Origin: Prochlorococcus sp. MIT 1307
Lineage (GTDB): Bacteria > Cyanobacteriota > Cyanobacteriia > PCC-6307 > Cyanobiaceae
DNA: 64,000 nucleotides
Reading direction: 5' to 3'
NCBI RefSeq assembly: GCF_034092395.1
Contig: NZ_CP139301.1
Location: 992,001 to 1,056,000 of the forward strand
Shown: positions 1 through 64,000 of the stretch, piece by piece
Layout: the number at the start of each line of letters is the position of its first letter
How positions within the stretch are numbered: the stretch's first letter is position 1
Translations under genes and position numbers: made by a program
Notes under the pieces: model-generated
What the model was told of the DNA's origin: nothing
Databases searched by the model: none
Seen by the model: the letters and a program-made list of their open reading frames with translations, nothing else

Positions 1-299
1 TCTCTTATCTCCACAAGAATGGTGCAGGTTCATTCCATAAGCTGCACTGGAAGAGGTTCAGCGAACTAAAAGCAACATTGATTGCTATTACAGTTTTCTT
101 GTTGATTTTAAACCTAACGCCAATCAAATCAATTAATCAATTTCATGCAACAATTGGTTTGCTAAGTGGTGTTTTTCCTGCTTTTATTTTTCCGGAACTA
201 ATAGGTCACAAACTGGGTGGTCACAATGGTGATTCCTATGGAGCATCTGTTGTTTGTGTAGAAACATTTATGCTTCTATTTCTGGCATTGTTTCTTTAG
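1..299 (+). CDS. cobS: Adenosylcobinamide-GDP ribazoletransferase, C-terminal part (5' end outside window)
   Basis: The frame is open from the window edge and ends at the TAG at 297-299. It encodes about 98 residues of the membrane enzyme that joins alpha-ribazole to adenosylcobinamide-GDP in late cobalamin synthesis. The segment begins with a YLHKNGAGSFH stretch, continues through hydrophobic helices, and ends with a GHKLGGHNGDSYGA motif, which matches the conserved family C-terminus (GG-GD-YGA) and a last membrane helix. The 3' end overlaps the end of the convergent histidine kinase gene by 32 bp. Identification is by motif memory, not by alignment. Confidence 0.85.
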   Translation, partial: SYLHKNGAGSFHKLHWKRFSELKATLIAITVFLLILNLTPIKSINQFHATIGLLSGVFPAFIFPELIGHKLGGHNGDSYGASVVCVETFMLLFLALFL

Positions 300-1410
300 G
301 AAGGGTTAAGTAAAAAGCATTGCCTTCTTTTGGCAAAGTAGAGTCAACTTCTGAAGGAGGAATTATTAATTTGAGCTCTCCACCTATCTGTTCTGATAAT
401 TGGAGTCCTAATGCCAAACCAAGACCACTCCCAGAACAATCATTAGTATCTTTTCCTCTGACACCTTTTTGAAAAATCCTTTCTCGTTCATCTATAGCGA
501 TTGGTGTGCCTCGATCCCAAACACACAGTCCACTTTCATTTATAAAAAGGCCTATTGGAATCGTCGAAGAGCTATAGCGAAAAGCATTCTCCAAAAGATT
601 GGCCACAATTTCAGCAATTACTCCATCGCCTGAAGGCCTAGGCCTATTTGTCCAAACTGGCCATTCCCTGGGTCCGAACCATTTACGCCCTTGCAAATGT
701 GCAGTAGCAGCCGCTCGTTCAATTAATGGCTTCAGCAAAGATTGCACATCTAATGAAGGTCCTCCAGCGAAAACTGGAGGGAGCAACAATGAAGTAGGTG
801 GTCCATCAAATGAAAGCAGTTTTGACTGACTCAGTTCATCAAGTGCAGATACATATCTATTGAGCTGATCCTGCTCACTCAACAAGCCTTCAACTAGAAC
901 ACGATGATTACTATCAGGTCCAAGTTTTCGCAAGAGAAGTTGTGCATATGTCCGCAACGCAGCTAATGGATTCCGCAACTGATGCACCATGAGCCCTATT
1001 TGCTCACGTTGTTGAGTCAGTTCATCAAGAAGTCTTCTACGGTCAAGTTCTAACCCAAGACACTGTGCAAGTGCTGCTGCAGTCGCCTGCAAGCGTTGAT
1101 CCAGTTTTTCAGACCAAGCTTGATCCCCCCCAATGCATTCAGCCCTAAGGACTCCTAGCAAGATGGAACCTTCTTGAAGCGGATACCACCTTCTATCAGG
1201 GGATGGAGCGCGAAGTCCCGGATCATCTTCTACAGGAGGCAAAGCTCTACCAAGACTTGGCCATTGCCCTACAGCTTCCAAACTTGGAGATTGACCATCT
1301 TTAGACTGAGCCACATAAACGACCAGACGCTGAACGCCAACCTCACTGTCAAAACTTTTTAACTGCTGTTGAACAAGATTCAAAAACCGTTCCGATAACT
1401 GCATAGTCAT
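268..1410 (-). CDS. Two-component sensor histidine kinase
   Basis: A 380-residue soluble histidine kinase. The N-terminal ~120 residues look GAF-like, with no membrane segment. The dimerisation/phosphoacceptor box is HQLRNPLAALRTYAQLL with His at about residue 143, followed by the ATPase domain with an N box (ANLLENAFRYS), a D box (VWDRGTPI) and a G box (GSGLGLALGLQL). All key residues are present, so it should be active. No response regulator is adjacent, so it is an orphan kinase here and its signal cannot be told from context. It is convergent with cobS, overlapping by 32 bp. The start ATG at 1410 has a second ATG two codons later; either is possible. Confidence 0.9.
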   Translation of the reverse strand: MTMQLSERFLNLVQQQLKSFDSEVGVQRLVVYVAQSKDGQSPSLEAVGQWPSLGRALPPVEDDPGLRAPSPDRRWYPLQEGSILLGVLRAECIGGDQAWSEKLDQRLQATAAALAQCLGLELDRRRLLDELTQQREQIGLMVHQLRNPLAALRTYAQLLLRKLGPDSNHRVLVEGLLSEQDQLNRYVSALDELSQSKLLSFDGPPTSLLLPPVFAGGPSLDVQSLLKPLIERAAATAHLQGRKWFGPREWPVWTNRPRPSGDGVIAEIVANLLENAFRYSSSTIPIGLFINESGLCVWDRGTPIAIDERERIFQKGVRGKDTNDCSGSGLGLALGLQLSEQIGGELKLIIPPSEVDSTLPKEGNAFYLTLPKETMPEIEA

Positions 1411-1787
1411 CTATCCCCGGTTGATTTGATAGCAGATTTAGCTCTAAATCGACAGAGCGAAAAAGTTGAAAATTCAAAAAAAAGTATTAAGATGGAGGTA
1501 TCGATCGTCACAACACTTTCCCGTTTGTTGCTTAAAGGTCGACTCGGCAGCATCGCACGCACAGTGCTACCAAAGCTACAGCACAGACAGATGAATTCTG
1601 TCTATGAAGCGGTCGAGTTGATTTTTGCACTAAATAACTTGTCCTGGTTTTACTACGACAAAAATTACTCGCGGATCTCTGTCGGTTGTGACTCTCACTA
1701 CTCGTGCAATAGCCCGAGATTTTACAAAGAACGGCATTCAGCCGCTTCAGTTCTCTCCCCATCTCACTCCTAAACGAGTTCACTTAA
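1411..1787. other. 377-bp gap without a supported gene; small hairpin inside
   Basis: This interval separates the divergent sensor-kinase gene and the 122-aa hypothetical gene, so it should hold promoters for both. Open frames of 83-115 codons occur on both strands but show no recognisable family and are Cys/Ser/Arg-rich in the way of chance frames. A 7-bp inverted repeat (AGACAGA at 1585-1591 and TCTGTCT at 1597-1603, 5-nt loop) lies in the middle, in a stretch that looks more GC-rich than most intergenic DNA in this window. It may be a leader or small RNA, but I recognise none. Confidence 0.3.
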
Positions 1788-2156
1788 ATGTCAAAAAAGC
1801 GCAAGCGGATCAGCCGCAGACGCCTAGCTGGTCAGAGGGTTTTGGCTCATGTCCCAATATTCCATCTCGAGACAGGAGAGCACAAACCTGTTACAGCAGC
1901 CCGTCGTTACATAGCAGAGATTGGGCTCTCTTCACCAGCAATCTTGAATGTCCGCCGAAACGAGCACACAACCGACAGGTTTTTCTGGGGTGAAAAAGGC
2001 CTATTTAGTGCCCAATACGCGGAAGAAAATCATTTTCTATTCCCTTCACTTAGATCAATAGTTGACGCTATCGGCGAATCTCTCATTTTTGAGGGCCTTG
2101 AGCTCACAGCAGACGACTGGGAAGAAATTGAAGAGTATGAATATGCATTTGTTTGA
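1788..2156 (+). CDS. Conserved hypothetical protein, 122 aa
   Basis: Unrecognised family. The N-terminus is very basic (KKRKRISRRRLAGQR), the centre is mixed, and the C-terminus is strongly acidic and aromatic (TADDWEEIEEYEYAFV). There is no signal peptide or membrane segment. The basic start could bind nucleic acid, but that is only a guess from composition. It is a single gene, divergent from the sensor kinase and convergent with the esterase. The balanced composition and long open frame support a real gene, and it resembles proteins annotated as conserved hypothetical in marine picocyanobacteria. Confidence 0.7.
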   Translation: MSKKRKRISRRRLAGQRVLAHVPIFHLETGEHKPVTAARRYIAEIGLSSPAILNVRRNEHTTDRFFWGEKGLFSAQYAEENHFLFPSLRSIVDAIGESLIFEGLELTADDWEEIEEYEYAFV

Positions 2157-2168
2157 AAATATTTGATA

Positions 2169-2792
2169 TCAAACCAACCATTTATCAAGTGCCTGTTGAA
2201 TTTTAATTATCAGCTCTTCAGGAATTTGGTGCCCACCTTCAAATATCAAAAGATCGACGTTTCCTTGCTGTGCTTTGAAAAAAGTCAGTAATTTTCGAGA
2301 AGCATCAATCGGAACAACTTCATCCTGCAGTCCATGTATCAATAGGACCGGTGGGAAATTTTCTGGCGGGCTCCAATTCGGATGTGGATAAGCACTGCAA
2401 CCAATTAATCCCGCCAATGGGAGCTCACATCCAGAAGCTAATGCCATCGCTCCACCTTGGGAGAAACCAAGAATTACAGTTTTCTCTAAACCGATCGAAG
2501 TTCTACAAAAAGCCTTTATTCGAAGCTTAAGAGCATCAATCGCTGCAGGCACCGAAGACCAATCAGGGGGAAACAATCCATACCACTGGCGCCCAGAACC
2601 ACCAGGATGCAGCTGAGGAGCCCGAAGTGCAATTAATTCAAGTTTGTTCCTCTTCAGTCCTTTTCTTAGCACTTGACCAAGAGAAATCAAATCCTCAGCA
2701 TCTGCACCCCAACCATGTAGCAAAATCAATCTATGGGTGGCACCCGCAGTACCTTCACAAATAAGTTCGTTTTCCATTCCAGTAATTTGCAT
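2169..2792 (-). CDS. Phospholipase/carboxylesterase family alpha/beta hydrolase
   Basis: About 207 residues of the carboxylesterase-2 (acyl-protein thioesterase-like) family. It shows the early [14 protein letters not shown] strand-loop, the nucleophile elbow [10 protein letters not shown] with the catalytic Ser, a downstream [12 protein letters not shown] segment supplying the Asp, and a late GGHQIP supplying the His, so the triad is complete. A longer frame reaches 2849, but that would run into purH; the ATG at 2792 (or 2777) leaves a short divergent promoter space of about 47 bp. Substrate is unknown: small-ester hydrolysis is the general activity of the family. Confidence 0.85.
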
Positions 2793-2839
2793 CTCTAGTG
2801 CGTAGGTTGACGAATGGAATGCCTCTCCCCTTATCTCTA

Positions 2840-4396
2840 ATGGCACCAATAGCCTTGTTAAGTGTTTCAGATAAAGAAGGCTTAGTGCCTTTAGCTAAAA
2901 CCCTCACTGAAGACTATGGTTATCAAATCATTTCTAGTGGAGGCACCGCAAAAAGCCTTGAAGAAGCAAATGTTGTAGTTACAAGAGTAGCTGACTACAC
3001 AGGGTCTCCAGAAATACTTGATGGCCGAGTCAAGACTCTCCATCCCCGAGTGCATGGTGGCATACTTGCCAAAAGAACTGAATCAACACATCTAAGAGAT
3101 TTAGAGCAGCAAAATATCTCCAAAATTGATTTAGTTGTTGTCAATCTCTATCCCTTTCAGCAAACGGTGACAGATCCAAATGTGCACTGGGAAACTGCGA
3201 TTGAAAATATAGATATTGGTGGTCCTGCAATGGTTCGAGCAGCAGCAAAAAATCATTCTGATGTTGTAATTCTCACTAATCCAAATCAATACCGCTATTT
3301 CCTCGATGCATTAAAAGCCGATCAAGTCACAGAACAAATGCGTCAAAAATTCGCTCTGGAAGCATTTGAACACACTGCAGCATATGACGTTGCTATTAGT
3401 AACTGGATAGCAGAAAAGCTAAAGCTAGACAAATCACAATGGCTAGAGGTTTTGCCTCTACAGCAAAAGCTCCGCTATGGCGAAAATCCCCATCAATGTG
3501 CATCTTGGTATAGCTCAAAGAACAAAGGCTGGGGTGGCGCTACTCAACTTCAAGGCAAAGAATTGAGCACAAATAATCTGCTTGATTTAGAAGCAGCACT
3601 ATCGACAGTTCGCGAATTTGGCTATAGCAATGATGAGACAAATCCTGATAAACAAAAAGCTGCGGTAGTTGTTAAGCACACAAATCCATGCGGTGTAGCA
3701 ATAAGCACTTCGTCCTGTGATGCCATCAGTCGCGCACTAGAAGCAGATCGAGTTAGCGCATTTGGTGGAATAGTTGCACTTAATTATTCAGTAAATTCAG
3801 AAGCAGCAACTTTACTAACTAATCTTTTTCTAGAATGTGTTGTTGCACCTTCTTTTGATAAAGGAGCAAGAGAAATTCTATCCAAAAAGCCAAACTTGCG
3901 ACTTTTGCAATTAACTCCAGAGTCCCTAACCCAAGTTAGCAAAAATCATGCGAGAAGTATATTAGGAGGTATCTTAGTGCAGGATCAAGATAATCAAATA
4001 ATAAGGCCCGAAAGCTGGAGGGTAGTCACAAAGCGGTGCCCCACCGAAAAAGAAAAGAAGGATCTTGCTTTTGCCTGGAGTTTAGTAAGACATGTACGAT
4101 CAAATGCAATAGTAATTGCTTCTTCTGGCCAAAGTTTGGGAATAGGTGCTGGCCAAATGAATAGAGTAGGTTCAGCTAAATTAGCCCTAGATGCTTCTGG
4201 AGAGAAAGCAAAAGGCGCAGTTTTAGCAAGTGATGGCTTCTTTCCCTTTGATGACACCGTAAAAATGTCAGGTGAATATGGAATCAAAGCAATCATCCAA
4301 CCAGGAGGAAGCATTAGAGATAAAGATTCAATCGCAGCCTGTGACGAGTTAGGAATTACCATGCTTTTCACAGGCATGCGTCATTTTCTCCATTAA
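2840..4396 (+). CDS. purH: Bifunctional AICAR transformylase / IMP cyclohydrolase
   Basis: A 518-residue enzyme performing the last two steps of de novo purine synthesis, from AICAR to IMP. The N-terminal MGS-like cyclohydrolase domain begins [18 protein letters not shown] and contains GGTAKSL and [16 protein letters not shown]. The C-terminal AICAR transformylase domain has RYGENPHQ and [11 protein letters not shown]. The length is normal for the family. The frame opens at 2798, but the ATG at 2840 gives the expected family N-terminus ([12 protein letters not shown]) and avoids overlap with the divergent esterase. Confidence 0.96.
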
Positions 4397-4492
4397 CTAG
4401 TTTCTCTTCACTGATTATTTCTTTAGGATTGGATTTAGATAAACTTAATTTCAACAATTGAATAATTAAGTTAATAATAAATTGAGGCCATC

Positions 4493-5062
4493 TCAACTTT
4501 CACTTTTTGGATAGTAAGTAATGGTATTTGTCTTTCTGAATGCAGACAATCTTCCAGGGCCTGCGCATGCAAAATAAAATGCTATTGCTGCATAAATAGC
4601 AGACAACTCAAAATTATAGTTATGATTTTCTACTACAGCAAATGGGAATCCTTCCAAGCCCGTATCAACTAGATGAAAATAAACTGCAAATATCATTGTA
4701 GAAAAAAGACCCAGTGCTGAAATTCGAGCAAAGAATCCAATAGCAAGTCCCACTGGACAAATCAGCTGGGTCAAAGCTGCTGCATAAGTCCAAATAACAG
4801 GGTTTCCAGGGAGGAAGCCAAAATATTTTCCTACAACAAACTCAGCAAAGCCTTCTGGGTCCTGAAGCTTCTCCAATCCATGGTGAATCATCAACAAACA
4901 AAAGCCGATGCGAAGAATAAATAAAGCCAATTCAGCAGTGATGTTGACTTCACCCTGTGAATTTGGACTCTGGACGACAACCTCAACCTTGGGAGGTGCC
5001 TTTGAGGCATTTAAATTAGGGGTTGAACTCAATTGGGATTCGCTTTCTTCCATTTGAGGCAA
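4493..5062 (-). CDS. DoxX-family integral membrane protein
   Basis: A 189-residue protein with a polar N-terminal ~40 residues, then about four hydrophobic helices. The first helix carries LRIGFCLLMIHHGLEKL, and the loop PEGFAEFVVGKYFGFLPG and the aromatic AAIAFYFACAGPGRLS near the C-terminus are typical of DoxX. The family is widespread in bacteria and poorly characterised; some members are linked to redox or sulfur metabolism, but nothing here fixes a role. It is monocistronic, convergent with purH, and has a 96-bp AT-rich space before the purH stop. Confidence 0.8.
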   Translation of the reverse strand: MPQMEESESQLSSTPNLNASKAPPKVEVVVQSPNSQGEVNITAELALFILRIGFCLLMIHHGLEKLQDPEGFAEFVVGKYFGFLPGNPVIWTYAAALTQLICPVGLAIGFFARISALGLFSTMIFAVYFHLVDTGLEGFPFAVVENHNYNFELSAIYAAIAFYFACAGPGRLSAFRKTNTITYYPKSES

Positions 5063-5180
5063 GTTTCAGCCAAAGCATCTTACTCCTACTTCCTTTCCAT
5101 CAAATCAATTAGTGAAATAGAAGGAATAGCTATTAAGTAAAAAACAATTTTCGAATCCCCCTCCAAGTCAGAACTTTAAA

Positions 5181-6395
5181 TTAATTAGTTAAAAGCTTAC
5201 GCTCACTCAGCTTAATCAACTTCTGGATCACATGTTCAACAACTCTGTCAGGGGTAGATGCACCTGAGGTAATACCCACACAAATATTTCCTTCAGATAA
5301 AAACTTCTCCTCCTCCACTAAGGAATGACCTAATGGCATATGAGTAATAGTATTTTCTATCTCATTAATTCTCTCCGGTGCATCTATATGAAAAGAGCGA
5401 AGGCCTCTACTAATTGCAATCTCTTGTAAATGAGTAGTATTAGAAGAATTAAATCCACCTATTACAACAAGCATATCTAATGGTTCATCAACTAAAGAGA
5501 ACATTGCCCCTTGCCTTTCCTCTGTAGCATCACAAATGGTATTAAAGGCAAGAAAATGATCATTTAATTCCTTTGGCCCATACTTTTTCAACATCGTTAA
5601 TTCAAACAACCGTCCTATTTCCTCAGTTTCACTTTTTAACATTGTTGTCTGATTAGCGACCCCAATACGGTTTAAATCTTTATCTGGGTCAAATCCTGAA
5701 GAAGAAGCTTTAGCAAATCGCCTAAGGAACTCATTACGATCTCCTTTCCCCAAAATGTAATCTGCAACATATTGAGCTTCTTCAAGGTCTAGTACAACAA
5801 GATAGGTTCCTGCAAATGAACTTGTGGCAAGAGTTTCTTCATGTTTGTATTTACCATGAATTATTGATGTAAAAGTATGTTTCTTATGCTTTTCAACGGT
5901 ATGCCATACCTTTGAAACCCATGGGCAGGTGGTATCAATAATGTGACAACCTCGCTCATGGAGAAGCTGCATTTCTTGAACAGTTGCACCAAATGCAGGC
6001 AAAATTACAACATCACCATTCTCTACATCTGAGAAATCCTTTATCCCATTTTCTGCTGATATAAAGCGAACGTTCATTTTGCGCAAATGATCATTCACTG
6101 AAGGGTTGTGAATAATTTCATTGGTTATCCAAATTTGCTCATTTGGATAATGCCTTCTGGTTTCATAAGCCATAGCAACCGCCCTCTCTACGCCCCAACA
6201 AAAGCCAAACGCTTCTGCAAGCTTGACTTTTAATCTTCCATGCTCCAAGAGATACCCATTATCTCGAATAGAACTAATCAAATTACTTTGATAAACCTTT
6301 TCGAGCGCTTGTGCTCGTTTAGCAGGAGAGCCAAAACCTCTCCTGTTATAACGTTCTGATTGATGCAGCGAACGCTTAAAAGCTTGAGTATCCAT
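5181..6395 (-). CDS. ispH: 4-hydroxy-3-methylbut-2-enyl diphosphate reductase (IspH/LytB)
   Basis: A 404-residue iron-sulfur enzyme making IPP and DMAPP in the last step of the MEP isoprenoid pathway, which feeds chlorophyll and carotenoid synthesis. The three cluster-binding cysteines are visible in [22 protein letters not shown] and [11 protein letters not shown]. It has the ~70-residue N-terminal extension common to cyanobacterial and plastid forms. The frame opens at 6440, but that start lies next to the amt terminator hairpin, so the ATG at 6395 is preferred. Confidence 0.95.
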
Positions 6396-6449
6396 ATGAG
6401 GAAGGCTACATCTTTGCAGTGAATCTATTAGAAAATCCACAAGACTGAC

Positions 6450-6478
6450 AAAAAAAAGCCTGGCTTATTGCCAGGCTT
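6450..6478 (-). terminator. Rho-independent terminator of amt
   Basis: Perfect 9-bp stem AAGCCTGGC (6456-6464) / GCCAGGCTT (6470-6478) with a 5-nt loop. Read on the minus strand it is followed directly by a run of T (6457-6451). It lies 27 bp past the amt stop codon and before the ispH start, so it ends amt transcription and separates the two genes. Confidence 0.88.
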
Positions 6479-6504
6479 AATAAGAAAATGATTCCTGAAA
6501 AATC

Positions 6505-7968
6505 TTAATTACCAGACGACGCAAAATCAGGATAAGCCTCCATTCCATGCTCACCTATATCAAGACCTTGGATTTCCTCGGATTCGGAGACACGGATTCC
6601 TCCAAACAATCCACCGATCACTGACCAAGCAATCCAGCAAGTCACAACAGTCCAGATTGCATAAGCCAGGCAACCAATGAACTGAATCCAAAGCTGGCCA
6701 ATTCCGCCACCAGTCAAGAGTCCAAGACCTGCTCCAGAGCCCTGGATGTCATAGCCCCAAAGACCAACAACTAAAGTTCCCCAGATGCCACAAACACCGT
6801 GAACTGAAAAAGCACCAACAGGGTCATCAATACCTAAAGAGTCAAGAGCGGATACTGAGAAGACAACAATCACCCCACCTATAACGCCCGCTAACCAAGC
6901 TCCTGACATTGTGAGGTTTGCGCATCCTGCTGTGATACTTACGAGACCAGCAAGAATTCCATTGATAATCATCGTTAAATCAGGCTTACCAGAGGTAAGA
7001 GTAGAAACAATGGTTGCTCCAATTGCTCCACCTGCAGCAGCCAGTGTTGTAGTAACAGCAACATATGGAACCCACTGATCCATAGCTAGCTGAGAGCCTG
7101 GATTAAATCCATACCAACCAATCCAAAGAACTAGTGCACCTAGAGTTGCAATAGCCATGTTGTGGCCAGGCATTGCCTGAGACTTACCATCTACAAATTT
7201 GCCGATACGAGGTCCTAGAAGCATTGCTCCTACTAAGCCAGCCCAAGCGCCAACTGAATGAACAATTGACGAGCCTGCAAAGTCAATGAAGCCTGCTTCG
7301 CTCAGCCAACCACCGTTCCACTGCCAACTTCCTGAAATTGGATAAATAATCGCTGTAAGTACTAAAGAGAAGACAACAAACTCTCCAAACTTGACACGTT
7401 CAGCAACTAGACCTGAAACGATTGTGGCTGCAGTACCTGCAAAGGCAGCTTGGAATAAGAAGTCAACGGTTGGAACCAATCCTGCTTCACCTATCACTTC
7501 AGGAGTAACAGTTGGATCAAAGAAAAGACCACTGAAGAAGAGCCATCCTGCAGCGACGGCATCGCCATACATTATCGAATAGCCAACAAACCAATATGCA
7601 GTTACAGCAAGAGCAAATACAAACAAGTTTTTTGCAAGGATGTTTACTGCATTTTTTTGACGGCACATTCCTGCTTCGACCATTGCAAAGCCTGCATTCA
7701 TAAAGATGACAAGAATCGTCGCGACTAAAAGCCAAAGATTATTCGCTAAGAAAGCCGCATTCAAGTCAGGCAAATCAGCAGCATGCGCTGAAAGGTTAAA
7801 AAGGCCTAAACCTAAAAAAGCAAGTGGAACGCAGGCCAACCAAAGAAAAGAGCGATAAGAGCTCAATCCACGAATACTTCTTAGTAGAAGCATTGGTCCT
7901 TCAATTAAGCTGGCCTCCTGAAGGCGAGAGGCTCGTCTCCGTGGAGGTGCATGGAAAGCAGTGGTCAT
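6505..7968 (-). CDS. amt: Ammonium transporter, Amt family
   Basis: A 487-residue inner-membrane ammonium channel. A ~60-residue leader ends in a hydrophobic segment and an AHAAD cleavage-like site, as in cyanobacterial Amt1 proteins. About eleven transmembrane helices follow. The two pore histidines are visible in IVHSVGAWAGL and FSVHGVCGIWG, and the family signature DFAGSSIVHSVGAWAGL is present. The cytoplasmic tail is short. It stands alone with its own terminator. Amt genes are classical NtcA targets, and ntcA is in this window, but I found no full NtcA consensus upstream. Confidence 0.96.
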   Translation of the reverse strand: MTTAFHAPPRRRASRLQEASLIEGPMLLLRSIRGLSSYRSFLWLACVPLAFLGLGLFNLSAHAADLPDLNAAFLANNLWLLVATILVIFMNAGFAMVEAGMCRQKNAVNILAKNLFVFALAVTAYWFVGYSIMYGDAVAAGWLFFSGLFFDPTVTPEVIGEAGLVPTVDFLFQAAFAGTAATIVSGLVAERVKFGEFVVFSLVLTAIIYPISGSWQWNGGWLSEAGFIDFAGSSIVHSVGAWAGLVGAMLLGPRIGKFVDGKSQAMPGHNMAIATLGALVLWIGWYGFNPGSQLAMDQWVPYVAVTTTLAAAGGAIGATIVSTLTSGKPDLTMIINGILAGLVSITAGCANLTMSGAWLAGVIGGVIVVFSVSALDSLGIDDPVGAFSVHGVCGIWGTLVVGLWGYDIQGSGAGLGLLTGGGIGQLWIQFIGCLAYAIWTVVTCWIAWSVIGGLFGGIRVSESEEIQGLDIGEHGMEAYPDFASSGN

Positions 7969-8011
7969 AGAAAATTTGAAGCTGCTAATTAAACGGGACT
8001 AGTTGGTCCAA

Positions 8012-8026
8012 TTTGTAAAGTACAAA
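8012..8026. promoter_or_regulatory. Perfect short palindrome upstream of amt
   Basis: TTTGTA (8012-8017) and TACAAA (8021-8026) form a perfect inverted repeat with a 3-bp centre, about 45 bp upstream of the amt start. It resembles an operator half-site pair, but the spacing is not the 8 bp of a canonical NtcA box (GTA-N8-TAC). No protein can be assigned. Confidence 0.3.
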
Positions 8027-8137
8027 GATTGTCTAAAGTCGGCTTCAAGGAAGTGGTGGTTGATACAAAACCTTGAATCTCTAAGGGCAAATGAAAAGAT
8101 CCTTATTAATCAGCCTCCAAAAAGGGGACTCCAAACT

Positions 8138-8887
8138 TTAACTTTTTAAAATGGGCCGTTTACCTTCCCAAGTGATTTTGTCTCGGTGAAATCCAAAACA
8201 GCATGGGATCACCTCAACTCCTTCAAGTACAGCCATCCGAAAAAGTTTTCCATAGGTAGGGTCAGCAGAATCACCAGGTGCAAAAAAATCCACATCATTT
8301 CTACTAAGACATGGAACTAGTACTGATCTAGCTTCAGGAAGTACACCAATAAGCTCCTTCAAGTGTTTTTGGCCACGCACAGTCACAGTGTCAGGGAAGC
8401 GAGCGATTTTTCCCTCTTTCCAAGTAGTGTTTTTCACCTCCAAATAAATCGGCCTTAAATCAGCAGATTCTGCTTTCGGCTTTATAAATAAATCAATTCT
8501 GCTTCGCCTTTCAAAACCATAAGGAACTTCTTGACGAATTTCGGATACTTGGCCCAATTCTTCTATCAAGTAACCAGATTCAATAACCAGTCGCACAAGT
8601 TTGTTAGGCAACGATGTATTAACTCCTACCCAACATGATCCACCTTCTTCATCAGGTACTTCTGCTTGCTCCCAAGACCAATCTAATTTGCGAGAAGGGG
8701 ATGGTGAATAGCGAACTCTAATACGACCACCAGGATGCAAAATACCTTTCATGGGCCCAGTATTTGCGCAATGTGCAGTCACAATTTGCCCACCTTTTAA
8801 TTCCACATCCGCTAAAAAACGCTTGTATCGCTTCAGCAATATTCCCTCTTCTAAGGATGGGAACGTAAGCAATGGCTTTACCACCAT
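8138..8887 (-). CDS. sfsA: SfsA-family protein (sugar fermentation stimulation homolog)
   Basis: A 249-residue protein of the SfsA family. It has the N-terminal LLKRYKRFLADVEL and TAHCANTGPMKG motifs (OB-like half), and the nuclease-like half with DLFIK, YLEVKNTTW, FPDTVTVRGQKHL and a GDSADPTYG-type segment. E. coli SfsA was described as a DNA-binding regulator, and the C-terminal fold looks like a restriction-type nuclease; the true role is unclear. The frame opens at 8920, but the ATG at 8887 matches the usual family N-terminus. It is divergent from murJ with about 80 bp between them. Confidence 0.9.
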   Translation of the reverse strand: MVVKPLLTFPSLEEGILLKRYKRFLADVELKGGQIVTAHCANTGPMKGILHPGGRIRVRYSPSPSRKLDWSWEQAEVPDEEGGSCWVGVNTSLPNKLVRLVIESGYLIEELGQVSEIRQEVPYGFERRSRIDLFIKPKAESADLRPIYLEVKNTTWKEGKIARFPDTVTVRGQKHLKELIGVLPEARSVLVPCLSRNDVDFFAPGDSADPTYGKLFRMAVLEGVEVIPCCFGFHRDKITWEGKRPILKS

Positions 8888-8969
8888 TGGGATTAATGCA
8901 TTTCTGACATAGTGGCTCATTAAGAGCCCTAATCAAACCACTCAATGAACTGATTAACTCGGCCAACTA

Positions 8970-10577
8970 ATGACGAGATCCCTCCAAAACATTGCTCTGG
9001 TCGTCACCTCAGGGACACTGGTCAGCAAAATTGGTGGCTTTGCCAGGCAACTCGTCATTGCAGGTACTTTTGGTATAGGTGCCGCCTATGACGCTTATAG
9101 CTATGCATATGTGCTGCCTGGCTTTTTTTTGATCCTTCTAGGAGGCATAAATGGCCCATTTCATAATGCAATAGTTACTGTACTTAGCCGCAAAACCAAA
9201 AAGGAAGGTTCATATATCCTCTCTGCAATACATACATTAATTAGTACCGGGCTAATTTTAATAACTGCAATTCTTGTCATTGCAGCAGATCCTCTAATTA
9301 AAATTTTGGGCCCTGGACTGAACACTGATATTCATAAAATTGCCGTATTTCAACTACAAATAATGGCACCTATTGCTTTATTAGCTGGTCTAATTGGCAT
9401 TGGATTTGGCGCACTCAATGCTAATAATAAATTCTTCCTACCTTCAATATCGCCCTTAATTTCAAGTTTAACTCTAATGACCTTTACAGGCATTTTCTGG
9501 CTGAATAAAGGTGCAATTTACGAATCTCAGCAACTTGCCCTAATAGGTGGACTAGTACTGGCATTGGGAACATTAATAGGTGCATTAATTCAATGGCTTG
9601 TGCAACTTCCCACCTTATTTAAGCAAAGTCTTTTCAGAGTTAAGTTAATCTGGGATTGGCGACATCCTGGTGTCAAAGAAGTCTTAAATATTATTGGACC
9701 AGCAACACTCTCGTCAGGGATGTTGACAATCAACGTTTTTACCGATCTTTTTTTCGCATCTGGCATTGTAGGAGCTGCAGCTGGTCTTAGCTATGCAAAC
9801 TTTTTAATTCAAGCGCCTTTGGGGCTAGTTTCTAATGCCTTGATAATCCCTCTTCTTCCTACATTTGCGAAGCTAACTAACTCAAATGAACAAGATTTAC
9901 TAATCGCTAGAATTCGTCAAGGGCTCATGCTTTCAGCTGCAAGCATGATTGCTCTAGGCGCAATCTTCATAACTCTAGGTACTCCAATAGTTGCTCTTTT
10001 CTATGCAAGAGGAGCCTTTGAAAGTAACGCTATTAACTTAGTTGCAGCCTTATTAATTGCCTATGGCATAGGAATGCCAGCTTATTTATGTAGAGATTTA
10101 TTGGTAAGGGTTTTCTATGCCCTAGGAGATGGTCAAACTCCTTTTTATCTTTCAAGTATAGGAATTATCTTAAATATTCTTTTTGACTGGGTATTAGTTG
10201 GAGGGCCAACTCCTTGGGGGGATCAAATGCCCTTTAATTTTGGAGCGCCAGGTCTTGTTTTGGCCACAGCTGCAATTAACTTCCTAACTTGCACAGCACT
10301 CTTATTTAAGTTGAATTCATGCATTGGAAGGTTACCTCTTAAAGAATGGAGCTTGGATGGGATCAAGCTACTGATAGCAGGGTTCACCTCTGGATTAGTT
10401 GCCTGGTTCATGAAAACAGCTGTGACATGGCCCGAGAATGGAATAGGACTATTAAGTCAAGTCATTCTGTCAGGGGCCACTAGTTTGCTTGTTTTTGGAT
10501 TGATCGGTAGCTCCATGAAAATTAAAGAAGTCAAAGAATTATTCATACTTCTTACAAAGGGCATTATTCGTCTTTGA
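8970..10577 (+). CDS. murJ: Lipid II flippase MurJ (MviN family)
   Basis: A 535-residue polytopic membrane protein with about 14 hydrophobic helices, matching the MOP-superfamily flippase that moves lipid II across the inner membrane for peptidoglycan synthesis. The N-terminus (LVSKIGGFARQLVIAGTFG) and the GINGPFHNAIV segment are typical. RDLLVRVFYALGDGQTPF, in the central cavity helices, is a strong family marker. The 3' end overlaps by 14 bp with the convergent 87-aa gene. Confidence 0.93.
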   Translation: MTRSLQNIALVVTSGTLVSKIGGFARQLVIAGTFGIGAAYDAYSYAYVLPGFFLILLGGINGPFHNAIVTVLSRKTKKEGSYILSAIHTLISTGLILITAILVIAADPLIKILGPGLNTDIHKIAVFQLQIMAPIALLAGLIGIGFGALNANNKFFLPSISPLISSLTLMTFTGIFWLNKGAIYESQQLALIGGLVLALGTLIGALIQWLVQLPTLFKQSLFRVKLIWDWRHPGVKEVLNIIGPATLSSGMLTINVFTDLFFASGIVGAAAGLSYANFLIQAPLGLVSNALIIPLLPTFAKLTNSNEQDLLIARIRQGLMLSAASMIALGAIFITLGTPIVALFYARGAFESNAINLVAALLIAYGIGMPAYLCRDLLVRVFYALGDGQTPFYLSSIGIILNILFDWVLVGGPTPWGDQMPFNFGAPGLVLATAAINFLTCTALLFKLNSCIGRLPLKEWSLDGIKLLIAGFTSGLVAWFMKTAVTWPENGIGLLSQVILSGATSLLVFGLIGSSMKIKEVKELFILLTKGIIRL

Positions 10578-10827
10578 ATGAAACCTCACGTTCTTGCCTG
10601 ACCTTAATTGGGAACTCCAGCTGATTATCACGCGTCAACTTAGGTCCTTGAACTGAAACGATTCGAGCTTGAATACCAAATTCCTGAAAAGAAAGTTCTA
10701 TCTCTTGAATCAAAGCTTTCTCTACCTGAGCTTCAGCATCAAGTACTTTCCCTATTAACCTGTCACCCAAAAGTCCTATGCGTTCACGCATTACTTCACG
10801 GGCATTGGTGACCTCGATAATCAACAA
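10564..10827 (-). CDS. Conserved hypothetical protein, 87 aa
   Basis: Unrecognised small protein, charged throughout, without signal peptide or membrane helix. Its first half (MRERIGLLGDRLIGKVLDAEAQVEKALIQEIELSF) is predicted to be helical and amphipathic; the second half is strand-like and ends acidic. It sits 25 bp downstream of the DUF3181 gene on the same strand, so the two are probably co-transcribed. It overlaps murJ tail to tail. It looks like a real cyanobacterial core gene of unknown role. Confidence 0.7.
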   Translation of the reverse strand: MLIIEVTNAREVMRERIGLLGDRLIGKVLDAEAQVEKALIQEIELSFQEFGIQARIVSVQGPKLTRDNQLEFPIKVRQEREVSFKDE

Positions 10828-10852
10828 GGGGCCTCCCTAAGTTATTTCAACC

Positions 10853-11143
10853 TTATCTGCAATAAGGGTCCAAAATATCTTCAAGATCAAAAATCTGTCC
10901 TGACGGAATTAATCTGGACAGAGGTAATCGCATACTGCCTCCAGCCAGTGGTACTTGTACTGTCTCAAGTGCCTTTCGTGCAGCAACGTTTGACCCTTGA
11001 TCCAAATGAGCCAGACATTCAATAGCAAGAGTTTCGGCTAACCCAGCATCTCCTAAATAAAGATGCCAACTAGCAACTTGAATATAAAGACGGTCACCTA
11101 TAGCAATCTGAATATCACGCAGGTGAGACTGGTCAAAAGTCAT
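10853..11143 (-). CDS. DUF3181-like small protein
   Basis: A 96-residue soluble protein with a core like the cyanobacterial DUF3181 family: IQIAIGDRLYIQVASWHLYL, then GDAGLAETLAIECL, and a C-terminal VQVPLAGGSMRLPLSRLIP. Function is unknown. The open frame extends to 11233, directly against the tRNA-Arg gene, but the internal ATG at 11143 gives the normal family length and leaves room for a promoter. It is followed on the same strand by the 87-aa gene. Confidence 0.75.
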   Translation of the reverse strand: MTFDQSHLRDIQIAIGDRLYIQVASWHLYLGDAGLAETLAIECLAHLDQGSNVAARKALETVQVPLAGGSMRLPLSRLIPSGQIFDLEDILDPYCR

Positions 11144-11233
11144 AAGGAAAACTCCAATTTCTCTAATTGTGATATCAATTCGATTGCTTAGTTGACGAAG
11201 GTGCCCTTCATGGAGTGTGATTGATTTGGTCAA

Positions 11234-11307
11234 GCGCCTGTAGCTCAGCGGATTAGAGCATCTGACTACGGATCAGAGGGTCGGGAGTTCGAATCTCTCC
11301 AGGCGCG
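11234..11307 (+). tRNA. tRNA-Arg (anticodon ACG)
   Basis: A 74-nt cloverleaf. The acceptor stem is GCGCCTG / CAGGCGC with discriminator G. The D arm is TAGCTCAGCGGATTAGAGCA, the anticodon stem CTGAC/GATCAG-type encloses the loop with ACG, and the T arm is GGGAGTTCGAATCTCTCC. No CCA is encoded. The anticodon is decoded to Arg and would read CGN codons after A34 editing. It is followed at once by a terminator. Confidence 0.96.
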
Positions 11308-11314
11308 TTTTTTT

Positions 11315-11339
11315 AACTGCCCCAAGGGCAGTTTTTTTT
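11315..11339 (+). terminator. Rho-independent terminator after tRNA-Arg
   Basis: Stem AACTGCCC (11315-11322) / GGGCAGTT (11326-11333) with a 3-nt loop and a T run, 7 nt downstream of the tRNA. It ends the tRNA transcript before glyA. Confidence 0.9.
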
Positions 11340-11425
11340 AATTTGTGATCATAAAGGCAAAAATACTGCCCTGAGTATCCAATTGCGACGACTTTGCCTA
11401 CTATCCCAAAGCTTCTAATCCCAAA

Positions 11426-12694
11426 ATGGAGGTTGTCTCCTTGCTTTCGATTAACGCCGATTTAAAGGATGCAGATGCCCCTATTGCCTTTTTAATTGAA
11501 AAAGAGCAAGAACGACAAGAAACTCATCTAGAGCTAATTGCCAGTGAGAATTTCGCCTCTCGAGCGGTAATGCAAGCTCAAGGTTCTGCTCTTACTAACA
11601 AATATGCAGAAGGTCTCCCACAAAAACGTTATTACGGAGGCTGTGAGCATATAGATGCAATCGAGGAGTTAGCGATTCAACGCGCGAAGCAACTCTTTCA
11701 CGCTAATTGGGCAAATGTTCAGCCTCATAGTGGAGCGCAGGCTAATTTTGCGGTTTTTCTAGCCCTCCTCAATCCTGGGGACACCATCATGGGTATGGAC
11801 TTATCTCATGGCGGACATCTCACTCATGGCTCCCCAGTAAACGTAAGTGGTAAGTGGTTCAACGTCGTTAATTACGGCGTCAACAGAGAGAGTCAAAGGC
11901 TCGAAATGGAAGCAATAAGACAACAAGCGCTAACTCATAAGCCAAAGTTAATTATCTGTGGGTTTTCTGCATATCCAAGGACAATCGACTTTGCTGCTTT
12001 CAGCTCTATTGCCAAGGAAGTAGATGCCTATCTACTAGCTGATATGGCCCATATCGCAGGACTAGTAGCTGCAGGAGAACATCCAAACCCTGTTCCTCAT
12101 TGCGATGTAGTAACTACTACTACTCACAAAACTTTGAGAGGTCCCAGAGGGGGGTTAATCCTATGCAGAGACGAAGAGTTTGGACGCAAATTCGACAAAT
12201 CTGTGTTCCCAGGCAGCCAAGGAGGTCCACTAGAACACGTCATAGCGGCTAAAGCTGTAGCCTTTGGAGAAGCACTTCAGCCAAGTTTTCAAATCTATAG
12301 TCGCGAGATAGTAGCTAATGCAAAAGCCTTAGCAAAAGGTATTCAAGATCAAGGTATCGATGTTGTAAGCAATGGCACTGACAACCATATAGTGTTACTA
12401 GATCTTCGATCCATTGGCATGACAGGAAAGCTTGCAGATCGGCTGGTCAGTGAAGTCAGAATTACTGCGAATAAGAACACTGTTCCCTTTGATCCGGAGT
12501 CTCCATTTGTTACTAGTGGCATGAGGCTAGGAACTGCAGCACTTACTACTCGAGGATTTACTGAGGAAGCTTTTTATGAAGTTGCTGATGTAATTGCCAA
12601 ACGTTTACTGAACCCCGAGGATGCCTCGATCCAAGGTCAATGTCTTGAGAAAGTTAGTGAGCTTTGTAGACGTTTTCCTCTATACAAAAAATAA
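11426..12694 (+). CDS. glyA: Serine hydroxymethyltransferase
   Basis: A 422-residue PLP enzyme interconverting serine and glycine with formation of 5,10-methylene-THF, serving one-carbon metabolism. The family start is seen at [15 protein letters not shown]. The PLP lysine is in [16 protein letters not shown], and [15 protein letters not shown] and the C-terminal [14 protein letters not shown] are diagnostic. Length is normal. It is the first gene of a same-strand run glyA-cinA-leuC-leuD with short gaps. Confidence 0.97.
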
Positions 12695-12705
12695 TCTCTA
12701 AAAAC

Positions 12706-13980
12706 TTGTCTGAGCAACCAATCAAAAAACATGGCGTAGAAATTCTCTGTATTGGTACAGAGCTACTTCTTGGAGATATTCTTAACAGTAATGCGCGCTG
12801 GATTGCCAAAGAGTTAGCAATCTTAGGTTTACCTCATTATTTACAGACCGTTGTAGGAGACAATATTGCTCGACTCCAAAGAGCAGTTCTTGAAGCTGCC
12901 AAGCGCAGCAAAATTCTTATCACTACTGGAGGACTAGGGCCAACTCCTGATGATCTCACTACAGAAGCATTAGCCGCTGCTTTTAACATGCCACTAGAAG
13001 AAAAGACAGAACTTTGGATAGATATACAAAACAAAATGTCGGTCAACAGTCAAATATCAAGCCTTAGTAATCGTAAGCAAGCCCTGTTACCCTTCAATGC
13101 AAAGGTAATTCCAAATCGGTCAGGAACTGCTCCTGGAATGATCTGGCATCCCAAAGAAGATTTCACGATACTGACTTTCCCTGGAGTCCCTTCAGAACTA
13201 AAAGAAATGTGGACTGAAACTGCTGTCCCATGGCTCAAGCAACATGGAGGTGCAACAGATACTTTGATTAGTAAAGTTCTAAAATTTTCAGGAATTTCAG
13301 AATCCACTCTTTCTGATGAAGTAGCTGATCTTCTCAACAACAACAACCCCACTTTGGCTCCATATGCAAGTCTTGGGGAAGTAAAGTTACGTCTTACCGC
13401 TAAAGGGAAAAACATTGAAGAGGCACAAAAACTGCTTCTCCCTTTAGAACAAGAATTACGCAATAGAGTTGGGGTTAAATGTTATGGATCTGGAAATGAA
13501 AGCTTAGCTTCTGTTGTTCTTGAACTTCTACGACAAAGAAATGAAACACTTGCAATTGCAGAGTCTTGTACAGGAGGGGGGCTAGGGGCTGCCATATCTG
13601 CCTTACCTGGAGCTTCGGATGTCTTTGTAGGTGGAGTTATTGCATATAGCAATGCAATCAAAGAAAAGTTACTAGGAGTTCCCAAAGAATTAATTGACAA
13701 TCACGGTGCTGTTTCAGAGGAAGTTGTCAGAGCCATGGCAAAAGGTGCTCGCAAAAAATTGAACTCAGATTGGGGAATCGCAATAAGCGGACTGGCTGGA
13801 CCAGCTGGGGGCACTAAAGATAAGCCAGTTGGAACTGTTCACATAGCTGTTGCTGGTCCTAGAAGCTGTGAATCAAACCCACAAAATTTTGGAGCCAACA
13901 GAGGCAGAATAGGCATTCAACGCCTCAGTGTTTTAAATGGATTAGAACAACTCCGTTTGCTTTTGCTCTCACAGAGCTAA
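12706..13980 (+). CDS. cinA: CinA-like protein (MoCF-type domain plus nicotinamide-nucleotide amidase domain)
   Basis: A 424-residue two-domain protein. The N-terminal half is MoaB/MogA-like ([36 protein letters not shown]). The C-terminal half is the PncC-type deamidase ([52 protein letters not shown]). Characterised homologues hydrolyse ADP-ribose and deamidate NMN in pyridine-nucleotide salvage. The start is a TTG at 12706, 11 bp after the glyA stop. No in-frame ATG lies near, so the TTG is accepted. Confidence 0.9.
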
Positions 13981-14014
13981 TCTTTTCATTCTTGCAACTC
14001 CACTTAATTCAAAA

Positions 14015-15430
14015 TTGAGCTCAGGAACGCTCTACGACAAAGTTTGGGATCTACACCGGGTGACTGATCTACCTGGAGGGTCTACACAGCTTTTTGTTGG
14101 ACTGCATTTAATTCATGAAGTGACCAGCCCACAAGCATTTTCTGCACTGGAAGAAAGAGGTTTAAAGGTTTGTTGCCCTAATCGAACTGTGGCAACTGTG
14201 GATCACATAGTTCCCACAATTAATCAGAAGCGTCCTTTTGCAGATCCATTAGCAGAAGAAATGCTATGCACTTTGGAACGAAACTGCAAAACACATGGAA
14301 TCCAGCTCTTTGGACTTGGAAGCGGTAAACAAGGGATCGTCCATGTCATTGCCCCTGAACTAGGTCTAACACAACCAGGCATGACAGTTGCTTGTGGAGA
14401 TTCTCATACCTCAACCCATGGAGCATTTGGAGCCATTGCATTCGGGATAGGAACAAGTCAAGTGCGGGATGTTCTTGCTAGTCAAAGTCTTGCGATAGAC
14501 AAACTAAAAGTCAAACGCCTTTGGTTTGATGGGAAATTAGGAAAAGGTGTTTTTGCAAAAGATCTAATCCTTCACGTAATTAGATCCTTAGGTGTTAAAG
14601 GAGGCGTTGGATATGCATATGAATTTGCAGGACCAGCAATAGAGCTCCTCTCCATGGAAGAGAGAATGACGATATGCAATATGGCGATAGAAGGAGGTGC
14701 TCGTTGCGGTTATATCAATCCTGATTCAACGACCTTTAACTACCTCCAAAACAGACTTTACGCGCCCAATGATGAGCAATGGCATCAAGCAATCAATTGG
14801 TGGCAAAGCCTTGCAAGTGAATCTGCAGCCATTTTCGATGATGAGGTTCACTTTGATGCATCATCAATAGCACCAACAGTTACTTGGGGGATAACGCCTG
14901 GACAAGGTGTAGCTATAGATGAAAATATCCCATTACTACAGTCTCTAAATCCAAATGAACGTCAAATAGCTGCAGAAGCCTGCGAATATATGGATTTGAA
15001 GCCTGGGGATAGTATTGCTGGTCTTCCTGTAGATGTATGTTTTATAGGAAGCTGTACAAATGGTCGTCTAAGCGATCTTCAAGCAGCAGCAGCAATTGCA
15101 AAAGGTCGACATGTAGCAAAAGGCCTCAAAGCTTTTGTAGTCCCAGGTTCCGAAAAAGTTGCTATAGCTGCTAAAAAAGAAGGTTTAGATATTGTCTTTC
15201 GAGAAGCTGGTTTTGAATGGCGAGAACCAGGATGCTCAATGTGTCTTGCAATGAATCCTGACAAGCTTGAAGGACGACAAATTAGTGCCAGTTCAAGTAA
15301 TAGGAACTTCAAAGGGAGGCAAGGTTCCTCAAATGGGAGGACGCTACTGATGAGTCCAGCAATGGTTGCCGCCGCCGCAATAAATGGAAAAGTTACAGAT
15401 GTACGAATCATGCTTCAAAACTTTGCCTAA
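14015..15430 (+). CDS. leuC: 3-isopropylmalate dehydratase large subunit
   Basis: A 471-residue aconitase-family subunit for the second step of leucine synthesis. It shows [11 protein letters not shown] at the start, [20 protein letters not shown], and the 4Fe-4S ligands in [14 protein letters not shown] and [13 protein letters not shown]. The start is TTG at 14015, which gives the normal N-terminus. leuD follows 18 bp later on the same strand, and the two products form the LeuCD complex. Confidence 0.97.
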
Positions 15431-15448
15431 TAATCCAAGGAAAATTTC

Positions 15449-16078
15449 ATGAGAACGAACTCTCCCTTCCCTCATGGCGAAATTAAAAAAGTGATCGGTC
15501 GATGTATTGTTTTGCATGGCAATGACATAGATACTGATCGCATTATTCCTGCAAGATTTCTTAAATGTGTAAGTTTCCAAGATTTAGGTAATCACGTATT
15601 TGCAGATGACAGAAAAGAGTTAAAAGGTTCTCACCCTTTTGATCTTGCTGTCAATCAAGGCAGCTCAATTCTTGTAGTCAACGATAATTTTGGTTGCGGT
15701 TCCAGTAGAGAACATGCACCACAAGCATTAATGCGTTGGGGTATACGTGCGGTAATTGGTCAAAGCTTTTCAGAAATCTTCTTTGGGAATTGTTTAGCAC
15801 TAGGCATTCCTTGTGCGACCCTAACATCAGATGAAATCAACTATCTGCAAAAAGAAATTGACAAAAACCCTCAAAAGAATTGGGAGCTTAACCTTCTAAC
15901 AAAGCTACTTAGTAATAGCGAAAATAACTTGAAAGTAAATATCGAAACCGGCCCTTTAGACATGCTTTCGACAGGTGAGTGGGATGCAACATCACAACTA
16001 ATTAACAAAAAAGATTTATTAATTAAAACCATGAACAATATTCCTTATCTAAACAATTTTAAATGGCATAAAGAATAG
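15449..16078 (+). CDS. leuD: 3-isopropylmalate dehydratase small subunit
   Basis: A 209-residue swivel-domain partner of LeuC. Diagnostic segments are DIDTDRIIPARFLK near the start and VVNDNFGCGSSREHAPQAL in the middle, then GQSFSEIFFGNCLALGIPC. The length is normal. It is the last gene of the glyA-cinA-leuC-leuD run and is convergent with the DUF3769 gene, with 65 bp between their stops. Confidence 0.96.
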   Translation: MRTNSPFPHGEIKKVIGRCIVLHGNDIDTDRIIPARFLKCVSFQDLGNHVFADDRKELKGSHPFDLAVNQGSSILVVNDNFGCGSSREHAPQALMRWGIRAVIGQSFSEIFFGNCLALGIPCATLTSDEINYLQKEIDKNPQKNWELNLLTKLLSNSENNLKVNIETGPLDMLSTGEWDATSQLINKKDLLIKTMNNIPYLNNFKWHKE

Positions 16079-16143
16079 CAAAAGTTTCACATCCAAAATC
16101 TTGCCAAGAATTAATCAATAATTTTTTATGTGCAAATTGCGAA

Positions 16144-19100
16144 TCAAAATACAGAGTTTACCTGCTCCTGATTAAATCCAGGAGAAGCTGATGGCACAAA
16201 AGGAACTCCAGTACCACTAAAGTTAAAGTCATTCAAATGGAAACTAATGCCACCTATCCCACTTGAAGGTTTGTAGTAAATGCCTAAGTCATATGACCTT
16301 CTTTGCCAACGAAGCTCAACATTAGAATCAATGGTTTTACCATAATAATTAGAACCACCATCTATATTCAATTCAACTCCAGTAGTAAGCACTAATGGTC
16401 CAGCTACTTGCTGAGTCAGGCCTATTCCTAATGTCCCCAAATCAACAACATCATCAAAAGAAAATGGACTGCCACCTTGTTTTAATGAGCCACCAGAGTA
16501 AATAGAAAATTTCGTATAATCTAGAAAGGGCTTACTAAAAGTACCGAAAGTAATTGTAGGACCGCTTGTAAAACTAATTATTCTTTGGGTAGCACCACCC
16601 TCATATGAAAAATATGCCGTACTAAAGTGTGTATCAAGTGTTAAACCTGGAATGATAGGGACAGGGGAATAGCGATAAGCCGCATCATGAGTTAGTTTTG
16701 CAGACTGCCCTTCCCAAATCGTATATTTACTCTTTAAGGAAGAATATACATTAGCTCTCCAGAGTTCAATAAGACTTCCGCCCTTAGAGGTCTCTGCTTG
16801 ATAATTTCCTACACCCACTCTAAAGCGATATGTATTACTTAAATCGCCCCAATCCCAAGTCTTTGATTTCTCTATAGAGCCCCCATAAGCAGTGTATATA
16901 TCTGTTTCACCTATTGAGCCATTCCATACCCTATATCGATAAGCTCCAAACAAAGTAGTATCAACATTATTCAAAATAGGGAACGTCAATACTTTCTTTA
17001 AGTTCGCCCAGTACCTACTTCCATTAGCAATCCTTTCACTATTAAATGTACTAATGTTTCCATCTATCCTTGTATCGAAACCTAATGTTTTCCCCTTCAA
17101 CCTAGTCTTTAATCCAAACAAATCAGATGTTTTAATTGAACTACGAATATTTTCAGATGTAACCGAAGAATCATTAGCAATATAACTATTAGTTTCATTT
17201 TTAATTGCACGTTGCAGAAGGAACTGAGGCTGAAGAGAAAGCTCATATCCTTTAGACAAATCTATTGGCTTGAAGGAACGACCCACAAACAAGCCATCTC
17301 TGTCTCCACGGTCTATTCCAATCACCCAGCGATTTTCAACACTCTCACTTCTTTTAATCCTTGTAGAGTTAACAATAGGAAGACTAACTCTCTCTTCAAA
17401 AATAACCCTACTACGCTTTGATGTTATTACAATATCTCCATTATTTTCTTCTTTTGCTACTACATTGCGAGCCTCAATTCGTGTCTGAGTTGGAGTAAAA
17501 GGATCATTACTAAAACTCATTCTATCTGCCTCCCATCCTTCTGGATTGAGTTTAATCTTTCCAGATTGAATTCTCCAACGAGTTATAGATCCACTTATAA
17601 GTTTGGAACGACCTTTCGGGTTTAATTGGGTAATCTTGACACTGCCTGGCTGATTCTTCTCTACTGTTTTTTCTGAAATATTCCTTATCCCAACTTTAGT
17701 TCGAATACCAAAACCTTCTTTACTCTGTAAGTTATAAATTCTTTGATCAATTAAAGCAATTGATCTTTTTCTTAATCGTTCTTGTTCTGAAAAGGAAAGA
17801 GCAGAAGACTTAGTCTTAGATAATTCAGCATTTACTTTTAATGGAGTATCTATCTCAAATCCATTTAGTTGCTCATGCTTAGAGAAAGGTTTTAGCTTTC
17901 TAAGTGAAATAGATTCTAAGCTCTCATTAATTTCCTTAGGATAATACTTAATTCTGGTCCCTGATTGAGAGCATCCAATAGGAGCAGGCAAAATTGTTTT
18001 TTCCGTTTGCTTATCTTCTCCCCAGCGATATCGAAATCCAATCAAATAAGCATTACTACCTCCTCTAACGCCTCCAAAAGTCCCAAAAGCACCAGAGCGA
18101 TGATGAATTCGACCTACTAATGAAAACTGTTCTGTGACCTTTGCTTCTATTTCAGCCCCTAGATAATTCAATAGTTGTGATGCTTTGTTCCTATTTGTTT
18201 TTTCGTAGTTACTTAAAGAAGTGTTGTAACTAACGCCTTCTATAAACCCAACACTTAACCAAGGTCGCAACCAAACTCTTGCTCCTATGCCTAAAACCCC
18301 CTCACCAAAACTTTTTGCAGAGGTTGCAGCATATGGTCCATCTTGATAAGGCCCCCCTGCTTCTTCATTGGCAAAATGCCTAAATAAATCTGCTCCCAGT
18401 TCAATAGAGAAAGGACCATTGCGATAAATTCTTTTACTTAAGCCAAGACCTAAGAGATATTCATCTCTGGCATCACCAGCGAAAAGGAAAGACTCACCAA
18501 AGTCAGAATCGGTCATCGCCCCACCCCAGGCCGTTACCGCCCAAGGATGTTGATGCCAAGTAGAGATAAGCGGCAAAGCAGGTGGGCAGGCAACATCACC
18601 TTTTTCCTCAGTAGGCGATAAAAGCGCTGAGAATGGTTTATTAGGCCTGGCCCATGAATTGAGGGGTGCAATTAATTGGCTCGAAGGAAGATCTAAATCA
18701 TTTTTTTTCTGAGATGATTCTAAAAAAGGCTGCTTAAAACCAAATTGAGAATTTTGGATAAGAGATGAAGACTGCTTTTGCCCTGGAGTTTCCGAGAGAA
18801 GCGACTTTCGATAAGTATCTGAAGAAATAATCTTCAGATCTTCATCTAAATTCTCAAGGTCAAGCACGCCATATACATCTTTTAACTCACCAATTTTTTG
18901 AATTAGGTTGTAACGAAAAGAACTGGCCTGGAAATATTGAAAACCCTTTTTAAATCGAACTCTTCCACTGGCAAGAAGAGTGTTGAAATCCCTGTCAAAC
19001 TCAATACGGTCTGCTTTAAGAATGGCTCCATTTAGTATTGCGCTAACCCTTCCTTCTGCGACGAAACGCTTCTGTCGAGAGTCATAGCTTTGACGATCTG

Positions 19101-19341
19101 CTCGCAGTTGCAATTCAAGAGGTGGACTTAAACCATTGATAGAAGGGCCATTTTTTGTAAGGCCGCGAATGAATAAATTTTCATTGGAAATATTGGGAGT
19201 GTCTCCATAAGAAGCCTCTTTTCCCTTAGAGCGAATATTTGGGAGATTTGTTTCAGCCTTAGCAATTTCAAAAAAATTGAGAAAACTAAAGACACCTGAA
19301 CCAATCAGCCCGGCAATAACGATATGCGGGCCTTTCGACAC
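16144..19341 (-). CDS. LptD/OstA-like outer-membrane protein (DUF3769 family)
   Basis: A 1065-residue exported protein. The N-terminus (GPHIVIAGLIGSGVFSFLNF then AKAE) is a plausible signal peptide. Residues ~75-165 form an OstA/LptA-like beta-taco region (LQLRADRQSYDSRQKRFVAE, ADRIEFDRDFNTLLASGRVR). The rest is rich in alternating aromatic strands, typical of a beta barrel, and ends in a terminal region rich in Phe. Cyanobacterial DUF3769 proteins are viewed as the LptD counterpart for placing lipopolysaccharide in the outer membrane. Between the two regions is a low-complexity linker. The closest upstream gene on the same strand is psbI, 107 bp away. Confidence 0.82.
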   Translation of the reverse strand: MSKGPHIVIAGLIGSGVFSFLNFFEIAKAETNLPNIRSKGKEASYGDTPNISNENLFIRGLTKNGPSINGLSPPLELQLRADRQSYDSRQKRFVAEGRVSAILNGAILKADRIEFDRDFNTLLASGRVRFKKGFQYFQASSFRYNLIQKIGELKDVYGVLDLENLDEDLKIISSDTYRKSLLSETPGQKQSSSLIQNSQFGFKQPFLESSQKKNDLDLPSSQLIAPLNSWARPNKPFSALLSPTEEKGDVACPPALPLISTWHQHPWAVTAWGGAMTDSDFGESFLFAGDARDEYLLGLGLSKRIYRNGPFSIELGADLFRHFANEEAGGPYQDGPYAATSAKSFGEGVLGIGARVWLRPWLSVGFIEGVSYNTSLSNYEKTNRNKASQLLNYLGAEIEAKVTEQFSLVGRIHHRSGAFGTFGGVRGGSNAYLIGFRYRWGEDKQTEKTILPAPIGCSQSGTRIKYYPKEINESLESISLRKLKPFSKHEQLNGFEIDTPLKVNAELSKTKSSALSFSEQERLRKRSIALIDQRIYNLQSKEGFGIRTKVGIRNISEKTVEKNQPGSVKITQLNPKGRSKLISGSITRWRIQSGKIKLNPEGWEADRMSFSNDPFTPTQTRIEARNVVAKEENNGDIVITSKRSRVIFEERVSLPIVNSTRIKRSESVENRWVIGIDRGDRDGLFVGRSFKPIDLSKGYELSLQPQFLLQRAIKNETNSYIANDSSVTSENIRSSIKTSDLFGLKTRLKGKTLGFDTRIDGNISTFNSERIANGSRYWANLKKVLTFPILNNVDTTLFGAYRYRVWNGSIGETDIYTAYGGSIEKSKTWDWGDLSNTYRFRVGVGNYQAETSKGGSLIELWRANVYSSLKSKYTIWEGQSAKLTHDAAYRYSPVPIIPGLTLDTHFSTAYFSYEGGATQRIISFTSGPTITFGTFSKPFLDYTKFSIYSGGSLKQGGSPFSFDDVVDLGTLGIGLTQQVAGPLVLTTGVELNIDGGSNYYGKTIDSNVELRWQRRSYDLGIYYKPSSGIGGISFHLNDFNFSGTGVPFVPSASPGFNQEQVNSVF

Positions 19342-19448
19342 CTAGAACTGCCTTCTAAAGCCCGTAATCTTCCCATAAACAACCATCACACTGGATAGAA
19401 CAGGTCCAGTATGTGGCGTGACTAAAGAAAGGCCTTTAAAACACTTTC

Positions 19449-19577
19449 TCAGTCTTGTGGACTTTCGAGATCCTTTCTTGCAGGGGTCCTGCTTGGGTCG
19501 CTAGCCAAGAAACCAAAGAGAAAGGTCCCGACAAAAAAGAAGACGACCGTGTAAACGGAAATCTTGAGCGCAAGCAT
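19449..19577 (-). CDS. psbI: Photosystem II reaction-centre protein I
   Basis: A 42-codon gene, read on the minus strand from the ATG at 19577 to the TGA at 19449. The product begins [20 protein letters not shown] and ends [18 protein letters not shown] plus SPQD. This is the single-helix PsbI subunit, which normally reads MLTLKI-VY...FGFLSSDPSRNPGRKDLE, and only the last four residues extend past the common end. PsbI binds beside D1 and CP43 in photosystem II. It lies between the DUF3769 gene downstream and a 55-codon ORF 34 bp upstream on the same strand. Confidence 0.95.
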
Positions 19578-19611
19578 GAAAAGCGACCACGACTATTTAA
19601 GCAATCTCATC

Positions 19612-19779
19612 TTATGAGGCTTTGAGGTGTAATCGCACTAAAAATGCCTCTCTAGACCCTTCGATTGGCGTGGATTGAAATGTTTCGAAGTAGCTCTCAT
19701 GTAAATCTCGCCAAATCTGGTCCTCAAAACACACTCCAATGAACCTCAATCTTCGTAAAGTTGAGCTGAGTTCATTCAT
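19612..19779 (-). CDS. Unrecognised 55-aa protein upstream of psbI
   Basis: An open frame of 55 codons read from ATG at 19779 to a TAA at 19612. The product starts MNELSSTLRRLRFIGVCFED and continues QIWRDLHESYFETFQSTPIE and GSREAFLVRLHLKAS. Composition is balanced (Arg, Leu, Glu, aromatic) and unlike a chance frame in this AT-rich DNA; it is soluble with one Cys. The minus strand places it 34 bp upstream of psbI in the same direction, so a joint transcript is likely. I do not recognise the family. The only partial doubt is the weak ribosome site (AGG about 8 nt before the ATG). Confidence 0.55.
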   Translation of the reverse strand: MNELSSTLRRLRFIGVCFEDQIWRDLHESYFETFQSTPIEGSREAFLVRLHLKAS

Positions 19780-19947
19780 CAAAACCTAGCTTTGGGATAG
19801 AAAAACCAAGAATTCATGGAAATTAGGCTGGTTCAAAAAGGCAACAGAGAAGAAATTTGCATCAAATATCCCCAAAGGAGGCAGCATTGAAGGGGCATGC
19901 CCATACAATGTTGTCACTAATTCATCGATTCAGACTCGAGCAACGTC

Positions 19948-20148
19948 ATGGGACAGAAAACTGCGCTTGGAAGCCTGCTTAAAAGAATTGGAAATAGTAA
20001 CCAAGGCAAGGTAGTTCCAGGATGGGGGGCAACACCAGTTATGGCTTTTGTTGGTGCCATGCTTATTATCTTTCTACTAATCATGCTGAATATCTACAAC
20101 CAATCAGTTCTCCTTCAAGGCTTCTCAGTCGATTGGAATGGGGTCTAA
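19948..20148 (+). CDS. psbH: Photosystem II phosphoprotein H (PsbH)
   Basis: A 66-residue single-helix subunit of photosystem II. The sequence [14 protein letters not shown], then [20 protein letters not shown] before the membrane helix and the C-terminal [16 protein letters not shown], are characteristic. PsbH is needed for stable binding of CP47 and for quinone-side function. tatA begins 48 bp later and pth follows, suggesting a psbH-tatA-pth-DUF3146 transcript. psbN is commonly divergent and next to psbH in cyanobacteria, but I find no psbN in the 370 bp between psbI and psbH. Confidence 0.97.
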
Positions 20149-20196
20149 CCCAAATGAAAATCAGTTTAAAAAAGTAAAAGGTGCTGAGGAGCGCTG

Positions 20197-20439
20197 ATGA
20201 ACATCTTTGGCGTAGGTCTGCCTGAGATAGCTGTAATCAGCGCTTTGGCGCTGATTATCTTTGGCCCCAAACGATTGCCTGAGTTAGGAAGAACTCTTGG
20301 TAAAACACTAAAAGGTCTTCAAACAGCCTCAACAGAGTTCGAAAAAGAAATACAACAGGCAATGTCAGAGAATGAATCTATCGAGGAAGTTTCCAAGGAT
20401 GAAATTGCAAACACAAAAGATTCGACCGAACAAAAATAA
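20197..20439 (+). CDS. tatA: Sec-independent translocase component TatA
   Basis: An 80-residue protein with the TatA/Hcf106 pattern: short N-terminal helix (LPEIAVISALALIIFGP), the FGPKRLPELGRTLGKTLKG hinge and amphipathic helix, then an acidic tail. It forms the pore of the twin-arginine pathway in the thylakoid or plasma membrane. A GGAG ribosome site sits about 7 nt before the ATG (GAGGAGCGCTGATG). It lies between psbH and pth on the same strand. Confidence 0.93.
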   Translation: MNIFGVGLPEIAVISALALIIFGPKRLPELGRTLGKTLKGLQTASTEFEKEIQQAMSENESIEEVSKDEIANTKDSTEQK

Positions 20440-20482
20440 TCACAACTATGAGGTAACAAATTCTCTTAAAAGCTGAAATTTT

Positions 20483-21088
20483 ATGTCCGGAGATTTCCGG
20501 TTATTGGTAGGTCTAGGAAATCCGGGTTCCCAATACACCTCAACAAGGCATAACATTGGATTTTGGGTTTTAGAGGAACTTGCAACAAAGAAGCAAGTGA
20601 AGTTTCGTCATGCAAAAAAACTTCATGGCAATCTCTCTGAGGTTGAATTTGGCAAAACTGCAACCCGTGTACTTATGCCAACTACATATATGAATGAGAG
20701 TGGCAGATCTATTCGGGCTGCATTGGATTGGTTTGATATTGAAGTAAGCCAGCTTTTAGTACTAGTCGATGATATGGACCTACCCTTAGGTCGTATAAGA
20801 ATTAGGGCTCAAGGCAGTTCTGGTGGCCATAATGGCCTTCGAAGCATCATTCAACACTTAGGTACTGAAAATTTTTGCAGAATAAAAATAGGTATTGGTT
20901 CTCCAGCTGCTAAACAAGAAGAGCGCAAGGAAAAGACAATCCCACATGTTCTAGGTACATTCTCATCAAAAGAAGTGCCAATAGTTAATGAAGTAATTCA
21001 AGAAGTTCTTGAAGGATTGGACTTGATTCAAGCTCTTGGTCTAGAGCATGGAACCAATCGCCTTAATTCTTATAGACCCAAACAGTGA
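20483..21088 (+). CDS. pth: Peptidyl-tRNA hydrolase
   Basis: A 201-residue enzyme that frees tRNA from stalled peptidyl-tRNA. Family motifs are GLGNPGSQYTSTRHNIGFWV near the start (including the catalytic His), the TYMNESGRSI segment, VLVDDMDLPLGRIRIR, and GSSGGHNGLRSIIQHLGTE. The length is normal. The gene is 43 bp after tatA and its stop codon lies just before the DUF3146 start. Confidence 0.96.
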   Translation: MSGDFRLLVGLGNPGSQYTSTRHNIGFWVLEELATKKQVKFRHAKKLHGNLSEVEFGKTATRVLMPTTYMNESGRSIRAALDWFDIEVSQLLVLVDDMDLPLGRIRIRAQGSSGGHNGLRSIIQHLGTENFCRIKIGIGSPAAKQEERKEKTIPHVLGTFSSKEVPIVNEVIQEVLEGLDLIQALGLEHGTNRLNSYRPKQ

Positions 21089-21096
21089 TAGCCAAA

Positions 21097-21354
21097 ATGA
21101 GTCAACTACCAGTTACCAAAGCTCACTTACGGATATATCGTCAAAGTTTTATTGATCAATGTCTTGATGGAGAAGTTTCAGCAGGAGGTTTTGAATGGCA
21201 ATTCACATGGACTTTCAACAAAGGAGAGCTAATACTTGAACCTTCCTTGGGAAGAGCCCTGATTCAAGATGCTCTAATGCGATTTCTTATAAAAGCAGAC
21301 TACAAACTAGAAGCTGGTGGGGACTATATCTTTACCGTTCGAGCGAAATTTTGA
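21097..21354 (+). CDS. DUF3146 family protein
   Basis: An 85-residue cyanobacteria-specific protein of unknown function. It has the family pattern AHLRIYRQSFIDQCLDGEVS, GGFEWQFTWTF, EPSLGRALIQDALMRFL and a terminal GGDYIFTVRAKF. An upstream GTG at 21085 overlaps pth by 4 bp (GTGA); the ATG at 21097 gives the usual start. The last 23 bp overlap the convergent YqgF-like gene. Confidence 0.8.
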   Translation: MSQLPVTKAHLRIYRQSFIDQCLDGEVSAGGFEWQFTWTFNKGELILEPSLGRALIQDALMRFLIKADYKLEAGGDYIFTVRAKF

Positions 21355-21769
21355 AATTTGGTGGGCCTGTCCAATTCAACTTCTTGCTCAAATGATCTTC
21401 TAATAGCACCAATGCAGCCACTGCATCCAAAGGATTCGTTGGTAAGAGCAAACCTCTTGGCAACCAACGCAACCAAATACCTGGCGGCCAAAGTTCCCAA
21501 TAGCGCTCTCGAGCACGCAAAGTAGTACCCCTTTCCTCAACAATCTCAATAGGAGCAAGACCTTTCAACCTCACTTCCCAATATTTGCTGGTAGTGCCAT
21601 TGCCTAGAACAATGCCATCTATAGGCCCCTGAGCTCTCCACTCAAGAATGCAATCAATCACCGCATTACTATCTATTACTCTCCCATCTAAAACAAGATC
21701 TGCTTCAAGATCAGCGAGTAATAGTCCACACTTTTTGTTGCCTGGGTCAATAGCAATAAAGCTTCTCAT
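21332..21769 (-). CDS. RuvC/YqgF-like resolvase-fold protein
   Basis: A 145-residue RNase H-fold protein. The first strand FIAIDPGNKKCGLLLADL carries the catalytic Asp and the GxKxxG turn, and VLGNGTTSKYWEVRL and EERGTTLRARERYW follow. The last acidic motif LPTNPLDAVAALVLLEDHL supplies the C-terminal Asp. This pattern is that of YqgF and related nucleases acting on rRNA or Holliday junctions, but it is shorter and diverged, so the substrate is uncertain. Its start overlaps by 4 bp the stop of the DUF3084 gene, indicating translational coupling. Confidence 0.75.
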   Translation of the reverse strand: MRSFIAIDPGNKKCGLLLADLEADLVLDGRVIDSNAVIDCILEWRAQGPIDGIVLGNGTTSKYWEVRLKGLAPIEIVEERGTTLRARERYWELWPPGIWLRWLPRGLLLPTNPLDAVAALVLLEDHLSKKLNWTGPPNFKISLER

Positions 21770-22698
21770 AATTTATATTTTGAAATCTTCCCTTGTACTT
21801 TTTCCCTGACTTGTAAAGAGATTGCCACGGGATCAGCAGTCTGACTAGTACGCAAAGAAATTGCTTCCAACTCAACAAAACCTTCTTTCCTCTTTAGCAA
21901 TTCCTTAGCCATTTTATTAACTTCACTGGAATTAAATTGAATTACTGAGCTCAAAGAACCTCTTCTCTTAATCTCAGCAGATGTTGATTCAAACAACAAT
22001 TGAATCTGTTTAGCTAAAGATTCGTTATTCATCTGACTTAATTCAATAGCTGTGCTAATTATTACCTCTCCCTCATTAACAATATTTATATTGGGCCTTA
22101 CTTCAGGAAAAACATAGACTGCTTTTTCACCCAACAAAACATTACCTGCAGAGCGAATATTAACTGCCCATGAGCCTTTTTTACTTATTATCTCTTCTAG
22201 TCTTTTAATGTCTCCTCTTAATGCTAGAACTATTCTCCTTGAAGGCCTTTGTCCAGGCATAACTCTTCGATAGGCTTCATAATTTGCTCTTTGCAGTAAA
22301 AGATCAACTTCTTTTTTTGCATTCATTGATTGATCCAATTGAATTGTTGCAGTGGCTAAAGGTTGACCGCTACTAATAACAACATCGCCCCTACGCAAAG
22401 CGTACAAATTCTTCCCCAATTTTTTCAGATCCTTCTCTCCTGATTTAATTTTTGCTTGTATAGCCTCTAACTCAAATAACCCAACACGTAGTTGCCTACT
22501 TACTAGAAGCATCAAGCCAAGAGAAATAGCGCTAATGAGGCTGCCAGTAAGAACTGTTATTAAAACTGCTGTCCTACGTGGCCTGAGATTAAAGAAGCTA
22601 AGGCGGGCTTTCCCAATCCGACTTCCAAGCAAATCCCCCAAAGTTGCGAGGATGCCACCGAGAAATAACAAAGCAATGATCAGGAGCCAACCAGACAC
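21766..22698 (-). CDS. DUF3084 family membrane protein
   Basis: A 310-residue protein with two N-terminal membrane segments (GWLLIIALLFLGGILATLGD and LITVLTGSLISAISLGLMLL) separated by a basic loop with FFNLRPRRTA, then an alpha-helical, partly coiled-coil stretch (~70-110) and a long soluble region. This matches the DUF3084 family of cyanobacteria, whose role is unknown. It is the first gene of a two-gene unit with the downstream YqgF-like gene, and ntcA lies 58 bp upstream on the same strand. Confidence 0.85.
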   Translation of the reverse strand: MSGWLLIIALLFLGGILATLGDLLGSRIGKARLSFFNLRPRRTAVLITVLTGSLISAISLGLMLLVSRQLRVGLFELEAIQAKIKSGEKDLKKLGKNLYALRRGDVVISSGQPLATATIQLDQSMNAKKEVDLLLQRANYEAYRRVMPGQRPSRRIVLALRGDIKRLEEIISKKGSWAVNIRSAGNVLLGEKAVYVFPEVRPNINIVNEGEVIISTAIELSQMNNESLAKQIQLLFESTSAEIKRRGSLSSVIQFNSSEVNKMAKELLKRKEGFVELEAISLRTSQTADPVAISLQVREKVQGKISKYKL

Positions 22699-22756
22699 AG
22701 AAAAAAGTGAATTTAGTAATGAGCCTTTGTATTACCATCCTGAAACAACGCGTGAC

Positions 22757-23491
22757 TCAACTAAATCGTTTAGCAAGTGCTATTGGATCAAGGATCGATA
22801 TTTTCTTCCTCTCAATCTGTAGCAAGCCGGAGTTCCGCAAGTCACCTAACAATCGTGTAATTGTTACTCTCGTAGAACCAATTGCTTCAGCAATTGCTTG
22901 ATGTGAAAGCTTTAAATCTATTGTGATTCCCTTTTGTCCTGGGACTCCAAAATCTCTACAAAGGACAAGAAGGAAGCTCACCAAGCGCGATGACATATCA
23001 CGATGAGTCAGGGTTTCAATCATAGTTTCGGTCTGTAAAATCCTTGTAGATAACCCTTGCAGTAGTAAAAGCCCAACACTTGCATCACCTTCTATAGCAT
23101 GCAGAACTGAAGCTGCTGGAGCTGTCACCATTTCTACTCTTGTAAAAGCGACAGCATGATAAAAACGATCCGAACGTTGGCCCGTAATCAAAGAAAGAAC
23201 TCCAAATAAACTGTTCTCCCTTAGCAAAGCCACTGTAATTTCTTCACCAGATTCATAAACTCTCGATAATCGAACAGCGCCTCGACGTATTAAATAAACT
23301 CTTTCAGCTGGGTCTCCAGGAAAAAAAATAGTTTTCGATCGCTCTATCAACTCAGTATTCGCTCCATCAAGACCTCTCATGACATCAAGCAAGGTTCCAC
23401 TAACAGGCCCCGGCCCATTAATCAGATTTGTTGTTTTTGGTGAGTCTGGTTGTGGTGCATAGCGGCTAAAGCCGCGAATAGCGCCGGCCAT
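22757..23491 (-). CDS. ntcA: Global nitrogen regulator NtcA
   Basis: A 244-residue CRP/FNR-family transcription factor. The cNMP-like sensory domain ([33 protein letters not shown]) binds 2-oxoglutarate, and the helix-turn-helix segment ([20 protein letters not shown]) near residues 195-215 is the highly conserved NtcA DNA-binding helix. It activates genes for ammonium uptake and assimilation such as amt, also in this window. A near-consensus NtcA box lies upstream (23513-23554), fitting autoregulation. It may be followed on one transcript by DUF3084 and the YqgF-like gene. Confidence 0.97.
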
Positions 23492-23512
23492 TTCGGCGAA
23501 GCAGATTGCAGG

Positions 23513-23554
23513 ACGCTAAGGAGAGCGCTTCAAATAACTTGTAGCAATAATGAC
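23513..23554 (-). promoter_or_regulatory. Probable NtcA-activated promoter of ntcA
   Basis: On the minus strand: GTC (23554-23552), 8 nt, TAC (23543-23541), 22 nt, then TAGCGT (23518-23513). The established architecture of NtcA-activated promoters is GTA-N8-TAC about 22 bp before a TAN3T -10 box. Only one of six box bases differs (GTC for GTA), and both spacings fit. Transcription would begin near 23506, about 15 nt before the ATG. Confidence 0.6.
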
Positions 23555-23571
23555 GTTTTTGAATCTTACTT

Positions 23572-24294
23572 TTATAAAACTGAAAGTTGAACCGCAAGAA
23601 GTTGCTTAATACCTGGCTCAGCAATATCGAGCAAATTATTGAGCTCTGCTCTTGAAAAAGGCTTACCTTCAGCAGTGCCCTGAAGCTCAAGCAAACGGCC
23701 ATCAGCGTCCATGACAACATTCATATCAACATCCGCTGATGAATCTTCATTGTAATCAAGGTCAAGCAAACAAGTCCCATCCTTTAAACCCACAGAGACT
23801 GCCGCGACTTGGCCTGCAATGGGATCATTAATTAAAATGCCTTTCTTTAAAAGCCTTAAACAAGCCAATTTGAGTGCGATCCAGGATCCAGTGATAGAAG
23901 CTGTCCTAGTACCCGCATCAGCTTGAATCACATCACAATCAATCAAGAAAGTTTTTTCTCCAAGCACTTCCATATTCAGCACTGCTCTAAGACTTCTCCC
24001 AATAAGCCTCTGAATCTCCTGAGTTCGACCTGAAAGCTTCATTAACTCACGATTTTGTCTAGTAGGAGTAGAAGCAGGCAATAACCGATACTCAGCACTA
24101 AGCCAGCCTTTCCCGCTCCCTTCCAACCAGGAAGGCACACCTTCCCTCATGGACACACTGCAAAGGACACTTGTGTGACCTGTCTTGATAATCAAGGAAC
24201 TAAGAGCAAATCCCATCGGGTCCAGGGTTACCTGGCAATGCCTTAATTCATCTGAAAAACGGCCCGTTGCTCTCATCTCAGGAACAGAACTCAT
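23572..24294 (-). CDS. rph: Ribonuclease PH
   Basis: A 240-residue phosphate-dependent 3'-5' exoribonuclease that trims tRNA 3' ends. Diagnostic segments are GHTSVLCSVSMREGVPSWL, WLSAEYRLLPASTPTR, QEIQRLIGRSLRAVLN, FLIDCDVIQADAGTRTASIT and DLDYNEDSSADVDMNVVM. The frame opens at 24309, but the ATG at 24294 (MSSVPEMRATGRFSDELR) is a better start. It is divergent from the cobO-like gene with a 67-bp promoter space. ntcA lies 80 bp downstream. Confidence 0.95.
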   Translation of the reverse strand: MSSVPEMRATGRFSDELRHCQVTLDPMGFALSSLIIKTGHTSVLCSVSMREGVPSWLEGSGKGWLSAEYRLLPASTPTRQNRELMKLSGRTQEIQRLIGRSLRAVLNMEVLGEKTFLIDCDVIQADAGTRTASITGSWIALKLACLRLLKKGILINDPIAGQVAAVSVGLKDGTCLLDLDYNEDSSADVDMNVVMDADGRLLELQGTAEGKPFSRAELNNLLDIAEPGIKQLLAVQLSVL

Positions 24295-24361
24295 GATTTC
24301 GAAAAACAAATATACAGATTGCTTTAAGCCTTAAAGAATTTCTAGCAATACACTATAGATA

Positions 24362-25045
24362 GTGTCAAAAAAGTTGTTTATTGAATTCTCACCGCTAGAT
24401 TCATGGAATAGAGGTTTGGGGCCTGAAGTTTTTATGATCTCAAGAATTAGCCCTGAGTATCTTCCTAAACAAAGCCGAGCAATTGAAACTAGAGCAGGCC
24501 TGCATCCTGTTTCTACTCCTGGCAAGCGAGCACATCTCCATTTAGTTACTTCAGAAGGTCAACTGCAAGTACACACCGCACCCTTTAGAGGAAGTTTCTC
24601 AGGCGTCCTTAGCGAGGCACTAAGAGCCGCAGGATTAGGAAGTCGAGTAATTGTGGCGCAATTCTTAAAAGGAGGAGTCTCCCAAGGCCCCGAAGGAGCT
24701 GTTCAACTATGTGGACGACTGAAATGGCTAAGACCTTCCATCTCCTGCTGTCTAGTTGAGAACGCAAAAGAAAAGTCTTGCATCGAAAACAAATCAAATG
24801 AAAGAAATGCCGTTAGAGAAATATGGCAGGTTTGCAAAGAGAACATTCTTGAAGGAATCATCGATCAACTTGTTTTAGACGAAGTGGGCCTAGCCATTGC
24901 CCTTGGCTATCTCAAAGAAGATGATTTGATCACCACTCTTGAGCAACGTCCAGACGCTATGGATGTGATCCTTACAGGTCCTGCTATCCCACCAAGAATA
25001 ATGTCCATGGCTGATCAAGTCACAGAATTACGCTCAGGACACTAA
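24362..25045 (+). CDS. CobO/BtuR-like cob(I)alamin adenosyltransferase with degenerate Walker A
   Basis: A 227-residue protein with a ~60-residue N-terminal extension. The C-terminal half fits CobO: ALRAAGLGSRVIVAQFLKG, the Walker B-like DQLVLDEVGLAIALGY, and VILTGPAIPPRIMSMADQVT. The position where CobO has its P-loop (GNGKGKTT-type) reads HTAPFRGSFSG (about 71-81), lacking Gly-Lys-Thr/Ser. Enzymatic adenosyl transfer as in CobO would therefore be doubtful; it may bind a corrinoid without ATP, or have a new role. The start is a GTG at 24362. It overlaps dcd by 1 bp (TAATG), and cobS at the window start shows the cell makes a cobamide. Confidence 0.75.
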   Translation: MSKKLFIEFSPLDSWNRGLGPEVFMISRISPEYLPKQSRAIETRAGLHPVSTPGKRAHLHLVTSEGQLQVHTAPFRGSFSGVLSEALRAAGLGSRVIVAQFLKGGVSQGPEGAVQLCGRLKWLRPSISCCLVENAKEKSCIENKSNERNAVREIWQVCKENILEGIIDQLVLDEVGLAIALGYLKEDDLITTLEQRPDAMDVILTGPAIPPRIMSMADQVTELRSGH

Positions 25046-25638
25046 TGCTAAAAAACGATCGCTGGATAACCAAACAAGCCAAAGAGGGAATGCTTGAACC
25101 CTTTCAAGAATCACTAGTACGACATCTTCAACCAGAGTCCAACAAAAATCCTGTACTTAGTTTCGGATGTTCGTCCTATGGATACGACCTGAGACTTTCC
25201 TCTGAAGAATTTCTTATTTTTCGACATGTTCCAGGAACAATAATGAATCCCAAAAGATTTAATCCAGAAAACCTAGAGTCAACTGCCCTCCACCAGGATA
25301 AAGATGGAGATTATTTTATACTTCCAGGCCATTCCTATGGACTAGGTGTAGCGCTTGAGAAAATGAAAGTTCCCCCCAATATTACCGTCATATGCCTAGG
25401 TAAAAGTACATATGCAAGGCTGGGAATAATAGTAAATACAACACCAGCCGAAGCCAGTTGGGAAGGTCATTTAACACTTGAATTCAGTAATAGTTCTGGT
25501 GCTGACTGCCGCATTTATGCCAATGAAGGCATATGCCAATTACTCTTTTTTGAAGGTGATCCTTGTGAAACGACTTATAGTGATCGCAAAGGTAAATACC
25601 AGCATCAACCTGAGCGCGTTACGCTCGCAAAGATTTAA
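25045..25638 (+). CDS. dcd: dCTP deaminase
   Basis: A 197-residue enzyme converting dCTP to dUTP, the feed for thymidylate synthesis. The family motifs are SFGCSSYGYDLRL, a central GVALEKMKVP, the GKSTYARLGIIVNTTPAEAS catalytic core with conserved Glu, and GHLTLEFSNSS. Length is normal. The start ATG overlaps the cobO-like stop (TAATG), and thyX begins 3 bp after the dcd stop, which suggests a cobO-like/dcd/thyX operon for deoxyuridylate supply and methylation. Confidence 0.96.
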   Translation: MLKNDRWITKQAKEGMLEPFQESLVRHLQPESNKNPVLSFGCSSYGYDLRLSSEEFLIFRHVPGTIMNPKRFNPENLESTALHQDKDGDYFILPGHSYGLGVALEKMKVPPNITVICLGKSTYARLGIIVNTTPAEASWEGHLTLEFSNSSGADCRIYANEGICQLLFFEGDPCETTYSDRKGKYQHQPERVTLAKI

Positions 25639-25640
25639 TC

Positions 25641-26273
25641 ATGAATATTGTTGAACTGGTTGCAACAACTCCAGATGCAGAGAAAACAATGGCATATGTT
25701 GCAAGAGTAAGTAATCCTAAAAATCAAGATAATCAAGACTTCACAAAGTTAATTCAATATTGTATAAACCATGAACACTGGAGTGTATTTGAACAAGCAT
25801 ATATGACTTTACAAATAGAGACTAATAGGGGAATTGCAGCGCAAATTTTACGCCATAGGTCTTTTACTTTCCAAGAGTTTTCTCAGAGATATGCCGACAG
25901 TACGCAACTTGGAAAGATTCCAATTCCAGAATTACGTCGTCAAGATAATAAAAACAGGCAAAATTCATTCTCTGACTTACCCAGTGAAGTTGCGAATAAG
26001 TTCAAATCAAGAATAAAAATTCAATTCGAACAAGCAACACAACTCTATGAAGAAATGATTGAGTCAGGGGTTGCAAAAGAATGTGCGCGTTTTGTATTAC
26101 CTATTGCAACTCCGACACGAATATATATGACTGGATCTTGCCGTTCCTGGATTCACTATATCAAGCTTAGGACAGGACATGGAACCCAAAAAGAGCATAT
26201 GCAAATTGCTAATAAATGCAAGAATATTTTTTGTGCCCAGTTTCCTACAGTATCTAAGGCTTTGGAATGGTAG
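25641..26273 (+). CDS. thyX: FAD-dependent thymidylate synthase (ThyX)
   Basis: A 210-residue flavin-dependent thymidylate synthase, methylating dUMP with methylene-THF and NADPH. The ThyX signature is present as RHRSFTFQEFSQRY, and the C-terminal SCRSWIHYIKLRTGHGTQKE segment completes the FAD/dUMP site. Cells with ThyX often lack ThyA. It follows dcd after 3 bp, so deamination and methylation steps are genetically coupled. It is convergent with the thioredoxin-like gene. Confidence 0.97.
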   Translation: MNIVELVATTPDAEKTMAYVARVSNPKNQDNQDFTKLIQYCINHEHWSVFEQAYMTLQIETNRGIAAQILRHRSFTFQEFSQRYADSTQLGKIPIPELRRQDNKNRQNSFSDLPSEVANKFKSRIKIQFEQATQLYEEMIESGVAKECARFVLPIATPTRIYMTGSCRSWIHYIKLRTGHGTQKEHMQIANKCKNIFCAQFPTVSKALEW

Positions 26274-26279
26274 GAATAC

Positions 26280-26849
26280 TCAGCTATGGCTTCTTGGCTT
26301 AGGATTTTTAGTAGGACTCTGAGAACCAATTTTCTGGTTAATTGTTTTTTCCAAATTACTAACTTTTCCAGGATTTAATATCATTGGCAATTCTTGATGA
26401 TTGATCAGAGCGAGTGTTAACTCCCTCAGTTTCTCCTCACTTTGTACACCGATTGCTGTTCCAGCAAAATTACCTTGATCATCAAAGAAATTTAATTGAG
26501 GTATCCCACTTACCCCATATTTCTCAATAAGGTCCAACCAGCGATTGTTTTCTATATTCAACAAAACAATGTCAACCTGCTTATCGATTTGACTTTCAAT
26601 AGCCAAGATAGTTGGTGCCATTTGTCGGCATGCTTCACACCAATCAGCATAAAACTCAAAAATTGTTGGTTTGCCATTTGAAAGCGCAACTTCTGGAGAG
26701 AGGGAGTTACGAGCAAGTTGATCAAGAGGAGCCTGTGAGTTTATCCCACCTCGAATAAAGAAAAGCAGTGCTGATAAACCAAATGCGATCAGAAGTAATG
26801 CAACTCTTTGGGCCTGGCCAATGGAAGGATTGTTAGTATTAGAATTCAT
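26280..26849 (-). CDS. Membrane-anchored thioredoxin-like protein (TxlA/HCF164-like)
   Basis: A 189-residue protein with one N-terminal membrane helix (VALLLIAFGLSALLFFIRGG, about residues 15-35) and a thioredoxin domain whose redox motif is ADWCEACRQMAP. It then has GIPQLNFFDDQGN with the cis-Pro. The C-terminus is a Pro/Lys-rich tail. It matches cyanobacterial TxlA and plant HCF164, which pass reductant across the thylakoid membrane for cytochrome assembly. It is monocistronic, and a 275-bp AT-rich space separates it from the divergent glmM. Confidence 0.85.
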   Translation of the reverse strand: MNSNTNNPSIGQAQRVALLLIAFGLSALLFFIRGGINSQAPLDQLARNSLSPEVALSNGKPTIFEFYADWCEACRQMAPTILAIESQIDKQVDIVLLNIENNRWLDLIEKYGVSGIPQLNFFDDQGNFAGTAIGVQSEEKLRELTLALINHQELPMILNPGKVSNLEKTINQKIGSQSPTKNPKPRSHS

Positions 26850-27124
26850 AGTGTGATATTTAAAAAGTTTTGATCGCCTACTAAAAAAATCTCTCTAATT
26901 TTATTTTACTAAAAAAAGAAGATCTATCTTAAAAGCTCCATTTTAAATAAACAAACTTGATCTAATAAATAAAATAATTCTCTAAAAGAGAAGCATGTTC
27001 CTTGCTAACCCAGGATTTCAGGCAAAGAGCTTTTCTCTTAAATTCAATCTCCAATTTTCTAAAAATTAGCTTTGTTTAAGCTAAGGTCTCCTCAAATTTA
27101 ACGTTTAATTCACTCTTGAATCAA

Positions 27125-28528
27125 ATGGTCAGCAATGCGATGCATCCTGTTGGCCTTCCAGTAGGCAGCATAAACACCGCAACTTTTGGAACTGATGGAG
27201 TCCGGGGCCAAGTTGGTACAGCTTTAACTCCAGCTCTAGTAATGCAATTAGGCTTCTGGGCAAGTCATGTTCTACCTAGGGAAGGGCCAGTACTAATAGG
27301 TAAAGACTCACGCCAGAGTGGAGACATGGTCTCTGCTGCGTTAACTGCTGGATTAACTGCTGCTGGTAAAGAGGTATGGCTAATTGGTCTATGTCCTACC
27401 CCAGCAGTGCCATATCTAATAAAAAATGTAGGTGCGTCAGGAGGAATAATGGTTTCTGCGAGTCATAATCCACCTGAAGACAATGGAATCAAAATCTTTA
27501 ATGAGCATGGAAGTAAAATTGATTCAGAACAACAACGTTTAATTGAATCAAGACTTAGAGGAGAATTATCCAATCCAAAAGTTCTCTCTAAGACCACCAA
27601 TTTTGGAACCACACATCAACGTACAGATCTATTAAATACTTACCAAGAAGGACTGATTTCTTCTGTTGAAAACAAAAAGCTAGATGGCGTCAGGGTAGTA
27701 CTAGACCTGTGCTGGGGTTCTGCTACTGCTTGTGGTGCAGAAGTTTTTAAATCTCTAGGTGCTGATCTGACAGTCCTGCATGACAAGCCTGATGGGAGGC
27801 AAATCAACGTAGGTTGCGGCTCCACGCACCTAGCTCCATTGAGAAAGGCAGTTTTTGAAACTCAAGCCGACATGGGTTTCGCATTCGACGGGGACTCTGA
27901 TCGAATGCTTGCTGTGGATAGGCATGGCCGGTTAATCGATGGAGATCATGTCCTTTATCTCTGGGGATCAAACCTTCAAGACCATGGACAACTTCCAAGC
28001 AACAGACTTGTGGCAACAGTTATGTCAAATTTAGGGTTTGAAAGAGCATGGAAAGCAAGAGGAGGGTTATTAGAAAGAACTCCTGTAGGTGATCAAAATG
28101 TACATTCAAAAATGATTTCCACAGGAGCAGCTTTAGGCGGAGAACAATCTGGTCACATCCTCTCCGCCAAACATGGTCTTTGTGGAGATGGATTACTTAC
28201 AGCACTGCAGATAGCGACTATTTGCCATGAAAAGGGACTCACCCTTGAGCAATGGCGAGATGAAAGTTTTCAGGCTTTTCCCCAAAAGTTGGTAAATGTA
28301 CCTCTGCCCAACCTCAATGACCAAACAGACTGGGAAAGCTGTGAGCCCATCCAAAAAGCTGTTAATAAGGCAGAAGCTGCTATGGGGGAAGATGGACGAG
28401 TTCTTTTACGTTTAAGTGGCACTGAGCCATTAATTCGAGTAATGGTTGAAGCCAAGAATCAACTTGATGTTGATTCTTGGAGCTCACATATAGCTAAAAC
28501 AATAGAAGAGCATCTTGATGCTGCATAA
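27125..28528 (+). CDS. glmM: Phosphoglucosamine mutase
   Basis: A 467-residue alpha-D-phosphohexomutase converting glucosamine-6-P to glucosamine-1-P for peptidoglycan precursors. It has FGTDGVRGQVGT at the start, the active-site serine loop MVSASHNPPEDNGIKIF, the metal loop AFDGDSDRMLAVD, the sugar-binding GGEQSGHIL and the C-terminal phosphate loop RLSGTEPLIRVMVE. All are complete. The frame can begin at a TTG at 27116, but the ATG at 27125 is simpler. The gene stands alone. Confidence 0.94.
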   Translation: MVSNAMHPVGLPVGSINTATFGTDGVRGQVGTALTPALVMQLGFWASHVLPREGPVLIGKDSRQSGDMVSAALTAGLTAAGKEVWLIGLCPTPAVPYLIKNVGASGGIMVSASHNPPEDNGIKIFNEHGSKIDSEQQRLIESRLRGELSNPKVLSKTTNFGTTHQRTDLLNTYQEGLISSVENKKLDGVRVVLDLCWGSATACGAEVFKSLGADLTVLHDKPDGRQINVGCGSTHLAPLRKAVFETQADMGFAFDGDSDRMLAVDRHGRLIDGDHVLYLWGSNLQDHGQLPSNRLVATVMSNLGFERAWKARGGLLERTPVGDQNVHSKMISTGAALGGEQSGHILSAKHGLCGDGLLTALQIATICHEKGLTLEQWRDESFQAFPQKLVNVPLPNLNDQTDWESCEPIQKAVNKAEAAMGEDGRVLLRLSGTEPLIRVMVEAKNQLDVDSWSSHIAKTIEEHLDAA

Positions 28529-28585
28529 TACGCAAAGCTGAATTGAGCGAAATTAAAACATAAAATCTTGACAATCTAAAAATGA

Positions 28586-29269
28586 TTAATTCTTCAACAA
28601 TTGATATTCAAGGTTTAATCTTTGCAAGTCAGGCAATGAATGCGAATTGCGTATATATAAAGCTCTATAAACTGGCAAAGAGTTAGCAAGAACATAGTTC
28701 TCTCGTTCTGTCTTTACAGGAAAAGGATTCTTCTCTAGCCATATTCCACTAGAGTCTTCAGATCTATTGAAGCATTTACTAAGTTCAACAAGAGAAGTCA
28801 TTGACTCTATAACATTTAAAATATCACTTTGTATAAATAATTCGCATCCAGGTCCAAGTGATTTGGCCAATGAAATTAATAATCGAGGTTGCAAAACCCT
28901 TCTTTTCTTATGACGCCTTTTAAACCATGGATCAGGAAATTGTATTGATACTCTTGCAAGAAAATTAATTGGCAAGTCAGATAGCCAAGAGTCTAAACTT
29001 ACATTGGCATTGCAAAATATAAATCTTAGATTTTTCAGACCTAGCTGATTCCTATCTCTCTCAGCGGCATCAACCAAAGTCTTACGAATCTCAACTCCAA
29101 GATAATTCCAATCAGGTTGCAAGCTAGCCATTTCCAACAAAAACTTGCCTCGAGCAGAACCAATATCTAGGTGCATTGGTAATTCTGCATTCTCAAATAA
29201 TTCAGAAGGGCCTGGCAGCTCAAGAGGAAGCTGAAAAAAGCTGCTCAGTGGGTTGACATGTTGACGCAC
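28586..29269 (-). CDS. trmB: tRNA (guanine-N7-)-methyltransferase
   Basis: A 227-residue SAM-dependent enzyme forming m7G46 in tRNA. The SAM motif is HLDIGSARGKFLLEMA, followed by the family segment YLGVEIRKTLVDAAERD and the diagnostic FPDPWFKRRHKKRRVLQP. Length matches the family. It is the only gene in its unit and is divergent from the DUF3177 gene, with about 107 bp between them. Confidence 0.95.
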   Translation of the reverse strand: MRQHVNPLSSFFQLPLELPGPSELFENAELPMHLDIGSARGKFLLEMASLQPDWNYLGVEIRKTLVDAAERDRNQLGLKNLRFIFCNANVSLDSWLSDLPINFLARVSIQFPDPWFKRRHKKRRVLQPRLLISLAKSLGPGCELFIQSDILNVIESMTSLVELSKCFNRSEDSSGIWLEKNPFPVKTERENYVLANSLPVYRALYIRNSHSLPDLQRLNLEYQLLKN

Positions 29270-29376
29270 TTAGTAAGTTCTAGGATTAAAAAAGACAATG
29301 GTATATCTAACTAAAACCTAACAAGCCTTGTAAAAATGAGCACAGGATTGATAATGACCTCTTACGAAGCTAATCA

Positions 29377-29988
29377 GTGACAGAGCTTTCTTATCGTATT
29401 TTTGTGTGGCTTTCCTATCGCCTTGCTGCAACATTTGCTCTTGGAGTGCCTTTAATAATTCTGATTTGGGCTGCATTCCGCAAAGAAGCTTCCATGGTGA
29501 GATTGCTATCTATCTACTGGAAGATTTCCAGTCTAATGGCTATCAGCATGCTTCTACTAACTAATCAAAGCCCTATTGGGTATCTAACTTTTTTTATAGC
29601 ACCATTGTTGATGGTTACCTCAGTATGGTTCTGGGTAGATCTAAATGAAGAGCTAGCAGATCTTCCTCCCTGGCGACCATTGCCCCTAACAGTAAGGCTC
29701 TGGCGATGGGCATTAACTGGCTTTGGCGTGATATTTGCAACTCTTTCCTCATTTGCACTCCCTTGCATCAAAACAATTGAAAATACAAAATGCTTTGCAT
29801 GGATTGAGGCACCACAACTTTTGCACCAAAGTACCGAAAGAATATTCGGGTTCCTATTTGGTGGGAATTGGAACGAACCCTTAGCTTCCTTTATTGGATA
29901 CTTAGCTTTAGTGATATATGTCATCGGCATCTTGCAATGGCTCCTCGTATATATGCCAAAACATGGGAGAATTGCAGGAGGCTTCTAA
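29377..29988 (+). CDS. DUF3177 family membrane protein
   Basis: A 203-residue protein with about five hydrophobic helices. The start is a GTG at 29377. The sequence FVWLSYRLAATFALGVPLI, the tail DLNEELADLPPWRPLPLTVR linking helices 3 and 4, and FLFGGNWNEPLASFIGYLAL match the cyanobacterial DUF3177 family. No function is known. It is convergent with ileS, with 129 bp of AT-rich DNA between the stops. Confidence 0.8.
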   Translation: MTELSYRIFVWLSYRLAATFALGVPLIILIWAAFRKEASMVRLLSIYWKISSLMAISMLLLTNQSPIGYLTFFIAPLLMVTSVWFWVDLNEELADLPPWRPLPLTVRLWRWALTGFGVIFATLSSFALPCIKTIENTKCFAWIEAPQLLHQSTERIFGFLFGGNWNEPLASFIGYLALVIYVIGILQWLLVYMPKHGRIAGGF

Positions 29989-30117
29989 AAGTTCTTTATC
30001 AAACTTTTTTAAACCCGAGAAAATTTTTATGCTTAAGGAAAGCAAAAGTTTATATAGAAATCATACAATTACTCAATTAAATATAAATTTTAAAGAAGAA
30101 TTAGAACCCTTTACTTC

Positions 30118-33027
30118 TTACAATCTTTCAAGAACATCTATACAGCGTCCACAAAGATCTTCATATTCAATATTCTTTCCTACATCTGTGACGTAATGCC
30201 AGCAGCGCTCACATTTAACGCCCCGAGCCTTAGCTACTTCGATCAGACCAATCTCGGTCTCTTCAGTCACTAAGACTTCTGCCCAAGGCTCACCTCCAAC
30301 CTGCAATTGAGAGACTAACAACCAATCATGTAAACAATCAACTTCAGAGTCGCCCTTCTTATTTATCCATTTGAGAGCCTCATCCATAGATTCTAAATTA
30401 GGCTCATAGCGAACGGCCGCCTCAAGGCCTGCACCTAAGCAATGATTACTGCGGCAATCTTCTAAAACACGATTAACAGAACTACGTAATTCTCTTAGAT
30501 CATTAAAGGGCTTAACTAAAGAAGGGTCTCTCCATATTTCAGGAATCTTTGGCCATCCTCGTTGAAAAACTGATTCTTCAAGGACCGTATAAGGCAAATT
30601 TTGCCAAATATCTTCTGCCATATGACATAAAACTGGTGAGATAACTCCTGCTAAGTTTTCAATTATAAGAGACAAAACAGTTTGACAACTACGTCTACGT
30701 GAGTCAAATGGTGCGCTCACATACAGTCGATCTTTAGCAATATCCAAATAAAAATTTGAAAGATCGACAACACAATAGCTCTGAAGAAGCTGAAAGAATC
30801 TAGAGAACTCGTATTTTTCAAAAGCAATCGTAATTTCATCGATGACCTCAGCTGTTCGATGAAGCATCCAACGATCTAAAAGTGGTAATTCATCGATATT
30901 AATTTTATCTCTAGATGGTTCAAAGTCATGCAGATTACCCAAAAGATATCTTGCTGTGTTTCTTACCTTTCGATATACATCTGCTAATTGACGCAAAATA
31001 TTAGAGCCAATTGGAACATCTACTGAATAATCAACCGAACTAACCCAAAGTCGCAACACATCTGCACCAAATGCAGGCTCTTTTTTCTGATTCGAGCCAC
31101 CATTAATAATTATCGAGGGGTCAATAATATTTCCGAGAGATTTACTCATTTTCCGTCCATTTTCATCTAATGCAAAGCCATGTGTAAGAACAGTTTGATA
31201 GGGGGCTTTCCCATTTACTGCAACTGATGTGAGCAAAGAGGATTGAAACCATCCACGATGTTGATCAGAGCCCTCTAAATAGAGGTCAGCAGGATATGTG
31301 ATTTCCTTTCTTAAATCTGTAACAGCTGACCAACTTGATCCAGAATCAAACCAAACATCCATCGTGTCAGTACCCTTTGTCCACCGTTCTGATTGATTGG
31401 CATAAGAAGGTGGAAGTAGCACTGATTCATCTTCTTCCCACCAAATATCTGCCCCATGCTTTGCGACCAAACTCTCAATATGCTCCAAGGTGTCAGAATT
31501 TAATAGCACTTCTCCCCCATCTTTTTCATAAAAAACTGGAATAGGAACTCCCCATGTTCGTTGACGTGAAATACACCAATCCCCACGGTCACGAACCATA
31601 GCCTCTATACGGTTACGTCCAGAATTAGGGAGCCATTCAACAGTTTTTATTGCCGCAAGAGCATCCTCACGAAAACCTTCTACTGAAGCAAACCATTGTT
31701 CAGTTGCACGAAAAATAGTTGGCTTCTTTGTTCTCCAATCATATGGATATCTATGAGAATAGCTTTCTTGTTTTAATAAAGAATTAGCCTCTTTCAGTGC
31801 ATCAATAATCACTAGATTTGCATCTTTTAAAACATCTAAACCTGCAAATCTACCAGCTTCAGATGTCAGAACTCCTCTTTCATCAACTGGACAAAGAATG
31901 GGCAAGCCATATTTAGCACCAGTTTTAAAATCATCTATGCCGTGCCCTGGCGCAGTATGCACTAGTCCTGTGCCAGATTCAGTAGTTATATAGTCTCCTC
32001 CTATAACTACTGAACTTGTTCGATCTAACAAAGGGTGTCGATATAAAAGACCATCTAAAAACTTTCCTTTAATAGTGGCTCTAACTGTTAATTTCAAGTC
32101 AAGAGTTTGACTAACAATAGATAAAAGTGCAGCAGCTAAAATAAATACCTGACCATTTTCATCTGAGGCAAAAACATATTCAAGGCGATCATTGACTGAT
32201 ATTGCTAAATTGGAAGGTAATGTCCATGGTGTTGTCGTCCATACTGCAATCTTAAGAACTTTCTCTAACTCAGATTTGCTTTGAGGCAGATTTAAATCTT
32301 GACTAGAAAGAGCTATTCGTAAATTATCTGGAACCTCTATAGCTGGGAAGGCGACGTAAATACTTGGACTAGTATGACCTTCAGGATATTCCAACTCAGC
32401 CTCAGCTAGTGCTGTTCTAGAGCTTGGACTCCAATGGACTGGCTTCAGACCCCTATAGATATATCCCTTAAGAGCCATCTGACCAAAAACATTTATCTGT
32501 GCAGCCTCATAATCCTTCTGAAGTGTTAAATAAGATTTCTCCCAATCGCCCCAAATACCCCAGCGACAAAAGCCCTCCATTTGAGAAGAAACCTGTTTAA
32601 GTGCATAAGCAGCGGCTTTTTTTCTTAAGCCGAGAGGAGTTAATTGTTCCCTTTCTTTTTTATGAAGAGTTTGTAAAACCTTCAATTCTATTGGTAGACC
32701 ATGGCAATCCCAACCAGGTACAAAATGTACTTTTCGCCCTCTCAAAATCTGGTACTTATTAATAATATCCTTCAGCACTTTGTTCAAAGCATGGCCCATA
32801 TGTAAGGAGCCGTTTGCATATGGAGGACCATCATGCAATGTAAAACTTCGGCCTCTGTTGCTTAGACCGAGCCGTAAATCAATTCCTTTCTCTTTCCAAA
32901 ATTTTTGCAATTCAGGCTCTCTATGCCTCGCATTAGCACGCATGCCAAAGTTCGTTTGCAAAAGGTTTAATGTCCCTTTGTAAGACGGGCGGCGGTCCTC
33001 ACCCTTAGTAGACGGCTCCTTGGTCAC
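30118..33027 (-). CDS. ileS: Isoleucyl-tRNA synthetase
   Basis: A 969-residue class I synthetase. HIGH-like motif is [16 protein letters not shown] near residue 70. The editing domain is present ([34 protein letters not shown]), then the KMSKS loop ([15 protein letters not shown]), the anticodon-binding helices, and a C-terminal zinc finger ([12 protein letters not shown]...CGRC). The full length and motifs point to a functional bacterial-type IleRS. The first ATG at 33027 gives the normal N-terminus. The Ycf66-like gene lies 21 bp upstream on the same strand. Confidence 0.97.
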
Positions 33028-33048
33028 AATCTCGCTTCAGTAAAGCGA

Positions 33049-33597
33049 TTATGAATCCTTTGGGGCACTCTGTCCTTCCAATGTCTTTTTAGGCTGTTGT
33101 TGCGAGCCATCTTTTGAGATTTGTAATTTCTCCATTGAATTGCTCTTAGAGAGTTTTGCAGGTGTTAGATCATCACTATTTTCTGGGCGCACCCATTTTT
33201 TTTGAATGGTATTAGAACTGGACTTGCGAAAAACAAATTTCATAACACTGCTCCCAATCCCGCCTAATTGCAGAAAACTTGCACCTATCTGCTTGAAGCC
33301 AGTCGTCCATCTTTCAATAGAAACAATTCGAAGCTTTTCTTCCTTGCTGAGAAGTTGCCAACGACTTATTGCAACTTCATAACCCAGCCTTCCAATTAAG
33401 AGAGCGCCTAAAGAGACTTCCAGGGAGGAAAGAATACTTAAACGGTCATTAGACGTAATAAGCACAAGACCCAACAAAATTGCTATAGCACCCCAAAGAG
33501 CATCTCTAGGACGACTAAGCTCTGTTACAAGAAGAGGTAACAGCATTATCGAAAACCCTAGTAAAAGAGCTAAAGCGCCAATAAAAATAGCCAGCAT
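33049..33597 (-). CDS. Ycf66-like membrane protein
   Basis: A 182-residue protein with two or three hydrophobic helices in the first ~85 residues (FIGALALLLGFSIMLLPLLV, LWGAIAILLGLVLITS, LGALLIGRLGYEVAISRWQ) followed by a soluble ERWTTGFKQIGASFLQL segment and a disordered Ser/Lys-rich tail. The arrangement resembles the Ycf66 family of cyanobacteria and plastids, of unknown function. Assignment is from layout and partial motif memory, hence moderate confidence. It precedes ileS by 21 bp and probably shares its transcript. tRNA-Leu is divergent. Confidence 0.55.
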   Translation of the reverse strand: MLAIFIGALALLLGFSIMLLPLLVTELSRPRDALWGAIAILLGLVLITSNDRLSILSSLEVSLGALLIGRLGYEVAISRWQLLSKEEKLRIVSIERWTTGFKQIGASFLQLGGIGSSVMKFVFRKSSSNTIQKKWVRPENSDDLTPAKLSKSNSMEKLQISKDGSQQQPKKTLEGQSAPKDS

Positions 33598-33650
33598 GAT
33601 TTACCTATACCCTGATCTATTTTGTACGTGAGATTAGAGTTAATGCTGAA

Positions 33651-33732
33651 GCCCATCTGGCGGAATTGGTAGACGCGCTGGTTTTAGGTACCAGTGACCT
33701 AGGTCGTGGGGGTTCAAGTCCCCCGGTGGGCA
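33651..33732 (+). tRNA. tRNA-Leu (anticodon TAG)
   Basis: An 82-nt cloverleaf with the extra-length variable arm of Leu tRNA. The acceptor is GCCCATC / GGTGGGC with discriminator A. The D arm contains GGCGGAATTGGTAGACGC. The anticodon loop TTTAGGT carries TAG in the stem CTGGT/ACCAG. The variable arm is TGACCTAGGTCGT, and the T arm is GGGGGTTCAAGTCCCCC. No CCA is encoded. It reads CTA/CTG-type Leu codons. Confidence 0.96.
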
Positions 33733-33786
33733 TTTGTTTCGTAACTTGGTTAGGTGTTTGCTTCTTTGCGATAATCACTTAAATCA

Positions 33787-34830
33787 ATGACCAAGGCATT
33801 ACAGACACCTCACTCAAATGAGTTGTCACAAAAATTTCTTAGTACTGCTGATTGGCAAAAAGTCATTCGGCAATATTTGGACCCTCCTAAGGGATGGAAT
33901 ATCACAGTGGGCTTATTCCTAGGAGGCTATGTCTTAGCTGCACTAAGTATTTGGCAGTGGTATCAAGGTACTTGGCCGTTACCAGTCCTAATCACTTTGG
34001 CATTTCTAGCCCTTCATATGGAAGGCACAGTCATTCACGATGCAACTCATAATGCTGCACACCCAAACCCATTGATCAATCAGGCTATGGGCCATGGCTC
34101 AGCAATTTTGCTCGGTTTCAGCTTTCCAGTTTTTAAAAGAGTGCATCTCCAGCATCATGCTCATGTCAATGACCCCAAAAATGATCCCGATCACATTGTG
34201 AGTACTTTTGGCCCAGTTTGGCTAATTGCTCCACGATTTTTCTATCACGAATATTTCTTCTTCGAAAGAAAGCTGTGGCGCAGATTCGAACTGATTCAAT
34301 GGGGCTTTGAGAGAAGTTTGTTTATTTCAATTGTGCTTGCTGGAATACATTATGACTTTATGAATGTCATTTATAACCTCTGGTTTGGGCCAGCATTGAT
34401 GGTTGGGGTGACGTTAGGTATTTTCTTTGACTATTTACCACATAGGCCTTTCCTTTCAAGAAGTAAATGGAAAAATGCAAGAGTTTATCCAAGCAGGTTG
34501 ATGAACTGGTTAATAATGGGACAAAATTATCATCTAGTTCATCATCTTTGGCCTTCTATTCCCTGGTTTGAATACAAGCCTGCCTATGAAGCAACAAAGC
34601 CACTTTTAGATGCAAAAGGCTCACCACAAAGAATAGGCATATTTGAGACCCGTGAAGATGGATTTAATTTTCTATATGATGTACTTCTAGGCATAAGAAG
34701 TCACAAAAAACGTAGAAGCAAAATGAGACCTATAGCGAAGCTTCTACCTAACAGTCGTTTAAGGCGTCAGTGGATTGGATTACTTCAACGAACAGCTGTA
34801 ATACCTACAAGTAAGCGCAATGGTGACTAA
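33787..34830 (+). CDS. crtR: Beta-carotene hydroxylase (CrtR-type)
   Basis: A 347-residue di-iron membrane hydroxylase that makes zeaxanthin. The three histidine boxes of the fatty-acid-desaturase-like fold are visible: [19 protein letters not shown] and LVHHLWP. Four hydrophobic helices flank them. Zeaxanthin is a major photoprotective pigment in marine picocyanobacteria. The ATG at 33787 follows the tRNA-Leu gene by 54 bp. The stop overlaps that of the convergent gatC by 4 bp. Confidence 0.93.
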
Positions 34831-35120
34831 TCAGAAAGAATTTTAGGTACTCTAAAAAAATTACCTTCTCTTTGAGGAGCTTGATCTAGTAAGTCCTCTT
34901 TAATAGTTGATTCAATTACTACATCTTCTCTAACCACATTTACCACTTCAACAGCTCTTGTTGTGGGAGATACGTCTTTAGTTTCTACTTCCTCAAGCTG
35001 AGCAACATAGCCAAGAATTTTTTCCAACTGACTGGTATAGATTTCGATCTGATCATCAGGTATTTCTAGGCGAGCCAACTTTGCAACTTTGAGTACATCT
35101 TCAGAAGTAATTTTGCTCAT
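34827..35120 (-). CDS. gatC: Glutamyl/aspartyl-tRNA amidotransferase subunit C
   Basis: A 97-residue GatC that stabilises the GatCAB complex. It has [20 protein letters not shown] at the start, then [20 protein letters not shown] and the DVSPTTR motif. Length is normal. The start ATG overlaps the stop of the creatininase-family gene by 4 bp (ATGA-type), so the two are probably translationally coupled. Its stop overlaps that of crtR by 4 bp on the opposite strand. Confidence 0.93.
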
Positions 35121-35917
35121 GATTGCTTAAGAAAATTAGAAAGGTCCTCCGTCAAGGCAGTTGAGGCTTTATCAAGAATTTCCGACCCATGTTCCGCCTT
35201 GGCCAAAAAAGGGTCTGAACCCATGCGACCGTCTGGATATCTAAGGCGAAAATCCTCAGGACCATGAATTGGTCCAACGGGAGCAGGCTCGGGAAGAGGT
35301 TGCTGCTTACTTTGCAAGCTTGCCTCCAAATGCAATGTTAATGCAATTTCACTTGGGGTTGCATGTTGTCCTTCTCTTTCACCATAAAGCTCTTTGGCAT
35401 AAGTAAAGACCGAAGCCGCCATAAACCAATTAACTAACTTGCATTGAAATCTTGAAGCAACTGGAAGCTTTCGATTCAAAACCGTACTGTAAGCCTCCAT
35501 AAATGCTGCCTTGGCGGTTGCAATATTGCCTCCATGCCCATTAATAACGAAAACTCTTTCAAAGCCATGACTGGCCAATGACAAAACAAGATCATGCAGC
35601 AAGGCAAGCAAAGTCGCAGGCTTAAGGCTCATTGTTCCTGGGAACCCAAGATGATGTTCAGCCATGCCAAAAGATTGAGTGGGTGCAACAAGCACTCCGG
35701 TTCGACGACCTACCTCCATTGCAACAGCCTCTGCTGTTAATGCGTCTGTTCCGATCGCCCCAGTGGGGCCATGTTGCTCTGTTGAGCCAAGTGGCAAAAT
35801 AATACCCTTGCAATGTTGTAGATAGTCATCTACTTCTGGCCAAGTGTGAAGATCTAAACGAATAGAAGAAGAATCTTTTACAGGGCCAAGAAAATTGGAC
35901 GAGATATCAGAAGACAT
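35117..35917 (-). CDS. Creatininase-family amidohydrolase
   Basis: A 266-residue metal-dependent amidohydrolase. Metal-ligand motifs are [11 protein letters not shown] (Glu and His), [11 protein letters not shown] (Asp), [11 protein letters not shown], and [15 protein letters not shown], with a C-terminal AEHGSEIL that supplies the last Glu. This family includes creatininase and enzymes on riboflavin or cofactor routes; the substrate cannot be told here. A longer frame opens at 35962; the ATG at 35917 gives family length. It overlaps gatC by 4 bp. Confidence 0.85.
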
Positions 35918-36191
35918 TGCTAAGTAATTCAATCTCAAAGGGTTCACACTCTTCGAGGTCATTGTGAATGATGTCTAGGCCACCTTAAAGAGTAATAGGG
36001 AAGATTGGTTGGAGAAAAAGTTACAAATCCACATGAGATTCCCGGCAATGTTGAAATTAGACAAAGAGTTGCATATATAAATACTAAATACTTCTGTAAA
36101 ATCTTTGACATTTTTTATTACAGTGTGAATCCGCAAAGTTCCAATGAAGTACACAATCAAAAAGGTCCTATCAAAGTAAGAGAATTTCAAT

Positions 36192-36836
36192 ATGTCTCCT
36201 AAAAGTATTATTGCTATAGATACTCAAACAATGCTGCCAAATTCGTTCTTTTGCCGTCCTGCACAATACGTGGCGCCTGATTTAATTGGATGCATGCTTG
36301 TTAAGGAACAAGCAGGTAATAATTATCTATTTGGAATAATTGTAGAAACAGAAGCTTATTCACAAGAAGAGCCAGCCTGCCATGGATACAAGCGTCGAAC
36401 TTCAAGTAACGAAACACTCTTTGGCAAGCCTGGACATTTTTACGTCTATCTGACTTACGGCATTTACCACTGTGTAAATATTGTGACTGATAAAGCTGAC
36501 TGGGCAAGTGGAGTTCTATTGCGCTCTATAGCTTTACCAGGGGAGCATGAAAGAGTTGCTTCTGGGCCTGGCTTGTTGGCCAAAAAATTTGAATTAAACA
36601 GAACTCATGACAGTTTGCCCATCTCATTAGAGAATGGTTTATGGCTGGCTGGCCGGTCATCAAAGGTAAGTATGCAAAAGATTATTCAAACAACCAGAAT
36701 TGGCATCTCAGAAGCAAAAGATTTACCTTGGCGTTGGTATCTGCAGAACAGCAGAAGTGTAAGCAAGCGAGCAAAAAATGATCGCACTCCAACCAAAATG
36801 AAGGCTTGGAAACCAAGCGAAGGCGATAATCCATGA
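36192..36836 (+). CDS. 3-methyladenine DNA glycosylase (AAG/MPG family)
   Basis: A 214-residue base-excision repair glycosylase that removes alkylated purines. The family pattern is [13 protein letters not shown], the catalytic Glu in [16 protein letters not shown], then [21 protein letters not shown] and [11 protein letters not shown]. Length fits the MPG family. The stop overlaps the pyrB start by 4 bp (ATGA), so the two are co-transcribed. The upstream ~230 bp to the divergent creatininase gene is AT-rich and holds no gene. Confidence 0.92.
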
Positions 36837-37849
36837 GCGGCTGGAGTCATCGTCATGTTCTGGATCTTGCAAGTTTCTCCATTGAGGATTTCTCCTCAGT
36901 TCTGGAGCTAGCAAATCGATTCAAAGCCGTAATCAATACAGGCACTCGAAAGTTGCCCGCCCTACAAGGAAGTTTAATTGCAACATTATTTTTTGAACCA
37001 AGCACTAGGACAAGAAGCAGTTTTGAACTTGCCGCCAAGAAACTTTCAGCGGATGTTCAAACCTTCTCTGCTAACAGCAGCTCTCTAAGCAAAGGGGAAA
37101 CACCATTAGATACTGCCCTGACATATGTAGCAATGGGAGCCGATATCCTAATCATTCGGCATGGTTCAACAAATGTTCCTGCACAATTAGCTCACTGTTT
37201 AGAGAAAAGTGGGCACAAAACTGGAGTCCTGAATGCAGGCGATGGTCTTCATAGCCATCCAAGTCAAGGATTATTAGATCTATATACACTGGCAAAATTT
37301 TTCAGCCCTAATAATCCTTCGCCTGAAGCAATTAAAGGCAAAAGAATCGTCATTGTTGGCGATATTCTTCACTCAAGGGTGGCTCGATCCAATCTATGGG
37401 CTCTCACTGCCTGTGGTGCAAATATTGTCCTATGTGGCCCACCCACTCTTTTGCCTGAAGAATTTACCTCTTTTGTTGATGCCCCACCATCTGGCCAAAA
37501 GTATGACCCAATCGTTAAGCGTGGACAAATAACAGTAATGAGGTCTTTAAAAGATGCCTTCCAAGGAGCGGACGCAGTAATAACGCTAAGACTTCAAAAA
37601 GAACGTATGCGAGAAAACTTACTTACAGATCTATATCAATACAATTGTGAATATGGAGTAACTCATGAATCGCTCAAATGGTGTAAAGGAAATGTACCAG
37701 TTCTTCACCCTGGGCCAGTAAATAGAGGCGTAGAAATGAGCAGTGCTCTTCTGGAAGATGATTCAATTTGCCTAGTTAGGGAGCAAGTAAGTAATGGAAT
37801 TCCTATTCGCATGGCACTTCTTTATCTATTAGTAACAACAAGGAGTTAA
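36833..37849 (+). CDS. pyrB: Aspartate carbamoyltransferase catalytic subunit
   Basis: A 338-residue enzyme of de novo pyrimidine synthesis. The carbamoyl-phosphate loop [19 protein letters not shown] is complete; [31 protein letters not shown] and the final [14 protein letters not shown] motif follow. Length is normal for the long type. It overlaps the DNA glycosylase gene by 4 bp upstream. Downstream it is convergent with ycf20, 39 bp away. Confidence 0.97.
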
Positions 37850-37888
37850 AAAACAACGCAAGCAACACTTAAAAGCGAAAAAAAAGGG

Positions 37889-38230
37889 TTACAATAATTT
37901 AAACCCTTCCAGTAAGAGTCCATATAAAATTCCTATTCTTGCTGAATCAATCAACTCTAATGAAAGTGAATTCCTTTCTCCAAGCTGCCAATTCCTTCGC
38001 AATCGAACCATTACTTCCAAAATCAAAACTGTAAAGAATGCACCTACTGGATCCATTAGTGCCAAAGTACCATTAATCATTCCAATAGAGCTACCTAGGA
38101 AAAAACCTATAAGCAGAACAATTAAAAGTATTGAATATCTTCTCCATGGATTAATAGCCCAATCCTCTAATCTCTCAAAGGCCTTTCCAAAACTTTTATG
38201 TAAATTTGTAGATTGCAGTCTCTTCGTCAT
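37889..38230 (-). CDS. ycf20: Ycf20-like protein (DUF565)
   Basis: A 113-residue protein with two hydrophobic helices (NPWRRYSILLIVLLIGFFLG, IGMINGTLALMDPVGAFFTV) and the C-terminal signature ARIGILYGLLLEGFKLL, which is the DUF565/Ycf20 hallmark. In algae Ycf20 homologues affect non-photochemical quenching; the bacterial role is unknown. It is monocistronic and convergent with pyrB. Confidence 0.88.
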   Translation of the reverse strand: MTKRLQSTNLHKSFGKAFERLEDWAINPWRRYSILLIVLLIGFFLGSSIGMINGTLALMDPVGAFFTVLILEVMVRLRRNWQLGERNSLSLELIDSARIGILYGLLLEGFKLL

Positions 38231-38576
38231 GAGGAATTAAGTAGTCAAAGGAAAGAGCTCGTTGACTTTCAAAGAAATAGTAAAAAGAGGTAAAAATAGT
38301 CTTTTCTCCTAATTCTTCCAACGACCCTCATAACACTCAACCAAAAAGAGCTTAGATGAAGCAATTATACAGTTAACTCTCAAAACTTGAACTTCAATTT
38401 AGAGCGCTCTTTTCGCTCATCTTAGGAATTAGTCTATTGAAGAGGTAATACTCATTCTTCTAAAGCGATGTTTTGTCTATTATTCTTCTTAGGGTTTATT
38501 GCTTGGAATGATTAGTCCTACACCCCCCTTGATTTAACAATTAATTTCTTAAGTTTAATAGTGCAAAGAACATTCG
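38231..38576. other. 346-bp gap without a supported gene
   Basis: AT-rich space between the divergent ycf20 and coaBC genes. Stops are dense in all frames. The longest suspicious short frame is a 15-codon hydrophobic one (ATG at 38468) ending at TAG, too short to support. It should hold both promoters. No hairpin, repeat or known regulatory motif stands out to me. Confidence 0.4.
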
Positions 38577-39863
38577 ATGATGATTGAGGAAATAAGTCCC
38601 TTAAAGGGCAGGCGGCTCCTAGTGGCGGCCTGTGGAAGTATCGCGGCAGTAAAAACCCCAATACTTGTAAGCAACTTAATCAAAGCAGGCGCTGAAGTTC
38701 GTTGCGTTGTTACTCCAAGTGCTTCACGCCTTGTCAGTCCAGTTTCACTTGCAACCTTAAGTAGAAATCGTTGCTATCAAGATGAAGATCAATGGAGCTC
38801 AAAAGAAGCAAGGCCTTTACATATCGCATTAGCAGAATGGGCTGAAATTGTTGTGATCGCACCGCTAAGCGCTTCTTCTTTGTCTCGTTGGAGTCAAGGA
38901 CTTGCGGATGGGCTTTTAGCAAGTCTGCTAGTGGCCTGTGAATGTCCTGTCATTGCTTCCCCTGCAATGAATACGGGCATGTGGGCAAACAAAGCAGTTC
39001 AGAAGAATTGGGCGGCAATTAAAGACAACCCTAAAGTCATGGCCTTATCTCCTTCTTCGGGTTTATTGGCCTGTGACCGCTTAGGGGACGGTCGGATGGT
39101 TGATCCAGAATTTATTCAGCTCTCAATAGCTCATTGCCTAGTGAATAAAAGTAAAGACGAGGTACTTAAAAGTGATTGGCGAGGGAAAAGATTGCTTGTC
39201 ACATCAGGGCCAACTATCGAAGCATTGGATCCCGCAAGGCAAATGACTAATCGAAGTAGCGGGCTGATGGGTGTAATGCTTGCTCAAGCCGCAAAGTGTA
39301 GAGGGGCAGAGGTTGATTTAATTCATGGTCCACTGCAACTACCCCACAGCTGGTTAGAGGGGTTAAAGACTCACCCTGTAAAAAGCTCTATAGAAATGCA
39401 AACAACACTGACAAAATTACAACCATCTGCAGACGCAATTGCCATGGCAGCTGCAGTGACAGATTTAAGGAAAAAAGGAGGCCCAATATCCAAGAAGATC
39501 AGCAAAGAAGCTTTATTGGCTTCTATAAGCCAGGAGTTTGAAGTGGTTCCTGATCTCCTCGCTGAGATAGCCAGTGGACGGCCAAAAGATCAGGCAATAC
39601 TTGGATTTGCCGCACTAACTGGTAACGACATAGAACTTGAACAACTTGGTAGAAAAAAAATGCAAAGCAAAGGTTGCGATCTTCTAATGGCAAATCCCAT
39701 TGATCGAATTGGTCAAGGCTTTGAAGAAAATGCCAATGGAGGGATCCTTTTGGGACCTGAAGGGATGGTAAAACCCATGCTTGTAACCTCAAAATTGGCC
39801 TTAGCGCATCAATTGCTCGATGCCTTAATCGGGTTAAAGCCAAATTTTTCCAAAAAAAATTAA
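38577..39863 (+). CDS. coaBC: Phosphopantothenoylcysteine synthetase/decarboxylase
   Basis: A 428-residue bifunctional enzyme of coenzyme A synthesis. The CoaC (decarboxylase) half has RRLLVAACGSIAAVKTPILV, the flavin-binding APLSASSLSRWSQGLADGLL, SPAMNTGMW, and the ACDRLGDGRM loop. The CoaB half starts LLVTSGPTIEALDPARQMTN, with AAAVTDLR and LGFAALTGNDIE. Both halves look complete. It precedes psbO by 217 bp. Confidence 0.95.
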   Translation: MMIEEISPLKGRRLLVAACGSIAAVKTPILVSNLIKAGAEVRCVVTPSASRLVSPVSLATLSRNRCYQDEDQWSSKEARPLHIALAEWAEIVVIAPLSASSLSRWSQGLADGLLASLLVACECPVIASPAMNTGMWANKAVQKNWAAIKDNPKVMALSPSSGLLACDRLGDGRMVDPEFIQLSIAHCLVNKSKDEVLKSDWRGKRLLVTSGPTIEALDPARQMTNRSSGLMGVMLAQAAKCRGAEVDLIHGPLQLPHSWLEGLKTHPVKSSIEMQTTLTKLQPSADAIAMAAAVTDLRKKGGPISKKISKEALLASISQEFEVVPDLLAEIASGRPKDQAILGFAALTGNDIELEQLGRKKMQSKGCDLLMANPIDRIGQGFEENANGGILLGPEGMVKPMLVTSKLALAHQLLDALIGLKPNFSKKN

Positions 39864-40080
39864 TAAAGTTTTATCTCTTTATAGCTTGCGCCTAAAAACG
39901 AAAAAGCATTGGTATCAAAGGAGTTTCGAAGTAAAAGAAGGCATTCATACTATTTAAAGAAGCGACAGGTTGTTGAGAGCTGCAAAAGGCTGGCCTTTAG
40001 GAGCATTTGCCCCCTGTAGTATCCCAACTGATTCATTGGGCGGTTTATACCGCAGTCATCTGGCCTTTCGGCTTCTTCTC

Positions 40081-40875
40081 ATGCGATTTCGTCCTTTGCT
40101 GGCCTTGGTGCTAGCTTTCTGTCTTACCTTTGCAGCTGCCCCAAACAGTGTTTCTGCCGCGTTCGTACAAGGTCGCGAACGGGGTAATGCCCAGTTTGGC
40201 AAGTCCGTTAGTTCAGGGCAAAACGGAGTTTGCAGAACCCTTCCTGCTGGGTCTTCAGGTTCCATCAGCGCTGATGGAAGTTTTAAAGAACTCTGTTTAC
40301 AACCAACAAAGATATTTGTGAAGGTTGCATCCAACAAGCGCCAATCAGCTGAATTTGTCCCTGCAAAAATTATCAGCCCCCGCTTTAACAGCAGCGTTGA
40401 CCAGGTCTACGGTGACCTATCCGGCGGAAAGTTCACTGCAAAAGGTGGCATTGATTTCTCATTAATTACAGTTCTTGCTCCTAATGGAGAAGAGTTTCCT
40501 TTAGCCTTCTCTGTTAAAGATATGGTCGCAGGTGGAGGCAAGTCCATAGCTCCTGGAGAAGAGTTCACTGGAACAACATCCATTCCTAGCTACCGTACTG
40601 GTGACTTCCTTGATCCCAAGAGTCGCGCTAAGGACACTGGTGTTGATTATGCGCAGGGTCTCGTTGCCTTAGGTGGTGATGATGAAGAGCTTGCCAAAGA
40701 AAACATCAAACAAGATCTAGGTGGGGATGGCCAAATAACCCTTTCAATAGGCAGTGTGGCTGGAAATGAATTTGCTGGCACTTTCGAGGCTATACAGCCT
40801 TCAGATAATGATCTGGGATCGAAAGAACCAGTAGATGTGAAGCTGACTGGCAATCTGTATGGCCGCAAAGCCTAA
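40081..40875 (+). CDS. psbO: Photosystem II manganese-stabilising protein PsbO
   Basis: A 264-residue lumenal subunit that protects the oxygen-evolving Mn cluster. It begins with a signal peptide (RPLLALVLAFCLTFAAAPNS, then VSA) and mature FVQGRERGNAQFG. Family motifs include NGVCRTLPAGSSGSISADGS, LCLQPTKIFVK, GGIDFSLITVLAPNGEEFP and the RAKDTGVDYAQGLVAL loop. An upstream frame reaches 39970; the ATG at 40081 gives the proper signal peptide. A perfect hairpin follows the gene. Confidence 0.97.
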   Translation: MRFRPLLALVLAFCLTFAAAPNSVSAAFVQGRERGNAQFGKSVSSGQNGVCRTLPAGSSGSISADGSFKELCLQPTKIFVKVASNKRQSAEFVPAKIISPRFNSSVDQVYGDLSGGKFTAKGGIDFSLITVLAPNGEEFPLAFSVKDMVAGGGKSIAPGEEFTGTTSIPSYRTGDFLDPKSRAKDTGVDYAQGLVALGGDDEELAKENIKQDLGGDGQITLSIGSVAGNEFAGTFEAIQPSDNDLGSKEPVDVKLTGNLYGRKA

Positions 40876-40920
40876 TCAAATTGCTTATCACTATCTCTGT
40901 TCAAACCTAACTGAACAGAA

Positions 40921-40960
40921 TTCAATAAAAAAAGGGCCCAAGGGCCCTTTTTTTATTGAA
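40921..40960. terminator. Long perfect palindromic terminator after psbO
   Basis: Nineteen-base perfect inverted repeat (40921-40939 with 40942-40960; 2-nt centre), with GGGCCC at the core flanked by seven A on the left and seven T on the right. It works as a bidirectional rho-independent terminator and ends psbO 46 bp after its stop; the adjacent sat gene starts a new unit. Confidence 0.93.
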
Positions 40961-41034
40961 AGAATTTTACTAGCCAATTTTTAGGAATTATGGCCATTGA
41001 TCTGGGAGAATTTCTCGGAACCCTCAGGCTTGTA

Positions 41035-42207
41035 ATGATCACCAGCCAATCACCCTCTGCAAAGAAAGCAGGAGTCATCGCTCCATATGGAGGAACCCTG
41101 GTAGATCTAATGGTCCCGAAGGACCAAAAAGAAATAATCAAAAAAAGCATTACCAAAACATTGGAATGCTCTGACAGAAATGCTTGCGATATTGAATTAC
41201 TTATTTCTGGTGGATTTTCTCCTGAGCGTGGATTCATGCATCAGGCTGATTACCAAGCGGTTGTTAAAGGACATAGAACAACTTCTGGATATTTATTTGG
41301 ACTCCCAGTTGTCATGGATACTGATCGCGATGATTTGAAGATAGGAGATCAGGTACTTCTGAACTATAAAGGCCAATCTTTGGCTGTAATGGACATAGAT
41401 GACAAATGGGAACCAGACAAAGTAGTTGAAGCAAAAGGCTGTTATGGGACAACCTCACTAGAACATCCAGCTGTTCGAATGATTGCAACTGAACGAAAAC
41501 GCTTCTACTTAGGAGGAAAACTACAAGGTCTAGAACTACCCAAGCGAATATTTCCTTGCAAAACACCAGCAGAAGTAAGAAGTCAATTGCCTGCTGGGGA
41601 AGACGTAGTTGCTTTTCAATGTCGAAACCCTATTCATCGTGCACATTACGAGCTTTTTACAAGAGCATTAAATGCAAACAATGTGAGTAAGAACGCTGTC
41701 GTTTTAGTACATCCCACTTGTGGGCCAACCCAACACGATGACATCCCAGGGACGATTCGCTTTCAAACTTATGAGCGACTAGCTTCAGAAGTAAATAATC
41801 CACGTATCAAATGGGCTTACCTGCCATATGCAATGCATATGGCAGGTCCTCGAGAAGCTCTACAACACATGATCATCAGAAGAAACTATGGATGCACACA
41901 TTTCATAATTGGTCGTGATATGGCTGGTTGTAAGTCCCATTTAACTGGTGAGGATTTCTACGATGCATATGAAGCTCAAAACTTCGCCAGAGAATGTGCT
42001 CCCGAACTAGCAATGGAAACAGTTCCCTCCTTAAATCTTGTTTTTACAGAAGAAGAAGGCTATGTCACAGCTGAACATGCTGAAGCACGTGGTCTACATG
42101 TCAAAAAACTCAGCGGGACACAGTTCCGCAAAATGCTTCGCAGTGGAGAAGAAATTCCAGAATGGTTTGCTTTTCGTAGCGTGGTAGAAGTCCTTCGAAC
42201 CACATAA
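41035..42207 (+). CDS. sat: Sulfate adenylyltransferase (ATP sulfurylase)
   Basis: A 390-residue enzyme that activates sulfate to APS in assimilatory sulfur metabolism. It has GVIAPYGGTLVDLMV at the start, the ATP-site FQCRNPIHRAHYELFTRAL, VHPTCGPTQHDDIPG, and GRDMAGCKSHLTGEDFYDAY. The frame opens at 40990, but the ATG at 41035 gives the family N-terminus. It lies between psbO and ftsH on the same strand, and begins after the psbO terminator. Confidence 0.94.
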   Translation: MITSQSPSAKKAGVIAPYGGTLVDLMVPKDQKEIIKKSITKTLECSDRNACDIELLISGGFSPERGFMHQADYQAVVKGHRTTSGYLFGLPVVMDTDRDDLKIGDQVLLNYKGQSLAVMDIDDKWEPDKVVEAKGCYGTTSLEHPAVRMIATERKRFYLGGKLQGLELPKRIFPCKTPAEVRSQLPAGEDVVAFQCRNPIHRAHYELFTRALNANNVSKNAVVLVHPTCGPTQHDDIPGTIRFQTYERLASEVNNPRIKWAYLPYAMHMAGPREALQHMIIRRNYGCTHFIIGRDMAGCKSHLTGEDFYDAYEAQNFARECAPELAMETVPSLNLVFTEEEGYVTAEHAEARGLHVKKLSGTQFRKMLRSGEEIPEWFAFRSVVEVLRTT

Positions 42208-42253
42208 CCGCAATTAATCCTATTAACATCCTTTCATTAGAGAGAAAAGAACC

Positions 42254-44104
42254 TTGAACAAACGCTTACGCAACGTTGGGCTCTACGTGCTCATAGTGAT
42301 ATTTGTAATCATTGTTGGCACCGCTTTTTTCGATCGGCCAGATCCTGCTACTGCTACACGCTCACTTCGCTATAGCGATTTCGTAGAAGCAGTTCAAGAC
42401 AATCAAGTAAGCCGTGTACTTCTATCACCAGACAAAGGAACTGCTCAAGTCATAGAAAGTGATGGTGGTCGTGCAGTAGTGAATCTCGCCCCTGACAAAG
42501 ATCTATTAAAACTTTTGACTGAAAATAATGTTGATATCGCTGTTCAACCAACCCGCCAACCCAGTCCATGGCAACAAGCAGCCAGCAGTCTGCTTTTTCC
42601 CATTTTGCTACTAGGAGGTCTGTTTTTTCTGTTCCGTAGGGCACAAGGCAATGGAGGTGGAGGCAACCCCGCAATGAATTTTGGGAAGAGTAAAGCTCGT
42701 TTGCAAATGGAGCCATCTACTCAAGTTACGTTTGGAGATGTCGCTGGAATAGAAGGGGCCAAACTAGAACTTACTGAAGTAGTTGATTTCCTCAAAAACC
42801 CTGATCGTTTCACTGCTGTTGGTGCAAAGATACCTAAAGGAGTACTTCTTGTCGGCCCTCCTGGTACTGGTAAAACTCTCCTTGCAAAGGCAGTTGCTGG
42901 AGAAGCAGCAGTACCTTTCTTTTCAATATCTGGCTCCGAATTTGTTGAAATGTTTGTGGGTGTTGGTGCGAGCAGGGTACGTGATCTTTTTGAGCAAGCA
43001 AAAAAAAATGCTCCCTGCATAGTTTTTATTGATGAAATCGATGCTGTCGGTCGTCAACGTGGTGCAGGTCTAGGTGGCGGCAATGACGAAAGGGAACAAA
43101 CCCTGAACCAACTCCTCACTGAAATGGATGGGTTTGAAGGTAATTCAGGCATCATTATTGTTGCTGCCACCAACAGACCTGATGTACTTGACGCGGCACT
43201 CATGCGACCAGGCAGATTCGATCGTCAAGTTGTAGTAGACAGACCTGACTATTCCGGCCGACTACAAATACTCAAAGTTCATGCTCGCGACAAAACACTC
43301 TCAAAAGATGTTGATCTTGATAAAGTGGCACGTAGAACACCTGGTTTTACAGGAGCTGATCTAGCCAACTTGCTTAATGAAGCTGCGATTTTGGCAGCCA
43401 GGCGTGAATTAACTGAAGTCAGCAACGACGAAGTTAGCGATGCAATCGAACGGGTGATGGCAGGACCAGAAAAGAAAGATCGTGTTATGAGCGAAAGGCG
43501 TAAAAGGCTTGTTGCATATCACGAATCAGGACATGCATTAGTAGGTGCTCTAATGCCAGATTATGATCCTGTTCAGAAAATTTCGATTATTCCCAGAGGT
43601 CAAGCAGGGGGACTCACTTTCTTCACTCCCAGCGAAGAAAGAATGGAATCCGGACTCTATTCAAGGTCATACTTACAAAACCAAATGGCTGTAGCACTTG
43701 GGGGACGAGTAGCCGAAGAAATTGTTTTTGGTGAAGACGAAGTCACAACTGGCGCCTCAAACGACCTCAAACAAGTAGCCCAAGTCGCTCGACAAATGAT
43801 TACTAGATTTGGGATGAGTGACAAATTAGGTCCTGTCGCTTTAGGAAGATCACAAGGTGGCATGTTTCTTGGTCGCGACATTGCTGCGGAGCGAGACTTC
43901 TCAGAAGATACAGCTGCGACAATAGATTCTGAAGTATCTGAGTTGGTTGATGTAGCCTATAAGCGAGCTACAAAAGTTCTAGTAGACAACCGTGCTGTAC
44001 TTGATGAATTAGCAGAAATGCTTGTCGAAAAAGAAACAGTTGACTCAGAAGAACTACAAGATCTCCTAATACTTCGCGACGTCCGAGTTGCAGAATACGT
44101 CTGA
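42254..44104 (+). CDS. ftsH: ATP-dependent zinc metalloprotease FtsH
   Basis: A 616-residue membrane AAA protease. The start is TTG at 42254. It has an N-terminal membrane helix ([19 protein letters not shown]), a lumenal/periplasmic loop (~30-110), a second helix ([18 protein letters not shown]), AAA Walker A ([16 protein letters not shown]), Walker B ([14 protein letters not shown]), SRH ([10 protein letters not shown]), and the zinc motif HESGHALVG. In cyanobacteria FtsH removes damaged D1 protein in the photosystem II repair cycle. The KDPG-aldolase-like gene begins inside its last codons. Confidence 0.96.
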
Positions 44105-44795
44105 TACATATCACTACTCCGCATGGCAGGATCAACAAGAAGCATTCATTGCTTCTTTGCAATTCCAGCCTCTAGCAGTAGTCCTTCGTCCAGAAGAAAT
44201 AGATTTTAGAGAGCCCTATTTGAATAACCCTCTATTTTCTTTAATAGAACAACTTCAGTGGGCAGGGGTCAAGCATATAGAAATAGCTTGGTCGCAACAT
44301 CCAAGCTGGATATGTCTAATGCAAGTGTTAAAGACAAGCTTTACTGATATTTCGCTAGGAGCAGCCTCAATAACAAATTCTCATGCCTTGGATTCAATCC
44401 TAGAATTAGGACTTGACTATGCAATGACTCCTATCTGGAATCCCACAATGCAGTTAAAAGCCAGAAAATTAAAACAACTTTTAGTCCCAGGTGTATTTTC
44501 CCCTACAGAAATCCATCAAGCCAAATGTTTTGGATGTCAACTAATTAAACTTTTTCCAGCATCAACGCTGGGTGTCAAATACATAAATCATTTAAAAGCT
44601 CCTATTCGCTCTTTACCATTCATCATTGCTGCTGGCGGATTAACAGTTGATGACGTCAATCCATGGTTGAAAGAAGGTTATGGAGCAATTGCTCTAGGCA
44701 GAGGGCTAATCCAAAATCATCAGATTGATCCTCTTTTGCAAAAATGGTTAAAGGATCGCGAGAGTCAAAGCAATCACTACACTGAGTCGACATAG
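44088..44795 (+). CDS. KDPG/KHG aldolase-like protein
   Basis: A 235-residue TIM-barrel protein. Its second half has the Eda hallmarks: LLVPGVFSPTEIHQA, QLIKLFPASTLG (catalytic Lys), and IIAAGGLTVDDVNPWLKEG with GYGAIALGRGL. The N-terminal Glu region reads GVKHIEIAW. Eda cleaves KDPG in the Entner-Doudoroff route or KHG; either would fit, but substrate cannot be told. A TTG at 44088 lies inside ftsH (overlap 17 bp) and no ATG is near, so translational coupling with ftsH is likely. Confidence 0.8.
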   Translation: MQNTSDTYHYSAWQDQQEAFIASLQFQPLAVVLRPEEIDFREPYLNNPLFSLIEQLQWAGVKHIEIAWSQHPSWICLMQVLKTSFTDISLGAASITNSHALDSILELGLDYAMTPIWNPTMQLKARKLKQLLVPGVFSPTEIHQAKCFGCQLIKLFPASTLGVKYINHLKAPIRSLPFIIAAGGLTVDDVNPWLKEGYGAIALGRGLIQNHQIDPLLQKWLKDRESQSNHYTEST

Positions 44796-44841
44796 TGATG
44801 ACAAGATACATATCAGACAGGGCCTAAAACCTATCGACATA

Positions 44842-44867
44842 TCAGCACGAAAGCTGAAAATCTTTTT
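44842..44867 (+). terminator. Possible weak terminator after the aldolase-like gene
   Basis: Stem TCAGC (44842-44846) / GCTGA (44853-44857), 6-nt loop, followed by AAATCTTTTT. The stem is short, so this is tentative. It would end the ftsH-aldolase transcript before the convergent aroC. Confidence 0.35.
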
Positions 44868-44912
44868 ACTCCACTGCAACCAAAAAATTATTTAATTTTA
44901 AATCCACACGTC

Positions 44913-46001
44913 TTACCAAAGGTTGCATTGACCCGTTTGTCTGAGAACGTGATCGGCGAGTACAAGCGCAACCATTGCCTCTACCATTGGAACTGCCCTA
45001 GGCAAAACGCATGGATCATGGCGTCCCTTAGCGGCAAGAACCGTTGAATTACCTTCCGTATCAATGGTTTGCTGTTCTTTGCGGATAGTAGCGGTTGGCT
45101 TAAAAGCAACCCTAACAACAATATCTTCGCCGTTGCTAATACCACCTTGGATGCCTCCAGAATTATTAGTCGCTGTTTTAAGCCGACCATCCTTTGAAGG
45201 AAGGAAAGCATCATTGTGCTCACTCCCTTTTAAGAGAGTCCCATCAAAACCTGATCCCACTTCAAACCCCTTAGTAGCTGGCAAAGACATCAAAGCCTTT
45301 GCTAGATCAGCCTCCAATTTGTCAAAAACTGGCATGCCTAGACCTAATGGTGCATTACGAACCAAACATTCAATAACACCACCACAAGAATCGCCCTCTT
45401 GACTTATTTCGTCGATACGTTGGACCATCAAATTGGCCATCTCTTGATCAGGACAACGCACAATATTTGACTCAACATCAGCCAAATTGACGTGGTCTAA
45501 ATCTATATTCGCCTCAATATTGTGAATACGCTTAACCCACGCCAAAACTTCTGTACCATTTACCTTACATAAAAGTTGCTTAGCAATCGCACCTGCCGCA
45601 ACACGTCCAATCGTTTCTCGTGCAGAGGCTCTACCTCCTCCACTTGGTGCTTGAATTCCATATTTAGCTTGATAAGTAGCATCTGCATGGGAAGGCCGAA
45701 ACGCCACCTTCATCTCCTTGTAATCATCAGGTCGATGATCTTTATTCCTAACAACAAGAGCAATAGGTGTCCCAAGAGTCATATTCCCAACCAATCCGCT
45801 AAGAATCTCAACTTGATCGGCTTCTTTGCGAGGTGTAGTTATTTTGCTTTGCCCCGGTTTGCGCCTATCTAAGTCAGCCTGAATCTTTTGACGATCTAAT
45901 TCCAACCTAGGAGGACATCCATCCAAGATCACTCCTACCCCCCCTCCATGAGACTCCCCGAAGGTACTTACCCTAAACAACTTCCCAAAAGTGCTTCCCA
46001 T
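44913..46001 (-). CDS. aroC: Chorismate synthase
   Basis: A 362-residue FMNH2-dependent enzyme at the end of the shikimate pathway. It begins [20 protein letters not shown] and has GRPQ-type [31 protein letters not shown]-like segment, [19 protein letters not shown], and [20 protein letters not shown]. Length is normal. It is convergent with the aldolase-like gene. Upstream on the same strand is a 603-bp gap and the aspartoacylase gene. Confidence 0.96.
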
Positions 46002-46604
46002 GAAAAACTAATTCTCACTACAAGATAAGAACTCACCATAAAAAAAACCTCCATAGCAATCAACCGAATGATTCACTTGCCCTAACCTGCGGACCCTTTT
46101 CTATATGAGACTTCAAAAATAAAGAGATTGAAAGCTCATCCAATCAAAAAGACATTGTAGAAAACTCGTTAAAATCGAAAATGGAACAAACTAATGCACA
46201 TCAAAGAAGCCCACTAAAAGAAGTAATTAGTTTAAGATTCCAAAAGGAAATTTTTCTAGTGTTAGAGTTTTTGCTTATTCAATGACTAAGCACAAGAAAG
46301 CTTATAGAAAAGGTCATTCCTTTAAAGATGCAAAGCATCGAGCAGAAGAGATTTCAACTTAAGGCATCTTAAGTAAAGGAGGGAAGATTTAATCGCATGC
46401 ATATGCCAAACAAAACATCCCGAAGTCATTGCTATTCATCAAGCTCGACGAATAAGAGATGAGTTGCTTTAACAAAATAATTCATCAATGCCTGCCTGCT
46501 AATATCTCTTAATGAAAATAACAAGTACTAAGTAACAATCAATCAAAACAAGAAAGAGGCATGGCCTGGCACGTTAAATATAATCAGCTCGGCTCTATAG
46601 ATAA
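46002..46604. other. 603-bp gene-poor interval between aroC and aspartoacylase; possible ORF remnants
   Basis: No frame of 60 codons occurs. Short frames seen on the plus strand: ATG at 46282 to TAA at 46360 (26 codons, MTKHKKAYRKGHSFKDAKHR then AEEIST, strongly basic); a frame ending at 46470-46472 reading HPEVIAIHQARRIRDELL with no ATG; and ATG at 46561 (15 codons, MAWHVKYNQLGSIDN), preceded by AAAGAGG, overlapping the aspartoacylase end. They look like pieces of a decayed gene, or small basic proteins. As I recall, psbA occupies this position in other Prochlorococcus genomes; no psbA sequence is seen here. Confidence 0.45.
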
Positions 46605-47534
46605 CTAATTAGTTCCAAGACATATTAGATTTAATAATTCATACTTCCAATCATCCAAAACATTCCAAACTTCTCTTTTGGTTAGGCTCATTGCAATATT
46701 TTTCTCTGCATAAGCAGCCTCATTGATAAATACTGGTACTAAAGGTTCATTCTCTTCGAAAGTCTCGATATTTCCATCTAGTTTCATAAATAAAGGTGAT
46801 CCTTTACTTAAAGGCTTCCAGTCTGCACCTTGTCTCTCAGGGTGGACAACGCCCAATATTCTTTTATTCTCTGCACGGGGAAAGTCAATGCTTCTTATAT
46901 GACGATGAATTACAATTTTTTCAGGGAAGCAAGCTAATCCTTTGTTCAATTTGGCTAATTCTTCAAAGCAAATTTCTATCGCTAATCGAGACTGATCAAT
47001 AATTTTTGGATGAAGTACACCCTGTGGAACAGGGCCAATTTCAATTACCAAGCCACAGGGCCATGACTCAACCAAAAAGCCTTGCTGAGTGTTATCACCC
47101 TCATGCAGGTATATAGGCAGGCCTAATCTTGATTGCACTAAAGATGCAAAGGCTAAATCTGGAAATCTTCTTCCATAAACGACAATGCTACTTCCCATTG
47201 ATGAAGTAGTGCTATGTAAATCAATAGTTATTTGAGATGGATTCGACCCCTTCGGCCCAAAAGTTTTGATAATTTCTCTTGCACGAACAACTTCATAATC
47301 CTTATTAGAGTTATCATTCAATAATTCCTTACGAAAACAACGATTAAGGTCACAATTTATATAACGCTTACCCTCTTTGAGGGCTTCTGGATTACCTATA
47401 ATTTTTAAGACCGTTAAATCATTATTATTGATCAATCCAGGATAATTTTTCCACTGATCCAAAAGCCAAGGAGCATTAATTTCATTCCCATGGGTTCCTG
47501 CGATTAAAAGCACCTGAGACCCAGACATCAACAT
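46605..47534 (-). CDS. Aspartoacylase-family protein (AspA/AstE-like)
   Basis: A 309-residue zinc carboxypeptidase-like protein. Motifs are LLIAGTHGNEINAP (zinc His and Glu), IIGNPEALKEGKRY, DLNRCFR, TIDLHSTTSSMGSS (zinc His) and a later VIEIGPVPQGVLHP. Family members hydrolyse N-acyl amino acids such as N-acetylaspartate. Length fits. The minus strand gene lies upstream of aroC with a 603-bp gap, and is divergent from the GST-like gene by 51 bp. Substrate cannot be determined from the sequence. Confidence 0.85.
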   Translation of the reverse strand: MLMSGSQVLLIAGTHGNEINAPWLLDQWKNYPGLINNNDLTVLKIIGNPEALKEGKRYINCDLNRCFRKELLNDNSNKDYEVVRAREIIKTFGPKGSNPSQITIDLHSTTSSMGSSIVVYGRRFPDLAFASLVQSRLGLPIYLHEGDNTQQGFLVESWPCGLVIEIGPVPQGVLHPKIIDQSRLAIEICFEELAKLNKGLACFPEKIVIHRHIRSIDFPRAENKRILGVVHPERQGADWKPLSKGSPLFMKLDGNIETFEENEPLVPVFINEAAYAEKNIAMSLTKREVWNVLDDWKYELLNLICLGTN

Positions 47535-47585
47535 TCAACAACTAGTTACAGCCTGACTGAAAACAGGAAGAAAGGAAACTTTTCA

Positions 47586-48575
47586 ATGTCAATTCCTCCA
47601 ATTGCAGTTGCCACAGCTCGAATGGGTTGGAAATGGCAATGGAATCAATTGATGAACGGGTTGGCGCCTGCTGATCGTTTTGGAAATTATCAACGGCCCC
47701 CAAGCCAACATCAAAACGCAGTAATACCAAAGCACAATGATCTAGCTGGTCGATCACAAGACGAGCTTCCGCACCTCATAATTGGACGAAGCTGTCCATG
47801 GGCACATCGCACCTGGCTGGTATATGAGTTGCGTAACCTGCAGAGCAACCTAAATATATTGATTGCAAATCCTGATAAAAAGAGGGGTCGCTGGCAAATT
47901 GAACCTTCATGGCTGGGATGTGATTCTCTTCTAAGCCTTTACCAAAAATGTGGGGAACCTCCTAATCACAGAGCCACAGTCCCTGCACTTATCGATCCTG
48001 GCGCAACAGCTAACGACAGTCCCAAACTGCTTGGAAACGAAAGCACTCAACTAATCGAAGTATTGAATCAATGGCCAACTACTACTAACTCTCTAGATCT
48101 ATCTCCTAAAGAGCTTCAACAGGACATCAAAAATTGGCAAAACCTTTTGCAAAGCTCAGTCAATGATGGAGTTTATCGTTGTGGTTTTGCTCGAAACCAA
48201 TCTGCTTATGACAAAGCATGCAAGGAACTCTTCCAAGGCCTCAAGGAAGTAGAAAAAAGTCTTTCCAATAAAGGACCATGGCTTTGTGGCCGTAAAATTA
48301 CCCTTGCAGATGTAAGGCTATTCCCAACTCTGATTCGCTGGGAGATGGTCTATCAACCCTTGTTTGGATGCAGTCAAGAGCCACTTTGGTCATTCCCAAA
48401 TCTTTGGCGCTGGAGACAACAATTTCTTGCACTACCATCAGTCCAAAAGACCTGTGACTCCTCTGCCTGGCGCAATGACTACTTCGGTGCCCTATTTCCG
48501 TTAAGACCAAGCAACATTGTCCCAGCAGGTCCAAATCTGATCAAAATGGTAAATAGCAAAGTTCCAGACCTGTGA
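47586..48575 (+). CDS. Glutathione S-transferase-like protein (glutathionyl-hydroquinone reductase type)
   Basis: A 329-residue protein with a thioredoxin-fold N-terminal part and an all-helical GST-C domain. The active-site motif is GRSCPWAHRTWLVYEL, typical of glutathionyl-hydroquinone reductases (Xi class, ECM4-like). The GST-C region holds NDGVYRCGFARNQSAYDKAC, GPWLCGRKITLADVRLFPTL and PNLWRWRQQF, which also fit that class. Such enzymes reduce glutathione-quinone adducts. The 4-bp overlap with the DUF2301 gene and then with the ABC-F gene shows a three-gene unit. Confidence 0.85.
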   Translation: MSIPPIAVATARMGWKWQWNQLMNGLAPADRFGNYQRPPSQHQNAVIPKHNDLAGRSQDELPHLIIGRSCPWAHRTWLVYELRNLQSNLNILIANPDKKRGRWQIEPSWLGCDSLLSLYQKCGEPPNHRATVPALIDPGATANDSPKLLGNESTQLIEVLNQWPTTTNSLDLSPKELQQDIKNWQNLLQSSVNDGVYRCGFARNQSAYDKACKELFQGLKEVEKSLSNKGPWLCGRKITLADVRLFPTLIRWEMVYQPLFGCSQEPLWSFPNLWRWRQQFLALPSVQKTCDSSAWRNDYFGALFPLRPSNIVPAGPNLIKMVNSKVPDL

Positions 48576-49249
48576 AAAAAGACCAATCTTCAACTTTTAT
48601 GCCTGAAAACAAAAGTCTTGAAGAACCTGAATTTCAAGGGTTGTACGGAAATTACAAAATTACCAAAACCGATCAAATTGAAGTCCAACGATATCGAATC
48701 TCTGTGCTTCTTTGCGGTATAGCGTTTTGTGCAGGGATAGGACATTGGCTTTTTATCGGGCCATCTTTGGCCTGGCTATGGTTATTTCCCATTGCAATTG
48801 GCCTTGGTCTTGCACTGAAGTGGATCCATATATATCTGCGTCCACTACACAAAACTCTTCAAATTCTCTGGGCTACAGGGTGTATAGGAATTGCCATCCT
48901 TTTACTAACACTAGGCGGCGCAAACTTACTTACTAGCCTTGCTGAAGATCCAATCTGGACTTTAGCCATAGGTCCTTTGTTCGCCGCCCTAACAGGCTTA
49001 GGTTTCAAAGAATTTTTCTGTTTCCGGAGATTAGAAGCAATAGGCCTAACACTATTAGTTCCAATAGCTCTTATCGGACATTTAACAACCCTGATAAGTG
49101 GAGAAATAGTTATGGCATTACTAAGCTGTTCTGCCTTTTTATTGTTAATACTTGCAATTCGCAAGTTTGGAATGGATGCAGCAGCTGATGTAGGAGACAA
49201 AAGTGTCTTTGCCTATCTAGATAATCAACATATTGCAAAAAGTTTGTGA
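48572..49249 (+). CDS. DUF2301 family membrane protein
   Basis: A 225-residue protein with about six hydrophobic helices. The start is GTG at 48572, overlapping the GST-like stop by 4 bp (GTGA). It has GLYGNYKITKTDQIEVQRYR at the start, then LLTLGGANLL, GPLFAALTGLGFKEFFCFRR and the C-terminal DVGDKSVFAYLDNQ. This matches the DUF2301 family of cyanobacteria. No function is known. The ABC-F gene starts in its last codons. Confidence 0.82.
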   Translation: MKKDQSSTFMPENKSLEEPEFQGLYGNYKITKTDQIEVQRYRISVLLCGIAFCAGIGHWLFIGPSLAWLWLFPIAIGLGLALKWIHIYLRPLHKTLQILWATGCIGIAILLLTLGGANLLTSLAEDPIWTLAIGPLFAALTGLGFKEFFCFRRLEAIGLTLLVPIALIGHLTTLISGEIVMALLSCSAFLLLILAIRKFGMDAAADVGDKSVFAYLDNQHIAKSL

Positions 49250-51192
49250 ACCTAATTAGTTTAATTGGAGCATCTAAAGACTTTGGAATTCATAGTCTAT
49301 TTAATAATTTCACCCTTCACATTAAAGAAGGAGAGAGACTTGGGTTGATCGGACCAAATGGAGCTGGCAAATCAACACTTCTAAAAATTCTTGCCGGGGA
49401 CGAGCCACTTGGCGATGGAGAGCGAAGATACAAGTCGGGAATCAAATTAGAGCTAGTTAACCAAGAAAGCACTATTCACAATAATCGGACAGTTATTGAA
49501 GAAGTTCTAGCAAATTGTGGTGAAAAAAGAGATTTGCTAATTCGTTTCAATCAACTCAGCGAAGAAGTTGCCCAAAGGCCAACAGACTCCTCCCTTCTCA
49601 ACGACCTGAGTCGAGTTAGTGAGCAAATGGATAATGCTGAAGTCTGGAGTCTGGAGCAACAATGCAAAGAAGTACTTCATCATCTTGGAATTAGTAACCT
49701 TTCTCGCCCAGCCAAAGAACTTTCAGGTGGATATCAAAAAAGAGTCAAGCTCGCATCCGCTTTAGTAGCAAAGCCTGATGTACTGCTTTTAGACGAACCA
49801 ACAAACCATCTAGATGCCTCGGCCGTGGAATGGCTACAAGATTGGCTAAAGCAATTTCATGGGGCATTAATACTTGTTACCCATGACCGCTACGTTCTTG
49901 ATCAAGTTACTAACCGCATGATCGAAGTCAATAAAGGTAAAGCACGCAATTACGAAGGAAACTACAGCAACTTCCTTAAACAAAAAACTCAAGAGGCAAA
50001 GTCAGAAGCATCATCAGAAGCAAAGTTAAAAGGTGTTTTAAGAAGAGAATTGGCTTGGTTAAGACAAGGAGCAAAAGCAAGAAGCACCAAACAAAAGGCT
50101 CGGATACAAAGAATTGAAAAAATGCGCTCAAATTCATCAAAACCAATCAATCATTCTTTACAAATATCTACCCTTAATAAACGAATAGGAAAACTTGTAA
50201 TTGAAGCCAAAGACTTACAAGTAACAAATAATGGGAAATTACTTTTTGACAATTTCTCCTATAGCTTCAGCCCTGAAGATCGTGTAGGGATTATCGGCCT
50301 GAATGGAAGTGGGAAGTCCACACTTCTTGATCTAATTGCTCGTCGAAAACTTCCCACTAGAGGGGAAATACGTCTTGGGGAAACAGTCAATCTTGGATAC
50401 CTTGATCAACAGACTGATGATTTATTAAGCGGCAAAGGTCTAGAGAGAAAGGTCATAGATTTTGTAGAAGAAGCTGCATCATGGATCGACCTAGGGAATG
50501 AGAAAGTCACAGCATCTCAATTACTAGAAAGATTCCTATTTCCTCCTGCGCAGCAACACAGCCCTTTGAAACGACTCTCGGGAGGAGAGAAGAGAAGACT
50601 TACGCTTTGTCGAATACTCATCCAGGCTCCAAATGTTCTTTTACTAGATGAGCCAACAAATGATCTAGATATACAGACTCTCAGTGTTCTTGAAGACTTC
50701 TTAGAAGATTTCCATGGTTGCGTAATAGTTGTATCCCATGATCGCTATTTCCTAGATCGCACCATAGATAAAATCTTTAGCTTTGAAAAAGGCCTAATCA
50801 ATAAATTTGAGGGCAATTACAGTGCTTTTCTGAAGAACAAACAATATACGGAAAAAAGACTTGAAATAGAATCTCAAAGCAGCAAATATTTGAGGCTAAA
50901 GCAATCAACAAGAAACACAAAGAATGCAGTTATAGAATCGTTCTCGCAAGAAGCTTCAAGAGCAACACAAGAGGCGCAGACAGTTCGGAGACGCAGCTTT
51001 AAAGAATCAAAAGAACTCGAAAAACTAAATCATGATCTATTACTACTAGAAGCACAAAAAATATCTTTAGAGAAGGAGCTTGTTAAAAAGAAAGGAAACT
51101 TAACTGAGCTCAGCCAAAAGCTTGCCGAATGTGTCGAAAAGCTTAGGAATGCAGAAGATCGATGGCTAGAACTCAGCGAGCTGGAGCCTTAA
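49246..51192 (+). CDS. ABC-F family ATP-binding protein
   Basis: A 648-residue protein with two ATPase domains and no membrane part. Domain 1 has GPNGAGKSTLLKILAG, LSGGYQKRVKLASAL, and LLLDEPTNHLD; domain 2 has GLNGSGKSTLLDLIARR, LSGGEKRRLTLCRIL and LLLDEPTNDLD. A linker with basic residues joins them, and a C-terminal coiled coil (~540-648) resembles the Uup-type tail. ABC-F proteins act on ribosomes or in DNA processes. The start is GTG at 49246, overlapping DUF2301 by 4 bp. The stop overlaps the convergent gene by 20 bp. Confidence 0.92.
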   Translation: MNLISLIGASKDFGIHSLFNNFTLHIKEGERLGLIGPNGAGKSTLLKILAGDEPLGDGERRYKSGIKLELVNQESTIHNNRTVIEEVLANCGEKRDLLIRFNQLSEEVAQRPTDSSLLNDLSRVSEQMDNAEVWSLEQQCKEVLHHLGISNLSRPAKELSGGYQKRVKLASALVAKPDVLLLDEPTNHLDASAVEWLQDWLKQFHGALILVTHDRYVLDQVTNRMIEVNKGKARNYEGNYSNFLKQKTQEAKSEASSEAKLKGVLRRELAWLRQGAKARSTKQKARIQRIEKMRSNSSKPINHSLQISTLNKRIGKLVIEAKDLQVTNNGKLLFDNFSYSFSPEDRVGIIGLNGSGKSTLLDLIARRKLPTRGEIRLGETVNLGYLDQQTDDLLSGKGLERKVIDFVEEAASWIDLGNEKVTASQLLERFLFPPAQQHSPLKRLSGGEKRRLTLCRILIQAPNVLLLDEPTNDLDIQTLSVLEDFLEDFHGCVIVVSHDRYFLDRTIDKIFSFEKGLINKFEGNYSAFLKNKQYTEKRLEIESQSSKYLRLKQSTRNTKNAVIESFSQEASRATQEAQTVRRRSFKESKELEKLNHDLLLLEAQKISLEKELVKKKGNLTELSQKLAECVEKLRNAEDRWLELSELEP

Positions 51193-51778
51193 AGCTTTGA
51201 CAAGCAGGATTCAAGTATTTTTTCCTCAAGGGCTCAGGGGAACATCTTTTTACTGGGTCAGGCCAAATACACCGAGGACCTGCAAATGCAATGCACAGTG
51301 AATCGGACGAATCAATCCATGGCGGCCTTCTAACAGGTGCTCCTTCTGCCTCAAGCTTTTTCATATAAGTTGGCCGATAATTTTTAAGTGATCGATGCCT
51401 TGCCATCTGCTCACCTATACGATGCAAATAAGAATCATGAGACCAAGTAATGCGATTGGTTTCAAACGCTTCGCATGCATCAACAATTGATCCAAATCGC
51501 TGACTAACCAATCCAGAAGGTGCACACTGCTTCCACTCGATTATTTGTAAAAAAGTGAGTCCTTTTCGCCATTGTCGCTGCTCAGAAAGATAACAAAAAG
51601 CTTCCGGGCCATTAATCCAAAACATATTTCCCCAATCATCAACGAAGTGGCGGCCGTGCCTTTCTCGGATGTGCGCCATTAAATCAGCCTCTAGCTCATA
51701 CTTAGCTGATAGCCACCGCTCCGTATTCTTGGCAATGGTGTTGTAACGCAAACCAAGTAACGAAATAACCCATGGCAC
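51173..51778 (-). CDS. Conserved hypothetical protein, 201 aa
   Basis: Unrecognised soluble protein. The open frame reaches 51874, but that would overlap cp12 by 36 bp; the GTG at 51778 (MPWVISLLGLRYN) is the best start. The C-terminal third holds cysteines in CIAFAGPRCIWPDPVKRC and NPACQ, which could bind a metal. Aromatic-rich central part (DDWGNMFWINGPEAFCYLSE). It is divergent from cp12 with about 60 bp between the starts, so expression could be linked to carbon fixation, but that is conjecture. Confidence 0.6.
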   Translation of the reverse strand: MPWVISLLGLRYNTIAKNTERWLSAKYELEADLMAHIRERHGRHFVDDWGNMFWINGPEAFCYLSEQRQWRKGLTFLQIIEWKQCAPSGLVSQRFGSIVDACEAFETNRITWSHDSYLHRIGEQMARHRSLKNYRPTYMKKLEAEGAPVRRPPWIDSSDSLCIAFAGPRCIWPDPVKRCSPEPLRKKYLNPACQSFKAPAR

Positions 51779-51838
51779 AACTGCACGAAGGCCGTATGGT
51801 GTGCTTGTCGACCTAGGCCGGTGTAGGCCCAGCCCTTT

Positions 51839-52057
51839 ATGAAATCTATCGACGAACACATTCAGAAGGATCAATCAGAGATCCAATCCGCTAAGGCCCA
51901 TGGCGACAATGCCAAGGTGCGTCACCTAACTGAAGAACTAACTTCTCTGCAGGAGTACAAGGATCACCATCCCGGCGACAAACATGATCCAAATGCTCTG
52001 GAATTGTTCTGTGATGCAAATCCTGATGAGCCTGAGTGCCTCGTTTACGACGACTGA
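51839..52057 (+). CDS. cp12: CP12 Calvin-cycle regulatory protein
   Basis: A 72-residue disordered linker that binds GAPDH and phosphoribulokinase in the dark. It has the core HLTEELTSLQEYKDHHPGDK and the C-terminal DPNALELFCDANPDEPEC with cysteines at residues 58 and 67 and the YDD end that enters the GAPDH site. The N-terminal cysteine pair of the classical form is absent; I see no other Cys. The gene is monocistronic, followed by a perfect 18-bp hairpin. Confidence 0.95.
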   Translation: MKSIDEHIQKDQSEIQSAKAHGDNAKVRHLTEELTSLQEYKDHHPGDKHDPNALELFCDANPDEPECLVYDD

Positions 52058-52073
52058 TTAATTTCACACAAAT

Positions 52074-52122
52074 CATTAAAAAACAAGAAGCCGCTACACA
52101 AACCGCTTCTTGTTTTTTAATG
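52074..52122 (+). terminator. Strong hairpin terminator after cp12
   Basis: Perfect 18-bp inverted repeat (52074-52091 with 52105-52122) and a 13-nt loop, with a T run inside the right arm. It begins 17 bp after the cp12 stop, and separates it from the convergent 60-aa gene. Confidence 0.92.
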
Positions 52123-52139
52123 AAAACAAATAATAAAGC

Positions 52140-52322
52140 TCAATAATCCATATTGAAATCTGAAGGACTGCTTGTGAGAGAGCACACAACTGATTCCTCG
52201 TGCTTCATCTCACGAACTTCTGCAATAGGTCGTCCCATGCGTTTAAGAACTTCAATGTCTTGAGAGGTCTGACAACGAGCAATAACCTTCCCGTGGCCAT
52301 CAAAACAACTGTAGAAAGTCAT
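52140..52322 (-). CDS. Conserved hypothetical protein, 60 aa
   Basis: A 60-residue protein beginning MTFYSCFDGHGKVIARCQTS and ending MKHEESVVCSLTSSPSDFNM plus DY. No known domain; two Cys in the first third and one in the last. It resembles small conserved genes in marine picocyanobacteria. It lies downstream of obg on the same strand with 73 bp between them, so it may be on the obg transcript or have its own promoter. Confidence 0.65.
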   Translation of the reverse strand: MTFYSCFDGHGKVIARCQTSQDIEVLKRMGRPIAEVREMKHEESVVCSLTSSPSDFNMDY

Positions 52323-52395
52323 AAATCAATTAACTGCCCCTTATTTATGACTAATTATTTAAAACTAAACAAGTAGAAGTTTAAACTCACACATA

Positions 52396-53385
52396 TCATT
52401 TCCCAAGTTCTCTCCACACCTCTTCTAATAAAATATCCAAACCTTTCCCAGTAGCTGCTGAAATACATATCACCTTTTGATTAGTTGCCTTATGAACCGC
52501 CTCAACTAAATAGTTCTCCCACTCTTGATCCAAAAGCTCTCTTTTGTTGATCACTAACAACCTGGGGCGACCAAGCAACCCACGTCCATAATCAGCCAGT
52601 TCCTTCTCAACAACTTTTAAATCATTCACCGGGTCATCAGACGCTCCATCAATCAAATGTATAAGAAGTCGTGTGCGCTCTATATGCCGAAGAAAATCAT
52701 GCCCTAAACCAGCCCCTTGCGCAGCTCCTGAAATCAAACCTGGGATGTCAGCGAAGACAGTACCATCCCCACTTGGCCTTCGCACGACTCCAAGATTTGG
52801 AATTAATGTTGTAAAAGGGTAGTCAGCAATCTTTGGGCGAGCAGCCGAAAGAACTGCAATCAAAGTACTTTTACCAGCATTTGGCAACCCAATAATTCCA
52901 ACCTCCGCCAATAACTTCAACTCCAACTGCAGTAGCCATTGCTCTCCTTCTCTCCCTTCAGTGCAATGTTCAGGCGCACGATTGCGATTACTCAAGAAAT
53001 GAGCATTACCAAGGCCACCTCTCCCTCCAAAGGCAATCACAAGGCGTTGCCCAGCTTCTAGCAAGTCCCCAAAAATGATCCCTGTGGTGAGATGTCTTAC
53101 TTCAGTACCACAGGGGACCTTAATGACTAAATCCTTACCTGAAGCTCCCGTACATTTATTTGGTCCTCCTCGCCGCCCATCCTCCGCAAGAAATAATCTC
53201 TTGAATTGGAAGTCCAAAAGTGTCTGCAGGTTTGCATCAGCTTGAAGTACAACTTGCCCCCCTTGTCCCCCATCGCCTCCAGCCGGACCTCCAGCAGGTA
53301 CGTACTTCTCACGCCGAAAGGTCACTATCCCATCTCCACCGCGGCCAGCTTTTACAGTTATGCGTGCTTGATCTATGAACTGCAT
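52396..53385 (-). CDS. obg: GTPase Obg/CgtA
   Basis: A 329-residue ribosome-assembly GTPase. It begins [20 protein letters not shown], with the glycine-rich Obg fold ([25 protein letters not shown]), then the G domain: G1 [12 protein letters not shown]3 [23 protein letters not shown] (G4) and SAATGKGLD (G5). The longer frame to 53421 is not needed; the ATG at 53385 matches the family start. A 335-bp gap precedes it on the mutS2 side. Confidence 0.96.
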
Positions 53386-53720
53386 TTTCTTCTGGTCATG
53401 CCAAGGGTTTTCAAGAAGCAAAAATTATCTGGAACACGTCTGGAAATACATAACGTTAGCCAGTTTCTAAGAAAATTAATTTCTGATTTCATTTTAGGTA
53501 TGTAGCAACACCTACTTCTTTCACCTAGTTGAAATGTGGAAAATTCTGATACTGGAGAACAAACGCAACAAGTTAACGGAACTGACAAAATATCATCATC
53601 TTTAACTCCCCCACTTCAAGGGAAAATTTAAGAATGAGAGAAATTCCAAAACTCGCCAACAGAGGCAATCTCTATTTTTGAAATAATAATTAGTCAACAG
53701 AACCCAATGACCAAAAAAAT
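53386..53720. other. 335-bp gap between obg and mutS2 without a supported gene
   Basis: Between the obg start and the mutS2 stop, both on the minus strand. The only short frame I note is a 23-codon one (ATG at 53534), not supported. It should hold the obg promoter and the mutS2 3' end. No clear terminator is seen. Confidence 0.35.
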
Positions 53721-56111
53721 TCACTTACACCAAACAACACTGCAACCTGTCCCACCATCACGCTGTTCAGCATCAGCAACTCGCTCTACATAAGGCAGAC
53801 TCTCAAGCCATTGCCGCAAACCCCTTTTTAACTTTCCAGTTCCAATTCCATGGATGATCCACAGAGGGCCAAAGTTAGTCCGTAAATATTGCTCAACCAC
53901 AACTTCCGCTTCATGTACACGCAAGCCACGCACATCCAAAGTGTTTCGGGAAGTACGCACAGAGGGGTTAGGGCCGGATGCACTCAAAGGTTTAACATTC
54001 ACTACTGTTTTTACATCCCTAGGCTTGCGCCCATCAAGACTTTCCACATCAGCCAAACAGACGGTGCTTCGAAAAACACCACAAAGAATTGTCAGCTGTA
54101 ATCCGTCATCTGAAATAGCTATTACCTCGCCAGCTTTACCTAAAGCAAGCAACCTAACTTGATCCCCAACTTGCGGTGCCCAATCCTGACTATTGCCACT
54201 AATAATCGCTGGCTGGTAGTCATTCTCTAACTGGCGCAACCTTTGACCGACCCGTCTAGCAGTTTCACCATCAGCACCCACATCACGCAAACGACGAATT
54301 AAACTACGGACCTCTTTCTGTCCCTTGCGAATAGAGTTTTCAACTTTTTTACGTCCAAACTCTTGCATTTCTTCAGACTGCAGGCATTGCTTTTGCCATT
54401 GACTAATTAACTGATCATGAAGTAATTCAGTACGGGCCAGCAAAGCGGCCGCCTCCTCAGCTGCAATTTGCTGTCGCTGTCTTTGCTCTTCTAAGCCTCT
54501 AATGACATTATCGACATCCTCTAACCCCTTTGGGCCCATCAAGTCTTCAGCATTCTTAACCACAACAGAATCAAGCCCTAGCCTTCTAGCAATATCAAGG
54601 GCATTACTCCTACCAGGAATTCCCCATTGCAAGCGATACGTAGGTTGAATCGTCTCACTGTTAAACCCAACAGAAGCATTCTCGAAGCGGGAATCACTAT
54701 ATTTAAGAGACTTAAGTCCTCCTAAATGTGTAGTTGCAATAGTCAATCTTGCCTTATCAGCAAAGTTGCGCAATAACGCAATTGCCAAGGCCGTGCCCTC
54801 GCTTGGATCTGTACCTGCTCCAACTTCATCCAGGAGGACCAAAGATGGACCCTCTACATCCTCAACTGCCTGAAGAATTCGGCCAATACGAGTAATATGA
54901 CTACTAAAAGTTGACAAATTCTGTTGAAGCGATTGCTCATCACCTATATCTGCCAACACTTGGCTACACCAAGGCAAAGAAGGACTCTCAACACATGGCA
55001 ACAAGAGTCCAGAGCGTGCCATCAATACTGCCAAGCCAACACTCTTAAGCGTGACCGTTTTACCGCCAGTATTGGGACCAGTAATAGCGACCACTCTCAC
55101 AGTACTCCCAACTTCAAGACTTACTGGGACGACAACTGGTCCTTGAGAGTTAAGCTGCTGACAAACAAGTAGGGGATGTCGAAGATCCCTAAACATGAAA
55201 GGCGAGTCAAATTCTTCATACAACGTTGGAGGAACCCCACCTATCCATTTCCCAAAGCGAGTCCGTGCTAGAGCTAAGTCCATTTGCAACATAACCTTGC
55301 CAAGGTGCTCTAAAGAAGAAAAGTTCTCACCAACTTCTTTACTCCAACTAGTTAATAATCGATGCTCCTCATTACAGATTTCCGTCTCAATTGAAGCGAT
55401 TTTGTTTCCCAAAGGGATGACCGCATGAGGTTCTATAAAAACAGTGTTACCGGATGCCGAGTTGCCATAAACAATACCTGCGAGCTTATCTGTTGCCCCC
55501 ACTTTTAGCGCCAAAACAGGTCTCCCACTACGATCTCCGATCGCAGTATCTTGAAAAATAGGAGCATTCCTTCGTAGGAGCTCATGCAAAACTGCACGTC
55601 GATCTAAGCGCAGGCGTTGACACTTTTGGCGAAGGTCTCTCAGCCTTTCACTCGCCCGATCAGCAACACGTCCCCCTTCTTCAAGCCCAAACTTCAAAAG
55701 CTTTTCTAACTCTGGCAAAGTAGCTAAGTCAACAAGCAATGTCGTCAAAACCGGGCGAACCTGTGGGTCATCAATTTGACGGCGTAAACGGCGAGCTGAT
55801 GAAAGAGTCTCCGCAACTTCCAGCAATTGCTCTCCAGAAACAACTCCACCTTTGAAGCAATGAAACAAGGTATCTTCTAAATCATGAATTCCCTGAAAAC
55901 TGAGGCCTCCTTCAATAAGTTCATCTAAAGCACCTATTTCCATTGTTTCAGCCAAACGCTGCCGACTAGCACTCACATCCAATGGCAAAGAAAGTCTTTT
56001 GCATTCACGGCAACCCTGAGAAGTGCTGGCAAATTTTGAAAGGTATTCACAAAGTCTTGGCCACTCTAATAACTCCAGAGTGTCCTTTAGCGCTTTCTCA
56101 GTATCTGACAT
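53721..56111 (-). CDS. mutS2: Endonuclease MutS2
   Basis: A 796-residue MutS-family ATPase lacking the mismatch-recognition domain. It has a core/clamp region, the Walker A (GPNTGGKTVTLKSVGLAVL), Walker B (LVLLDEVGAGTDPSEGTALA), a long coiled-coil helix (~520-610) and the C-terminal Smr nuclease domain (LDVRGLRVHEAEVVVEQYL, WIIHGIGTGKLKRGLRQWL). In other bacteria MutS2 suppresses recombination or rescues collided ribosomes. The ATG at 56111 is chosen because earlier in-frame starts reach the VOC gene stop. Confidence 0.94.
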   Translation of the reverse strand: MSDTEKALKDTLELLEWPRLCEYLSKFASTSQGCRECKRLSLPLDVSASRQRLAETMEIGALDELIEGGLSFQGIHDLEDTLFHCFKGGVVSGEQLLEVAETLSSARRLRRQIDDPQVRPVLTTLLVDLATLPELEKLLKFGLEEGGRVADRASERLRDLRQKCQRLRLDRRAVLHELLRRNAPIFQDTAIGDRSGRPVLALKVGATDKLAGIVYGNSASGNTVFIEPHAVIPLGNKIASIETEICNEEHRLLTSWSKEVGENFSSLEHLGKVMLQMDLALARTRFGKWIGGVPPTLYEEFDSPFMFRDLRHPLLVCQQLNSQGPVVVPVSLEVGSTVRVVAITGPNTGGKTVTLKSVGLAVLMARSGLLLPCVESPSLPWCSQVLADIGDEQSLQQNLSTFSSHITRIGRILQAVEDVEGPSLVLLDEVGAGTDPSEGTALAIALLRNFADKARLTIATTHLGGLKSLKYSDSRFENASVGFNSETIQPTYRLQWGIPGRSNALDIARRLGLDSVVVKNAEDLMGPKGLEDVDNVIRGLEEQRQRQQIAAEEAAALLARTELLHDQLISQWQKQCLQSEEMQEFGRKKVENSIRKGQKEVRSLIRRLRDVGADGETARRVGQRLRQLENDYQPAIISGNSQDWAPQVGDQVRLLALGKAGEVIAISDDGLQLTILCGVFRSTVCLADVESLDGRKPRDVKTVVNVKPLSASGPNPSVRTSRNTLDVRGLRVHEAEVVVEQYLRTNFGPLWIIHGIGTGKLKRGLRQWLESLPYVERVADAEQRDGGTGCSVVWCK

Positions 56112-56134
56112 ATGAGAGCCAGTTCCTGAAGAAC

Positions 56135-56563
56135 TCATTCCAAGAAATTCATTGCCTTTTGCTGGTTTGTTGGGATTCCTTCAGGAGGGTGATAAAGCAT
56201 CTCTAACCAGTTATCCTCAGAATCTTTTAAATAGAAAGAGGCTGTCCCGTCTCTATGGTCATGCAATGGACCTACATATCTTCCTTTCTTAGACAAGTGT
56301 CTGTGAATATCTTCTACTTCAGTTTTGTCAGTGAAGTGAAAGGCAAAATGAGGCCCAGCTGCTTTATATTCTGGACCCAATAGAGCTAAGCCATCTTTAC
56401 TAGAACCAACTTCCAAATAACACCAATCCTTATCATCCCAAATCAGCTTCATACCAAGACTCATATAAAAACTCTTAGCACGTTCGATATCCTTAACTCG
56501 AATCGCTATATGCCCTAGTCTTTGGACATTAAAATTAGTGTTTTTAAGAACTTCGTCTAACAT
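56135..56563 (-). CDS. Glyoxalase/VOC-family protein
   Basis: A 142-residue vicinal-oxygen-chelate protein with two beta-alpha-beta-beta-beta modules: LGHIAIRVKDIERAKSFYMS (metal His at about residue 17), then HFAFHFTDKTEVEDIHRHL (His), and DGTASFYLKDSEDNWLEMLY (Glu). These give a possible metal site. Members include glyoxalase I, dioxygenases and antibiotic-binding proteins; the substrate is not known here. It is followed by mutS2 on the same strand after 23 bp and could be co-transcribed. Confidence 0.82.
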   Translation of the reverse strand: MLDEVLKNTNFNVQRLGHIAIRVKDIERAKSFYMSLGMKLIWDDKDWCYLEVGSSKDGLALLGPEYKAAGPHFAFHFTDKTEVEDIHRHLSKKGRYVGPLHDHRDGTASFYLKDSEDNWLEMLYHPPEGIPTNQQKAMNFLE

Positions 56564-56660
56564 TATTTTAAATAAAAAAGTCCTTTTTCAAGATATCTAA
56601 TTTATTCATATCTGCTGTAAAACCAAGGAAAATTGACTTATCTAAACCCTAACAATAATT

Positions 56661-57671
56661 TCATCTCTCTTGTAGCCACTCTGCCGCTTCACAAGCGTGA
56701 TATGTAAGGATCAAGTCAGCCCCGGCCCTTTTGAAGCTCAGCAAAGTTTCTAGTACTACTGCCTTTTCATCTATCCACCCCCTCTCTGCCGCAGCTTTCA
56801 CCATTGCATACTCTCCACTAACGTTATAGGCCGCAATAGGTAACTCAGATTCTTGCCTTAATCGATAAATAATATCCAAATAGGAAAGTCCTGGCTTAAC
56901 CATTAGAATGTCTGCTCCTTCTTGCTCGTCAAGTTGGGCTTCCGTAATAGCTTCTCGTGCATTAGCTGGATCCATTTGATATGTGCTCTTGTCTTTTGGA
57001 ATAGGCTTTGCAGATGCTGCTCGAGGGGCTGAATCCAAAGCTTCACGAAAGGGGCCGTAATAGGCAGAAGAATATTTTGCTGTGTAGCTAATGATCCCAA
57101 CATGCTCAAATCCCTCATCGTCAAGGGCTTCACGAATAGCGCCTACACGACCATCCATCATGTCACTAGGTCCGATTAAATCAGCACCAGCATTAGCCTG
57201 CACTACTGCTTGACGACATAGATATTCAATAGTCTCATCATTTAAAACCACTCCCTCAGAACTAACTATTCCATCGTGGCCATCACATGAATAAGGATCT
57301 AGAGCAACATCAGTCATCACTGTCATTTCTGGCAGCTCTTGTTTCAACCGTTGAATAGCCCTGGGAATCAACCCATTTGGATTAAAACACTCTGCAGCAT
57401 CTTCAGTTTTAAGAGATTCATCAACCTTGGGAAAAAGTACAACACATCTAATCCCAAGTTTCCAAGCTCTTTCGACTTCTGCAATTAATCCATCCAGGTC
57501 CCAGCGATTTGCGCCAGGCATCGCCGTAATTGGCTCCACATTCGCACCCTCATGCACAAACAATGGATAAATAAAATCAGCTGCTTTGAGGCTGTGCTCT
57601 TGCACCATTCCTCTCAGTGAAGAAGTCCTGCGCAGCCTTCGAGGCCGATAAGTTAAATCCATAGGGCCCAA
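56661..57671 (-). CDS. hemB: Delta-aminolevulinic acid dehydratase (porphobilinogen synthase)
   Basis: A 336-residue enzyme of tetrapyrrole synthesis, making porphobilinogen for chlorophyll, haem and cobalamin. It has RPRRLRRTSSLRGMVQEHSL, the FPKVDESLKTEDAAE loop, TDVALDPYSCDGHDGIV (the Mg-type Asp-rich site, not the Zn-type Cys cluster), and the Schiff-base lysine in ILMVKPGLSYLDII. The N-terminus may begin at the ATG at 57671 or three codons later. It is downstream of the DnaJ-like gene on the same strand by 30 bp, so they are probably co-transcribed. Confidence 0.96.
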   Translation of the reverse strand: MGPMDLTYRPRRLRRTSSLRGMVQEHSLKAADFIYPLFVHEGANVEPITAMPGANRWDLDGLIAEVERAWKLGIRCVVLFPKVDESLKTEDAAECFNPNGLIPRAIQRLKQELPEMTVMTDVALDPYSCDGHDGIVSSEGVVLNDETIEYLCRQAVVQANAGADLIGPSDMMDGRVGAIREALDDEGFEHVGIISYTAKYSSAYYGPFREALDSAPRAASAKPIPKDKSTYQMDPANAREAITEAQLDEQEGADILMVKPGLSYLDIIYRLRQESELPIAAYNVSGEYAMVKAAAERGWIDEKAVVLETLLSFKRAGADLILTYHACEAAEWLQER

Positions 57672-57701
57672 AGAAGCATCGTAATCATGGTAAATCCGAG
57701 C

Positions 57702-58688
57702 TTATATGCATGCTGACTTGAGCCAAGATTTACGGGGGTCATTGCAACGGACCTGTTGAAGCTCCTTAATGAATTTGAGCTCTTCAACCGACCATTGATC
57801 AGGAAAATCCAAAATCAGGGTCAATATTAAATCCCCTCGATCGCCATTAATAGGCCACCCTTTTCTTTTCAGTCTCAAACTCCTACCAGGAGATGTACCC
57901 GCAGGAATGTTGACTTGAGCTTCACCGTCAGGTGTCATCACTTTTACTACAGCACCTAAAGCAAGCTCATCAAAAGCAACCGGGAGTTCTCCTCTCAATA
58001 GATCTCCATCCAACCGCCAAATAGTGTGCGATTGAACCACCAGATTCAAATAGAGGTCTCCTCGCCTGCCAGTACCTGGCTGAATATTCCCTTTACCTTT
58101 TAAACGAAGCCTGGAACCAGACTTTATCCCCTTAGGGATCAGAACACTAACCTTTTCGTCATTTACAGAAAGAGTACGTTCTGTGCCATTAAAGGCCTCA
58201 GAAAAAGTGACCTTCAAAGTAGCTTCAGCATCAAGATTTATTGGAGGCCTTGAAGTACTTCTAGGGAATCCAGAACCCACTGGGAACCCTCCTGGGACCC
58301 CTCCTGGGAACCCTCCTGGGAACCCAGATCCTCCCCCTCTCGAGCCTCCAAATCTTCCTAAAAGATCATTTACAAAATCATCAAAATTGCCATAACTACC
58401 AAAATCAGCATCAAACCCCGCTCCTCCGGGTCTGTTCCCCGCCATACCATTGGTTTGATTCCAATACTGGCCGAACTGTTCATATCTACGCCGTTTATCT
58501 GGATCAGAAAGTACTTCATAAGCTTCACTGATTTCCTTAAATTTGGATTCAGCCTCTGAATTGCCAGGATTCACATCAGGATGATATTTCCTGGCCAACT
58601 TCCTAAAAGCCCGCTTAATAGAATCAGTATTAGCATTTCGCTCAACCCCAAGAACCTTGAAATAATCACGGTAACCACTAGCTGCCAT
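57702..58688 (-). CDS. DnaJ-like co-chaperone (J domain plus C-terminal substrate-binding domains)
   Basis: A 328-residue J-domain protein of the CbpA/DnaJ-type II layout. The J domain is at residues ~8-72 ([20 protein letters not shown], with [10 protein letters not shown] holding HPD), a G/F-rich linker (~85-145) with [12 protein letters not shown]-type repeats, then two C-terminal beta domains ([40 protein letters not shown]). No zinc-finger cysteines are present. It stimulates DnaK. It is divergent from bicA with 299 bp between, and lies upstream of hemB. Confidence 0.9.
58281..58325. repeat. 12-bp tandem repeat in the dnaJ-like G/F linker
   Basis: About 3.75 copies of a 12-bp unit (tgggaaccctcc; copy 2 has one change) inside the DnaJ-like gene. 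On the minus strand it encodes Gly-Gly-Phe-Pro-type repeats. Copy number could vary between strains by slippage; it keeps the reading frame. Confidence 0.85.
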
Positions 58689-58987
58689 GAATTCCCTTGG
58701 GATGAATTGCCCAGAATTGTATGTTCTCAGTTCAAGGTTGAACTAAGAACATTCCTAATGGAGGGAAGTCCGAACGCATAACCTCCCCCCCCTCAATGAA
58801 TGGTAAAAAAGAATTACGGTAAGCAGTAGGAAAATCAATTACTTAGCAAGCCATTAATCGTTAATTCTTATTCTCAAAGACTGTTCTCCAAAAAATATCC
58901 TTACGTTTGATGATTGACCTACTTGAGCAGATCACCCTCTTCCAGATAGGCTCGATTCAATAAATTTAGTATTGGAGGGAAGCAAGA

Positions 58988-60685
58988 GTGGCAGCTTTGA
59001 TCAATGGATTTCACATAAAAAATGTACGTGGTGATGTCTTAGGAGGTCTAACAGCGGCAGTAGTGGCTTTACCTCTGGCCCTTGCCTTTGGAGAGGCTGC
59101 TCTTGGCGATGGAGGGGCAATTTATGGCCTCTACGGGGCAGTCGTGGTCGGTTTTCTAGCTGCATTATTTGGAGGAACACCGGCCCAAGTCAGTGGTCCC
59201 ACGGGGCCAATGAGTGTCACGGTGGCTGGAGTAATTGCAAGCCTTACTGCAATAGGGGTAAATCCTGAGCTTGGAGCAGGCGAAATATTACCAATGGTTA
59301 TGGCTGCAGTCGTTATTGGGGGGCTATTTCAAATTCTTTTTGGTTTGCTGAAACTCGGTAAGTACATCACTCTTGTTCCTTATTCAGTTGTATCTGGCTT
59401 CATGTCAGGAATAGGAGTAATTATTATCACAATTCAATTAGGTCCTCTTTTAGGGATAACTACAGGTGGAGGAGTACTCGAGTCTTTAAAAAGATTAGTT
59501 GAGAATTTTGAACCAAATGGAGCCGCAATATCAGTTTCAATAATGACTCTTGCAATAGTTTTTCTTACACCAAGAAAGATCAGTCAATGGATACCTTCTC
59601 CTCTTCTAGCATTATTAATAGTTACTCCTTTGTCAGTTTGGATTTTTAATGATTCATCTCTAATCGAAAAGGGAGTGAATCCTTTACCTCGGATTGGAAC
59701 TATCCCTGAAGGAGGTCTATCCTTCTCTTTACCTAATCTTCAAGATAATTTTCCTGTAATAATTCAAGCAGGACTTGTTTTAGCAGTCCTTGGTGCAATT
59801 GATTCCCTTCTCACATCACTAGTAGCAGACAATATCTCACAAACACGTCATAACTCTGATAGAGAGCTGATAGGTCAAGGAATTGGTAATAGTGTCGCAG
59901 GCCTATTTAGTGGGCTCCCTGGAGCAGGAGCAACAATGAGAACAGTGATAAATGTGAAGTCTGGTGGAAGTACGCCAATATCTGGAATGGTTCATTCAAT
60001 AGTTTTGCTAATAGTTTTGCTAGGTGCAGGATCATTGGCTGCAGAAATTCCAAAGGCTTTGTTGGCAGGAATTCTTATAAAAGTTGGTCTTGACATTATT
60101 GACTGGGGTTTTCTGAAAAGAGCGCATCGTCTTTCCTTAAAAACCGCAGCAGTAATGTATGGAGTGCTATTAATGACAGTTTTCTGGGATCTTATCTCTG
60201 CTGTTTTAGTAGGTGTATTTGTTGCAAATATGCTGACAATTGACTCTATAACTCAAACACAATTACAAGGAATGGAAGCAGATAACCCTCTCAGAGATTC
60301 CACAGGAGATGATTTTAGCGAGTTACCTCTACCCTTCGAAGAGCAAACACTGCTAGATAAGTGCTCAGGTGAGGTAATGCTTTTCAGGCTTCGTGGACCT
60401 ATGAGCTTTGGGGCCGCAAAAGGTATTAGCGAAAGAATGATGCTCGTTAGAAATTACAAGGTGCTGATTCTTGATATCACTGATGTACCACGTTTAGGAG
60501 TAACAGCTACTTTGGCAATCGAAGAAATGGTTGAAGAAGCGAAAGCAAATGAGCGAAAAGCTTATGTTGCTGGAGCAGGAATAAGTGGGAATGTCAGAGA
60601 TCGTCTTGCTAAATTTGGTATTGAAGGAGTGTTAGCAACTAGGAAAGAGGCACTTGAAGCTGCTTTAAATGATATTCAGGTATAA
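58988..60685 (+). CDS. bicA: SulP-family bicarbonate transporter (BicA-like)
   Basis: A 565-residue SulP transporter with about 12-14 membrane helices and a C-terminal STAS domain (~430-560; LFRLRGPMSFGAAKGI, VLILDITDVPRLGVTATLA). Motifs include DVLGGLTAAVVALPLALAFG and FGGTPAQVSGPTGPMSV. Cyanobacterial BicA is a sodium-dependent, low-affinity, high-flux bicarbonate importer. The start is a GTG at 58988 with a GGAGG site 9 nt upstream. It is the first gene in the bicA-sbtA-sbtB cluster, which supports the assignment over a sulfate transporter. Confidence 0.88.
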   Translation: MAALINGFHIKNVRGDVLGGLTAAVVALPLALAFGEAALGDGGAIYGLYGAVVVGFLAALFGGTPAQVSGPTGPMSVTVAGVIASLTAIGVNPELGAGEILPMVMAAVVIGGLFQILFGLLKLGKYITLVPYSVVSGFMSGIGVIIITIQLGPLLGITTGGGVLESLKRLVENFEPNGAAISVSIMTLAIVFLTPRKISQWIPSPLLALLIVTPLSVWIFNDSSLIEKGVNPLPRIGTIPEGGLSFSLPNLQDNFPVIIQAGLVLAVLGAIDSLLTSLVADNISQTRHNSDRELIGQGIGNSVAGLFSGLPGAGATMRTVINVKSGGSTPISGMVHSIVLLIVLLGAGSLAAEIPKALLAGILIKVGLDIIDWGFLKRAHRLSLKTAAVMYGVLLMTVFWDLISAVLVGVFVANMLTIDSITQTQLQGMEADNPLRDSTGDDFSELPLPFEEQTLLDKCSGEVMLFRLRGPMSFGAAKGISERMMLVRNYKVLILDITDVPRLGVTATLAIEEMVEEAKANERKAYVAGAGISGNVRDRLAKFGIEGVLATRKEALEAALNDIQV

Positions 60686-60739
60686 ATTCAGATATATCAA
60701 TCAATCCCTTTAACACTCAACTAATTTCACAAGAATTAT

Positions 60740-61735
60740 ATGGATACAAGCCTCATCCTACAAAATGTATTAACGCCTCCGGTTCTTTTCTTCTTTCTTG
60801 GAGCTTCAGCCGTCTTACTTAAATCTGATCTAGAGATTCCAGCACCACTGCCAAAGCTCTTTTCATTATATCTACTTCTTGCAATTGGCTTTAAAGGGGG
60901 AATTGAGTTATATCAAAGTGGCTTTGGAGGTCCTGTTATCCCAACTATAGTTGCAGCAATAGTAATGTCTCTTGTAATACCACTTATTTGTTTTTGCATC
61001 CTCAGAATAAAGTTAAATGTATTTAATTCTGCAGCAATTGCAGCTGCTTATGGTTCAATCAGTGCAGTTACATTCATAACTGCAGAAAGTTTCTTATACA
61101 GTCAAAATATTCAATTCGATGGCTTCATGGTTGCTGCTCTCGCAATCATGGAGTCACCAGCAATAATAGTTGGTCTTTTACTTGTAAAAATAGCAGCTCC
61201 GAAAGAAAGGCCTTTAGAAAGAACAATGAAGTGGAGAGAAATCCTCCACGAATCAATGTTAAATGGTTCAGTTTACTTATTATTGGGCAGCTTATTAATA
61301 GGGTTCTTAACAGTTGCATTTAACCCTTTAGGAGTCACAAAAATGCAACCTTTTACTGTCAAACTTTTCTATGGAGTCGAATGCTTCTTTCTACTTGATA
61401 TGGGAATTGTTGCAGCTCAAAGACTTCCTGCACTTAAAAAAGCAGGCTCCTTCTTAATTGTTTTTGCCGTAGGCATGCCAATTTTCAATGCAGTAATTGG
61501 TGTATTTGTTGCAAAAATGTTGGAGCTAGGCCCAGGAAATGCATTGTTATTTGTGGTGCTATGTGCAAGCGCATCTTATCTTGCTGTTCCAGCGGCAATG
61601 AGAATGACAGTCCCAGAAGCAAAATCAAGCTATTACATCTCAACAACACTTGGACTTACTTTCCCATTCAATATAGTTATAGGTATCCCAGTCTATATGG
61701 GATTAGTAAATCGATTAATCCCACTGACATCCTGA
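60740..61735 (+). CDS. sbtA: Sodium-dependent bicarbonate transporter SbtA
   Basis: A 331-residue protein with about ten membrane helices, matching SbtA (DUF897). Motifs: LTPPVLFFFLGASAVLLKSD at the start, GFKGGIELYQSG, AAYGSISAVTFITAESFL, and MESPAIIVGLLLVK. SbtA imports bicarbonate with high affinity. It begins 55 bp after bicA, and sbtB (its PII-like regulator) follows 5 bp after its stop. The cluster gives both low- and high-affinity bicarbonate uptake for carboxysomal carbon fixation. Confidence 0.95.
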   Translation: MDTSLILQNVLTPPVLFFFLGASAVLLKSDLEIPAPLPKLFSLYLLLAIGFKGGIELYQSGFGGPVIPTIVAAIVMSLVIPLICFCILRIKLNVFNSAAIAAAYGSISAVTFITAESFLYSQNIQFDGFMVAALAIMESPAIIVGLLLVKIAAPKERPLERTMKWREILHESMLNGSVYLLLGSLLIGFLTVAFNPLGVTKMQPFTVKLFYGVECFFLLDMGIVAAQRLPALKKAGSFLIVFAVGMPIFNAVIGVFVAKMLELGPGNALLFVVLCASASYLAVPAAMRMTVPEAKSSYYISTTLGLTFPFNIVIGIPVYMGLVNRLIPLTS

Positions 61736-61739
61736 TCAA

Positions 61740-62030
61740 ATGAAAAACATGAAGCGTTTAGATCTTATTTTTAGTGAGAGAGAATTAGATGAAATGATCA
61801 AATGCCTGGAAAAAGCAGAAGTTCCTGGTTATACAGTTATGAAGCATGTAACTGGGAGAGGGCCTGAAAGAGTTGTTTCAGAAGACATGGAGTTTACCGG
61901 CCTTGGAGCGAATGCACATGTAATTATTTTTTGCCCAGAGGAATTATTAGAGAGAATAAAAGTCAATATCCAGCCTATTCTTAGTTATTACGGTGGCGTT
62001 GCTTATACTTCTGAAGCGAATCCACTCTAA
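61740..62030 (+). CDS. sbtB: PII-like regulator SbtB
   Basis: A 96-residue PII-fold protein. The start is LDLIFSERELDEMIKCLEKA, then the T-loop region GYTVMKHVTGRGPERVVSED and ANAHVIIFCPEELLERIKVN, and ends YYGGVAYTSEANPL. SbtB binds adenine nucleotides including cAMP and controls SbtA. It lacks a C-terminal CGPxGC redox loop found in some freshwater homologues. The ATG at 61740 is 5 bp after sbtA; a second ATG at 61749 is possible. Confidence 0.92.
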   Translation: MKNMKRLDLIFSERELDEMIKCLEKAEVPGYTVMKHVTGRGPERVVSEDMEFTGLGANAHVIIFCPEELLERIKVNIQPILSYYGGVAYTSEANPL

Positions 62031-62117
62031 TCAAGAAGCAAGCAATTACCTAAGTTGATTATATCTAAGCATATCCTTATATTAATTTGAATTGTTTTTC
62101 AATGTAAATATCTTCTC

Positions 62118-63074
62118 TCAAGCATGCACCCAATCCACACGAATTGATTTACGACTATTCAAAAATCGATCTATGGCCATTGCTGCAATACATCCATCAG
62201 ATGCTGCAACTACTGCTTGCTTAAAAGGAGTATTACGAATATCACCAATAGCCCAAACACCTTCAGAAGTAGTAGACATAAAGTCATCCACAACAACACC
62301 CCCATCTTCTCTTAAAGCAACTTGGCCTCCAAGAAAATCAGTAATCGGTTTAGAGCCACTCATATACACAAAAACCCCCTCTAAAGATAAAGATTGCTGA
62401 TTCTCGTCTGAGCGAGATTTCACTTTAATTCCACTAACACCACTTTCATTTCCCTCTATTTGCATCAACCTTGTTTTGCTCCAATGGCGAACATTGTGCT
62501 GAGAAATTAAAGCTTTAGCCTCTAAATCATCATCTTTAGGATCATTGGACGTAATCCAATGGACTATCGAAGCAAACTTTGTCAGTACCTGAGCCTCCTC
62601 GACAGCCTCCTTATTTGTGCCAACTACTGCAACTTCACGCCCTTTATAAAATGCACCATCACATGTAGCGCAATAACTCACTCCTCGTCCAAGAAAATCA
62701 GCCTCTCCCTTAAAGGAAGCTGGTCGGCCCATGGCCCCGCTAGCTAGTACCAATGAACGTCCTTTAAATGTTCCCTCAGGTGTATAAACCGTTTTCCAAT
62801 CTCCATTAACATCAACCCCAAAAACCTGGGCGCGACGAAAATCCGTACCGTATTCAATTGCTTGATCCCGCATCAAAGTAAGCAGAGCTTCTCCGCTCAT
62901 TTCACTTGATACTCCAGGATAATTAGCAATTTGATGTGTGATGGCCAAGGCGCCCACTGCAGGATTCTTGTCCAGAATCACTGTCTTTAAATTGGCTCTG
63001 GCTGTGTAAAGCGCACAGGTACAACCTGCAGGTCCACCTCCCACAATCACAACATCAGCTTCTATTGTTTCCAA
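62118..63074 (-). CDS. Thioredoxin-reductase-like flavoprotein without NADPH motifs (DDOR/FFTR-like)
   Basis: A 318-residue NTR-type flavoprotein. FAD motifs are VVIVGGGPAGCTCALYTARA (residues 8-27) and the C-terminal GVWAIGDIRNTPFKQAVVAA. The redox motif CATC lies at 135-138. Where NADPH-dependent enzymes have GGGNSAxEEA and an HRR-type motif, this has VVGTNKEAVEEAQVL (~150-164) and HWITSNDPKD, so the NADPH site appears lost. This fits the NADPH-independent (ferredoxin- or diflavin-linked, DDOR/FFTR-like) reductases reported in cyanobacteria. It is monocistronic and convergent with sbtB. Confidence 0.83.
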   Translation of the reverse strand: METIEADVVIVGGGPAGCTCALYTARANLKTVILDKNPAVGALAITHQIANYPGVSSEMSGEALLTLMRDQAIEYGTDFRRAQVFGVDVNGDWKTVYTPEGTFKGRSLVLASGAMGRPASFKGEADFLGRGVSYCATCDGAFYKGREVAVVGTNKEAVEEAQVLTKFASIVHWITSNDPKDDDLEAKALISQHNVRHWSKTRLMQIEGNESGVSGIKVKSRSDENQQSLSLEGVFVYMSGSKPITDFLGGQVALREDGGVVVDDFMSTTSEGVWAIGDIRNTPFKQAVVAASDGCIAAMAIDRFLNSRKSIRVDWVHA

Positions 63075-63326
63075 TGGGAAGGTCTCCTTAAGAGCTTTGA
63101 CTTATGGCAACAGAATCAGCATATGAAACTAGGAGAGGAAGTGCCTTAAAAAAATCCGACTTCTCCCCTCATTAGCTTCATTTCTTATCCTCTCAGAACT
63201 TTAGTGAAGAAAAGATCCCTTAAAGAAAATTTTCAAGCTCCTCAGTGGCACTTAGACAAAATGTAAAAAGCCAATTCAGCTGAATCGAGCTATTACAAGC
63301 TTACAAATGGAGCATCACAGGTAAGT

Positions 63327-63827
63327 GTGCAATTACAAATGATGGCGCAAGAAAAAACGAAAAAAATTTCAAGCTTCTGGATTAGCCCACTCTTGGTGGG
63401 ATGCTGCTTAGCGGCAGGATATGAAGTCACTCATAGAGCCATGCTCAATAAACACAACCAAAACCGACCAAAAATAAAATTCTTGTCTATCCCTCACACG
63501 TTCTCCAACAGAAAACGGGAAGCATTCCAAAGTTCTAATCAAGGCATGGCTTCGGGCTTAAAAACGAATGGAAATTTAGGAAATATAAAGCCCAAGAAAG
63601 CAGAGAAAAAACAGATTTCAAAATTTGCAGAGCTTCAAGAAGCAGAAATGCAAACTGCTTTAGAAGCTCTGGAAAACAATGAGACCCAAGATAAGGAGAT
63701 GAAACTAAAGAAACCAAAAAGAACTAGAAACACACCTAAACCAAAAGAGTTCCCAAGCTCAAATTCACAATTAATGGCCAGAGAAAAAAAATTTGATGAG
63801 CTTTTTAAAGCACTTCTTGAACCTTAA
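63327..63827 (+). CDS. Conserved hypothetical membrane-anchored protein, 166 aa
   Basis: Unrecognised protein with one N-terminal membrane segment (FWISPLLVGCCLAAGYEVTH) and a long Lys/Glu/Gln-rich, probably disordered or coiled tail ending in FDELFKALLEP. The GTG at 63327 has an AGGTAA site 5 nt upstream; ATGs at 63339 and 63342 are alternatives. It precedes the last partial gene by 43 bp on the same strand. Confidence 0.6.
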   Translation: MQLQMMAQEKTKKISSFWISPLLVGCCLAAGYEVTHRAMLNKHNQNRPKIKFLSIPHTFSNRKREAFQSSNQGMASGLKTNGNLGNIKPKKAEKKQISKFAELQEAEMQTALEALENNETQDKEMKLKKPKRTRNTPKPKEFPSSNSQLMAREKKFDELFKALLEP

Positions 63828-63870
63828 CCAAGCCATGGTCTATCACTGTTTCTTGTAGGAGAGATAACTA

Positions 63871-64000
63871 ATGAGTGCTTCTGACAACCTTCTAAAAGCC
63901 ACCCTTAACCGCCTAGGAGTGCGAATAGGGGAAAAGCTTATAAAATCAGTTGCTGAACTAGCCGTCATCGCGCAAGACGCGCCTGAGAGGCTTCGAACCG
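63871..64000 (+). CDS. Conserved cyanobacterial hypothetical protein, 5' part only
   Basis: Begins at ATG 63871 after an AGGAGAG ribosome site and stays open to the window end. The first 43 residues read MSASDNLLKATLNRLGVRIG, then EKLIKSVAELAVIAQDAPER and LRT. The pattern (helix with RxGxxLxxSVAELA) is like a small helical protein seen in many cyanobacteria. Function and full length unknown. Confidence 0.6.
   Translation, partial: MSASDNLLKATLNRLGVRIGEKLIKSVAELAVIAQDAPERLRT

Follow-up and report, generated by a model that had tools for sequence, protein, structure and literature searches.

The open reading frame at 24362–25045 (+) of a 64,000-nucleotide stretch of Prochlorococcus sp. MIT 1307 (the window, meaning the whole stretch analyzed) raises the question of what a CobO-like protein does when its ATP-binding loop is gone and it lies directly upstream of two genes of nucleotide metabolism. 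We refer to this P-loop-less CobO paralog as X. The frame as called begins at GTG 24362 (227 aa), but comparison of ortholog N-termini shows several that begin at a common Met, equivalent to ATG 24434, and the probable product has 203 aa (24434–25045). From this ATG, 41 residues precede the first conserved Gly, compared with 28 in Salmonella CobA (1g5r chain numbering). The 60-residue N-terminal extension claimed in an earlier reading of the letters alone (the sequence-only reading) is largely a start-codon artefact.

Downstream on the same strand are dcd, encoding a dCTP deaminase (25045–25638; TIGR02274, 115 bits), and thyX, encoding a FAD-dependent thymidylate synthase (25641–26273; TIGR02170, 176 bits). 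Of the two spacings reported earlier, the 1 bp between X and dcd is an overlap (the TAA and ATG share base 25045), and the gap between dcd and thyX is 2 bp rather than 3. Divergent from X is rph, encoding RNase PH (23572–24309, −; PF01138 and PF03725), which also adjoins X outside the window's family. It is followed by a cyanobacterial-type ntcA (22757–23491, −; TIGR03697, 363 bits), which adjoins rph in the window's family. Of 544 related loci, the best 80 belong to Prochlorococcus, Synechococcus, and their near relatives.

X scores 92 bits against PF02572 (cut-off 25.7) and 78.2 bits against TIGR00708, below that model's cut-off of 167.75. It retains the C-terminal motifs for which it had been called CobO-like, LTGPAIPP and the Walker-B-like VLDE (24872–24883, +; D149 and E150, the latter invariant). 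A structure predicted with AlphaFold (pLDDT 88.5, 53-row alignment) has the fold of CobA (4hut; Z 19.6 over 152 residues at 28% identity), and the next family, RecA, reaches Z 12.2. X shares with CobO/CobA/BtuR proteins a common fold, the QF(I/L)KG and VLDE motifs, and the core size, and differs from them in its TIGR00708 score and in having neither the GxGKGK(S/T) loop nor the GFTWET loop. Its best NCBIfam match is NF005648 (PRK07414), at 157.8 bits against a curated cut-off of 248. Other listed members of the window's family also score under this cut-off, and 14 of 60 relatives pass it. Seven control genomes, Synechococcus elongatus included, have a match too, and a single one of these, presumably S. 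elongatus, exceeds the cut-off. In a 47-row tree, X sits in a deep clade (support 100/99, 23 rows) that includes NF005648 members over the cut-off and is separate from canonical CobO (85/78) and from the two tandem CobO domains described below. X thus belongs to the NF005648 clade, which is monophyletic, likewise P-loop-less, and often found beside dcd, but not to the model as curated. The name given by NCBI, P-loop NTPase family protein, misleads, since the loop is present in no member examined.

The 2.03 Mb genome carries three CobO-superfamily genes. Besides X there is a canonical cobO (257 bits, cut-off 185) with an intact loop, and a tandem two-domain CobO (NF005647, PRK07413; 774 bits, cut-off 426) with both P-loops intact, so that the search for a second, intact cobO returned two loop-bearing proteins. 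The tandem protein resembles X in superfamily and in its association with class II ribonucleotide reductase (RNR), but differs in keeping its P-loops and in forming a separate clade. Another genome, G243, has two extra loop-less X-like paralogs (L209 and L210) on its 172 kb contig C2 and also a normal X beside dcd.

The CobA loop GNGKGKTT binds the triphosphate of ATP. Where CobA reads FTGNGKGKTTA, the window protein reads HTAPFRGSFSG (24572–24604, +), as had been noted. The pattern G.GKGK[ST], checked on canonical and tandem CobO as positive controls, was present in 9/9 canonical cyanobacterial CobOs and in 14 domains of seven tandem proteins, and in 0/55 members of the X family. It was also absent from 100 further X loci, some from the same genomes, among them loci of genomes whose class II RNR is of the other type (L211–L215, L218, L219, and L225). 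GK[ST] occurred in a single X ortholog, inside its N-terminal tail (the same contig recurs among the 100 further loci). A shifted but intact P-loop, for which we checked, is therefore ruled out.

The place of CobA Lys39 is occupied by Arg in 54/54 aligned members (Arg52 in the window). At the Lys41 place the same members have Ser (33, including Ser54 of the window protein), Phe (19), Met (1), or Leu (1), and never Lys; Thr or Ser is found at the Thr42 place in 0/54. We also compared Phe91 and Trp93 of the CobA GFTWET loop, used as a criterion for CobO/CobA. Trp93 is present in 9/9 canonical CobOs and 0/54 X, and Phe91 in 9/9 canonical CobOs and 4/54 X, with Cys in the window protein. Because this loop is not kept, any mode of corrinoid binding by X must differ from that of CobA. 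Sixteen positions are invariant in 53 aligned X, including R52, Q76, G81, Q84, G85, W98, R100, W131, and E150. Judged from these alignments, the P-loop replacement is far beyond chance and conserved across the class. The ATP loop is gone, yet the ancestral pocket has invariant residues, which suggests that a ligand site persists in altered form. ATP-dependent catalysis has very probably been lost. The earlier view that X is not a normal adenosyltransferase gains from the family-wide loop loss and from the presence in this genome of two further CobO proteins that do have the loop.

We then compared the distribution of X with that of class II RNR. X was scored as present at NF005648 E ≤ 1e-37 (weakest accepted 1.8e-38, strongest rejected 1.1e-21), and class II RNR at RTPR (TIGR02505) E ≤ 1e-60 or by NrdJ_Z (TIGR02504); in one set 1 genome (G051) the RTPR match is in pieces and passes by E-value and not by curated cut-off. 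Genome G025, outside both sets, has a split X match with a best piece of 7e-24, which shows the risk of missing a divergent X. Set 1 was drawn from the 93 Cyanobacteriia genomes among the matches listed, with 13 no-match genomes of the phylum lying outside, and comprises the 79 that remain once 14 X-positive genomes of already sampled genera, all RTPR-positive, are left out. Set 2 comprises 80 of the 319 genomes of the class, namely 18 RTPR-negative or unusual genomes not in set 1 and 62 others, mostly one per genus.

Across these 159 cyanobacterial genomes, which take in all RTPR-negative genomes of the 319 and only part of the RTPR-positive ones, 118 have both X and class II RNR, 34 have neither, five have class II RNR alone, and two have X alone (Fisher p 6e-27). 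The respective counts are 48, 29, 2 (G099 and G162), and 0 in set 1 and 70, 5, 3 (G259, G268, and G436), and 2 (G239 and G447) in set 2. X is almost certainly associated with class II RNR. Both genomes with X alone are drafts (~800 and ~50 contigs) in which the three RNR models match nothing, so assembly gaps are likely. The five converse exceptions indicate either that X is not strictly needed for class II RNR or that the model missed a divergent X. X was not found in the dcd regions of G099 and G162, and G436 has class I RNR in addition to class II with no X detected. A CobO-family match persists in 27/31 X-negative genomes of set 1, and CobO as such therefore does not follow the pattern.

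Nine X-positive genomes without RTPR carry NrdJ_Z instead (G048, G243, G250, G273, G298, G302, G325, G331, and G342, from families f13 and f35). Eight pass the cut-off and G048 does not. The G048 match lies in pieces within a 1,601-aa frame, but the best piece extends to the model end, just as it does in the congeners G243 and G250, and class I scores no more than 133 bits in this genome. The NrdJ_Z genomes of f35 differ in this from the other f35 genomes sampled. Since X is kept with NrdJ_Z where RTPR is absent, what it follows is the cofactor class rather than any single RNR sequence. Among the 34 genomes with neither X nor class II RNR, NrdJ_Z is over the cut-off in none and class I NrdA in 33, all 33 of which are without X. 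In G097 (f28, genus g65; a single contig, 99% complete, dcd region L109) the RTPR, NrdJ_Z, and class I NrdA models are all unmatched, and its congener G448 has both RTPR and X. Class I was sought in only nine X-positive genomes and was over the cut-off in 0/9, and the two classes may coexist in other X-positive genomes. Beyond the window's family, many genomes have an RTPR match that is broken up inside one frame of ~1,000–1,850 aa (e.g., G162 C1:2559880–2565318), an arrangement that looks like inteins.

Dependence between X and its candidate partners was assessed with a correlated-evolution likelihood test (8 versus 4 rates, flat root) on an rpoB tree. The tree comprises 30 genomes selected so as to include X-negative cases. 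X and class II RNR gave LR 30.5 (p 3.9e-6), a p-value that is indicative, given the many weak branches and the selection of genomes. Each trait needs five changes on this tree. There are three to four supported independent pairs with none against, and a sign test on them is not significant (p 0.125–0.25).

Class II RNR requires AdoCbl. As X is kept with either subtype and is missing from the genomes in which class I alone was detected, the best explanation is that it serves nucleotide reduction by the AdoCbl-dependent route. Our proposal, for which we rate the chances just short of even, is that X is a non-catalytic CobO paralog that serves the class II, adenosylcobamide-dependent ribonucleotide reduction of cyanobacteria. 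Its place beside dcd and thyX would come from a pathway they share, in which dCTP is produced by RTPR, dUTP by Dcd, and dTMP by ThyX. According to PMC6370689, the B12 users of cyanobacteria are two enzymes, NrdJ and MetH; of these, the one that uses AdoCbl is class II RNR. Marine Synechococcus, in the strains examined in PMC4850488, produces pseudocobalamin only.

The mechanism that we infer has the tandem CobO making or remaking adenosylcobamide as part of an AdoCbl-RNR support set. X, presumably unable to use ATP, would keep a putative corrinoid pocket, hold adenosyl-(pseudo)cobalamin, and hand it to NrdJ after receiving it from an adenosyltransferase, of which the tandem CobO is the probable one. 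This specific role as a cofactor chaperone is the least certain part, and we hold it with slightly less than even confidence. Within the same proposal X may instead regulate the adenosylcobamide step or take spent cofactor back. The analogy for such cofactor handling is human ATR (MMAB). Human ATR is of the PduO-type family, differs from CobO in family and from X in being catalytically active, and serves as a works-like analogy only. It delivers AdoCbl to methylmalonyl-CoA mutase and so provides a precedent for an ATR also acting as an AdoCbl chaperone (PMC8633584). More tentatively still, X may be a dedicated cofactor-handling pseudoenzyme for B12-dependent RNR, possibly the first, that loads, protects, or recycles adenosyl-pseudocobalamin and is gone after a switch to class I. 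Counting against the proposal are the loss of the Phe91/Trp93 loop, the five genomes with class II RNR and no detected X, the few supported independent contrasts, and the absence of X from the phage PSS2 described below. A further point against it is that, at the gathering threshold, no cobalamin riboswitch turned up in the window or near cobO, the tandem cobO, or nrdJ.

Tandem CobO also tracks class II RNR, so X may serve tandem CobO rather than NrdJ. It could be a regulatory or structural pseudo-subunit of tandem or canonical CobO that tunes adenosylation for NrdJ without carrying the cofactor. CobA is a homodimer, which would make an X-CobO hetero-pair plausible, and tandem CobO is over the cut-off in 47/48 X-positive genomes of set 1, with both P-loops intact in the seven sequences read. 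The two nonetheless come apart in both directions: in G130, X accompanies class II RNR with no tandem CobO over the cut-off, and G097, G099, and G162 have tandem CobO and no X. We regard this explanation as unlikely, if the strongest of the rivals.

The position of X beside dcd invites another explanation, that it senses nucleotides or acts allosterically to couple Dcd, ThyX, and NrdJ, and may bind a nucleotide or other anion via the invariant Arg52. On the same strand and within 700 bp, dcd lies downstream of X in 52/72 loci (50/67 genomes, five fetched twice), including 33/33 loci in the window's family and 19/39 outside it, the latter not a fair sample because some loci were chosen with dcd results in view. 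Against this stand the distributions. In set 1, dcd is over the cut-off in 37/48 X-positive and 16/31 X-negative genomes, a weak association (plain Fisher p 0.03) in which 11 X-positive genomes have no dcd over the cut-off, and on the rpoB tree of 30 genomes no dependence between X and dcd could be detected (LR 1.9, p 0.76). A function of X through dcd is therefore not supported, despite the usual adjacency, and the dependence of X is on the B12-using RNR. This leaves a sensor role quite improbable. The partnership with nucleotide metabolism raised in the sequence-only reading survives through class II RNR and not through dcd or thyX.

If X were still catalyzing adenosylation with a modified triphosphate loop, this would fit the retained fold, VLDE, and F(L/I)KG, but the places of CobA Lys41, Thr42, and Trp93 are changed in 54/54 aligned members and the loop is intact in two further CobO proteins of the genome, making this explanation very improbable. 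Mere shared ancestry, in which a few lineages happened to lose both X and class II RNR, could draw on the five changes per trait and the three to four supported pairs, but is hardly credible given the correlated-evolution result, the joint absence of both traits inside families whose other sampled members have both (f28 [G097 versus its congener G448], f29 [G197], and f26 [G442]), and the retention of X in f13 and f35, where NrdJ_Z replaced RTPR.

We know of no factor that brings AdoCbl to class II RNR in cyanobacteria, and the literature searched, in the text available, showed none. No paper was found that names PRK07414, PRK07413, or COG2109. Searches on cobO with dcd, thyX, or ntcA, on dCTP deaminase with adenosyltransferase, and on AdoCbl-RNR chaperones returned nothing on X in the available text. 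X, conserved in Prochlorococcus and Synechococcus, is a concrete candidate for this delivery and would link the B12 economy of the ocean to DNA synthesis. B12 capacity would be overestimated if X genes were taken for adenosyltransferase genes.

We also searched for X in viruses. Viral contigs yielded 36 pattern matches, none confirmed. Phage records searched by tblastn with X gave five weak matches (27%–30% identity), two of them from human faeces and three to the tandem CobO of cyanophage PSS2. The available text on PSS2 lists cobO, nrd, dcd, and thy1 among its genes (PMC2784084). We find that this phage has independently brought together class II RNR, tandem CobO, dcd, and thyX, which speaks for the proposed support set, but that X is absent. 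The PSS2 gene annotated as cobO (L207, 7491–8525) encodes a tandem two-domain CobO that has 43% identity to the tandem protein of the window genome and scores 395 bits, slightly under the NF005647 cut-off of 426.
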